Assembly: GCA_030429455.1 (NCBI GenBank)
Contig: JAUIFC010000011.1
Span: 1 to 43,722 of the forward strand
Length of the DNA: 43,722 bases
Reading direction: 5' to 3'
Origin: Bacteroidia bacterium
Lineage (GTDB): Bacteria; Bacteroidota; Bacteroidia; Flavobacteriales; Flavobacteriaceae
Positions 1 to 43,722 of this stretch are shown one piece after another. The notes beneath the pieces are model-generated. The model was not told the DNA's origin. It searched no databases and saw only the letters and a list, made by a program, of their open reading frames with translations. Both the position numbers and the translations under genes were made by a program. Numbering within the stretch: position 1 is the first letter of the stretch; each line of letters starts with the position of its first letter.

Positions 1-1533
1 CCTACATTAACCACTCCCGAAGGCTTTGATTTCAAAACTCATAATGATGTACAAATCACGATAAATGATGAGAATAGCGAAGATAATCCGATTTACAAAG
101 TTTATACGGAATTTAGAACACCACAAGATGGAGATGGTATTCAATTAAGTTATGACGAAATTCTTAGCGATGGTATTGTATACAAGCAAAAATTTTCTGG
201 AGCTGTAACAAATGGTCTGCTCAACAAAACTTTACAGGTTCCGACATACAGCGACAAAGTTTTTATAAGACGTAAAGGACCTGATGGTTTTACGGATTAC
301 ACAGAAGATATCTTAGGAAATTCAGTATCAATTTCACACAATAATGCGTCCAGACCTTTTAGTAACTATAAATCAAGTAACACTTTCCCTAACAATGGTA
401 CAATGACGGAAGATGTATTTATTAACGGAAACCTTTTGCACAGTGGTAATGTAAACACAAACGGGCATGATCTTGAAGTAACAGGTAGTTTATCTATTAC
501 GGGAGGTCAGATAAATTTATCAGGTCAAACAACTATAAAAGCTAATATCGTTTCTATATCTGTTGCGAATTTAAATTTAAACGGTGGTTCGATTTATGGA
601 GATATAGTTCAAATAAGCGCAAATACAATTAATGGTCCAGGCTATATCTATTATTGTACTTCTGAAGCTTTATCTGTCGGAAATATAAATCAAAATCAAC
701 AAGATTCAACTGTGCAGCAACAATGCTCAGATGATAGTGATGGTGATGGTGTAAACGATGTAGACGATGCCTATCCAGATGATGCAGACAAAGCTTTTGA
801 AATATTTGGTCCAAGCCCAACGGGTTACGGCATGCTTGCTTTCGAAGATTTATGGCCATCTTTTGGAGACTACGATTTTAATGATGTTGACGTAAGATAC
901 CGAGTAACAGTTATTTTAAATGCTAACAACGAAGCCGTTCAGGTAGATTTCTTACTCAGTACGGAAGCTAACGGCGCAGGCTTTATCAATGGTTTTGGCA
1001 TCGAATTGGAAGGTGTTGCATCCTCTTTAGTTCAAAGTGTTTCTGGCACAGTGTACACCGAAAGCTATATTAATTTAAACTCTAATGGTACAGAAGCTGG
1101 TCAACAAGACGCTGTAATTATAGCTACAGACAATCAAAATAATCTGACAGATGAAAGAACAATTTCAGTTGTTTTTAATCAACCAGTAAACACTAGTCAA
1201 CTAGGCGCGATTCCTTTTAATCCATTTATCATAAAAAATTCTGTAAGAGTTAACGAAATCCATTTACCGTTTTATAACCCAACGGATTTAGGAAGCAACA
1301 CTTCGCCTCAATTTACAGGAGCTAGTCGAGACCTAGATGGAGATTACATCTCTGAGGATGGTTATCCTTGGGCATTAAATATTATGGAAGATTTTTATTT
1401 GCCTAACGAAAAAGTAAGAGTAGAGGACGCCTACAACTTTTTCACTGCATGGGCCATCTCTGGAGGTTCTAATAATCCAGATTGGTATAAAGATTTACCA
1501 GGGAATATAAATTTAAACCTTGTTCAAGATTAA
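1..1533 (+). CDS. LruC domain-containing surface/secreted protein (5' partial)
   Basis: The reading frame is open from the first base of the window, so the gene starts upstream; the ATG at 403 is internal. The visible 510 residues begin with a beta-rich region. A repetitive, Asn/Gly-rich stretch follows (about 135-225). Next is a thrombospondin-3-like calcium loop, DSDGDGVNDVDDAYPDD, and then the LruC signature GYGMLAFEDLWPSFGDYDFND, which defines the C-terminal LruC domain of Bacteroidota outer-surface and adhesin-like proteins. No type IX sorting domain is seen at the C-terminus. The role is inferred as extracellular, calcium-stabilised and possibly adhesive. A rho-independent terminator follows. 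Confidence 0.85.
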   Translation, partial: PTLTTPEGFDFKTHNDVQITINDENSEDNPIYKVYTEFRTPQDGDGIQLSYDEILSDGIVYKQKFSGAVTNGLLNKTLQVPTYSDKVFIRRKGPDGFTDYTEDILGNSVSISHNNASRPFSNYKSSNTFPNNGTMTEDVFINGNLLHSGNVNTNGHDLEVTGSLSITGGQINLSGQTTIKANIVSISVANLNLNGGSIYGDIVQISANTINGPGYIYYCTSEALSVGNINQNQQDSTVQQQCSDDSDGDGVNDVDDAYPDDADKAFEIFGPSPTGYGMLAFEDLWPSFGDYDFNDVDVRYRVTVILNANNEAVQVDFLLSTEANGAGFINGFGIELEGVASSLVQSVSGTVYTESYINLNSNGTEAGQQDAVIIATDNQNNLTDERTISVVFNQPVNTSQLGAIPFNPFIIKNSVRVNEIHLPFYNPTDLGSNTSPQFTGASRDLDGDYISEDGYPWALNIMEDFYLPNEKVRVEDAYNFFTAWAISGGSNNPDWYKDLPGNINLNLVQD

Positions 1534-1638
1534 AAAGATCTAGAGTTTAAGTACTAAAACCTACATGTGATTGTACTCGACTCGATGTAAACGACCTAGC
1601 GGCTTAGTAAAAAAATCTTAACGATTTTAATTAATCAA

Positions 1639-1678
1639 AAAATCCTTGCATCTACAACTTGATGACAAGGATTTTTTT
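1639..1678 (+). terminator. Rho-independent terminator after the LruC gene
   Basis: Stem AATCCTTG (1641-1648) pairs with CAAGGATT (1666-1673), followed by a run of T. It lies about 105 nt past the LruC stop codon, with no other gene between. Confidence 0.75.
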
Positions 1679-1736
1679 GTGGCCTTGTTTTAAGGAGACG
1701 CAATGTCCAAAAACAGATTTGTTTTCAAGTCCAATT

Positions 1737-2126
1737 TCATGCCTTAAAGACGTGCTTTTTGATGGTTTTGTAAGCCAACAACCCGATATAAAATTGAAGT
1801 ACTAATGTAAAAATACATAAAACCAAAAACACTTGTAAGGACAGAATTAATTCTAAATTCTCATATAAATGAAACGCAAAAACAACAATAAAAGCGATGA
1901 GAAACGACCTGTAGTTCGGATAAGGAATAAGGCTTTTGACAGATTGGTTTTCAAATTGAAACAAAAAATACGGCGAATAGTAATCTCCTTTTGTATCAGT
2001 TTTATAACGGAATATAAATTCATTATCTCTTCTAAATCTTGAAATTATATAACCCCTTGTTTCTAACTTGAGAGTAATTGAATCGCCAACCTTATCTGGA
2101 ATATATGCTTTGGAAATTAGGTTCAT
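1737..2126 (-). CDS. Small membrane protein, unknown function
   Basis: No family recognised. From the ATG at 2126 the product has 129 residues: a soluble N-terminal ~70 residues with alternating charged and hydrophobic residues, then two strongly hydrophobic segments (about 76-95 and 100-125). A TTG six codons upstream directly abuts the stop of the preceding gene, but the ATG is more likely the start. It follows the 144-residue membrane protein with almost no gap, so the two are probably co-transcribed. They diverge from the helicase gene to the right. Confidence 0.6.
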   Translation of the reverse strand: MNLISKAYIPDKVGDSITLKLETRGYIISRFRRDNEFIFRYKTDTKGDYYSPYFLFQFENQSVKSLIPYPNYRSFLIAFIVVFAFHLYENLELILSLQVFLVLCIFTLVLQFYIGLLAYKTIKKHVFKA

Positions 2127-2144
2127 CTTGAAATATAAAACCAA

Positions 2145-2579
2145 TTACTTTAAGATTTTAACTCCTTCCTTTTTGTTATTATCAAACTTCGCGATGATCA
2201 ATTCTTCAGGAAATGCACTTATGAGTTTATAGATGTAGTGTTTATTGAATCTTGAATCCTTTTCTTTCAGTTTATCGAAACTGATGTAGTCCAGATTAAA
2301 GGCTTTGGAATGACTTTTAATCAAAACCAAATCCATTTGCAATTTTTCATTATTGGATTGCTTTATTTTCATCACCAAAATTGCCAAAACATAAAAGACC
2401 GTAATGACCGAATAAACCCAGTATTTAAATTCATCAAGGCCTACAATAGAGATGGCCCAAGCATAAACTGAAATAAAAAGAGGAAAAACAAGAAGCGCCA
2501 CAAAACATATTTCTGTACTCGAAGATTCTCTGACCCAATGATGAATGGATTTCAGTTGATTTATTTTTACGTTTCTCAT
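2145..2579 (-). CDS. Small membrane protein, unknown function
   Basis: A 144-residue protein of no recognised family. After a basic N-terminus of about 24 residues come two hydrophobic helices (about 25-47 and 52-72), then a Lys/Asp/Phe-rich cytoplasmic-type tail. It is the first gene of a two-gene minus-strand unit with the 129-residue membrane protein and is divergent from the helicase at 2701. The 121-nt divergent gap is AT-rich, and no clear promoter was picked out. Confidence 0.6.
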   Translation of the reverse strand: MRNVKINQLKSIHHWVRESSSTEICFVALLVFPLFISVYAWAISIVGLDEFKYWVYSVITVFYVLAILVMKIKQSNNEKLQMDLVLIKSHSKAFNLDYISFDKLKEKDSRFNKHYIYKLISAFPEELIIAKFDNNKKEGVKILK

Positions 2580-2700
2580 ATCAGGTGATTATTGTTCACT
2601 AAAAATAAAAAAATATTACCATTCATCCACGTTGTATATTGCACAGAAGAATTAAAACCATTTATTTTGAGTTTTGACCTTAATCTGTAAACTTCAAGCA

Positions 2701-5400
2701 ATGAACATAAATCCTAGCGATTTTTACAACTACTTCAAAGAGTGTTATAAACTAGATTATAAAGAATTTAATGTAGAGAATTTACTATCGACAAAATACA
2801 GATTTAAGTGGTTTGTAAAGAAAAAAGAAGAATTTCTTTATGAGGGTTTACCTTTATTGCCCTATGACAACTCCAAGCAAAATGAACTTGAAAGTGAGTT
2901 GAATTTATATAAGCTTGAAAAAAAATTGTTCTATGCAAGCTTTTTTGTGTTAGGTGCAAACGACAATCACTTGGCAAAAGACAAAAGATTCTGCTCTCCT
3001 CTCATTTTACATCCTGTTACAATTAAGACCATTGACGAATATAAATTTCTCGAAATAGACAAAAGTGATTTTACGGTAAACCGGACTGTACTATCTAAAT
3101 TAGAACTACAAAACGAGAGTAAAACCAAAGACCAATTTTTAAACCAAATTAACGAGCTATTGCATGAAGAGTTTCCTGATTATTTGCATCTAAAAACACT
3201 ATTGGATGCATATTTTTCAAATCTGGACACTCAGGAACTCTTACTATTTCCCACAGTCTGGTCGGTAGTAAAAATTAGAAAATTTTTTACAGAACATACA
3301 TTTGAAGAAAACAATTATAAAATTATCCCTGCTGCTGGTACTTGTATTTTAAAAAAGTCAGAATCCTCGCTAAGAGTGCTGAATGATTTGAATGAAATGG
3401 CTTCTAAAGAGAAATTTAATTCCAGTTTAGAAGAACTTATTGGACGACAATCCATAAGAAACACATATAAAGAGAGTTATTTTAATTCAAGATTGAACTC
3501 TGGACAATACAATGCTCTCAGAAACGCTCATATTTTTAACAATTCTGTGATTGTAGGTCCACCAGGAACAGGAAAAACGTACACCATTTCTTCGATTGTG
3601 GCAGATGCCGTAGTCAAAAACCAATCTATTCTCGTGGTTTCCAAAACAAAGCATGCTGTCGAGGTAATACGAGATATGCTTCAAAACGAATTTAAACTAA
3701 AAGACTACTTAATTCACACGACAGGACGTCAATACAAAACAAGTTTAAAAGCAAAAATAAAACGCTATTTAAGTGGTATTTCGGGAAGTTTACATACCGA
3801 TTTAAACGAAGATCATATCAAACATCTGTTTGAAAAACTGAAAGAAACTGAACAAGAATTTGAAGCTTCAGTAGAACGAGAATTGGAAATATCCAAACTA
3901 GATTTTTCAAAAAAATTATCCTTTTTCAATAAATGGAAGTTGTATTACAAAAAATTTAAAGCTTTTGGTGATGATAAGATTTGGGATGTTTTTGAAGATA
4001 TTGAAACGCAGTTAGAGCTTTTAGAAAAAGAAACTCATTATTTTTCCAAGAAGAAAATTCAGCAAAACATTGGTATTAATTCAGATTTATTTAGAAGTGA
4101 TATTTCATTATTTCACGATGCCTTAGATGCTTATAATTTTTCGGAATATAAACGCATTATTAGCAAAGTGTTTTACCAAAATATCATTAAAGTATTTCCA
4201 ATATGGTTGGCAAACTTATCTGATCTCAATTCTATTTTACCTTTAAAGGAAAATCTCTTTGACATTGTCATTATCGACGAAGCCACACAATGCGATGTGG
4301 CCACAGCACTTCCGGCTTTATATAGAGCCAAAAGATCTGTCATTGTCGGCGACCCTAATCAACTAAGGCACTACTCCTTTGTATCCAGAGCTCAACAACA
4401 GAATTTAAGACAACGACTTAACATACCTGAAAACAAAATTTTTGATTATCGAAGTCAAAGTGTTTTGGACTTATTTATTTCTAAAGTTAAGTCTCAAAAG
4501 CAAATCAGTTTTTTAAGAGAGCATTTCCGTTCAACACCATCGATAATCGAATTTAGTAACCGTCATTTTTACGAAGGACAGTTACAAATTCTAAAATCTA
4601 CTCCAAAACATACGACTCATAAACAAATCAAATTGATTGATATTCACGGTTCTCGAAACAAAAAAGGAGTAAATGAAATTGAAGCCCAACAGGCCATTGC
4701 TATTGTAAAAGAGATGATACAAGACTATGACGGAGCAAAAACTAAACCTAGCATTGGAATCATATCTCCTTTTAGTACACAGGTGAATTATATCAAAAAC
4801 CTCCTTAGAGAACAATTCGACCTTAGTACTTTAAGACGGTTTAAAGTGTTATGTGGCACACCATATAATTTTCAAGGCAATGAACGGGAAATCATTATCT
4901 TATCCTTTACAGTGTGCGATAACAGCCATTCTTCCGCATTTGTGCATGTCGCTAAACCAGAAGTCCTAAATGTCGCAATTACAAGAGCAAAATCGTTTCA
5001 GTATGTTTTAAAATCTGTTTCAGACACCAAGCTTAAAGATGATTCATTGCTAAATGAGTATTTTAGGTTTATAAAAGAATTTAGTCATATAAAAGATATA
5101 AATACCGTTCAAGACGAATTTCAAAAACAAATAATTAAAGCTTTAAAACAACTTAGCTATAAGGATGTAAGATTAGGATATCCTTTAGCAGGGAATTTGT
5201 TAGACATATTAGTTTTTCATAGAAACACCTATTTTTTTATAGACCTTATTGGATATCCTGGTAAATTTGAAGATGCGTTTTCTTTGGAACGTTACAAAAC
5301 TTTAGCAAGAACCGGAATAAAAAGTTTACCCATCCATTACAGTTTATGGAAAAAAAACCCTGACCTAGTCATCAAAAGGTTAGAGAAGTTTTTAGGTTAG
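2701..5400 (+). CDS. Upf1-like superfamily 1 helicase with C-terminal degenerate nuclease-like domain
   Basis: An 899-residue protein from the ATG at 2701; a TTG 27 nt upstream is in frame but less likely. All SF1 helicase motifs are present: Walker A GPPGTGKT (about 286-293), DEATQ Walker B of the Upf1/DEAxQ type (about 526), GDPNQL (motif III), EHFRS (motif IV), QGNERE (motif V) and VAITRAK (about 758, motif VI). The last ~95 residues resemble the MTES_1575/DUF559-type PD-(D/E)XK fold (GNLLDILVF, then FFIDLIGYPG, then SLWKKNP). The expected acid-x-x-acid-Gly site reads IDLIG, so catalysis there is doubtful. Expected role is ATP-driven nucleic-acid unwinding. A part in DNA repair or phage defence is inference only, supported weakly by the nearby toxin-antitoxin genes. 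Confidence 0.85.
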   Translation: MNINPSDFYNYFKECYKLDYKEFNVENLLSTKYRFKWFVKKKEEFLYEGLPLLPYDNSKQNELESELNLYKLEKKLFYASFFVLGANDNHLAKDKRFCSPLILHPVTIKTIDEYKFLEIDKSDFTVNRTVLSKLELQNESKTKDQFLNQINELLHEEFPDYLHLKTLLDAYFSNLDTQELLLFPTVWSVVKIRKFFTEHTFEENNYKIIPAAGTCILKKSESSLRVLNDLNEMASKEKFNSSLEELIGRQSIRNTYKESYFNSRLNSGQYNALRNAHIFNNSVIVGPPGTGKTYTISSIVADAVVKNQSILVVSKTKHAVEVIRDMLQNEFKLKDYLIHTTGRQYKTSLKAKIKRYLSGISGSLHTDLNEDHIKHLFEKLKETEQEFEASVERELEISKLDFSKKLSFFNKWKLYYKKFKAFGDDKIWDVFEDIETQLELLEKETHYFSKKKIQQNIGINSDLFRSDISLFHDALDAYNFSEYKRIISKVFYQNIIKVFPIWLANLSDLNSILPLKENLFDIVIIDEATQCDVATALPALYRAKRSVIVGDPNQLRHYSFVSRAQQQNLRQRLNIPENKIFDYRSQSVLDLFISKVKSQKQISFLREHFRSTPSIIEFSNRHFYEGQLQILKSTPKHTTHKQIKLIDIHGSRNKKGVNEIEAQQAIAIVKEMIQDYDGAKTKPSIGIISPFSTQVNYIKNLLREQFDLSTLRRFKVLCGTPYNFQGNEREIIILSFTVCDNSHSSAFVHVAKPEVLNVAITRAKSFQYVLKSVSDTKLKDDSLLNEYFRFIKEFSHIKDINTVQDEFQKQIIKALKQLSYKDVRLGYPLAGNLLDILVFHRNTYFFIDLIGYPGKFEDAFSLERYKTLARTGIKSLPIHYSLWKKNPDLVIKRLEKFLG

Positions 5401-5420
5401 AAATTTCAGCAAAATACCTT

Positions 5421-5834
5421 TTATTGTTCTGCGTAATACTTTTGCTCAGAATTCATTTGCTTATCCGTTACAAAAGTATAAGGTCCAACCCATTTACTAA
5501 ATTGTTGGCCACCGCAATTGCCTCTCACATAAAAGTCATACGCTGTATTTGGCGCTAGACCTTCAATAAAAAGTTCGCTAATGTTAGAGTTAGATACCTT
5601 TCCTTTTCCTTTTGTAAATCCGTTTTCGCCGTATTCCACTTGGTAATAATCTCTAATGGGTCCTTTCCAATCCAGTAAAGCCTTATCAGAATCTATTTCT
5701 AAAACCTTTAAAACTCTTGGCGAATCACACTGATTTTCTTGACTTTGAGGTATTTTATCATTTACACTTTCTACAATCGGGGTAGTATTAAAATGCATCA
5801 AAAAAGGAATACAGAGGTAAAATAACTTTTTCAT
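5421..5834 (-). CDS. Secreted fibronectin type III domain protein
   Basis: From the ATG at 5834 the product is 137 residues and starts with a signal peptide (MKKLFYLCIPFLMHF). ATGs at 5837 and 5864 are also in frame, but the nearest fits signal-peptide architecture best. Residues ~38-130 form one fibronectin-III domain: ALLDWKG (B strand), YYQVEYG (C strand), IEGLAPNTAYDFYVR (the L-x-P-x-T-x-Y-x-F-x-V-R hallmark) and SKWVGPYTFVT (G strand). Such single FN3 proteins are usually exported in Flavobacteriaceae; the binding partner is unknown. It converges on the helicase gene with a 20-nt gap. Confidence 0.75.
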   Translation of the reverse strand: MKKLFYLCIPFLMHFNTTPIVESVNDKIPQSQENQCDSPRVLKVLEIDSDKALLDWKGPIRDYYQVEYGENGFTKGKGKVSNSNISELFIEGLAPNTAYDFYVRGNCGGQQFSKWVGPYTFVTDKQMNSEQKYYAEQ

Positions 5835-6079
5835 CATGGTCGAATTTAGGTTAAACATTTTCATTTTTAAAAATATAAAATTTTCTTAAAATTAAAGTTA
5901 GAAAATCATAAGCATTTTTTATGTAAAAATTTAAAACACCTTATGATTGGTAAATCAACTATTAAAGTTTAGATTTATTCAACTGAAAATGGATTCTGAT
6001 AATTTATGAAGACCTAATTTTTCAACAATAGTAAAGACAATTTCAATTTCAAAATTGTATGAGTTTTTTACAAAATTAT

Positions 6080-6110
6080 TTGAGATTCGGATTTTTTTAA
6101 TGTACTTTTA
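6080..6110 (+). promoter_or_regulatory. Bacteroidota-type promoter of the parDE operon
   Basis: TTG at 6080-6082, then exactly 20 nt, then TACTTTTA at 6103-6110. This is one mismatch from the TAnnTTTG -7 element of the Bacteroidota primary sigma factor. It lies 30 nt before the parD start. Confidence 0.6.
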
Positions 6111-6119
6111 CTGCAGTAA
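6108..6119. promoter_or_regulatory. Candidate ParD operator palindrome
   Basis: TTACTGCAGTAA is a perfect 12-bp palindrome overlapping the -7 element of the promoter. A further TACTG half-site follows at about 6120-6125. The position suits autorepression by the ribbon-helix-helix antitoxin encoded just downstream. Binding is inferred, not shown. Confidence 0.5.
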
Positions 6120-6139
6120 TACTGACATATTTTATAAAA

Positions 6140-6430
6140 ATGGCAAGAATAGACATCAACGAGCCTTATGAAGATTATTTAAAAAAACAAGTCGATGCCG
6201 GATTATTTAGATCCATTACCGCTGCGGCGGAGCATGCGATTTATCAACAAATGATTGAGCACGAAAAACTAAAGATTTTATCAATACAAAATTTGTTGGA
6301 AAAGGGAGAAGCCGAAATCAAGAACGGCAAAACAATTAAATATACTTCATCCTTGATAAGTGAAATATCGATGAAAGGAAAAGCTGCATCCTTGTCAAAT
6401 TTGCCAGTTAAAGATGTCGTCAAACCATAA
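6140..6430 (+). CDS. parD: ParD-like ribbon-helix-helix antitoxin
   Basis: A 96-residue protein. The N-terminus MARIDINEPYEDYLKKQV followed by FRSITAAAEHAIYQQM has the beta-strand/helix/helix layout of ParD/CopG-type antitoxins. The C-terminal ~45 residues would be the toxin-wrapping segment. It overlaps the ParE gene by 17 nt, the usual toxin-antitoxin arrangement. It should neutralise the toxin and, with it, repress their shared promoter; a palindrome over the promoter supports this. Confidence 0.8.
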   Translation: MARIDINEPYEDYLKKQVDAGLFRSITAAAEHAIYQQMIEHEKLKILSIQNLLEKGEAEIKNGKTIKYTSSLISEISMKGKAASLSNLPVKDVVKP

Positions 6431-6719
6431 ATACAGCTTAGAGCTATCGGAAGAAGCTTATGACGATTTGGTAAATATTCAAAACTACACATACACCAAT
6501 TTTGGAGAAAAAGGATGGAAACTATATGGAGAAGCTTTAGACCAATGCCTTTTACAGGTTTTAGAACATCCTCATTCAGGTCATAAAAGAAAAGACATTC
6601 CTGACAAATATCTTTGTTGGAATGTTAGAGAACACGTTTTAATATATCGTATTGAAAATGAAGTGATTTATGTTGTTCGAGTGTTGCATAAACGAATGAA
6701 TTTTAGATTCCTTTTTTGA
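6414..6719 (+). CDS. parE: ParE/RelE-superfamily toxin
   Basis: A 101-residue protein typical in length for ParE. It shows the opening strand and helix (YSLELSEEAYDDLVNIQNYT), the central helix pair, the HPHSGHKRKDIP loop, and the closing strands VLIYRIENEVIYVVRVLHKRM that characterise plasmid-stabilisation/RelE-fold toxins. ParE toxins poison DNA gyrase, whereas RelE relatives cut mRNA; context with a ParD-type antitoxin favours ParE. The ATG at 6414 lies inside the antitoxin gene, implying translational coupling. Confidence 0.8.
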   Translation: MSSNHKYSLELSEEAYDDLVNIQNYTYTNFGEKGWKLYGEALDQCLLQVLEHPHSGHKRKDIPDKYLCWNVREHVLIYRIENEVIYVVRVLHKRMNFRFLF

Positions 6720-6988
6720 TTTAGAGTTGGTTAAAAATCATACCAAATTGATGATTATGTTGTCGCTATTTATGTATTAAAGATAGAAGACCGATGCATG
6801 TTTTAAGAAGACTTCATGAGACATTCAAAATAAAAATAGGTATAATTTAGGACAGCGTATTAAAAGTATAAGAAGGATCCAACCTCTTTTCTGATAGATG
6901 GGTGCTTTTTCGTTACATATACATTTTTTGAGATTTGCAGAAATCTAAAACTAAACTTATTTCAACCTTAATATAAAACCTTATTGAA

Positions 6989-8302
6989 CTAATCTAACTG
7001 ACCTGCTGGCACATACACTTTAAACCTTTCAGGAATTACGCCATTAAAGATTATTCTATTTTCTTGTTGATAATACAAACTAACAAGAGCTCCAGCAAGA
7101 ACGGCATCGTTTTTTGATATATCGGTATCATCTATACCGTCAGTGCATCGTTCTAAAATAGCAAGTGCATCTCTCATACTTTGTGACTTTACGTTTTTTA
7201 AAAACGTAAGTTGCTTATCTCGTGACAAACTACCTAGATTTATTTTGGCCTGCGCAAAATTTTCTTCCATTCTTTGTGATTCAGACGGGTTTTTTGACTG
7301 CGAACCACGCGGAATCACTGCGCTTATTGGGTTAATGGTGGCAAACATATAGCCCGTCATGAATGCTCCGGTTTCCGCTCCATCTTGCGGGCCACGATAT
7401 ACCTCTGCCAGCTCTTTTGTAATCATGTTGCGTACGCGCACATCGTCGAAACCATTGGGCTTTTCTAAGTCAACGGCCAATACATCGTCATACTGGAACG
7501 CTTTACTTAGCTCTTTTTTGGCTTCTTTTAGTGCAGCATCCAATGCTTCAGGGGATAGGCCTGTATCGTTCTTTTCAACTTTAAGGTAATTATTGTATGC
7601 TTCATTCATCCATTGGTTGGCTTTTAGTGCTGCGTGCTCCACAATGGCAACGCTTACCCCTCCGCTTTCTATGGCTCCGCTGAGAATTTCTTTTTGTCTC
7701 TCAGCACTAATAATCATATCTTTTGCTTTATCAGGGTTGGTTTCATCTTCGAAACGGCCGACTGCAACCATGCCGCTGAAAAGGCTTGTGAATTCTGGGC
7801 GACGCGACGAATCTATCGCGATTTCACGCGCTGCCGCATTTTCTTCTGCGTTGGCAATATCGCGCAAAAATTCTTCCAATGTTTCTTGTTGAACGGGCGG
7901 TTGATCTTCAACTGTTGTCGCTTGCTTGGTAAATGCTTCTAGGGTGGGGCTAACGCCTGTTAATAGAAATTGTTCGCTAATCTTTGCATTAAAACATAAA
8001 TGATCTGAGGTCTCAATCAAGATATCATTGCTGCTAATGGAATAATCTAAATCTTTAAAGTTTAATAACTCTGGAAAATGAAATAATAATGTGCTTTCAC
8101 CCTCATTTAACAAACTAAAATATTCTAGTCTATTGTAGTCTGCTTTTTTATTGGATGTATGTAATACTTCTTCGTTTGGTACTATAAATAGGGTTTGTTT
8201 TCCATCACACCACATACCATTTTTATCAGGATTCGCATCAAACTCTAAAAAATTCAAATCTGAAATAAAGATGATAAACATGGCCGTAATAAAGGATTTC
8301 AT
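6989..8302 (-). CDS. Exported protein of unknown function, unusual base composition
   Basis: A 437-residue protein with an N-terminal signal-like segment (MKSFITAMFIIFISDLNFLEF). Residues ~22-125 are beta-rich and encoded by AT-rich DNA. From about 130 onward the protein is alpha-helical and rich in Ala/Glu/Lys (for example NAEENAAAREIAID, EALDAALKEAKKELSKA). No family or catalytic motif is recognised. The DNA for the middle (about 7,270-7,900) is clearly richer in G+C than the neighbours, suggesting acquisition or domain fusion. It stands alone, divergent from thrS, with no obvious functional link to either neighbour. Confidence 0.6.
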   Translation of the reverse strand: MKSFITAMFIIFISDLNFLEFDANPDKNGMWCDGKQTLFIVPNEEVLHTSNKKADYNRLEYFSLLNEGESTLLFHFPELLNFKDLDYSISSNDILIETSDHLCFNAKISEQFLLTGVSPTLEAFTKQATTVEDQPPVQQETLEEFLRDIANAEENAAAREIAIDSSRRPEFTSLFSGMVAVGRFEDETNPDKAKDMIISAERQKEILSGAIESGGVSVAIVEHAALKANQWMNEAYNNYLKVEKNDTGLSPEALDAALKEAKKELSKAFQYDDVLAVDLEKPNGFDDVRVRNMITKELAEVYRGPQDGAETGAFMTGYMFATINPISAVIPRGSQSKNPSESQRMEENFAQAKINLGSLSRDKQLTFLKNVKSQSMRDALAILERCTDGIDDTDISKNDAVLAGALVSLYYQQENRIIFNGVIPERFKVYVPAGQLD

Positions 8303-8456
8303 GGCATTAGTTTTTATAATTGGTTAAAATTAAGATTTACTAAAAATTAAAATCAACTTTTTGAAAAAAAACTCGATAACTCAAGTATTAAATTCAGTTA
8401 ACTTAAAATTTAAAAAGATAAATAATGTTTAAATTCATCAAACCAAATCACTTATT

Positions 8457-8464
8457 TATCTTTG
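8457..8464 (+). promoter_or_regulatory. -7 promoter element for thrS operon
   Basis: TATCTTTG matches the Bacteroidota TAnnTTTG -7 consensus and is followed by C. It lies 21 nt before the thrS ATG. No convincing TTG is seen at the usual upstream distance. Confidence 0.6.
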
Positions 8465-8485
8465 CAAAAAAATTAAATTAACAAA

Positions 8486-10420
8486 ATGATTGATATTACC
8501 TTACCAGATGGTAGCATAAAATCATACGAGAGTGGTTCTACGCCTTTGGATATTGCCAAATCCATTAGTCATGGATTGGCTAGAAATGTTATTTCTGCAA
8601 AGTTTAATACCCAAACCATAGAAGCGACCACACCACTCACCGAAAATGGAGATTTAGTGCTTTTTACGTTCAGTGATAAGGAAGGAAAACAAGCATTTTG
8701 GCATAGCACAGCGCATGTCATGGCGCAGTCGATTTTAAAATTTTACCCTAAAGCAAAACTCACCATCGGTCCAGCCATCGATAATGGATTTTACTACGAC
8801 GTGGATTTTGGAGAGGACAATATTTCTGAAAAAGATTTTCCTCAGATTGAAAAAAAGATGTTGGAAATCGCCAGACAAAAACATGAATTTAGGCTAAGGG
8901 AAGTCAGTAAATCGGATGCTTTGAATTACTATACTTCAAATCGATTTAAAACAGAATTGATACAAAACCTCAACGATGGGGAAATCACATTTTGTGATCA
9001 TGATGATTTTACAGATTTATGTCGTGGCGGACACATCCCGAACACCGGTTTTATCAAAGCAGTCAAACTTTTAAGCGCTGCAGGCGCTTATTGGAGAGGC
9101 GATGAAAAAAATCCACAGCTCACCAGAGTTTACGGCATCTCTTTCCCTAAACAGAAAATGCTGACAGAGTATTTAGAACTGCTTGAAGAAGCCAAACGAA
9201 GAGATCACCGTAAGGTTGGCAAAGAACTAGAGTTGTTTACCTTTTCACAAAGAGTTGGTCAAGGTTTGCCTTTATGGTTACCAAAAGGCGCGGCTTTGCG
9301 TGAACGTTTAGAGAATTTTCTGAAAGAAGCACAATTCAAAGCAGGTTACGAGCAAGTCATGACACCACATATTGGCCAAAAGGAATTATATACTACCTCT
9401 GGCCACTATCAAAAATATGGAGAAGATAGCTTTCAACCCATTCATACACCTAAGGACGACGAGGAATTTTTATTAAAACCGATGAACTGCCCTCATCATT
9501 GTGAGATTTATAAAGCTTTCCAATGGAGCTATAAAGACCTTCCTGCACGTTACGCCGAATTTGGCACTGTTTATCGCTATGAACAGAGCGGAGAATTGCA
9601 CGGTTTAACTCGTGTCAGAGGATTTACACAAGATGATGCTCATATATTTTGTACACCCGAACAATTGGATGAAGAGTTTAAAAATGTGATAGACCTCGTC
9701 CTATATGTATTTGGGTCTTTAGGTTTTGAAAACTTTACAGCACAAGTGTCATTAAGAGATCCTGAAAATACTGAAAAATACATTGGCTCTGATGAAAATT
9801 GGGAAAAGGCAGAGAATGCCATCATAAAAGCTGCAAAAGACAAAGGCTTAAATTACAAAATTGAAACTGGCGAAGCTGCGTTTTATGGGCCTAAATTAGA
9901 TTTTATGGTCAAAGATGCATTGCAGCGCGAGTGGCAATTGGGAACGATTCAAGTGGATTATAATTTACCTGAACGTTTTGAATTGACATACAAAGGCAGC
10001 GACAATGAGTTGCACCGTCCAGTGATGATACACCGAGCGCCATTCGGTAGTTTAGAAAGATTTATAGCCATACTGTTGGAACACACAGGCGGCAACTTCC
10101 CGTTATGGCTTACAAACGAACAAGCTATCGTATTATCTATCAGCGAGAAATACGAAAATTATTCTGAAAAAGTTTTGAGTTTGCTTAAAAATAACGAAAT
10201 TCGCGCCCTCGCAGATGATAGAAGCGAAACCATGGGTAAAAAGATACGGGATGCCGAAACCAAAAAAATCCCTTATATGATTATCGTTGGAGAAAATGAA
10301 ATGAATACAGAAACCATATCTGTGAGACAACATGGTGGAAAAGACTTAGGACAAATGTCTGTTGAAGATTTTTCTTCTATGATAAAAAGCGAAATGCAGA
10401 AAGAAATTGTAAAAAACTAA
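8486..10420 (+). CDS. thrS: Threonine--tRNA ligase
   Basis: A 644-residue class II aminoacyl-tRNA synthetase that charges tRNA-Thr. In order: N-terminal TGS domain (1-60), editing domain with HSTAHVMAQ and the SAD signature LCRGGH, catalytic core with zinc-binding PMNCPHHCE, motif 2 ([20 protein letters not shown]), motif 3 ([13 protein letters not shown]), and the C-terminal anticodon-binding domain (about 545-644). Length is normal for the family. It heads the conserved thrS-infC-rpmI-rplT cluster, with a good -7 promoter element just upstream. Confidence 0.98.
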
Positions 10421-10449
10421 AAATAAAGTTTAACTAAATACATTTAAAA

Positions 10450-11004
10450 ATTAGAAGAAGAAATAACAATTATCGTCCTAGAGAGACTAAGGAAGACCAA
10501 CACAGAATCAATGACAAGATAAGGGTCAGAGAAGTACGTGTTGTTGGAGACAATGTAAAAATGGGTGTTTACCCAACTAGAGAAGCACTAGCCATGGCAG
10601 AAGAGCAAGGTTTGGATTTGGTAGAAATTTCACCAACGGCCAAACCACCTGTTGTAAAGGTCATGGATTACAAAAAATTTCTTTTCGAACAAAAAAAGAG
10701 GGAAAAAATGCTCAAAGCTAAGGCCTCAAAAGTTATTGTAAAAGAAATTAGATTTGGTCCAAACACAGACGATCACGATTTTGAGTTTAAAAAGAAAAAT
10801 GCCATCAAATTTTTGAAAGATGGCGCAAAACTTAAAGCATTTGTGTTTTTCAAAGGACGTTCTATAATTTTTAAAGAAAAAGGAGAAATTCTATTGCTGA
10901 AATTAGCTCAGGAATTGGAAGAATATGGCAAAGTAGAACAAATGCCAAAACTAGAAGGAAAACGTATGATTATGATGTTTGCGCCTTCTGTAAAGAAAAA
11001 ATAA
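10450..11004 (+). CDS. infC: Translation initiation factor IF-3, non-canonical ATT start
   Basis: IF-3 binds the 30S subunit and enforces correct start-codon selection. The conserved N-terminal domain ([17 protein letters not shown]) lies entirely upstream of the first in-frame ATG at 10561, so that ATG cannot be the start. Between the in-frame stop at 10435 and 10561 there is no ATG, GTG or TTG. The best candidate is ATT at 10450, followed by [11 protein letters not shown], giving 184 residues, the normal length; ATA at 10438 is the only further option at the extreme end. E. coli infC likewise uses AUU, by which IF-3 represses its own translation. The C-terminal domain ([26 protein letters not shown]) is intact. 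Confidence 0.9.
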
Positions 11005-11029
11005 AAGCGATAATAAATTAATATAAAAC

Positions 11030-11233
11030 ATGTCTAAAACAAAATTTAAAACAAAGTCTAGCGCTAAAAAACGTTTTAGACTTACTGGAAGCGGTAAGTT
11101 AAAACGTAAACAAGCCTTTAAAAGACACATTTTAACCAAAAAATCTAAGAAGAGAAAGTTAAAACTAACTCACGACACCTTAGTACATAAATCAGACGAA
11201 AGCAACATCAAACTTCAATTAGGTTTGAAATAA
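11030..11233 (+). CDS. rpmI: Large ribosomal subunit protein bL35
   Basis: A 67-residue, very basic protein. The family signature [20 protein letters not shown] is followed by [11 protein letters not shown] and a C-terminal helix, all as in bL35. It sits 25 nt downstream of infC and 98 nt upstream of rplT, the standard order. The spacer to rplT carries a structured element described separately. Confidence 0.96.
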
Positions 11234-11265
11234 GTTTTCTCGGTAATAAATTAAATTATTAACCC

Positions 11266-11315
11266 TGGAGTATGGCTCATAAAGTTCCTGAAAAACAAAT
11301 AGGACGCCTACTACA
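11266..11315 (+). ncRNA. Candidate cis-regulatory hairpin in the rpmI-rplT spacer
   Basis: The spacer folds into nested helices. The outer stem is TGGAGTA (11266-11272) with TACTACA (11309-11315), one mismatch. The middle stem is GGC (11274-11276) with GCC (11306-11308). The inner stem is TCCT (11286-11289) with AGGA (11301-11304), extended by G11284-C11305 across a one-base bulge. The loop is AT-rich. The right arm is paired almost without interruption while the left arm has a 7-nt bulge. It ends 16 nt before the rplT ATG, a place suited to autogenous control by L20. A 17-codon ATG frame (11272-11325) also runs through it, so a leader-peptide role is an alternative. Confidence 0.45.
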
Positions 11316-11331
11316 AAAAAATTAAAAAGAA

Positions 11332-11676
11332 ATGCCAAGATCAACAAATTCAGTCGCTTCAAGAGCGAGACGTAAAAAAATAATGAAGCTAGCCAAAGGC
11401 TATTACGGAAGACGTAAAAACGTTTGGACTGTTGCAAAAAATGCAGTAGAAAAAGGATTGCTTTACGCTTACAGAGACAGAAAAGCTAAAAAGAGAAACT
11501 TTAGAAGTTTATGGATTGTAAGAATAAATGCTGCCGCAAGATTAAACGGAATGTCTTATTCTCAGTTTATGGGTAAATTGAAAGCCAACAACATCGAATT
11601 GAACAGAAAAGTTCTCGCCGACCTTGCAGTGCACAATCCTGAAGCTTTTACAGCAATTGTAAACAAAGTAAAGTAA
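11332..11676 (+). CDS. rplT: Large ribosomal subunit protein bL20 (copy 1, operon copy)
   Basis: A 114-residue basic protein needed for early 50S assembly and, in other bacteria, for autoregulation of the infC-rpmI-rplT operon. Family motifs: [57 protein letters not shown] and [15 protein letters not shown]. The conserved Arg28 is retained. It is the last gene of the thrS-infC-rpmI-rplT operon and is followed by a terminator. A near-identical copy lies 2.1 kb downstream. Confidence 0.97.
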
Positions 11677-11700
11677 ATCGAAAACCATTATCGCTTTTAA

Positions 11701-11729
11701 AAATCCTTCTCGTCAGAGAGGGATTTTTT
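11701..11729 (+). terminator. Rho-independent terminator after rplT copy 1
   Basis: Stem AAATCCTTCTC / GAGAGGGATTT around a GTCA loop, then a T-run. The same hairpin with a GAAA-type loop follows the second rplT copy. Confidence 0.85.
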
Positions 11730-11740
11730 GTTGTTATCTA

Positions 11741-12679
11741 CTATGCTCCTGCTAGGCATGTCTTACAACCTTCTCTAGTGCATATTTTTTTTGAATTTCT
11801 AATTTTTCGGACTTCATTTCCATTCCATACTTCATCTACAGTTTCTATATTCAAATCTCCTATTGAAACATCAACGTTATATACTACAGGACATGGACGC
11901 ACCTTATTGTAAGCATTTACTAATAGACTAATATAAGGGTGAATACAATTTTTAGTTCTAATTTCTTTTCTATCCTTCCATAATCTTTTCCTGTAAGCAT
12001 TTGGTATTAATCTAAACTCCTTGCAGCCTAACTTATAGGCATATCTTTCAGCATCGGCCTGTTCATCTTTATTCCAATCAAAATCTATCATCTGCCACTC
12101 AATGTCTAATGATTTTTTATTTAACTTTTTAAAATGAATAATTTTTTTAAGATTATGTATCACTAATCTTAAATCTCCATTTCTTCTATATTTATTATAG
12201 GTTTCACTCGTTATGCCATCTATGGCTACTATCATTCTGTCAAGTCCGGAATTGACAAGACTTTCCCAAAAGCTGTCGTCTCTTTCTACAGATAAATTTG
12301 TACTTATTATCGTACCAATGTTTTTGGATTTAGCGTATTCAATGTATCTTACTATTTCCTTATTTTCGAGTGGTTCCCCGATCTCATATAGAGACACTAC
12401 AAAAAGGTATTTTTTAAATTTATCTACAAGTTTTTTAAATGATTCAAATGGGTAGAATAGATTCTCTTTTTTTGAATTACAGTATATACAATCCATATTG
12501 CACATTCGACTAATCTCAACTCTCAGAAATGCAGGAGAGGTATCAATAACTTCTCTCTCTGTTTTCCAATAATACAGACTTTTAATCAAATTGAACATTT
12601 TTGGTAAAGTCATATATTTCAAATACCCTAAATACCTGCTGTAATTTAGATTTAAAATTTTAAATTCATTTTTTTTCAT
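11741..12679 (-). CDS. Radical SAM/SPASM-type protein
   Basis: A 312-residue protein. The radical SAM cluster motif is CNMDCIYC (Cys60, Cys64, Cys67), followed by the glycine-rich SAM-binding strand region (VSLYEIGEPLENKEIV) and the substrate-side motif LDRMIVAIDG. The C-terminus has the spaced cysteines of a SPASM/twitch auxiliary Fe-S domain (NCIHPY, RPCPVVY, CTREGCKTC). Such proteins use a reduced cluster to make a 5'-deoxyadenosyl radical that modifies a peptide, sugar or other substrate; the substrate here is unknown. It is AT-rich, lies between two rplT copies, and is 29 nt downstream of a ferredoxin gene that could supply electrons. A peptide-maturase role is possible, but no convincing precursor is seen. 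Confidence 0.85.
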   Translation of the reverse strand: MKKNEFKILNLNYSRYLGYLKYMTLPKMFNLIKSLYYWKTEREVIDTSPAFLRVEISRMCNMDCIYCNSKKENLFYPFESFKKLVDKFKKYLFVVSLYEIGEPLENKEIVRYIEYAKSKNIGTIISTNLSVERDDSFWESLVNSGLDRMIVAIDGITSETYNKYRRNGDLRLVIHNLKKIIHFKKLNKKSLDIEWQMIDFDWNKDEQADAERYAYKLGCKEFRLIPNAYRKRLWKDRKEIRTKNCIHPYISLLVNAYNKVRPCPVVYNVDVSIGDLNIETVDEVWNGNEVRKIRNSKKICTREGCKTCLAGA

Positions 12680-12708
12680 GACTTGAAATTTTCATGATTA
12701 ATGCCAAT

Positions 12709-13194
12709 TTAACTTAAAAACCTTAAAACTTTGATGAGGAAATTATCGTTTGATTTATCTCCTTTATGGTTTTCATCGTCAAATTCCTCTGATACGCTGT
12801 AATTATTTGATGCTCTAGTTCTGTTTTCATTGAATTTCAAGTAGTCCACTCGTTTATTGCCATGCAAGAAATTTATTTTTTGTTCTAGTTCATCTTCAGT
12901 TTCGATTTTAAAATTTTCTATACAATCAATTGGGCATATTGTTAAACATTGTGGTTCTTTTGAAATGCTGTAACATTCAGTACATTTTTCCGGGACTATG
13001 AAATAAAAGTCATCATTTAGAGGTTGGAATTCCTGTTTAGAACTTTGATCTTCATGATGTTTTAATCTAATAGAGTCATCAAAAGTATCAACGGAAAAAT
13101 CCCAATTCTCGCCAGCCTCATATATAGCGTGATTTGGGCATTCAAAAATACATGCACCGCAATTAATACAATCATCTGTAATTAGCATTGACAT
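12709..13194 (-). CDS. Divergent two-[4Fe-4S] ferredoxin (YfhL/FdxN-like)
   Basis: A 161-residue protein. The first cluster motif is CINCGACIFECP near the N-terminus, followed by NHAIYEAG. The second is CTECYSISKEPQCLTICPIDC, with the 8-residue spacing between second and third Cys typical of YfhL/FdxN-type ferredoxins. About 45 acidic residues separate the two motifs, as in flavobacterial housekeeping homologues. The ~40-residue tail after the EQKINFLHG segment is unusual and Asn/Asp/Lys-rich. It is the first gene of a unit with the radical SAM gene, 29 nt away, so it is inferred to be its electron donor. An internal ATG at 13188 is an alternative start. Confidence 0.85.
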   Translation of the reverse strand: MSMLITDDCINCGACIFECPNHAIYEAGENWDFSVDTFDDSIRLKHHEDQSSKQEFQPLNDDFYFIVPEKCTECYSISKEPQCLTICPIDCIENFKIETEDELEQKINFLHGNKRVDYLKFNENRTRASNNYSVSEEFDDENHKGDKSNDNFLIKVLRFLS

Positions 13195-13256
13195 GAAAAG
13201 AGTATTTCATTATTCATAATACTTTATAAATATAACTATACATTAAAAAGTAAAAC

Positions 13257-13382
13257 ATGATAAAAATCATATTAATAATAAAACTAATAAGATGTATAAA
13301 TTATGTGAGAAACTTATTCTTATTTATGTTAGGACAGAAACTAAAAAACAATAGATCATTAATTAAAATAATTGAATTCTAA
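13257..13382 (+). CDS. Possible 41-residue hydrophobic basic peptide
   Basis: An ATG-initiated frame of 41 codons in the AT-rich gap between the ferredoxin gene and rplT copy 2, running toward rplT. The product is rich in Ile, Leu, Lys and Asn with a hydrophobic N-terminal half. It resembles no family I know. Low sequence complexity and the AT-rich setting make a chance frame likely; it is listed because it is the only candidate small peptide beside the radical SAM gene. Confidence 0.2.
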   Translation: MIKIILIIKLIRCINYVRNLFLFMLGQKLKNNRSLIKIIEF

Positions 13383-13440
13383 ATAATAATTTCCTTTTCA
13401 ACTTTTAAACACCATATTGATTGATTCAAGCTTAATAAAA

Positions 13441-13785
13441 ATGCCAAGATCAACAAATTCAGTCGCTTCAAGAGCGAGACGTAAAAAAATAATGAAGCTT
13501 GCCAAAGGCTATTACGGAAGACTTAAGAACGTTTGGACTGTTGCAAAAAATGCAGTAGAAAAAGGTTTACTTTATGCTTACAGAGATAGAAAAGCAAAAA
13601 AGAGAAACTTTAGAAGTTTATGGATTGTAAGAATTAATGCCGCTGCTCGTTTAAACGGGATGTCTTATTCTCAGTTTATGGGTAAATTAAAGGCTAACAA
13701 CATCGAGTTGAACAGAAAAGTTCTTGCAGACCTTGCGGTTCACAACCCGGAAGCCTTCAAAGCCATTGTAGATAAAGTAAAGTAA
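13441..13785 (+). CDS. rplT: Large ribosomal subunit protein bL20 (copy 2)
   Basis: A 114-residue paralogue differing from copy 1 at three residues: Arg28Leu, Thr107Lys and Asn111Asp. Arg28 is conserved between this family and E. coli L20, so the change may matter for rRNA contact. An in-frame TTG at 13417 is a less likely start than the ATG, where homology with copy 1 begins. At DNA level there are about 30 differences, nearly all silent and all but one beyond the first 80 bases. Copy 2 lacks infC, rpmI and the hairpin upstream; no clear promoter was seen in the AT-rich DNA before it. It may be a functional second gene or a remnant of strain-level recombination. Confidence 0.93.
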
Positions 13786-13838
13786 ACTAAAAACACATTA
13801 TCGCTTTTAAAAATCCTTCTCGAAAGAGAGGGATTTTT
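13441..13838 (+). repeat. Direct repeat B: rplT plus terminator, second copy
   Basis: Second copy of the 398-bp repeat at 11332-11729. Its edges again match the rplT ATG and the terminator T-run exactly. Confidence 0.9.
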
Positions 13839-13839
13839 T
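13811..13839 (+). terminator. Rho-independent terminator after rplT copy 2
   Basis: AAATCCTTCTC / GAGAGGGATTT stem followed by T8; duplicated together with rplT. Confidence 0.85.
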
Positions 13840-13842
13840 TTA

Positions 13843-14039
13843 TGGTCATTGCAAATTATTTCAAATGAATACGTCACTGCGAGGGTGATAACCCAAAGTA
13901 GTCCTGGGGTATTTAGTTCAGAATTTCAACCAAAGTTACAAGACTCAAGATTGCCACACTCACTACGCTCGTACGCAATAGCGGTTCAATGCTCAATACA
14001 AATGGTCAAAAGGAGATTCCTCCTGACGTCGGAATGACA
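13843..14039. repeat. Interspersed palindromic repeat of flavobacterial type
   Basis: A non-coding stretch made of degenerate modules such as CGTCACTGCGAGG, GATTGCCACACTCACTACGC and GGAGATTCCTCCTGACGTCG, ending in CGGAATGAC. These resemble dispersed imperfect-palindrome elements that often occur between genes in Bacteroidota genomes. Short frames in it do not look coding. It lies directly after the rplT copy 2 terminator and before tRNA-His. Only one copy is visible here, so the dispersed nature rests on general knowledge. Confidence 0.55.
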
Positions 14040-14045
14040 ATAAAA

Positions 14046-14072
14046 AAACCTCCAGATTTCTCTGGAGGTTTT
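14046..14072 (-). terminator. Terminator downstream of tRNA-His
   Basis: Stem AACCTCCAGA / TCTGGAGGTT with a 4-base loop, followed on the minus strand by a T-run. It sits immediately 3' of the tRNA. Confidence 0.8.
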
Positions 14073-14073
14073 G

Positions 14074-14148
14074 GGTGGCTAACCGGATTCGAACCGGCGA
14101 CCCTTGGATCCACAAACCAATACTCTAACCAACTGAGCTATAGCCACC
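14074..14148 (-). tRNA. tRNA-His (anticodon GTG)
   Basis: Read on the minus strand: 5' GGTGGCTATAGCTCAGTTGG, a D arm, an anticodon loop TTGTGGA, and a T arm GGTTCGAATCC. The acceptor GTGGCTA pairs with TAGCCAC. The extra 5' G (position -1) opposite discriminator C73 is the identity mark of tRNA-His and agrees with anticodon GTG. The anticodon stem closes with a T-T mismatch (31-39). The CCA end is not fully encoded. Confidence 0.92.
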
Positions 14149-14226
14149 ATTTTTGGGATTGCAAATGTAGTTAAAATTCAGATTTCTCAAAATCTTTTTT
14201 GATAAAAATGAACTAATATTGCTTAC

Positions 14227-14949
14227 TTACATCAAATCAAAAACAGACTTCACACCAATGTAACGCTCTACCGTAAAGCCTTCTGCATAATCAGTTCCAA
14301 TGATACGACCCAAATTCCTAGCTCTATAGCTAACACTTTCTAAAAAATTTGAACTTGAAATAGGTGTTTCTGGCTCGTCACTGTTTGGATCGTAAAACTG
14401 GGATTTGTAAGCTAATACAGATGCCATTTTAGCCTCAATAGTTTCTGAGATGTCGACCACAAAATCTGGGTCGATATCGTACCATTGGATATAATGGTAC
14501 ACCTGACTAGGCCGCCAAGGTTCTTGCACCACTCCATTATAGGTCGTTTCATACTTTGTGAGACCACTTAAAAAACAAGCTTCACTGACCAACAAACTGC
14601 CTTTGCCGTGGTCGATGTGTCGATCTCTAATCGCATTGCAAAATACAACTTGAGGTTTGTAATGCCTGAGCATCTTAATGACCTCAGCTTTGTTTGCGTC
14701 ATTAATTTCAAAAAGTGCATCTTTAAACCTAAGGTTGTGTCTTACGGAGACTCCTAAAATTTCAGCTGCGGCATTTGCTTCTTGTTCTCTGATTTCTTTA
14801 GAACCACGTGTTCCCATTTCGCCTTGCGTCAAATCAATGATTCCTGCTGTTTTGCCTTTACTAATTTCTAAGGCTAAAGTTCCAGCGCAGCTCAACTCTA
14901 CATCGTCGGGATGAGCACCAAAAGCCAAAATATCAAGTTGTTTATGCAT
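14227..14949 (-). CDS. bshB1: Bacillithiol biosynthesis deacetylase BshB1
   Basis: A 240-residue zinc hydrolase of the PIG-L/LmbE family. The N-terminal metal motif GAHPDDVELSCAG is followed by LTQGEMGTRGS and the second metal region RDRHIDHG. The C-terminal GTDYAEGFTVERYIGV is the BshB1 hallmark. It removes the acetyl group from GlcNAc-malate, the middle step in making bacillithiol, a low-molecular-weight thiol found in Firmicutes and many Bacteroidota. Its start overlaps the end of the upstream nhaC gene by 8 nt, so the two are translationally coupled, though no functional link is obvious. Confidence 0.93.
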   Translation of the reverse strand: MHKQLDILAFGAHPDDVELSCAGTLALEISKGKTAGIIDLTQGEMGTRGSKEIREQEANAAAEILGVSVRHNLRFKDALFEINDANKAEVIKMLRHYKPQVVFCNAIRDRHIDHGKGSLLVSEACFLSGLTKYETTYNGVVQEPWRPSQVYHYIQWYDIDPDFVVDISETIEAKMASVLAYKSQFYDPNSDEPETPISSSNFLESVSYRARNLGRIIGTDYAEGFTVERYIGVKSVFDLM

Positions 14950-16405
14950 CTCTAAGCTGTTTGATTTTTATACTAAAAGCAGCAAATATAAGTGTCATAA
15001 ACGGACTTAAATAATTAAAAATAGCGTAAAAAAAGTATTCTGCGACACCAACACCTAGAACACCGCTTTGATAAGCACCACAAGTATTCCAAGGAATAAG
15101 AACAGAAGTCACTGTTCCCGAATCTTCAAGCGTTCGGCTTAAGTTTTGAGGTGCTAAGCCTTTATCGCTAAAAGCTTTTTTATACATTTTTCCTGGAATC
15201 ACAATGGCCAAGTACTGGTCCGATGCTATGGCATTTAGCCCCAAACAACTCACCACAGTACTCGCAAACAACCCAAAAACAGTGGAAGCGATGGACAATA
15301 ATGCTTTTGTAATTCTTGCTAAAGCCCCTATACCATCCATGACCCCACCAAAAACCATGGCACAAATGATTAAGAAAATCGTCCAAAGCATGCCCGTCAT
15401 TCCGCCAGCAGAAAAAAGTTCGTTTAACTTATCATTGTCTGTTGCAATAGCAGTATCTGTAAATATAGCATTTACAATGGCGGAGGATTTAGAATCCGAC
15501 AATGTGCTTAATACTTCAGCTTGAAAAATAACTGCAAATACTGCTGCTAAAACAACGCCTGAAGCCAATGCCACAAGAGGCTTTGTCTTGAACAGAATCA
15601 ACACAACTACAGCAACAGGCACTAAAAACAAGTAAGGTGTTATGTTAAAACTTTTGTCTATTGATGCAAGTAAATATTCAATATCCGCATTACCTGTTGG
15701 TTCCAAGTTAATGCTAATAATACTAAAGACTACTAAGGTTATTATAATTGTTGGCACGGTTGTATAAGCCATATATTTAATATGTGTAAACAAATCTGTT
15801 CCCGCCATTGCTGGCGCCAAATTTGTCGTGTCGCTTAAGGGAGACATTTTATCTCCAAAATAAGCACCAGATATTACAGCACCAGCAATCATTCCAGGAT
15901 GTATGCCTAAAGCAGTTCCTATACCAACCAAGGCAATACCAACAGTGGCAGAAGTAGTCCACGAACTTCCAGTCGCGATAGATATAATGGCTGCAATAAC
16001 AATAGATGCTGGCAAAAATATTTCTGGACTAAGTACTTTAAGACCATAATAAACCATGGCCGGTATAACACCGCTGATCAACCACGTTCCTGCTAAGGCA
16101 CCAACTAAAAACAAAATCATGATGGGCACAAATACGCTTTTTAAATTATCCCAAACTTCTCTGAGCATAACCACAGGAGCTACCTTGTTAAATATCCCTA
16201 CAAGCATCGCTACAATGCCACCCATAAGAAGTATATATTGGTTGGAATAACCGCCAAGCATTTCACCTTCAAACTGAAAAATATTAAAGGCTAAAAGCGT
16301 CATTAACACAACTACTGGAAAAAGTGCTACATAAAGATTAATCTCTTTTTTAAGACTTGTATTTTGATGGTTAATTTTATTATTTGAAAATTCATTCTGT
16401 TGCAT
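14942..16405 (-). CDS. nhaC: NhaC-family Na+/H+ antiporter
   Basis: A 487-residue inner-membrane protein with about 11-12 hydrophobic segments. Family signatures: ATGSSWTTSATVGIALVGIG, AGAVISGAYFGDKMSPLSDT and the late region ASDQYLAIVIPGKMYKKAF with LIPWNTCGAYQSGVLGV, which line the ion pathway in NhaC transporters. It should export sodium in exchange for protons, consistent with a marine lifestyle. It lies upstream of bshB1, overlapping it by 8 nt. The first ~25 residues are Asn/Lys-rich and cytoplasmic. Confidence 0.9.
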   Translation of the reverse strand: MQQNEFSNNKINHQNTSLKKEINLYVALFPVVVLMTLLAFNIFQFEGEMLGGYSNQYILLMGGIVAMLVGIFNKVAPVVMLREVWDNLKSVFVPIMILFLVGALAGTWLISGVIPAMVYYGLKVLSPEIFLPASIVIAAIISIATGSSWTTSATVGIALVGIGTALGIHPGMIAGAVISGAYFGDKMSPLSDTTNLAPAMAGTDLFTHIKYMAYTTVPTIIITLVVFSIISINLEPTGNADIEYLLASIDKSFNITPYLFLVPVAVVVLILFKTKPLVALASGVVLAAVFAVIFQAEVLSTLSDSKSSAIVNAIFTDTAIATDNDKLNELFSAGGMTGMLWTIFLIICAMVFGGVMDGIGALARITKALLSIASTVFGLFASTVVSCLGLNAIASDQYLAIVIPGKMYKKAFSDKGLAPQNLSRTLEDSGTVTSVLIPWNTCGAYQSGVLGVGVAEYFFYAIFNYLSPFMTLIFAAFSIKIKQLRDA

Positions 16406-16498
16406 TTCTAATATATTTTCAGCTGTAATGTTACAACTTTAGGCTGAATCGAACAAGTAAACAGAATGATTATGAAGGACCGTCAAGCAATTGTTGGT

Positions 16499-17320
16499 CT
16501 AATGAAGTGCTTTTTCAATATCCTCCAAAAATATTTTGTCCATAGGATTGGAATACGCATCTCTAAGTTTATCACCGTTTAAATAATGGGCTTTTGCCTT
16601 TTGAATGCAATTCTCAAACTGATTCATATCGCCTTTCTGCTTGTAAATCAATGCTAAATAATATTGATTTTCAGCAAGATCATTGGATTGTTCTTGTTTT
16701 GACAAAAATTCGATAGCTTTATCTATTTCACCTACCTCGAAATACAAAACGCCTAAGTGCAAATAATCGTAAGCCCCAACAAAATCTTGTTGTATATTTT
16801 GTTGAATTTGATGTTCGAGAATTTCGATGGCTTTGTCTTTTTGACCCAAGGCTTTATAGCAAAGTCCTTTGGCAACATTAAGATGGTAAACACCATTTTG
16901 ACATTGGCCGATGTCATAATCAACCAAACTATCCAATGCTTGTATGTCTTCTATTGCGCCTTTGTAATCTCTAAAAAATTGATACCTGCACCAACCGCGA
17001 TATCCCAAATGTGTTTTGGGGTCTAGCTCGACAGCTTTATCGATCAGTTTTTTCCAGGTGACAAAATCACCGCTTTTTAAGTAGGCAATAGATTTTGCCC
17101 AATACGGATAATCGAAAGTCGAATCGATGGCTATTGATTGGTCTAGAATTGCTTGAAACCTCCCATCAAATTGGTAAAGCCCTTTCTTTTCTTCAGCCTT
17201 TTTACAAGCTTTATATTTCAATTCGTCGCCATTAATTTTGTACACATGGCAGTTGGGTTGGCTAAAAGCTATTATACTGATAAAGAATGACAAAAAACAA
17301 AACACAAGGATTTTTTTCAT
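16499..17320 (-). CDS. Exported tetratricopeptide-repeat protein
   Basis: A 273-residue protein with a cleavable signal peptide (MKKILVFCFLSFFISIIAFS). After a Cys-containing first domain it has about four to five TPR-like helical hairpins, for example FDYPYWAKSIAYLKSGDF, HLNVAKGLCYKALGQKDKAI and YDYLHLGVLYFEVGEIDKAI. TPRs mediate protein binding; the partner is unknown. Its ATG overlaps the stop of the upstream TonB-C-like lipoprotein by 4 nt, so the two proteins probably act in the same periplasmic process. Confidence 0.8.
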   Translation of the reverse strand: MKKILVFCFLSFFISIIAFSQPNCHVYKINGDELKYKACKKAEEKKGLYQFDGRFQAILDQSIAIDSTFDYPYWAKSIAYLKSGDFVTWKKLIDKAVELDPKTHLGYRGWCRYQFFRDYKGAIEDIQALDSLVDYDIGQCQNGVYHLNVAKGLCYKALGQKDKAIEILEHQIQQNIQQDFVGAYDYLHLGVLYFEVGEIDKAIEFLSKQEQSNDLAENQYYLALIYKQKGDMNQFENCIQKAKAHYLNGDKLRDAYSNPMDKIFLEDIEKALH

Positions 17321-17835
17321 GGCAGAATCTCTATTATTTGTCCATCTTCAATTTTAAAAATAAGGTATTGGTAGTAATCAATTGGAGTGTCATTTTTATA
17401 AAAAATTTGCCAGTTTGCAATTGACTTTGTGATTTTCAATAGTTGAGAAGTTATGGCCTTGTCAAAAATGATTTCTTGGTAATTAAAATCAGACTGCAAC
17501 AATCGGAATCTTCCTGCTTGACCTTCGCAGTTTACCACAAAACGAATTCTAATCATGCCGTTTTGATTTTCACCAACAACGGGCTTAAAAGTGTTTTTAA
17601 ACCGAAGCTCCAAAGCCGGCTTTTCATTTACGTATTGAGGCCCTTCGCTTAAATTAAAATACTGGTAGATATTTTCATCACCATGACATGCACTAAAGGT
17701 TTTTGAGTCGATACCTGAGCGAAATACGCTATCTCCTACCCATCGTAAATATTCAGACTTTTGATGCTCTTCTTTTGTCGAACAGCCCAAAAAACATATC
17801 GTGAAAGCAACAAAAAACAGAATCTTATTTTTCAT
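17317..17835 (-). CDS. Lipoprotein with TonB C-terminal-like domain
   Basis: A 172-residue protein. The signal MKNKILFFVAFTICFLGC ends in a lipobox with Cys18, so it is probably lipid-anchored. Residues ~90-170 (MIRIRFVVNCEGQAGRFRL, then KAITSQLLKITKSIANWQ) resemble the C-terminal domain of TonB-family proteins common in Flavobacteriaceae. There is no proline-rich linker or inner-membrane anchor, so it is unlikely to be a classical energy transducer. It is coupled (4-nt overlap) to the downstream TPR protein. Confidence 0.7.
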   Translation of the reverse strand: MKNKILFFVAFTICFLGCSTKEEHQKSEYLRWVGDSVFRSGIDSKTFSACHGDENIYQYFNLSEGPQYVNEKPALELRFKNTFKPVVGENQNGMIRIRFVVNCEGQAGRFRLLQSDFNYQEIIFDKAITSQLLKITKSIANWQIFYKNDTPIDYYQYLIFKIEDGQIIEILP

Positions 17836-17870
17836 TTATGTTCTTTCACAATTAGACTGTAACGGGATGA

Positions 17871-18254
17871 TCAAGTGTATTTTAGCATAGATACATCTAT
17901 GATTTTGCTAGCTGTTTCTTGATCGACATGTCCATCGGCAAAAACGCCTTCAACCAAAAAGATAAATATCTTGGTGTAGTGATCGGCATTAATTCCGCTG
18001 ATGCAATAATCCAATAGTTCGTCAATCTGATGATCTGCATGAAGAACATGTTTGGACATCAACTTGTCGATGTAGTATTCATAATCGAAATCGCCATCAA
18101 AAAATGTTGAATATACATCGAAGAAAACTCCTATTTCTCTCCCATTGTAACCGTCGTCAATGAAGCAGTAATAAGGAAGGTATAAATATTTTTCAACTGT
18201 AGACAAATCAAACTTGTCTTCTTGCGTGTTTTTTAGGTCGTCAAATAATCCCAT
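17871..18254 (-). CDS. Small acidic cytosolic protein, weakly TerB-like
   Basis: From the ATG at 18254 the protein has 127 residues (MGLFDDLKNTQEDKFDLS start); an in-frame ATG at 18293 would add 13 residues with no homology-like character. It is helical and rich in Asp and Tyr. The segment FLVEGVFADGHVDQETASKII resembles the acidic ADGxVDxxE loop of TerB-like tellurite-resistance domains, but this is a weak match. It is followed by the lipoprotein/TPR pair on the same strand. Confidence 0.5.
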   Translation of the reverse strand: MGLFDDLKNTQEDKFDLSTVEKYLYLPYYCFIDDGYNGREIGVFFDVYSTFFDGDFDYEYYIDKLMSKHVLHADHQIDELLDYCISGINADHYTKIFIFLVEGVFADGHVDQETASKIIDVSMLKYT

Positions 18255-18351
18255 AATTGTTGTTGTATTGTGTTTGCTAAAAACTAATTTCATTCACATC
18301 ATCATTTTATGATATATGCTTTAGTCTTTATTATTCGTGATTGTTACTAAT

Positions 18352-18480
18352 TTTAACAGAAAAAAGATTTTAGTCGTTAGTTTTTAGCTTTTAGTCTTTA
18401 CTAATAGTATTTAGTAATTAAACCTAGCCTTTAAACTTTAAACTTTAACCTCTCTCCTCTAATCTCTAACTTTTTACTTT
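18352..18480. repeat. Degenerate low-complexity repeat tract
   Basis: On the plus strand short units such as TTTTAGTC, TTAGTTTTTAG, CTTTAAACTTTAAACTTTAA and CTCTCTCCTCTAATCTCTAA follow each other with drift in between. No coding frame was found. The tract lies immediately 3' of yebC. Confidence 0.5.
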
Positions 18481-18482
18481 GC

Positions 18483-19193
18483 CTATTCCTGCATGGTGTG
18501 GTAAACATTCTGTACATCGTCATCTTCTTCAATTTTTTCCAATAGCTTTTCCACATCAGCTACTTGATCTTCAGAAAGTTCCTTTGTCACTTGTGGAATA
18601 CGTTCAAAACCAGAAGATAATATTTCTATGCTTCTAGATTCCAATTCGGCTTGTATTGCGCCAAAATTTTCAAATGGTGCATAGATAAGGATGCCATCTT
18701 CATCCACAAAAACTTCTTCGGCTCCAAAATCTATCATTTCCAACTCCAGTTCTTCAGCATCAATACCTTCTCCATTAATTCTAAAATTACAAGTATGATC
18801 GAACATGAATACTACCGAACCGGATGTGCCTAAACTTCCATCGCATTTATTAAAGTAACTTCTAATATTAGCAACCGTTCTGGTGTTATTATCGGTGGCA
18901 GTTTCCACCAAAATGGCTATTCCGTGCGGCGCATAACCTTCGAAAATAACTTCTTTATAATCGCCTTGATTTTTATCCGAAGCACGCTTTATCGCTCGCT
19001 CGATATTGTCTTTTGGCATGTTTACAGACTTTGCGTTCTGCACCACAGCCCTCAATCTTGCATTAGAATCGGGGTCTGGTCCACCTTCTTTAACCGCTAT
19101 AACAATTTCTTTTCCTATACGTGTAAAGGCCTTACTCATCGCTGCCCAACGTTTCATTTTTCTTGCTTTTCTAAATTCGAAAGCTCTTCCCAT
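18483..19193 (-). CDS. yebC: YebC/PmpR family protein
   Basis: A 236-residue protein matching the family along its length: MGRAFEFRKARKMKRWAAMS at the start, then RLRAVVQNAKSVNMPKDNIERAIKR, YKEVIFEGYAPHGIAILVE, TATDNNTRTVANIRSYFNK and LGTSGSVVFMFD. YebC proteins bind DNA in some species; more recent work links the family to translation of difficult sequences such as proline runs. The gene is divergent from rsmG, with a 122-nt gap between them. Confidence 0.95.
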   Translation of the reverse strand: MGRAFEFRKARKMKRWAAMSKAFTRIGKEIVIAVKEGGPDPDSNARLRAVVQNAKSVNMPKDNIERAIKRASDKNQGDYKEVIFEGYAPHGIAILVETATDNNTRTVANIRSYFNKCDGSLGTSGSVVFMFDHTCNFRINGEGIDAEELELEMIDFGAEEVFVDEDGILIYAPFENFGAIQAELESRSIEILSSGFERIPQVTKELSEDQVADVEKLLEKIEEDDDVQNVYHTMQE

Positions 19194-19315
19194 AAGTTAT
19201 TTAATTTATATTGCTAATATAATTACTATTACCAAAATACTAAAAATGCTGTTCCTATTTTTTAGAATTTTTGAAATAATAGCGTAAAATTGTAAAGTAA
19301 TTAAAATAAAAGCCT

Positions 19316-19945
19316 TTGGAGATCATCTTAAAATACTTTCCAAACTTAAATGAGAAACAAATATTTCAATTTGAAAAACTTTCTGAAGTTTACAAAGATT
19401 GGAATACCAAAATAAATGTGGTTTCTAGAAAAGATGTCGATGAGATTTACCTTAGACATGTTTTGCACAGTTTAGCCATTGGAAAGCTTATCCAATTTAA
19501 ACCCGATTCTAAGATCATTGATGTTGGAACAGGTGGCGGATTTCCTGGAATTCCACTCGCCATTCTTTTTCCTGAAACTCAATTTACTCTTGTGGATAGC
19601 ATTGCCAAAAAGATTAAAGTGGTTAATGGGGTTGTATCGGCATTAGAATTAACAAATGTCACGACCATCAATGATCGCGTAGAAAAAACAAAGGGGCAGT
19701 ATGATTTTATCATCAGTCGAGCCGTCGCCGCAATGCCCACTTTTGTGCATTGGACGAAAGGAAAAATTGCAAAGCAATCCCGACATGCACTTAATAACGG
19801 AATCATTTATTTAAAAGGAGGCGATTTAAGTGAAGAATTAGAACCTTACAAAACGATACAAATCACTCCGCTTACACACTTTTTTGACGAAGACTTTTTT
19901 GAAACCAAAAAGATTGTGTATTTACCTTTAAAATATAAGGGGTAA
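19316..19945 (+). CDS. rsmG: 16S rRNA (guanine527-N7)-methyltransferase
   Basis: A 209-residue SAM-dependent methyltransferase. Signatures: VVSRKDVDEIYLRHVLHS, the SAM-binding loop IIDVGTGGGFPGIPLAI, FTLVDSIAKKIKVV and DFIISRAVAAMP. It methylates G527 of 16S rRNA in the 530 loop; loss gives low-level streptomycin resistance. The start is a TTG at 19316: an in-frame stop lies two codons upstream and there is no nearby ATG. It is followed at short distance by an exonuclease gene with its own promoter element. Confidence 0.94.
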   Translation: MEIILKYFPNLNEKQIFQFEKLSEVYKDWNTKINVVSRKDVDEIYLRHVLHSLAIGKLIQFKPDSKIIDVGTGGGFPGIPLAILFPETQFTLVDSIAKKIKVVNGVVSALELTNVTTINDRVEKTKGQYDFIISRAVAAMPTFVHWTKGKIAKQSRHALNNGIIYLKGGDLSEELEPYKTIQITPLTHFFDEDFFETKKIVYLPLKYKG

Positions 19946-19960
19946 ATCGGCACTAAACTT

Positions 19961-19968
19961 TAAATTTG
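19961..19968 (+). promoter_or_regulatory. -7 promoter element for the exonuclease operon
   Basis: TAAATTTG, a perfect TAnnTTTG match, lies 15 nt before the ATG at 19984. An in-frame TTG at 19966 falls inside this element, which supports the ATG as the start. Confidence 0.6.
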
Positions 19969-19983
19969 CTCAAAACTAAATTT

Positions 19984-20760
19984 ATGGAACTCAAACTTGC
20001 AAAACCTTTATGTTTTTTTGATTTGGAAACAACGGGAACTAATGTTGCTAAAGATCGGATTGTTGAAATTTCAATATTTAAAGTTCATCCCAATCAAAAT
20101 AAAGAGAGTTTTACACTACGCATAAATCCTGAAATGCCCATTCCTCGAGAAGCAAGTGAAGTCCATGGGATATATGATAAAGACATAGAAAACGAACCAA
20201 CTTTTAAAGAAGTCGCTCACAAAGTCTATAATTTTATAAAAGATTCGGATTTGGCAGGTTATAATTCCAATCGTTTTGACGTACCACTTTTGGCTGAAGA
20301 AATGCTACGTGCTGAGATTGATTTTGATATAAAAAACTCCGTTCAAATAGATGTGCAAACCATTTTTCACAAAAAAGAAAAACGAACACTCGAAGCAGCT
20401 TATAAGTTTTATTGCGACAAAGACTTGACAGATGCACATTCTGCAGAGGCAGACACCATGGCGACTTACGAAGTTTTGAAGTCTCAATTAGACAAATATG
20501 AAGACCTTGAAAACAATGCCAAATGGTTAGCAGAATATTCTGCCCACAGAAAAACCGCAGATTTTGCTGGCATGGTTCAGTATGACAAAAATGGCGTTGA
20601 AGTCTTTGGATTTGGAAAACACAAAGGCAAAAAAGTGGAGGACATCTTAGAAAAAGAACCAGGATATTATGCTTGGATACAAAATGCTGATTTTCCCCTT
20701 TACACCAAAAAAGTCTTAACGGGAATTAAGCTGAGAAAACTAAATACCAAGCTTTTCTAA
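19984..20760 (+). CDS. DnaQ-like 3'-5' exonuclease with C-terminal DUF3820-like domain
   Basis: A 258-residue DEDD-family exonuclease. Exo I is FFDLETTGT, Exo II is GYNSNRFDVPLL, and Exo III is HSAEADTMATYEV (HxxxxD, DEDDh type). All catalytic acids are present, so it should degrade DNA or RNA from the 3' end. The last ~55 residues (GFGKHKGKKVEDILEKEPGY, then WIQNADFP) look like the short DUF3820 module that also forms a separate protein two genes later. The stop overlaps the start of the sulfotransferase-like gene by one base. Confidence 0.9.
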   Translation: MELKLAKPLCFFDLETTGTNVAKDRIVEISIFKVHPNQNKESFTLRINPEMPIPREASEVHGIYDKDIENEPTFKEVAHKVYNFIKDSDLAGYNSNRFDVPLLAEEMLRAEIDFDIKNSVQIDVQTIFHKKEKRTLEAAYKFYCDKDLTDAHSAEADTMATYEVLKSQLDKYEDLENNAKWLAEYSAHRKTADFAGMVQYDKNGVEVFGFGKHKGKKVEDILEKEPGYYAWIQNADFPLYTKKVLTGIKLRKLNTKLF

Positions 20761-21377
20761 TGAATATCTTTGTATTATGCACAGGCAGAAGTGGTTCCAC
20801 CACATTTATTGAAGCTTGTAAACATATTACAAATTATTCTGCAGCTCATGAAAGTTTGAGTAATAAGACAGGCAAAGAGCGTTTTAGCTTTCCCAATAAC
20901 CATATTGAAGCAGACAACCGATTAAGCTGGCAACTTGGTGAACTTGATAAAAAATATGGTAAGGATGCGCTTTACATTCACCTTTTTAGAGATAAAGAGT
21001 CTACCGCAAAAAGCTACATGAATCGATTTTTACGCCCCAAAAGTGTCATTTACGCTTATGCCAATGGTATTAAAAAAAGCCCGCCAGAAACGTTGTCAAA
21101 CAAAGAAAAATATCAAATTTGTTTGGATTATGTACAGACCATCAACAGCAATATTGAGCACTTTTTAAAGGACAAACCTCGTCAAATGTCAATTAACATA
21201 AATGATATCAAGCCATTATTTAAAGCGTTTTGGTCTGAAATACAAGCTGAAGGAAATTTAGAAAATGCCCTGAATGAATTTGACAAAAGACACAACAAAA
21301 GCAAAGCCAAAAACATAGATTACAAGTATAGCTTTAAACACTTTTTGTTAAGGTTGAAAATGGTTTTCAAAAATTGA
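20760..21377 (+). CDS. Sulfotransferase-like P-loop protein
   Basis: A 205-residue protein. The N-terminal FVLCTGRSGSTTFIEAC is the 5'-phosphosulfate-binding loop of PAPS-dependent sulfotransferases. The segment ALYIHLFRDKESTAKSYMNRF matches the 3'-phosphate-binding region (Arg then Ser). It would transfer sulfate to an unknown acceptor; the length is short for the family, so a minimal enzyme is likely. It overlaps both neighbours (TAATG before, TGATG after), so the three genes are translationally coupled, an odd grouping with an exonuclease. Confidence 0.75.
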   Translation: MNIFVLCTGRSGSTTFIEACKHITNYSAAHESLSNKTGKERFSFPNNHIEADNRLSWQLGELDKKYGKDALYIHLFRDKESTAKSYMNRFLRPKSVIYAYANGIKKSPPETLSNKEKYQICLDYVQTINSNIEHFLKDKPRQMSININDIKPLFKAFWSEIQAEGNLENALNEFDKRHNKSKAKNIDYKYSFKHFLLRLKMVFKN

Positions 21378-21592
21378 TGATTGATCCTAAAGAACACTAC
21401 AAAAATTTGGCAAACGCCAAAATGCCCTTCGGCAAATACAAAGATCAATACCTGATTGACATTCCTGAGTATTATTTTGGTTGGTTTAGGCAAAAGGGCT
21501 TTCCTAAAGGAAAACTTGGTCTTCAAATGCAGGAAATACATGAAATAAAAATCAATGGATTAGAGGATTTGATGAAGAAATTTAAAGAATGA
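21377..21592 (+). CDS. DUF3820 family protein
   Basis: A 71-residue protein starting at the ATG of a TGATG overlap with the previous gene. The core KMPFGKYKDQYLIDIPEYYF followed by GWFRQKGFPKGKLG is typical of DUF3820, described in some bacteria as a putative virulence-linked factor of unknown mechanism. The same motif order (FGKxKGK, ED/ID, YYxW, FP) appears at the C-terminus of the exonuclease in this operon, suggesting a shared role in nucleic-acid handling (inference). Confidence 0.85.
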   Translation: MIDPKEHYKNLANAKMPFGKYKDQYLIDIPEYYFGWFRQKGFPKGKLGLQMQEIHEIKINGLEDLMKKFKE

Positions 21593-21630
21593 TTAATTAC
21601 AAAAATTAAAGCTTCCTAAATATTAATCCG

Positions 21631-21638
21631 TACTTTTG
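21631..21638 (+). promoter_or_regulatory. -7 promoter element for pyrG
   Basis: TACTTTTG, a perfect TAnnTTTG match followed by C, lies 28 nt before the pyrG ATG. Confidence 0.6.
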
Positions 21639-21648
21639 CATCCCGTAA

Positions 21649-23283
<1,635 letters not shown>

Positions 23284-23349
23284 CATTTTTTTTGCTAAAT
23301 ATAATCTGGAATGGTCTAAAGATTGCTTTTGTTTTTTGTAAAAAAACGT

Positions 23350-23748
23350 ATGAAAAAAGGGATTTATGTCATCATGTTCATAGGATTTACTTTTTGTGCT
23401 TTTGGGCAATCTAATTATAGCATGGACAGTATTAGGTTCTCGGCAATCAACACCAATATATTTGACAATCCAAGTATTAGCCTTACTTCTACGCCAAATA
23501 GCTTAGTTTTTGTCGATAGAAATCATACATTCCAAGATTGGAAATACGAAACTGAACTTTTACAATCTTTAGACAACTACACTTTAAAGGTCAATAGCTT
23601 TCTCAATCCTTCTAACGGCGTAATTCAAATAGATTTTGAAAATATAGGAAAACAATCTTTTGACAATTACTTTGGCGAGTTTAATAACGATTTGTCAAAA
23701 TACATTCAAAGAGCGCCAGACATCATGTGGTTATGTCCTATATATTAG
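23350..23748 (+). CDS. Small exported protein, unknown function
   Basis: From the ATG at 23350 the product has 132 residues, beginning with a signal peptide (MKKGIYVIMFIGFTFCAFGQ). The mature part is Asn/Ser/Phe-rich, probably beta-rich, with no family recognised. An in-frame TTG at 23323 is less likely as the start. The 3' end overlaps the convergent SRPBCC gene by 11 bp. Confidence 0.55.
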   Translation: MKKGIYVIMFIGFTFCAFGQSNYSMDSIRFSAINTNIFDNPSISLTSTPNSLVFVDRNHTFQDWKYETELLQSLDNYTLKVNSFLNPSNGVIQIDFENIGKQSFDNYFGEFNNDLSKYIQRAPDIMWLCPIY

Positions 23749-24190
23749 ACACCGAAATGCCATTTTCAGCAAAATTTTTAAAGTCTTTCATTACAGTTGA
23801 AGATCTTTTTCTAAAAAGATGTGGAAGTAATTTACCAACAATAAGCATATAACCACTAAATTCAAATTTACTTTTGGTTCTCCAAAAAGTTTCATTTGGG
23901 CCTATGGATTCAAAATAATTTTCTTGAATACTTTCTAACCCATTGCTTGTATAGCGCGCATGCCAATGTCGAGGAAGCTCACATTTTGTAATGGTTTCTA
24001 TCATGGTAATGTCTCTGCCCTCCAGGGTGATTTCTAGTTTTCTTTTTGCCCCAGCTTCTCCACTAATTCCTTTGATAAGTTTTGTGCTTTTCAATCCTCT
24101 TTGCCAATGTACCAAATGATCTGGATTCTTAAAAAGTTCCATAACTTCGTCAATAGATTTATTCAAAACAATTTCTGTAGTGTAGGTCAT
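23738..24190 (-). CDS. SRPBCC (START/Bet v1-like) family protein
   Basis: A 150-residue protein with the helix-grip layout: first strand MTYTTEIVLNKSIDEVMELF, the short helix pair FKNPDHLVHWQRGLKSTKLI, a beta sheet through the middle, and a long C-terminal helix (KDFKNFAENG). These small domains bind hydrophobic ligands. The specific ligand is unknown. It is a single gene between convergent and divergent plus-strand genes. Confidence 0.75.
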   Translation of the reverse strand: MTYTTEIVLNKSIDEVMELFKNPDHLVHWQRGLKSTKLIKGISGEAGAKRKLEITLEGRDITMIETITKCELPRHWHARYTSNGLESIQENYFESIGPNETFWRTKSKFEFSGYMLIVGKLLPHLFRKRSSTVMKDFKNFAENGISVSNI

Positions 24191-24324
24191 AATGATAAGA
24201 GCTTATAACAAATGTTCTTTAAAACATGAACTATTAATTGATATCAAGACTTATGAAAGTTTTATACTCCAAAATTATTGATTTTACTAAATTTGCCTTT
24301 CAAATTTTAAAAGCTTTAATACAA

Positions 24325-26262
24325 ATGAATAAGTTAATTTCTTGTTTTATCTTATTTCTTGTTTTATCATCATTCAACTTGGCCTTTTCACAAGTCAACA
24401 TGTCGGACAGTTTAGTTTTTAGTATCGATGATGACAATGTATTCAAATCCGAATTCGTTAAACAATATGAAAAAAGCAATAGCACTTCAATAGACAATGA
24501 AACCCTATCTATCGACGAGTATGTTGAAATGTATTTGAATTTTAAACTTAAAGTAAAAGCGGCTAAGGACATGGGCTATGACACATTACCTAAGTTTTTA
24601 AACGAATATAACAACTACCGAAAGCAATTGGCTGATAAGTTTATTTCCAATGGAGAAGTTACCGAAAAAATGGTCAAAGAGACGTATTACAAAATTAAAA
24701 ATGAAATAAATGTCGACCATATTTTAATTGGCGTCAAAGCGGATGCAGCACCTAACGACACCATAGAAGCCTACAACAAAGCCATCGATATCATTAAAGA
24801 AATTCAAGCTGAAAAAGATTTTGCAGAATTGGCAAAAAAATATTCTGATGACCCTTCGGCAAAACAAAATGGTGGAAACATGGGTTGGTTTAAGGCGTTT
24901 AAAATGGTTTATCCTTTTGAAAAAGCCGCCTATCAATTGGACAAAAACGAAGTATCACAACCGATTAGAACTCAGTTCGGATACCATATCATAAAAAAGA
25001 ATGACGAACGCCTGTCTAGAGGAACTATTACTGTCGCTCACATCATGAAATATAGCCGTGCCAAAGACAGCACGTATAATGCGAAGGAAGAGATAAATAA
25101 GATTTATCAAAAAATTCAAAACGGAGAATCTTTTGAAGATTTGGCAAAACAATTTTCCGACCATAAACAAACAGCAAACAAAGGTGGCAAGCTAAATCCG
25201 TTTTCGATAGGGCAACTTAACTCCTCCGTTTTTGAAGAAGAAGCATTCAAACTTGACCAGAATAATAAAATTTCTAAACCATTCGAAACTCAGTTTGGAT
25301 GGCATATCGTAAAATTTATAGAAGACGAACCTGTTAAAGACTACGAGTTACTAAAAAATGATATCATAAAAAAGATAAAAACCTCAGATCGATCTAAAAA
25401 ACTTATTGAAAACATCAAACTAGACCTGATGAAACGCTACGAAGTTACAGTGGATTACGAACTTCTATCAAGTTTAGAAAAAAGATTAGATTCGAGTTTG
25501 GTTGCTTACAGGTGGAAATATGAACCCATCGAAACAGATTCTGAAAAATGGATACTAAAGGTTGACGATCAATTATTTTATACCAAAGAGTTTTTGACAC
25601 TCATCAATAAATCTCAAAGAAGTTTAAAATCTGCTTCTATAGAAGGCAAGTTGAACGAAGCTTTAGACAACTTTACTTACGCCAAGTTAATTGAAGTTCA
25701 TAATAAAAATTTAGAAAAAGCTTCACCAGAATTTGCACAAGAAATTAAGACCTATTACGAAGGACTTCTGATGTTCGACGTTATGCAAAATTATATTTGG
25801 AAACCTACACAAGAGGATAGTTTAGGCCAAATAGATTTCTATAATACCAATAAAACTGAGTTTAAAAGCAAAATCAAAGTAACAGCCCTTGTAGCAAATA
25901 CAAGTAATAAAAAAGAAGCGAAAAAACTTAAAAAACTGATTGGAAAGGATTCTCTAGATGTTTTAAAAAGTGCTTTTCCAGATGTTATTTTTCAGGAATT
26001 AGAATCTACGGAGGTGGACAACCCTTCGTTGCCCAAAAATCTCGAACTTGCGGTTAATTCACCAAAGGTGTACAAAAACAACAACCAGTACATGGCTATT
26101 TTGTTGACGGATCTGCAGGAAGAGCGTACTTTGGAATTTGACGAAATAAGAGGAACTGTCATTGCAAAACTGCAAGCCAAAAAAGAGGAAGAATGGCTTG
26201 ACGCTTTAAAAGACAAGTACGAAATTTATATCAACAAACCCCTTCTAGAAGCACTTAAGTAA
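24325..26262 (+). CDS. Periplasmic peptidylprolyl isomerase with two parvulin domains
   Basis: From the ATG at 24325 the product has 645 residues with a signal peptide (MNKLISCFILFLVLSSFNLAFS); an upstream in-frame ATG (24253) would bury it. Two rotamase repeats are visible: VDHILIGVKAD ... KYSDDPSAKQNGGNMGWF ... TQFGYHIIK, and AHIMKYSRA ... QFSDHKQTANKGGKLNPF ... TQFGWHIVK. A long helical C-terminal region follows. It should help fold or carry outer-membrane proteins. It is the first of three SurA/PpiC-type genes; the next starts 2 nt after its stop. Confidence 0.9.
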   Translation: MNKLISCFILFLVLSSFNLAFSQVNMSDSLVFSIDDDNVFKSEFVKQYEKSNSTSIDNETLSIDEYVEMYLNFKLKVKAAKDMGYDTLPKFLNEYNNYRKQLADKFISNGEVTEKMVKETYYKIKNEINVDHILIGVKADAAPNDTIEAYNKAIDIIKEIQAEKDFAELAKKYSDDPSAKQNGGNMGWFKAFKMVYPFEKAAYQLDKNEVSQPIRTQFGYHIIKKNDERLSRGTITVAHIMKYSRAKDSTYNAKEEINKIYQKIQNGESFEDLAKQFSDHKQTANKGGKLNPFSIGQLNSSVFEEEAFKLDQNNKISKPFETQFGWHIVKFIEDEPVKDYELLKNDIIKKIKTSDRSKKLIENIKLDLMKRYEVTVDYELLSSLEKRLDSSLVAYRWKYEPIETDSEKWILKVDDQLFYTKEFLTLINKSQRSLKSASIEGKLNEALDNFTYAKLIEVHNKNLEKASPEFAQEIKTYYEGLLMFDVMQNYIWKPTQEDSLGQIDFYNTNKTEFKSKIKVTALVANTSNKKEAKKLKKLIGKDSLDVLKSAFPDVIFQELESTEVDNPSLPKNLELAVNSPKVYKNNNQYMAILLTDLQEERTLEFDEIRGTVIAKLQAKKEEEWLDALKDKYEIYINKPLLEALK

Positions 26263-26264
26263 TT

Positions 26265-27119
26265 TTGAAAATTAAAATCCCATACCTATTCGTATTCGTA
26301 TTATCCTTAAGTGCTTGCGATTTATTAATTAAACAAGAACCAAACAACATCATTGCTGTTGTCAATGAACATAGATTATATGAAGAAGATATAATTGATA
26401 TTATTCCAAATAATATTTCAACTGAAGACAGTATCATTTTTGTAAAATCTTTTATCGACGATTGGGCTTTGGACAAAATTTTGATGGATAATGCACTCTA
26501 TAACTTGCCACTAAAAGAGCAAGACAGGTATCAAAAAATGGTGGACAAGTACAAATCAGAACTTTTCAAAAAAGCATATCTAGACGCTTTACTTCAAAAA
26601 GAAATTAGTAACGACATAGACAGCACATCCATAGCCGAGTATTACGAGGCACATAAAAGCACCTTTAGAGTAAACGAACATTTGCTAAAAATACGATATT
26701 TATATGCCAGCAATGAGTTGAAAGAATTTAAAAAAATAAAGAAAAGTTTTCAGCGTTTTCAACTTGAAGACATTTACTATCTTGAAGACAACGAATTAAA
26801 ATTTGACAAAATAGAATTAAATGATTCGGTATGGGTCAAGTCTATAGATGTGTTTAAAAAATTAAATAAGCTCAACGAATACCAACAAAAAGCATTAATT
26901 ACCAAAAAAAGATATTACCAATTTAGTGACAGTATCGGAACTCACTTTATACTGGTTAAAGACATTCTGAAACCAAATGATATTGCCCCATTAAGCTATA
27001 TCAAACCAACCGTTGAACAAATAATTATTAACAAAAAGAAATTAAAAATACAAGCTGACTTAAAAAACAAAATTTTGAAAGACGCCATAAATGACAGATC
27101 ATATGAAGTATTTAAATAA
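26265..27119 (+). CDS. SurA-like lipoprotein without a recognisable rotamase domain
   Basis: A 284-residue protein starting at a TTG two bases after the previous stop; no earlier start exists. The signal MKIKIPYLFVFVLSLSAC ends in a lipobox (Cys18). The helical remainder resembles SurA N-terminal chaperone and linker regions (VVNEHRLYEEDI, then IDSTSIAEYYEAHKSTFRV), but the GG-x-GW and FGxHI landmarks of an active parvulin domain are absent. It is inferred to be a membrane-anchored chaperone working with the two flanking isomerases. Its 3' end overlaps the start of the next gene. Confidence 0.8.
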   Translation: MKIKIPYLFVFVLSLSACDLLIKQEPNNIIAVVNEHRLYEEDIIDIIPNNISTEDSIIFVKSFIDDWALDKILMDNALYNLPLKEQDRYQKMVDKYKSELFKKAYLDALLQKEISNDIDSTSIAEYYEAHKSTFRVNEHLLKIRYLYASNELKEFKKIKKSFQRFQLEDIYYLEDNELKFDKIELNDSVWVKSIDVFKKLNKLNEYQQKALITKKRYYQFSDSIGTHFILVKDILKPNDIAPLSYIKPTVEQIIINKKKLKIQADLKNKILKDAINDRSYEVFK

Positions 27120-28527
27120 ATTGATATTAATTACGATTACCTTACTTTTTAATTCCGCTTGGAGTCAAATTACTATTGATGAAAAAGATAATCTAATTAA
27201 AGATGAAGAAAAAAAGACAGAACTTGTCGCCAAAAATGTGGCAAACCAACGGGTAAAAGTAGATGGAATTGCTGCGGTTGTAGGAGACTATCTTATTCTC
27301 GAAAGCGATATTGCAAAAGCTCAAGAGGACAGAAAAGCAGAAGGATTTAGTGCAGAAGAAAACAGCAAATGCTTTATTCTCAAGACAATTATGCAAAGTA
27401 AAATGTTTGCACATCATGCCATTCAGGACAGTTTGGAAATACAAGAAGAAATGGTGAGAAGTCGTACCGAACAACAACTTCAATATATGGTGGCTCAAGC
27501 AGGCGATATGAAAAGAATACTGGAGTTTTACAACAAAGATACCGAAGAGGAACTGAGAAGAGAATTATTTAAAATCAACTTGGAAACAGTAAGAGCTCAA
27601 GAGATGCAAGGCAGTATTGTAGACGAACTCGAAGTTACTCCCGCAGAAGTACGACAGTTTTATGATGATATTCCAAAAGACGAAAAACCATTTTTCGGAA
27701 CTCAAGTCGAAGTTGCTCAAATAGTTATTAAGCCTGAAGTAAGTGAAGAACAAACCCAAAAAACCATAGATTTCCTTAACAAAATAAGACAAGACGTTTT
27801 GGACGGGTCAAGATTTTCCTCAAGAGCAGTTTTGTACTCCGATGATAGAGGCACAAGAAGCAAAGGCGGATATATTGAAGTAAGTAGAGATGCACCACTT
27901 GTAAAGGAATTTAAAGATGTCGCATTCAGTTTAGAGCAAGGCGAAGTTAGTAAACCCTTCGAAACCATGTTCGGTTGGCATATTCTTACAGTAGAAAAAA
28001 TAAGAGGTCAATTTGTAGATGTTCGACATATTTTGAAATTTCCTGAAATCACAAAAGACGACATTCAAAGAGCAAGAAAGGAAATTGACACTTTAAGACA
28101 AAGATTGGTAGACGGCGAATTAAGTTTTGATGAAGCTGCAAGAGAATTTTCTGATGAAGAAGAAACCAAAGAAAGTGGTGGACAATTAGTCAACGACGTA
28201 ACACTAGATAAAAGATTTGATTTAAGTAAGATGGACCCTGATTTGTACAATAAAATAATCAATCTTAAAGAAGGTGAAATCTCCCCAATTTACACAGAAT
28301 ATAACAGAAGCCAACAGCCATTTTTTAAAATCCTTACCATTACAAAACGATTGGAAGAACACAATGCAGATTTCAATGAGGATTATGCGCGTATTAGCGA
28401 TTTGGCGCTAAGACAAAAAGAGATTAAAGAAATCCAGAATTGGCAAAAAATAAAAATCAAAGATACCTACATTAAAATAAGCTCAGATTATAGATCTTGT
28501 GAGTTTACCAAAGATTGGTTAAAGTAA
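27103..28527 (+). CDS. SurA-type periplasmic peptidylprolyl isomerase
   Basis: From the ATG at 27103 the product has 474 residues with a signal peptide (MKYLNKLILITITLLFNSAWS); an ATG at 27091 is also in frame. SurA N-terminal chaperone region: VDGIAAVVGDYLILESDIAK. Two parvulin-type domains follow: EVAQIVIKPEV ... YSDDRGTRSKGGYIEVSRDA ... MFGWHILTVE, and DVRHILKFPEI ... FSDEEETKESGGQLVN. The architecture matches SurA, the main chaperone for outer-membrane barrel proteins. It overlaps the preceding lipoprotein gene and is followed 5 nt later by the MoxR gene. Confidence 0.9.
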   Translation: MKYLNKLILITITLLFNSAWSQITIDEKDNLIKDEEKKTELVAKNVANQRVKVDGIAAVVGDYLILESDIAKAQEDRKAEGFSAEENSKCFILKTIMQSKMFAHHAIQDSLEIQEEMVRSRTEQQLQYMVAQAGDMKRILEFYNKDTEEELRRELFKINLETVRAQEMQGSIVDELEVTPAEVRQFYDDIPKDEKPFFGTQVEVAQIVIKPEVSEEQTQKTIDFLNKIRQDVLDGSRFSSRAVLYSDDRGTRSKGGYIEVSRDAPLVKEFKDVAFSLEQGEVSKPFETMFGWHILTVEKIRGQFVDVRHILKFPEITKDDIQRARKEIDTLRQRLVDGELSFDEAAREFSDEEETKESGGQLVNDVTLDKRFDLSKMDPDLYNKIINLKEGEISPIYTEYNRSQQPFFKILTITKRLEEHNADFNEDYARISDLALRQKEIKEIQNWQKIKIKDTYIKISSDYRSCEFTKDWLK

Positions 28528-28532
28528 AAGAT

Positions 28533-29486
28533 ATGTCAGACGTAAAAGGAATTGAAAGATTTGTTGAAAAACACAGATTGCTCAAAGAGGAAGTTTCAAA
28601 AGTAATAATTGGCCAAGAAGAGGTTGTTAATCAACTCCTTATCGCTATTTTTTCAGGAGGTCATGCACTTTTGATTGGTGTTCCAGGATTAGCTAAAACT
28701 TTGATGATCAATACGATATCAAAAGCTTTGGGTTTAGAGTTTAAACGAGTCCAATTTACACCAGACTTAATGCCAAGTGATATTTTAGGTTCTGAAATAC
28801 TCGATGCCAACAAGCATTTTAAGTTTATAAAAGGTCCTATTTTCACCAACATATTGTTAGCTGACGAAATAAATAGAACGCCGCCGAAAACCCAATCTGC
28901 GCTTTTGGAGGCCATGCAAGAAAAGTCGGTTACGATTTCTGGGCAACACCATAAATTAAGTCAACCCTATTTTGTACTTGCAACTCAAAATCCTATTGAG
29001 CAAGAAGGAACCTATCCGCTCCCAGAGGCACAATTAGACAGGTTTATGTTCGCCATAAACTTGGAATACCCTAGTTTTGAAGAAGAAGTAGAAGTTGTAA
29101 AAAGTACGACACAACCTATCGCTTACGACATCAATCCGCTTTTCGATGCTCAAGAAATCATAGACATTCAACAACTGATTAGACGAATACCTGTAGCGGA
29201 TAATGTCATCGAATACGCTGTGAAATTGGTGACAAAAACAAGACCAAATGACAAATCTGCATCAGATTTTGTCAAAGAGTATGTCGATTGGGGTGCTGGT
29301 CCAAGAGCTTCACAGAATTTAATTTTAGCCGCAAAAACCAATGCCGCGACAAAAGGAAAATTTTCTCCAGATATCGAAGATGTAAAAGCGGTTGCCTATA
29401 GTGTACTTAAACATAGAGTTATTAAAAACTATAAAGCTGAAGCTGAAGGCTATTCCATTGAAAATATCATCGAGAAATTACTCTAG
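28533..29486 (+). CDS. MoxR-family AAA+ ATPase
   Basis: A 317-residue ATPase from the ATG at 28533 (a TTG six codons upstream is in frame but overlaps the previous gene). Walker A is LLIGVPGLAKTL (Lys present, GxxGxxKT form), Walker B is LLADEINRTPPKTQ, sensor 1 is FVLATQNPIEQEGTYPLPEAQ and sensor 2 lies near GAGPRASQNL. MoxR proteins act as chaperones, often beside VWA-domain partners for metal or co-factor insertion. No VWA gene follows here; it closes the SurA-like cluster, which suggests a link to envelope protein quality control. Confidence 0.93.
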   Translation: MSDVKGIERFVEKHRLLKEEVSKVIIGQEEVVNQLLIAIFSGGHALLIGVPGLAKTLMINTISKALGLEFKRVQFTPDLMPSDILGSEILDANKHFKFIKGPIFTNILLADEINRTPPKTQSALLEAMQEKSVTISGQHHKLSQPYFVLATQNPIEQEGTYPLPEAQLDRFMFAINLEYPSFEEEVEVVKSTTQPIAYDINPLFDAQEIIDIQQLIRRIPVADNVIEYAVKLVTKTRPNDKSASDFVKEYVDWGAGPRASQNLILAAKTNAATKGKFSPDIEDVKAVAYSVLKHRVIKNYKAEAEGYSIENIIEKLL

Positions 29487-29793
29487 TATTTTTCATTTAA
29501 GATGTTTTTTTGTTCAGATTTATTTAAAATGAAAACAAATAACTAGAGACTATCTTAAATAGAAAAATTCGATAGTAAGATATGTTCTCTTTTTTAGCTT
29601 TCAATTTGTCAATCTGATAAAAATAGAAGTTTATAATTCTGAACTTGGCATTTTTGCTTGCCAAAAAATGTTGTTTTTTACACATACGATAACGTTTGAG
29701 TAAAAGCCCTTCATATTTTCTAAAACAATATTCAATTCGTAAATTTGCATTAAGATAAATTAATCTATTGTTCAACACTTATTTGATATTCTT
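29487..29793. other. Intergenic region between moxR and acnB
   Basis: No gene is supported here. It holds a loose AT-rich inverted repeat just after the MoxR stop (TTTTCATTT near 29490 and AAATGAAAA near 29527) and the acnB -7 promoter element near its right end. Confidence 0.6.
29740..29747 (+). promoter_or_regulatory. -7 promoter element for acnB
   Basis: TAAATTTG, a perfect TAnnTTTG match followed by C, lies 46 nt before the acnB ATG. Confidence 0.55.
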
Positions 29794-32574
29794 ATGCAAA
29801 CTTATACCGACTACCTTAACGAAATTGAAGACAGAAAATTAATGGGATTACATCCCAAACCAATTGACAGTGCAGAATTGTTATCTGAAATTATATCTAA
29901 TATAAAAGACACCGATAATAAACAAAGAAGTCAATCTTTAGATTTCTTTATTTACAATACCCTTCCTGGCACAACGCCTGCTGCTGGGGCAAAAGCACAA
30001 TTTTTAAAAGAAATAATTTTAGGAGAGTCCGAAGTTGAAGAAATATCAAGAGCCTTTGCTTTTGAACAATTATCGCACATGAAAGGCGGACCATCTGTAA
30101 AAGTGCTTTTAGACCTTGCTTTGGGATCAGAGGAGTCTATTGCTCAAGATGCTGCTAAGGTCCTAAAAACACAAGTATTTCTTTACGAAGCGGATACTGA
30201 GCGCTTAGAGTCGGCAATGAAATCAGGGCATGCTATTGCCAAATCTATTATCGAAAGCTATGCCCAAGCTGAATTTTTCACAAAACTTCCAGAAGTCCAA
30301 GAAAAAATTGATGTTGTCACCTACATCGCTGGAGTTGGCGATATTTCAACAGATTTACTATCGCCAGGAGCAGATGCACATTCTAGATCCGATAGAGAGC
30401 TTCATGGACAATGTATTTTTGAGCACAACAAAGACATGCAAAATGAAGTTCTTGCGCTTAAAGAACAACATCCTGACAAAAGAATCATGCTGATTGCAGA
30501 AAAAGGCACCATGGGTGTTGGCTCTTCTAGAATGTCTGGCGTAAACAATGTGGCGCTATGGACAGGAATTCCATCTAGTCCTTACGTTCCTTTTATCAAT
30601 ATTGCGCCTGTGATTGCAGGAACCAATGGTATAGCCCCTATTTTCTTAACCACTGTTGGTGTAACTGGCGGAATAGGAATCGATTTAAAAAACTGGGTTC
30701 AAAAGAAAGACGAAAACGGGAATACAATTTTAGACAAAGACGGAGAACCAGTTTTAGAAGAAGTTTATTCTGTAAGAACTGGTACTGTCCTCACCATCAA
30801 TACCAAAGAGAAAAAACTATACAACGGAAAATACGAGTTAAAGGATATTTCCACCGCACTTACCCCACAGAAAATGGAATTTATAAGAGCTGGTGGATCT
30901 TATGCAGTGGTCTTTGGTAAAAAGCTACAAACCTTTGCCTGTAAAGCTTTAGGAATCGATGTGCCGCAAGTCTATGCACCTTCAAAAGAAATCACCATGG
31001 AAGGACAAGGCTTAACAGCAGTCGAAAAGATATTTAATAAAAATGCTGTTGGATCAACGCCTGGAGTTACTTTACACTCAGGTTCAAATGTTCGTGTGGA
31101 AGTCAACATTGTCGGCTCACAAGACACGACTGGCTTGATGACCTCTCAAGAATTAGAAATGATGGCAGCAACTATAATATCGCCAATTGTAGATGCAGGT
31201 TACCAGTCTGGTTGTCATACAGCTTCTGTATGGGACGATAAGTCTAAAGCCAATATCCCAAGGTTGATGAAGTTTATGAATGACTTTGGATTAATAACTG
31301 GTAGAGACCCAAAAGGACAATACCACGCCATGACCGATGTTATTCACAAAGTTTTGAATGATATCACAGTAGACGACTGGGATGTGATTATTGGTGGTGA
31401 CTCACATACAAGAATGTCTAAGGGTGTCGCCTTTGGAGCAGACTCTGGAACAGTGGCTTTAGCATTGGCAACAGGCGAAGCTACCATGCCAATTCCAGAA
31501 TCGGTAAAAGTAACTTTTAAAGGAAACATGAGAAGCTTCATGGACTTCCGTGATGTGGTACACGCCACACAGCAACAAATGCTGAAACAATATGGCGGGG
31601 AAAATGTTTTCCAAGGCCGTGTGATTGAAGTCCACATCGGAACATTAACTTCCGACCAAGCATTTACCTTCACCGATTGGACAGCAGAAATGAAAGCGAA
31701 AGCATCGATTTGTATTTCCGAGGAAGAAACACTTATTGAATCTTTAGAAATTGCAAGAGATCGCATCCAAATCATGATTGACAAAGGCATGGATAACGAC
31801 AAGCAGGTGTTACAAGGTTTGGTTGACAAAGCCAATACACGAATTCAAGAACTTCTAACGGGTACAAGACCTGCCTTAAAACCAGATGCAAATGCCAAAT
31901 ACTATGCAGAAGTCGTTATCGACCTTGATGAAATTGCAGAACCAATGATTGCAGATCCAGATGTAAATAATGAGGATGTTTCTAAACGCTATACACACGA
32001 TACCATTCGTCCCCTATCCTACTATGGTGGTACTAAAAAAGTTGATTTAGGATTTGTAGGGTCTTGCATGGTTCACAAAGGGGACATGAAGATTTTGGCT
32101 CAAATGCTAAAGAATATAGAAGAACAACAAGGAAAGGTTGAATTTAAAGCGCCTTTAGTTGTGGCGCCTCCAACCTATAACATCGTTGACGAATTAAAGG
32201 CGGAAGGCGATTGGGAAGTTTTACAAAAATATTCTGGATTCGAATTTGACGATAGTGCTCCTAAAGGTCTAGCAAGAACTAAATATGAAAACTTATTGTA
32301 CTTAGAACGCCCAGGCTGCAATTTATGCATGGGTAATCAAGAAAAAGCTGAACCAGGCGATACAGTAATGGCTACTTCAACTCGATTATTCCAAGGAAGA
32401 GTGGTCAAAGACTCAGGAGAAAAGAAAGGAGAGTCCTTGTTATCCTCTACTCCTGTTGTCGTTTTATCAACCGTTTTAGGTCGAACACCAACAATGGAAG
32501 AATACGAAGCTGCAGTAAATGGCATTGTACTCACTAAGTTTAAACCATCACAAAAACAGCTGGTAGAAGCATAA
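29794..32574 (+). CDS. acnB: Aconitate hydratase B (2-methylisocitrate dehydratase)
   Basis: A 926-residue AcnB-type enzyme that converts citrate to isocitrate in the TCA cycle and often handles 2-methylcitrate too. The N-terminal HEAT-like domain (about 1-160) is followed by the swivel domain (TDLLSPGADAHSRSDRELHG, KGTMGVGSSRMSGVNN) and the catalytic domains. Cluster ligands are seen in GSCMVHKGD and GCNLCMGNQ. GGDSHTRMSKGVAFGADSGT is the substrate-binding signature. It is followed by a terminator and then by a second, unrelated-class aconitase. Confidence 0.96.
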   Translation: MQTYTDYLNEIEDRKLMGLHPKPIDSAELLSEIISNIKDTDNKQRSQSLDFFIYNTLPGTTPAAGAKAQFLKEIILGESEVEEISRAFAFEQLSHMKGGPSVKVLLDLALGSEESIAQDAAKVLKTQVFLYEADTERLESAMKSGHAIAKSIIESYAQAEFFTKLPEVQEKIDVVTYIAGVGDISTDLLSPGADAHSRSDRELHGQCIFEHNKDMQNEVLALKEQHPDKRIMLIAEKGTMGVGSSRMSGVNNVALWTGIPSSPYVPFINIAPVIAGTNGIAPIFLTTVGVTGGIGIDLKNWVQKKDENGNTILDKDGEPVLEEVYSVRTGTVLTINTKEKKLYNGKYELKDISTALTPQKMEFIRAGGSYAVVFGKKLQTFACKALGIDVPQVYAPSKEITMEGQGLTAVEKIFNKNAVGSTPGVTLHSGSNVRVEVNIVGSQDTTGLMTSQELEMMAATIISPIVDAGYQSGCHTASVWDDKSKANIPRLMKFMNDFGLITGRDPKGQYHAMTDVIHKVLNDITVDDWDVIIGGDSHTRMSKGVAFGADSGTVALALATGEATMPIPESVKVTFKGNMRSFMDFRDVVHATQQQMLKQYGGENVFQGRVIEVHIGTLTSDQAFTFTDWTAEMKAKASICISEEETLIESLEIARDRIQIMIDKGMDNDKQVLQGLVDKANTRIQELLTGTRPALKPDANAKYYAEVVIDLDEIAEPMIADPDVNNEDVSKRYTHDTIRPLSYYGGTKKVDLGFVGSCMVHKGDMKILAQMLKNIEEQQGKVEFKAPLVVAPPTYNIVDELKAEGDWEVLQKYSGFEFDDSAPKGLARTKYENLLYLERPGCNLCMGNQEKAEPGDTVMATSTRLFQGRVVKDSGEKKGESLLSSTPVVVLSTVLGRTPTMEEYEAAVNGIVLTKFKPSQKQLVEA

Positions 32575-32596
32575 TTAATTTCAAACATAAGCTTTA

Positions 32597-32625
32597 AAGC
32601 CTGAGTATTAACTCAGGCTTTTTTG
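32597..32625 (+). terminator. Rho-independent terminator after acnB
   Basis: Stem AAGCCTGAGT / ACTCAGGCTT with an ATTA loop, then a T-run. It separates the two aconitase genes. Confidence 0.88.
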
Positions 32626-32721
32626 TTTGATTTTTAATAGGTTTATGCCATTTATAACTTGCAATTACAAATGGTATTACCCTTGTCTTATTTAGCATAT
32701 AATTAAGACAATAAAATAAAA

Positions 32722-32754
32722 AAGATTGTAATTTTCAAACTGTATAACAATCTT
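32722..32754 (+). promoter_or_regulatory. Inverted repeat in the acnA leader
   Basis: AAGATTGT (32722-32729) and ACAATCTT (32747-32754) form a perfect 8-bp inverted repeat with a 17-nt spacer. It ends 12 nt before the start codon. It could be an operator or an mRNA hairpin that controls translation; neither is shown. Confidence 0.35.
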
Positions 32755-32766
32755 AATTTTAAATTT

Positions 32767-35037
32767 ATGGCATTCGATATTGATATGATTAAAGCTGTCT
32801 ACAACAAGATGGCACAACGCGTTGATAAAGCAAGAGAAGTTACTGGAAAACCACTTACTTTATCAGAAAAAATCTTGTATTCTCACCTCACGGAAGGTGA
32901 ACCGAAATCAATGTACGAAAGAGGGAAAGATTATGTTGATTTTGATCCAGATCGAATAGCTTGTCAAGATGCTACGGCACAAATGGCACTATTACAATTT
33001 ATGCAAGCTGGAAAAGAAAAAGTTGCAGTACCTACCACAGTACACTGTGATCATCTTATTCAAGCAAAAAATGGTGCCGAAGTAGATTTAAAACACGCCA
33101 ACAACACAAGCAGTGAAGTATTTAACTTTTTAGAATCTGTTTCGAACAAATATGGCATTGGCTTTTGGAAACCAGGAGCAGGAATTATTCACCAAGTAGT
33201 GTTAGAAAATTATGCTTTTCCTGGCGGTATGATGATAGGTACCGATTCCCACACGGTAAATGCTGGCGGATTAGGGATGGTTGCAATTGGCGTCGGTGGT
33301 GCAGATGCTGTCGATGTTATGGCTGGAATGCCTTGGGAACTTAAATTTCCAAAATTAATCGGAGTAAGACTTACTGGAAAACTATCGGGATGGACAGCTC
33401 CCAAAGATGTAATTTTAAAAGTTGCCGAAATCTTAACTGTAAAAGGTGGCACAGGAGCAATTGTTGAATATTTTGGACCTGGTGCAACATCAATGTCCTG
33501 TACTGGAAAAGGAACCATTTGTAATATGGGCGCAGAAATTGGTGCCACAACTTCTACTTTTGGCTATGACGAATCTATGGAACGCTATCTAAGAGCAACA
33601 GATAGAGCGGATGTTGCAGATGCAGCAAACGAAATAAAGTCTTACCTCACAGCCGACCCTGAAGTTTACACCAATCCAGAGGATTATTTTGATCAAGTTA
33701 TAGAAATTAACTTGTCTGAATTAGGACCATTATTAAACGGTCCATTCACTCCAGATCTTTCGACCAATGTCGGTAAAGAGATGAATAATAAAGCAAAAGA
33801 AAACGACTGGCCTATGCAAGTGGAATGGGGATTAATTGGCTCGTGTACAAACTCTTCTTACGAAGATTTATCTAGGGCATCTTCTATTGCTCAACAAGCC
33901 TTAGACAAGGGACTCAAAACAAAAGCCGAATTTGGAATTAACCCTGGCTCAGAACAAGTAAGATATACAGCTGAAAGAGATGGTATTTTAGAAGTTTTTG
34001 AAAAACTAGACGCCAAGATATTTACAAATGCTTGTGGTCCTTGCATCGGTCAATGGGCAAGATATAATGATCCTAAAAATGCTCCAAAGAATAGCATTGT
34101 GCACTCATTTAATAGAAACTTTGCAAAACGAGCGGATGGCAATCCAAATACCCATGCTTTTGTCGCCTCACCAGAAATAACTGCTGCAATAGCTATCGCT
34201 GGACGTCTCGATTTTAATCCAATAACCGATAGCTTGATTAACGAAAATGGAGAAGAAGTTATGTTGGACGAACCAACAGGATGGGAACTTCCTCCAAAAG
34301 GGTTTGAGGTAAAAGAAAATGGTTATTTAGAACCTGTTGCCGATGGCAGTGCAATTTCTGTTGATGTCAGCCCTACTTCAGAAAGGCTGCAGTTGCTTAC
34401 ACCATTTGTACCTATTGGAGACAACATAAAAGGCGCAAAACTTCTTATTAAAGCCTTTGGCAAATGTACAACCGATCATATTTCGATGGCTGGACCATGG
34501 CTAAGGTATAGAGGTCATCTTGACAATATTGCAAATAATACCTTGATTGGTGCTGTAAACGCCTATAATAAGCAAACAAATTTTGTAAAAAATCAACTTA
34601 CAGGTAAATATGGTGGTGTTCCTGATACCCAAAGAGATTACAAGAAAAATGGAGTGTATTCTGTTGTGGTTGGAGACCATAACTATGGCGAAGGTTCTTC
34701 AAGAGAACATGCCGCTATGCAACCTAGACATTTAGGCGTTGCAGCTGTCATCGTAAAGTCTTTTGCCAGAATTCACGAAACGAATCTTAAAAAGCAAGGC
34801 ATGTTGGCTCTGACATTTGCAAATGAGAATGACTATGATTTAATTCAAGAAGATGATACCTTTAACTTTCTAGATTTAGATAAATTCTCAGAAGGTAATC
34901 CGCTTTCCATAGAAGTTGTTCATTCCGATGAAAGTAAAGATACTATCATTGTGAATCATACTTATAATGCACCGCAGATCGAATGGTTTAAAGAAGGCTC
35001 TGCCTTAAACCTAATTAAAAAGCAAAACAACGAATAA
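32767..35037 (+). CDS. acnA: Aconitate hydratase, mitochondrial type
   Basis: A 756-residue aconitase of the eukaryotic mitochondrial class. Signatures: [20 protein letters not shown], the first cluster Cys in [13 protein letters not shown], the other two in [10 protein letters not shown], and the swivel domain motif [18 protein letters not shown]. All three iron-sulfur ligands are present, so it should be active in the TCA cycle. It has a separate transcription start region after the acnB terminator and carries its own terminator. The gene symbol is by function; the class differs from the E. coli AcnA subfamily. Confidence 0.96.
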
Positions 35038-35060
35038 CAATAAAACAAAATTATTTTTCG

Positions 35061-35093
35061 CCGCTAAAGCATTGGTTTTTAGCGGTTTTTTTG
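35061..35093 (+). terminator. Rho-independent terminator after the second aconitase
   Basis: Stem CCGCTAAA / TTTAGCGG followed by T7, 24 nt after the stop codon. Confidence 0.85.
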
Positions 35094-35285
35094 TTTTAAC
35101 ATTTTTTTTAAATGGTTTTTTTGTAACAAAATAAATATATGCTCGTCTTAATTACAGAACACGTGTTGAAAATATAATTGTTAATTATTTATCGAATCAA
35201 AAAAGAAAATCAAAAATAAATAAAATAACCATTAGATTTTTAAACAATAAAAAACAGAAAACCAAAACCTTTTAAAACCAAAATC

Positions 35286-35555
35286 ATGTTTAAATTAGTA
35301 TTAATATTCGCAATCGGAGCAATGTCTCAAAACCAATTAGACACAAATAGAAATGTAGAACCTGAAGTAGCAGACCTTAAAGAATGGGTTTATTGGGATG
35401 CATTTAGCAACACCTTTAATGAAACAGGCGACTACTGGAAAGCAGAATCTGCTGCCTTAGAAGCAGAAAGAGTAGCTGAGGAAAGAACTGAAATCGATGA
35501 GTTTTTGATGGAAGTTAAGCACAAAGAAGCGTCACAAAAAATATGTAAAATATAA
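35286..35555 (+). CDS. Small protein with hydrophobic N-terminus, unknown function
   Basis: An 89-residue protein of no known family. It starts with a short hydrophobic stretch (MFKLVLIFAIGAM) that could be a signal or anchor, continues with an acidic region containing several aromatics (WVYWDAFSNTFNETGDYW), then an Ala/Glu-rich helix (KAESAALEAERVAEERTEID). About 190 nt of AT-rich leader with a perfect palindrome (AACACGTGTT, 35158-35167) lie upstream, and a strong terminator follows, so it appears to be a single-gene transcript. Confidence 0.6.
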   Translation: MFKLVLIFAIGAMSQNQLDTNRNVEPEVADLKEWVYWDAFSNTFNETGDYWKAESAALEAERVAEERTEIDEFLMEVKHKEASQKICKI

Positions 35556-35598
35556 ATATTCGTAATATTTAGTTTGTTTGAGTTAATTTTAATTTTCC

Positions 35599-35625
35599 AA
35601 AAACCCCTTTTTCAAGGGGTTTTTA
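35599..35625. terminator. Terminator shared by convergent genes
   Basis: Stem AAAACCCCTT / AAGGGGTTTT with A-runs on one side and T-runs on the other, so it can act on both strands. It overlaps the last codons of the minus-strand gene ending at 35612. Confidence 0.75.
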
Positions 35626-36016
35626 CTTTACTAGAACTTTCAAACTTTTCGATTCTATTTGTGACCATATCCATAAACTGATTTAGATTATCACAGGTAT
35701 TCATAGTAGAGTGATCTATAAAAATCTCCAAATCGTAAGCATTTTGAATCAACACAATAGGAAGTTCATAATTCGGTAAAAACTTTGACTTGTAGTGTTT
35801 ATAGAATTCATCGGCATGAAGAAAAACCATTTGGGCATTAGACTGATTTCTAAATTTCTTCCATTTTTTCCTTTCCGCAAAAGCCCCATAGGTAAGGTCA
35901 CATAGCTTGCAAGGGTAAGTCTGCGGACTTACTAATTTATGTACACAATCTTTTAATGCATTAAGCACTCCAGAATCTGCATTGTACACAAAAATCAATT
36001 TAGGAGACTTAGGCAT
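35612..36016 (-). CDS. Conserved-type hypothetical protein with CxxC motif
   Basis: A 134-residue cytosolic protein; function not recognised. It begins KLIFVYNADSGVLNALKDCV, has CKLCDLTYGAFAERKKWKKF with a CxxC pair that could bind metal or be redox-active, and continues LPIVLIQNAYDLEIFID. The alternating strands and helices suggest a small alpha/beta fold. It is the last gene of the gldB-gldC unit; its start is one base after the gldC stop. Confidence 0.65.
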   Translation of the reverse strand: MPKSPKLIFVYNADSGVLNALKDCVHKLVSPQTYPCKLCDLTYGAFAERKKWKKFRNQSNAQMVFLHADEFYKHYKSKFLPNYELPIVLIQNAYDLEIFIDHSTMNTCDNLNQFMDMVTNRIEKFESSSKVKTP

Positions 36017-36017
36017 T

Positions 36018-36347
36018 TTATTTTAAATTGAGTTTTTCAGCAAAATAATCGCAAAAATCTTTCATGGTTTCACTCATTTTTTCATCTTGTGTGGCTCTGA
36101 AATACGTGTCGCTCATGGTCACCAAGGTCTGGTAAAAAAACATCCTCATGTCATCTATCGGCATATCTTTGGTCCATAAGTCAATTCTCAAGCTTTCTTT
36201 GGAGACATGGTCCCACACGGATAGAAAAGCAGCTTTTGCTTCAGCATTTTGAATACCTCCATCTTCGGCACTCCAAGTGATTTTTTCTGGTATTTTATTT
36301 TCGTCTGTCGTTACAACTAAGTTGATGTTAGATGTCTTTTTACTCAT
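36018..36347 (-). CDS. gldC: Gliding motility protein GldC
   Basis: A 109-residue cytosolic protein from the ATG at 36347 (MSKKTSNINLVVTTDENKIP); an ATG at 36374 lies deep in gldB and is less likely. The body WSAEDGGIQNAEAKAAFLSV and LRIDLWTKDMPIDDMRMFFY is typical of GldC. GldC supports gliding and acts with GldB in Flavobacterium; its exact activity is not established. It overlaps gldB by 8 nt. Confidence 0.9.
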   Translation of the reverse strand: MSKKTSNINLVVTTDENKIPEKITWSAEDGGIQNAEAKAAFLSVWDHVSKESLRIDLWTKDMPIDDMRMFFYQTLVTMSDTYFRATQDEKMSETMKDFCDYFAEKLNLK

Positions 36348-37308
36348 TTTTTGGTTTGTATTTCGAATTATCAAATATATCCTGATAATCTAGTTTAATA
36401 ATATCTTCTAGGCTTTTATTAGGGTGTTTTTCAGCATATGCTTTTACAATCTGCCAGCCTATAAACTGACCTAAGCGCGGTGGAGTTTCATTGTCTATTG
36501 CCAAATAAAATTTTGTGAAAGGTCCTTTTTCCAAAAATCGCCTCCTCAAATCGGCATCACTGCTGTACAGCAATTCTCGTTGAATGAAAAATTGCCAAAT
36601 CATTATTTCTTCCCTACGAGCCCATTCTAATTGATCTTTGGAATATCCAATTAAATGTTCACTTTCAACCAAAGGCAATAACTTTTCTTTTAAGTACAAC
36701 TTTTTCCCGTGATAGATCAATTGGCTCAAAAAATTCCTAGAAGTTGGATACATGATTAGCTTATTTGCATAAGCTTCGGCAATATCAGGCAGTATTTGAT
36801 TTGGCTCCTGAAGTCTTGAAATGTAATCTCTAAAACCTAAATAAAATTCATGCTCTTTCCCTAAATAATTATCAAGCGAAATAAATAGTAAATCTTTGTT
36901 CAAAAGCGCCTTAGAGTTGTAATCAACATACTCTGCTAGAGTGACAACTTTTGGCAAATTTTCTTGAGGAAAATAATATTTTAAATGTTTGAAAAAAAGA
37001 AGAATATCTGCTTCATGATTATCAAAAGATGCAAATTTTGACAAAACTTCTTTCTCGACCACATTTTGCAAAGAATCATTTAATTTCCATACCCAAAGGC
37101 TATCAGGAATAGAATTTTGAAACATGAAAGGATAATTAATTTTGAGCTTTTCAAGATCTCTTTCTTTTGAATTGGCAAAAATACTATCGAATCTTATGAT
37201 ATCTACCTCTATGTTTAGGGCTTCAATCTCTGGATTTATGCTTTTTTCTTTATCACAGGAAAATAAAAATAGTGCAAGTAATAGACTAACAATTAGCATT
37301 TTTTTCAT
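36340..37308 (-). CDS. gldB: Gliding motility lipoprotein GldB
   Basis: A 322-residue lipoprotein. The signal MKKMLIVSLLLALFLFSC ends in a lipobox (Cys18). The body contains family features such as EVDIIRFDSIFA near the start, NYLGKEHEFYLGF, ARREEIMIWQFFIQRELLYS and TPPRLGQFIGWQIVKAY. GldB is required for gliding motility and for phage sensitivity and chitin use in F. johnsoniae. Gene order gldB-gldC next to nadE is the usual flavobacterial arrangement; gldB is divergent from nadE here. Confidence 0.92.
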   Translation of the reverse strand: MKKMLIVSLLLALFLFSCDKEKSINPEIEALNIEVDIIRFDSIFANSKERDLEKLKINYPFMFQNSIPDSLWVWKLNDSLQNVVEKEVLSKFASFDNHEADILLFFKHLKYYFPQENLPKVVTLAEYVDYNSKALLNKDLLFISLDNYLGKEHEFYLGFRDYISRLQEPNQILPDIAEAYANKLIMYPTSRNFLSQLIYHGKKLYLKEKLLPLVESEHLIGYSKDQLEWARREEIMIWQFFIQRELLYSSDADLRRRFLEKGPFTKFYLAIDNETPPRLGQFIGWQIVKAYAEKHPNKSLEDIIKLDYQDIFDNSKYKPKNE

Positions 37309-37382
37309 AAAAGCAAATTAAGGTTATAAGTTTATAACTATTTTTTTTATTTTTAATTTTAACAAATAAATAATCAGCTATC

Positions 37383-38171
37383 ATGAAAACAGAAGCAGTC
37401 GTTCATCACATCGTAAATTGGTTAAAAGATTATGCCATAAAAAATCATCAAAAGGGCTTTGTAGTTGGGGTTTCGGGAGGAATAGATTCTGCTCTAACTT
37501 CAACGCTTTGTGCTAAAACAGATTTACCAGTATTATGTTTGGAAATGCCAATCCACCAATCTTCCAATCAAGTTTCTAGAGCATTAAACCACATAGATTG
37601 GTTACAAGACAACTTTAATAATGTCGAATTGATACAGGTAGATTTGACACCTGTTTTTGATGGTCTTCTGGATGCCTTGCCTAAAGTAAATAATGAAGAA
37701 GAGCGCTTAATGTCTCTAGCGAATACTCGTGCTCGATTACGTATGACAACACTCTATTATTTTGCTGCTTTGCAAGGACGATTGGTAGCCGGAACAGGAA
37801 ATAAAGTTGAAGATTTTGGGGTCGGTTTTTACACCAAATATGGCGATGGTGGCGTAGATGTTAGCCCAATAGCTGATCTTCTTAAAACTGAAGTCTATCA
37901 ATTGGCCGCTCATTTAGGCATTAATGAAGAGATACTTGTCGCTCCACCAACAGATGGTCTTTGGGGTGATAGTCGTACCGATGAAGATCAAATTGGCGCA
38001 TCTTACCCAGAATTAGAATGGGCCATGCAGATGAAAGATGAAGGCAAAGGTGTAGACGACTTTGAAGGCCGACAAAAAGAGGTGTTTGAAATTTTTATGG
38101 ACTACAATACCAAGAATCAGCACAAGATGGAACCAATACCGGTTTGCGAGATCCCAAAGAGTTTAAAGTAA
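37383..38171 (+). CDS. nadE: NH3-dependent NAD+ synthetase
   Basis: A 262-residue enzyme making NAD+ from deamido-NAD+, ATP and ammonia. The N-type ATP pyrophosphatase P-loop is FVVGVSGGIDSALTSTL. Substrate-binding regions RARLRMTTLYYFAA, GTGNKVEDFGVGFYTKYGDG and APPTDGLWGDSRTDEDQIGA are all present. There is no glutaminase domain, so ammonia is used directly. It is divergent from gldB, its common neighbour. Confidence 0.95.
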   Translation: MKTEAVVHHIVNWLKDYAIKNHQKGFVVGVSGGIDSALTSTLCAKTDLPVLCLEMPIHQSSNQVSRALNHIDWLQDNFNNVELIQVDLTPVFDGLLDALPKVNNEEERLMSLANTRARLRMTTLYYFAALQGRLVAGTGNKVEDFGVGFYTKYGDGGVDVSPIADLLKTEVYQLAAHLGINEEILVAPPTDGLWGDSRTDEDQIGASYPELEWAMQMKDEGKGVDDFEGRQKEVFEIFMDYNTKNQHKMEPIPVCEIPKSLK

Positions 38172-38204
38172 TTGCGTAATAAAAGGGTATGAAAACCTAA
38201 GGCT

Positions 38205-38369
38205 TTAGGCTTTTTCACTTTTGGGCTCCCGTTTATGTTTTTTCAGCTGTTGCATAAGCATCCATTCCAACTGTCCATTGGTACTGCGAAATTCGTCAGC
38301 AGCCCACTTTTCAATGGCATTTAGCATCTCTTCATTCAATCGTAATGCAAAGGCTTTCTTTTTCGGCAT
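38205..38369 (-). CDS. Arc-type ribbon-helix-helix DNA-binding microprotein
   Basis: A 54-residue protein. MPKKKAFALRLNEEMLNAIE gives the N-terminal strand and first helix, and KWAADEFRSTNGQLEWMLMQ gives the second helix with the STNGQLE turn, as in Arc/MetJ-type repressors. It starts 2 nt after the stop of the hydrolase gene and closes the SPFH operon. It probably binds DNA as a dimer, perhaps to regulate this operon (inference). A weak hairpin (38196-38209) over its stop codon may end nadE transcripts from the other strand. Confidence 0.82.
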   Translation of the reverse strand: MPKKKAFALRLNEEMLNAIEKWAADEFRSTNGQLEWMLMQQLKKHKREPKSEKA

Positions 38370-38371
38370 AA

Positions 38372-39325
38372 TTATTTTTTAACAAATGCAGAAATACTAG
38401 AAACCAACTCTTCAGAGAGCGGAAAATCTGCAGAATAATAAGATTTTAAATTATCTTCATCTTTACCTATGTCTTTAAGTACATGGTTCATATCTTTAAT
38501 AATTTTAAGCTCAGCCTTCGGATTAGCCGCGTGTAATGCTTGAGCATCACTTACTAAAACCTGTAAATCTTTTGTTCCATTGATAATTAAAACGGGAATT
38601 GTAACTGTTTGAATTACTAAAGACGGATCGTACTTTACCCATGAACGAAAAAAGGGTGTATTCTGAGGATTGAATATCGCCAATAAATTCGGATCAACCT
38701 TCTCTATACTTCCTTTTTCCATAAGCTCTTTAAAATGTGATGCTACAATATTTGCTATAGAATCGCCACTTTGTTTTTTAATCTGCTTGACCATGGTTTT
38801 ATCGATAGATTCGCCTGGACCAGCGAGAGAAATATACTTATCCACATCCTGAGACAAAGCCAACATCGCCACTAAACTCCCTTGACTGTGACCAATTAAG
38901 GTAATGCTAGAAAACCTATCGTCTGTTTTAAAATGATTTATTGCCACTTTTACATCTTCAACAAAATCTAAAAATGAAATGCCCTGCATAAGAAACTTCA
39001 TATTAGCCATGTTTGAGGTTCTTTTGTCATAGCGATAAAAGGCTATTTCATTTATGTTAAGCACCTCAGAAAGTTGCTTTATATAGTTTGCTTTGATCAT
39101 TGCACCTTGGTTTCCATTTCTATCAACGTTTCCAGAACCATGCACAAAAATCACCAAGGGTTGTTTTTGTTTGGTTTTGGTAAAAGTTAAAGTTCCTGGT
39201 AACTGGATACTATCATTTTTTAGTTGAAGTTCTTCTGTAACAATTTCGCCTGTTTGTGCATAACTTAAAGATGAAACTATGCATACCATAATGAAGAAGT
39301 GACTTTTAAATATTTTCATTTTCAA
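38372..39325 (-). CDS. Exported alpha/beta hydrolase
   Basis: A 317-residue protein with a signal peptide (MKIFKSHFFIMVCIVSSLSYAQ, from the second Met). Alpha/beta-hydrolase landmarks: oxyanion strand LVIFVHGSGNVDRNG, nucleophile elbow LIGHSQGSLVAM (Ser), acid in LIINGTKDLQV and His in DMNHVLKD, a complete catalytic triad. The substrate is unknown; the fold is closest to acyl-ester or peptide-cleaving hydrolases. The start overlaps the end of the PH-like gene by up to 20 nt, and the Arc-type gene follows after 2 nt. Confidence 0.88.
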   Translation of the reverse strand: MKMKIFKSHFFIMVCIVSSLSYAQTGEIVTEELQLKNDSIQLPGTLTFTKTKQKQPLVIFVHGSGNVDRNGNQGAMIKANYIKQLSEVLNINEIAFYRYDKRTSNMANMKFLMQGISFLDFVEDVKVAINHFKTDDRFSSITLIGHSQGSLVAMLALSQDVDKYISLAGPGESIDKTMVKQIKKQSGDSIANIVASHFKELMEKGSIEKVDPNLLAIFNPQNTPFFRSWVKYDPSLVIQTVTIPVLIINGTKDLQVLVSDAQALHAANPKAELKIIKDMNHVLKDIGKDEDNLKSYYSADFPLSEELVSSISAFVKK

Positions 39326-39827
39326 TGTTTTTGATTTTTAATGAATATGTATGCAGTACTTGAGTGGCTTGTTCTTTCATTTTAGTTCCAATAAGAATCT
39401 TTTTTCCATCCTTCAACTCAAGTTGAATTCCTATATCGCCTGATACGTTAATTGCTTCACCTTTAGACTTTTTCCAAAAGAAACCACCTTTTAAACCCCA
39501 ACCACCGTATTCGGTGATGGCATCATAAGTTCTAACATATGCCTTTGATATGCTTTTCCATTCGATGGTTTTAAATGTTAAATGAATAGGAAAAAACTTG
39601 TAATGAATGCCTTGTTCATCTATACGGGTTGAAAGTTTAAAAAGAAAAAGAATCGCTGGAGCTAGAAGCAAAAGGCTAATTATAAACACAAACTCTAAAA
39701 GGGTAAATGAGGTTTTGTCTTCTATATATTCATTTACAATAATTAGTAAAGGAACTACAGTACTTATGATTAAAAGTACCAGTAACCAAGTTTGTGTAAA
39801 ACGCTGATCTTCTTTAAAAACTTTCAC
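39306..39827 (-). CDS. Membrane protein with PH-like C-terminal domain
   Basis: A 173-residue protein starting at a GTG 2 nt after the DUF4177 stop; there is no early ATG. Two hydrophobic helices (about 13-33 and 43-64) are followed by a beta-rich domain (STRIDEQGIHYKFFPIHL, IEWKSISKAYVRTYDAI, GIQLELKDGKKILIGTK) that resembles bacterial PH-like domains. Function unknown. It belongs to the SPFH operon. Confidence 0.7.
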   Translation of the reverse strand: MKVFKEDQRFTQTWLLVLLIISTVVPLLIIVNEYIEDKTSFTLLEFVFIISLLLLAPAILFLFKLSTRIDEQGIHYKFFPIHLTFKTIEWKSISKAYVRTYDAITEYGGWGLKGGFFWKKSKGEAINVSGDIGIQLELKDGKKILIGTKMKEQATQVLHTYSLKIKNIENENI

Positions 39828-39829
39828 CT

Positions 39830-39988
39830 TTATCTGTTTTTATCTCTTTCGAACACAATTCGTGCGGATTGCTCTGCAACATGTTTCACCACCCAACCTT
39901 CCCTTGCATATTGATTAAGCGTATCTTCCAATTTTTGATCGTTCTTAGTAAGTCCCATTTTCCAGGAGACAACTTTATATTCTTTCAT
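39830..39988 (-). CDS. DUF4177-like microprotein
   Basis: A 52-residue protein. MKEYKVVSWKMGLTKNDQKL, then EDTLNQYAREGWVVKHV, then RIVFERD match the strand-helix-GW-strand layout of DUF4177, a small domain of unknown function. It starts 12 nt after the SPFH stop and ends 2 nt before the PH-like gene. Its tight placement makes it very likely a real gene. Confidence 0.82.
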   Translation of the reverse strand: MKEYKVVSWKMGLTKNDQKLEDTLNQYAREGWVVKHVAEQSARIVFERDKNR

Positions 39989-40000
39989 TTTAATATTATT

Positions 40001-40861
40001 TTAGTGGTTGAGGGTTCCTGTATTTACCACTGGTGCAGTTTCTTTGTCACCACAAAGGACAACCATAAGATTACTCACCATTGCTGCCTTACGCTCTTCA
40101 TCAAGATCTACAACTTGCTTTTTATTTAATTCGTCTATTGCCATTTCTACCATACTCACTGCGCCTTCTACTATTTTATGTCTAGCTGCGACTATGGCGG
40201 TTGCCTGTTGTCTTTTCAGCATGGCACTGGCTATTTCTTGAGCATATGCGAGGTATCCTATTCTAGCTTCTAACACTTCAATTCCAGCAATTGATAGTCT
40301 TTCGTCAATCTCTTTTTCAAGCGCGGCACTAACTTCGTTAACGCTGGAGCGAAGTGTGATATCTTCAGTATGACCTTCGTCTGCAAAATTGTCATAAGGA
40401 TACATGCTAGCCAATTTTCTCACTGCCGCATCGGTTTGGACACGAACAAAATTTTCATAGTTGTCGACATCAAAAGCTGCTTTATATGTGTTTTGAACAC
40501 GCCAAACTAAAATTGTACTGATCATCACTGGATTGCCGAGTTTGTCATTTACTTTGAGTCTTTCGCTATCAAAATTACTTGCTCGAAGCGAAATTTTCTT
40601 TTTGGTGTAGAAAGGATTTACCCAGTAAAATCCATTTTGCTTTACAGTACCTATGTACTTACCAAAAAGCAGCAGAACTCTAGACCCATTTGGCTGAACC
40701 ATAATAAACCCAAACGCCAAGAACAAACTAATCACAATTCCAAAGATGAACCAAGGTGATCTTGTTAAAGGTATTGCGGCTATACAACCAAAAAACATAA
40801 CTAAAAACACAAACAGCATAAGATATCCGTTTGCCGGGACGATAATTTTTTCTTCTTTCAT
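40001..40861 (-). CDS. SPFH/band 7 domain membrane protein
   Basis: A 286-residue protein. Two adjacent hydrophobic helices near the N-terminus (about 13-55) are followed by the SPFH domain (VQPNGSRVLLLFGKYIGTV, NGFYWVNPFYTKKKISLR, NPVMISTILVWRVQNTYKA, DAAVRKLASMYPYDNF). Then comes an Ala/Glu-rich helical region (YAQEIASAMLKRQQATAIVA) of the prohibitin/stomatin kind. These proteins form oligomeric membrane scaffolds. It is the first gene of a five-gene operon and has a good promoter upstream. Confidence 0.92.
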   Translation of the reverse strand: MKEEKIIVPANGYLMLFVFLVMFFGCIAAIPLTRSPWFIFGIVISLFLAFGFIMVQPNGSRVLLLFGKYIGTVKQNGFYWVNPFYTKKKISLRASNFDSERLKVNDKLGNPVMISTILVWRVQNTYKAAFDVDNYENFVRVQTDAAVRKLASMYPYDNFADEGHTEDITLRSSVNEVSAALEKEIDERLSIAGIEVLEARIGYLAYAQEIASAMLKRQQATAIVAARHKIVEGAVSMVEMAIDELNKKQVVDLDEERKAAMVSNLMVVLCGDKETAPVVNTGTLNH

Positions 40862-40904
40862 GATTATAAAATTTGATGATTAAAATGATATTATTTTAAT
40901 ATCG

Positions 40905-40935
40905 TAAAGATATTAATTTAATTGTTAGTATGCAA
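40905..40935 (-). promoter_or_regulatory. Promoter of the SPFH operon
   Basis: On the minus strand TTG (40935-40933), exactly 20 nt, then TATCTTTA (40912-40905), one mismatch from the Bacteroidota consensus. It lies 43 nt before the SPFH ATG. Confidence 0.6.
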
Positions 40936-40968
40936 ATCATATTTTTTGTTACAGTTATGAAAACAAAA

Positions 40969-40995
40969 AAGCCAAATCGAATCGATTTGGCTTAG
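40969..40995 (-). terminator. Terminator after the acyl-CoA dehydrogenase gene
   Basis: On the minus strand a near-perfect palindrome, AAGCCAAATCG / CGATTTGGCTT, is followed by TTTTTTG. It lies just past the stop at 41024. Confidence 0.88.
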
Positions 40996-41023
40996 AGTCA
41001 TAGTTTATAGATGTACTACTTAA

Positions 41024-42736
41024 TTAAAAACAATATTTGTTTTCTTCTTTAACTTTTTCTGCGATAATATCTCGTAATTCCACTACATTAGGATAGTTCG
41101 CATATTTTGTAAAACGCTTAAGTCCCATAAGCATCATTTTTTGCTCATCGCCATCAGAAAATGAAATAATACCTTCTAAACCATTTTTCTTAACAATCTC
41201 AATGGCATTAAACAAATAAAGTTTAGCCATGGCTATTTGTTCCTTTTGAGCCTCTTCGCCAAAACGCTTGGCATTTTTCTCTGCTCTAAGAATTGCAGAT
41301 TCTGCCATGTATATTTCAATTAAAATATTGGAAGCGTTAAGAAGTATTTGCTGATGTGATTCTAAATCTGTTCCATATTTTTTTGCTGCCGAACCGGCGA
41401 CCATCAAAAATACTTTTTTCATTTTAGCTATCATTTCTTTTTCTTCAGCAAACAATTCAGAGTAATCTGGCACATCAAACGAAGGAATACCTAACAGCTC
41501 GTCTGCTACTGCCGTTGCAGGACCTAAAAAGTCGATATGACCTTTCATTGCCTTTTTCACCAACATCCCTACAGACAACATTCTGTTTATTTCGTTTGTC
41601 CCTTCGTAAATTCTAGCGATACGTGCATCTCTCCAAGCCGCTTCCATTGGGGTATCTTTTGAAAAACCCATTCCGCCAAAAATCTGAATCCCTTCGTCAG
41701 AACAGTTTTGAATATCTTCGGAAACTGCAACTTTAAGAATTGAGCATTCAATCGCAAACTCTTCCACACCTTTTAGTTCTGCTTCTTGATGAGAATTACC
41801 AGAAGCTACTCGAATTGCAATTCGATCTTCAATGTCTTTTGCAGCTCTGTAGCATGCTGCTTCTCCTACGTAGGCGCTTGTTGCCATTTCCGCCAATTTT
41901 TGTTTTATAGCACCAAAATCTGAAATAGGCGTATTAAATTGTTTACGCTCATTTGCATATTGCACGCCAGTCGTTGTTACCCTTTTCTGAGAATCCAAGC
42001 AAGCCGCTGCTAATTTTATACGTCCAACGTTTAAAGCGTTCATGGCAATTTTAAAACCTTCGCCTCTACCAGCCAACATATTTTCTACAGGGACTAAAGT
42101 GTCGCTAAAAAACACTTGTCTTGTAGAACTGGCATGAATTCCTAATTTATGTTCTTCTTCACCTAAAGTGATGCCATTTTCTGGATTATTTTCTACTATA
42201 AAACCGGTAATGTTTTTATCATTTTCAATTCTGGCAAACACAATAAATAAACTGCAAAACCCAGCATTTGATATCCACATTTTCTGCCCATTAATTTTGT
42301 AATGAGTACCATCTTCTGTTAATTGAGCTGTAGTTTTCCCAGAATTAGCGTCGCTACCAGCACCTGGTTCTGTTAAACAATAAGCACCAAACCATTCCCC
42401 GGTAGCCAATTTAGGCACATATTTTTGCTTTTGTTCTTCGGTTCCATACAATGTTATTGGCATAGTTCCAATGCCCGTATGAGCACCAAAAGCCGTACTA
42501 AATGAACCTGACCCACTTGACATGTATTCGCAAACCAACATCGTGGAAACAAAGCCCATGCCTAAACCGCCCATGTATTCCGATGCGGTGATGACTGTGA
42601 CACCATCTGTGGTCACGGGTTCGCTGTAAACAGCTTCAGGTTTAGCCACATCTAGCAGTTTATCCATCATGCCAAACGCTGCTTCTTGATTAGGTACTGC
42701 TTCTGAGATAATTTTGTTGTAATTATTGTCTTCCAT
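41024..42736 (-). CDS. Acyl-CoA dehydrogenase with a foreign GerW-like N-terminus (chimeric reading frame)
   Basis: A 570-residue frame. From about residue 56 (GGLGMGFVSTML) to the end it is a normal flavobacterial acyl-CoA dehydrogenase: CLTEPGAGSDANSGKT, GQKMWISNAG, STRQVFF, ARIYEGTNEINRML and the C-terminal extension ending ENKYCF. The usual ~90 N-terminal residues are missing. Instead, residues 1-53 (for example AKPEAVYSEPVTTDGVTVIT) resemble the start of GerW/YtfJ-family proteins from other phyla, preceded by a Shine-Dalgarno site. The join falls at a short glycine-rich stretch (about 42,560-42,590) that both parents could share. Likely an assembly chimera, less likely a true fusion. The intact enzyme would catalyse the first step of fatty-acid beta-oxidation. 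Confidence 0.85.
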   Translation of the reverse strand: MEDNNYNKIISEAVPNQEAAFGMMDKLLDVAKPEAVYSEPVTTDGVTVITASEYMGGLGMGFVSTMLVCEYMSSGSGSFSTAFGAHTGIGTMPITLYGTEEQKQKYVPKLATGEWFGAYCLTEPGAGSDANSGKTTAQLTEDGTHYKINGQKMWISNAGFCSLFIVFARIENDKNITGFIVENNPENGITLGEEEHKLGIHASSTRQVFFSDTLVPVENMLAGRGEGFKIAMNALNVGRIKLAAACLDSQKRVTTTGVQYANERKQFNTPISDFGAIKQKLAEMATSAYVGEAACYRAAKDIEDRIAIRVASGNSHQEAELKGVEEFAIECSILKVAVSEDIQNCSDEGIQIFGGMGFSKDTPMEAAWRDARIARIYEGTNEINRMLSVGMLVKKAMKGHIDFLGPATAVADELLGIPSFDVPDYSELFAEEKEMIAKMKKVFLMVAGSAAKKYGTDLESHQQILLNASNILIEIYMAESAILRAEKNAKRFGEEAQKEQIAMAKLYLFNAIEIVKKNGLEGIISFSDGDEQKMMLMGLKRFTKYANYPNVVELRDIIAEKVKEENKYCF

Positions 42737-42742
42737 TTGTTT

Positions 42743-42747
42743 CCTCC
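42743..42747 (-). promoter_or_regulatory. Shine-Dalgarno site before the GerW-like start
   Basis: GGAGG lies 6 nt before the ATG at 42736 on the minus strand. Such sites are rare in Bacteroidota and absent elsewhere in this window, so it marks the right end as foreign. Confidence 0.65.
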
Positions 42748-42754
42748 AAAAATT

Positions 42755-42776
42755 GGGCGAGCCAACGGCATCGCCC
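42755..42776. repeat. Intergenic GC-rich inverted repeat
   Basis: GGGCGA and TCGCCC flank a 10-nt loop, preceded on the minus strand by GTAGGG. Such GTAGGGGCGA-type units are common intergenic repeats in some non-Bacteroidota genomes (general knowledge). It sits between the NADAR gene and the GerW-like start. Confidence 0.5.
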
Positions 42777-42781
42777 CTACA

Positions 42782-43348
42782 TCATGTTTGTTCTAGTTGG
42801 GTGCGGGCGGCCATGAGGGCGAAGCCGAGTAGATTGAGTCCTTGCCATTTTTCTGGGTTGGTAGCCTGTGGATCATCTTCGGCGAGACCAATGCCCCAAA
42901 TTTTGTCGCGGGGGCTGGCTTCGACCAGAATGCGTTTTTTGCTGTTGAGCAGAAAGGTTTTCAGGGCTTCATTTTGCCCGAATTTGGCGATGTTGCCACG
43001 GACAACGATGTCGAAACGATGGGTTTTCCAATTTTGTTCGTCGAAGTTTTGCACCAAACGGCCGTATTGCTTCGCCGCACCGGGATGGGGAGCACTCAAG
43101 ATTTTCTCTAAAGCATCAGCGTCGTTAAACAGGCGTGCTTTTTCGGCCATCATGTAATGTTCGGCGGTGAGGTAGGTGATGCCATCGATGATGAATGGCG
43201 AATCCCACCATTGACTAAAACAGCTTTTGCTTACTTGCCCATCAGGATGGGGCTGATGTCCCCAAAAGAAAATGTATTTCAGTTTTTGCCCTTTTCTAAA
43301 GGCGGTGATTAATGTCTCTTTATCGAGAATCTGGTTAGTATCGTTCAT
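42782..43348 (-). CDS. NADAR family protein (YbiA-like)
   Basis: A 188-residue protein. Typical NADAR features: FFWGHQPHPDGQVSKSCFSQ, TYLTAEHYMMAEKARLF, GNIAKFGQNEALKTFLL, LVEASPRDKIWGIGLAEDD and WQGLNLLGFALM. YbiA-type enzymes cleave N-glycosidic bonds in early riboflavin intermediates, and other members remove ADP-ribose from nucleic acids. The gene is much richer in G+C than the left 42 kb. It lies 12 nt after the upstream 88-residue gene and precedes the GerW-like start on the same strand. Confidence 0.92.
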   Translation of the reverse strand: MNDTNQILDKETLITAFRKGQKLKYIFFWGHQPHPDGQVSKSCFSQWWDSPFIIDGITYLTAEHYMMAEKARLFNDADALEKILSAPHPGAAKQYGRLVQNFDEQNWKTHRFDIVVRGNIAKFGQNEALKTFLLNSKKRILVEASPRDKIWGIGLAEDDPQATNPEKWQGLNLLGFALMAARTQLEQT

Positions 43349-43360
43349 TTAGATGATTGG

Positions 43361-43627
43361 TCAGCGTATTTTTCGTAGGAAAAACAGCAGCAGATTGAAG
43401 AGAATGGAGATCGCGGCAAAGGTGATCAGGGCGCTGCGGGTGACGTCGGGGATGGGATGGTGCTTGATACGGCCGTTTTCCTCCACCGTCACCGCAGATG
43501 GCCGATTCCAAACAAAGCCGCCAAAGGGTGTTTGCATGGTGAAGGCCTGGGCTTGTGGGGTGATGGTTAGATCATCTACTTGCACGGGAACGCTTGATTG
43601 GGTTTCCCAACTGATTAAATCTTGCAT
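43361..43627 (-). CDS. Small C-tail membrane protein, unknown function
   Basis: An 88-residue protein with a polar, beta-rich N-terminal region (WETQSSVPVQVDDLTITP, PFGGFVWNRPSAVTVEENG) and one C-terminal transmembrane helix (SALITFAAISILFNLLLFF) ending in Arg/Lys. No family recognised. A strong Shine-Dalgarno AGGAGG lies upstream (43632-43637). G+C-rich, probably in one operon with the NADAR gene. Confidence 0.65.
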   Translation of the reverse strand: MQDLISWETQSSVPVQVDDLTITPQAQAFTMQTPFGGFVWNRPSAVTVEENGRIKHHPIPDVTRSALITFAAISILFNLLLFFLRKIR

Positions 43628-43631
43628 AGTT

Positions 43632-43637
43632 CCTCCT
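43632..43637 (-). promoter_or_regulatory. Shine-Dalgarno site before the 88-residue gene
   Basis: AGGAGG lies 4 nt before the ATG at 43627 on the minus strand, a consensus ribosome-binding site unlike the flavobacterial genes to the left. Confidence 0.7.
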
Positions 43638-43653
43638 GATTTAAAATTATGAA

Positions 43654-43722
43654 TTATGAAGGATAAGGGATGAAAAGTGTTATGTGATCATCTCTACGCT
43701 CATAATCTGGGTAATCTTTGAT
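43654..43722 (-). CDS. Possible C-terminal end of a gene running off the right edge
   Basis: One minus-strand frame is open from the right edge for 22 codons (IKDYPDYERRDDHITLFIPY region) before a TAA. It could be the tail of an upstream gene in the same foreign segment, but the stretch is too short to be sure. Confidence 0.3.
   Translation of the reverse strand: MKDYPDYERRDDHITLFIPYPS

Follow-up and report, generated by a model that had tools for sequence, protein, structure and literature searches.

Contigs that unite fragments of different sources are termed chimeric in one account of metagenome-assembled genomes (PMC8201837), and misassemblies are described there as relatively rare compared with mis-binning. 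False paths through k-mer graphs are described in a second source (PMC8172020). Here we analyzed a window of 43,722 nucleotides that is the entire contig C310 of a Flavobacteriaceae assembly (GCA_030429455.1; 310 contigs, 86.5% complete), the fragmentation of which suggests a metagenome bin. A 570-residue frame on its minus strand (41024-42736) is open throughout, and by homology its two halves derive from different phyla. We conclude with high confidence that this frame is an assembly chimera of Flavobacteriales and Chloroflexota sequence and not a gene, and the join fits the descriptions of metagenomic chimeric contigs in these two sources (PMC8201837, PMC8172020).

The assembly measures 4.13 Mb, whereas the 24 listed genomes of the same genus range from 1.3 to 3.3 Mb, and a bin of this excess size may include more foreign or mixed DNA than its contamination estimate of 1.86% implies. 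Two further features of C310 were recorded in passing. Tandem aconitase genes of different types are found at 29794-32574 and 32767-35037, one with aconitase B domains and the other with an Aconitase/Aconitase_C layout, and a 437-residue frame that has no Pfam match at E ≤ 1e-5 (6989-8302) lies where the G+C content is elevated (0.428 at 7001-8000).

The dehydrogenase portion of the frame

Residues 57-570 scored 616 bits against the FadE-type acyl-CoA dehydrogenase (ACAD) model NF058590 (cut-off 600), covering model positions 78-585 of 586, and the FadE-type model spanned residues 50-569 when the full frame was scanned with Pfam and NCBIfam. The ACAD middle and C-terminal domains were present (PF02770, E = 3e-24; PF00441, E = 1.1e-37; PF21263, E = 1.5e-33). 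A complete N-terminal domain was absent, with PF02771 aligned only from model position 43 of 113. Because this Pfam match begins at residue 44 of the full frame, residues 44-56 weakly resemble both parents. On the basis of NF058590 and the same-genus orthologues, the flavobacterial FadE-type portion was assigned to positions 41024-42549 of the minus strand and is certain from residue 63.

Orthologues were sought in the assembly itself and in 39 relatives, of which 24 belong to the same genus and the other 15 to the same order. Full-length copies were found in 28 of the relatives (20/24 and 8/15, respectively), and these matched the frame locally only from query residues 45-51 onward. When fetched and aligned, all 28 (592-610 residues) possessed an ordinary ACAD N-terminus that leads into the aligned region by way of motifs like PEEYGGLGMDF, in agreement with the claim of the initial annotation that the start of the frame fits no ACAD N-terminus. 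The ACAD portion was 72-79% identical to the 20 same-genus orthologues. The initial annotation had also described a truncated dehydrogenase; an N-terminal part is indeed missing, although the alignment with same-genus orthologues gives ∼85 absent residues and not the ∼90 that had been estimated. A more distant paralogue hit (G031:C3; 35% identity, one stop inside) extended back to residue 25. The other 11 relatives carried a partial (G018) or split (G010) copy, had only more distant paralogues, or gave no match (G039). The split orthologue, from a single-contig genome of the same genus (G010:C1:2030312-2031878), gave two matches in different stretches; one of them contains two TAG codons, possibly a sequencing error or a sign of a decayed gene.

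A GerW/YtfJ-like N-terminus of Chloroflexota type

Positions 42572-42736 of the minus strand were identified by homology search as the beginning (55 codons) of a GerW/YtfJ-like gene from Chloroflexota that the join has truncated. Residues 4-62 matched GerW-like proteins in 53 of the 396 genomes sampled from the class of a Chloroflexota bin (G040), the best match in this sample showing 56% identity (E = 5.7e-16), and the stretch had no match at E ≤ 0.01 in any of the 39 relatives. These results uphold the earlier assignment of approximately residues 1-55 to a GerW/YtfJ-like protein. Matches to flavobacterial ACADs for one half and to Chloroflexota GerW-like proteins for the other place the two in different phyla. 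In a smaller set of nine genomes picked from matches to the NADAR protein described below, a 64-residue N-terminal piece matched one, the Chloroflexi bin Go_Eff_bin_125; two other Chloroflexi genomes among the nine showed no match to this piece (1/3 Chloroflexi).

Past the end of the shared stretch, full-length homologues carry a Gly-rich run followed by a conserved C-terminal part. The frame lacks both of these GerW segments, its sequence being that of an ACAD already by residue 63. Two of three full-length Chloroflexota homologues passed the PF09579 (Spore_YtfJ) cut-off, and the third scored 20.8 against the required 25. Pieces of 56 and 64 residues from the window reached no Pfam family, nor did a 52-residue piece of a genuine homologue; the GerW name for the fragment, which itself is too short for PF09579, is therefore taken from the full-length homologues. 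A search of the own assembly found only the piece in the window and no second GerW-like piece, and therefore no second Chloroflexota contig serves as a witness in the bin. A PF09579 family search of the same genome returned nothing and missed even the window's own piece. A literature query for GerW/YtfJ together with Chloroflexi yielded no relevant title among the matches listed, "GerW" probably having hit author names.

Position of the join

GerW-type sequence extends up to M55, and ACAD-type sequence is certain from V63. The zone that holds the false join comprises 22 bases of the minus strand (42550-42571), which encode GGLGMGF plus one base and could belong to either parent gene. At the join position, GGLGYGF is found in the GerW-like proteins of two loci (L107 and L111), and GGLGMGF or GGLGMDF is found in some ACADs. 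From these motifs, a Gly-rich overlap of at most ∼22 bases would have been common to the two parent genes. An exact shared stretch of ∼22 bases would be enough to lead an assembler with a starting k-mer length of 21 astray, and a short overlap in the assembler probably caused the join.

The foreign tail of the contig

C310 ends 1.15 kb past the join, and this tail (42572-43722) was recognized as foreign and Chloroflexota-like by its G+C content and tetranucleotide divergence. Its G+C content is 47.3% compared with 34.9% for the rest of the contig, where windows of equal length reach at most 41.7%. By gene, the ACAD part has a value of 0.376, the GerW part (a short stretch) 0.430, the NADAR gene 0.483, and a gene encoding an 88-residue protein 0.524. 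The tetranucleotide divergence between the tail and the rest was 0.210, compared with a maximum of 0.109 elsewhere (windows every 100 bases), and the tail was nearer to 20 Chloroflexota loci (0.123) than to nine flavobacterial loci (0.209).

The 88-residue protein (43361-43627, minus strand) belongs to no Pfam family, and its homologue lies directly upstream of Chloroflexota GerW-like genes. We fetched the 20 best-scoring of 55 GerW-like matches as a sample of Chloroflexota loci; in all 20, an 88-residue homologue was located upstream of the GerW-like gene in the same orientation, the aligned parts lying 2-251 bases apart. None of the 39 relatives gave a match to this protein. The gene order of the window thus equals that of Chloroflexota (88-residue protein, then GerW-like) except for the intervening NADAR gene, which was found between the two in 0/20 of the Chloroflexota loci. 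Within Chloroflexota (the 20 fetched loci, L093-L112), the 88-residue protein without a Pfam family and the GerW/YtfJ-like gene form a conserved two-gene unit. By eye, a similarity is seen between the end of the 88-residue protein (RPxAV...DVTR followed by a hydrophobic stretch) and the C-terminal region of GerW-like proteins, as if the two might be related.

The NADAR-domain protein (188 residues; 42782-43348, minus strand; PF08719, E = 1.6e-54) is encoded on the foreign side of the join. Its best match (63%) was in a Chloroflexi bin, and among 80 of 407 loci many other phyla followed at 54-63%, with Cyanobacteria, Tenacibaculum, and Listeria among the near-equal matches. Of 14 Chloroflexota genomes tested, this protein was found only in that same Chloroflexi bin. 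With many phyla nearly as close and a single positive Chloroflexota genome, the NADAR protein was not diagnostic and was dropped as a taxonomic marker. The GerW piece and the 88-residue gene were also sought beside NADAR genes elsewhere (91 loci); only the window's own two loci were recovered, along with two further matches to the 88-residue query at chance level.

The probable start of the dehydrogenase on contig C76

When residues 1-88 of an ACAD from a relative were used to query the own genome (E ≤ 10), four matches were obtained, three of them within open paralogue frames of 388-405 residues. The sole cut match was 60% identical and lies at C76:28302-28475, stopping 4 bases short of the end of this 28,479-base contig. 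The best own-genome match to a relative's thiolase was on the same contig (26625-27803, 75% identical). The genes of C76 run in the order MarR, 3-hydroxyacyl-CoA dehydrogenase/enoyl-CoA hydratase (FadB-type), a 183-residue frame, thiolase, a 23S rRNA-intervening-sequence-type protein, and ACAD residues 1-63. The gene between thiolase and dehydrogenase on C76 (L141 7852-8211) is of the PF05635 type; in L003, the thiolase and dehydrogenase genes are 12 bases apart.

The ACAD halves on C76 and C310 are complementary and do not overlap. In relatives, ∼23 residues separate the last residue on C76 from the Gly-Gly-Leu-Gly where C310 begins to fit. This number was read by eye from the alignment; an automatic count gave 13, an underestimate that arose because residues 54-56 of the window frame were aligned 8 columns ahead of their proper place. 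The start of the real gene therefore most likely lies on C76, the gene being split over the two contigs with ∼70 bases left unassembled.

The N-terminus on C76 was 57-65% identical to those of same-genus orthologues. Pairs of relatives with 75-80% identity across the remainder of the enzyme had N-termini that were 81-86% identical (4 pairs); in less similar pairs the corresponding values were 71% (one pair at 70-75%) and 39-70% (125 pairs at 60-70%). In view of this lower than expected conservation, C76 and C310 may come from different strains, or the N-terminus may evolve fast in this lineage. The C76 thiolase was 74-76% identical to those of five relatives, whose own pairs were 86-95% identical; this comparison used five of nine loci, one of the five being shortened. 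Because this divergence resembles that of the C310 dehydrogenase, the C76 lineage is, as judged from these sequences, about as divergent as that of C310. The two contigs probably derive from one chromosome.

Discussion

The difference in phylum between the halves, the order of the partner genes, the step in composition, and the complementary N-terminus on C76 together mark the frame as, almost certainly, an assembly chimera. The initial annotation had suspected a false join at the Gly-rich stretch, and this reading is supported by the different phyla, the Chloroflexota partner gene, the composition step, and the C76 end. We envisage that a flavobacterial contig broke off within the ACAD gene and that its broken end was joined, by way of the short Gly-rich stretch (42550-42571), to a Chloroflexota fragment that carries the 88-residue gene, the NADAR gene, and the first part of a GerW/YtfJ-like gene. 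By chance, the reading frame survived the join. The true ACAD start is most likely the one on C76, where genes for MarR, a FadB-type protein, and thiolase precede it as in an ordinary beta-oxidation operon.

A real fusion would have arisen by horizontal transfer, with a Chloroflexota fragment inserted or recombined at a short match to yield an expressed GerW-ACAD hybrid and a broken operon. In favor of such a fusion, the reading frame continues through the join and stays open over its whole length, but C310 ends only 1.15 kb beyond, the tail retains the gene order and composition of Chloroflexota, neither the GerW stretch nor the 88-residue gene occurs in any of the 39 relatives, and the dehydrogenase start lies at the cut end of another contig, just as an assembly break predicts; we regard a fusion as very improbable. 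Still less credible is a natural ACAD family with a different N-terminal domain whose likeness to GerW is due to chance. The fragment alone reaches no Pfam model, yet the same is true of the 52-residue piece of a genuine homologue, and chance likeness is at odds with the E value of 5.7e-16 to Chloroflexota homologues, with the partner gene upstream in every fetched locus (20/20), and with the ordinary N-terminus of every orthologue (28/28).

Within the chimera reading itself, and overlapping with it in probability, the ACAD half of C310 and contig C76 might stem from two flavobacteria mixed in the bin. The low conservation of the C76 N-terminus and the size of the assembly relative to the 24 same-genus genomes speak for such a mixture; against it, the genome yielded a single cut ACAD N-terminus, the halves are complementary without overlap, and the divergence of the C76 thiolase resembles that of the C310 dehydrogenase. 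We consider this variant unlikely, though less so than either of the alternatives above. The points that count against the assembly chimera, among them the low conservation of the C76 N-terminus and the lack of a second GerW piece, do not rescue a fusion.

Once the assembly chimera is recognized, a false "new fusion" and a false "broken beta-oxidation gene" can be struck from this genome, and the frame cannot be taken as a sign that the beta-oxidation pathway is broken. The last 1.15 kb of C310, including the NADAR gene, should not be ascribed to the flavobacterium. In a fragmented assembly, an open, in-frame junction does not by itself establish that a fusion is real.

Compared with known systems, residues 57-570 correspond to a FadE-type ACAD (NF058590; Pfam ACAD N, M, and C domains), the operon neighbors of which are found on C76, whereas ∼85 N-terminal residues are missing on C310 and replaced by unrelated sequence. 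Residues 4-62 agree with Chloroflexota GerW/YtfJ proteins (PF09579) up to the Gly-rich run, but the window piece is cut before the Gly-rich and C-terminal parts of the homologues. As in the chimeric contigs of metagenome-assembled genomes described in PMC8201837, pieces of different sources are present in one contig; C310 differs in that an open frame was kept across the join.
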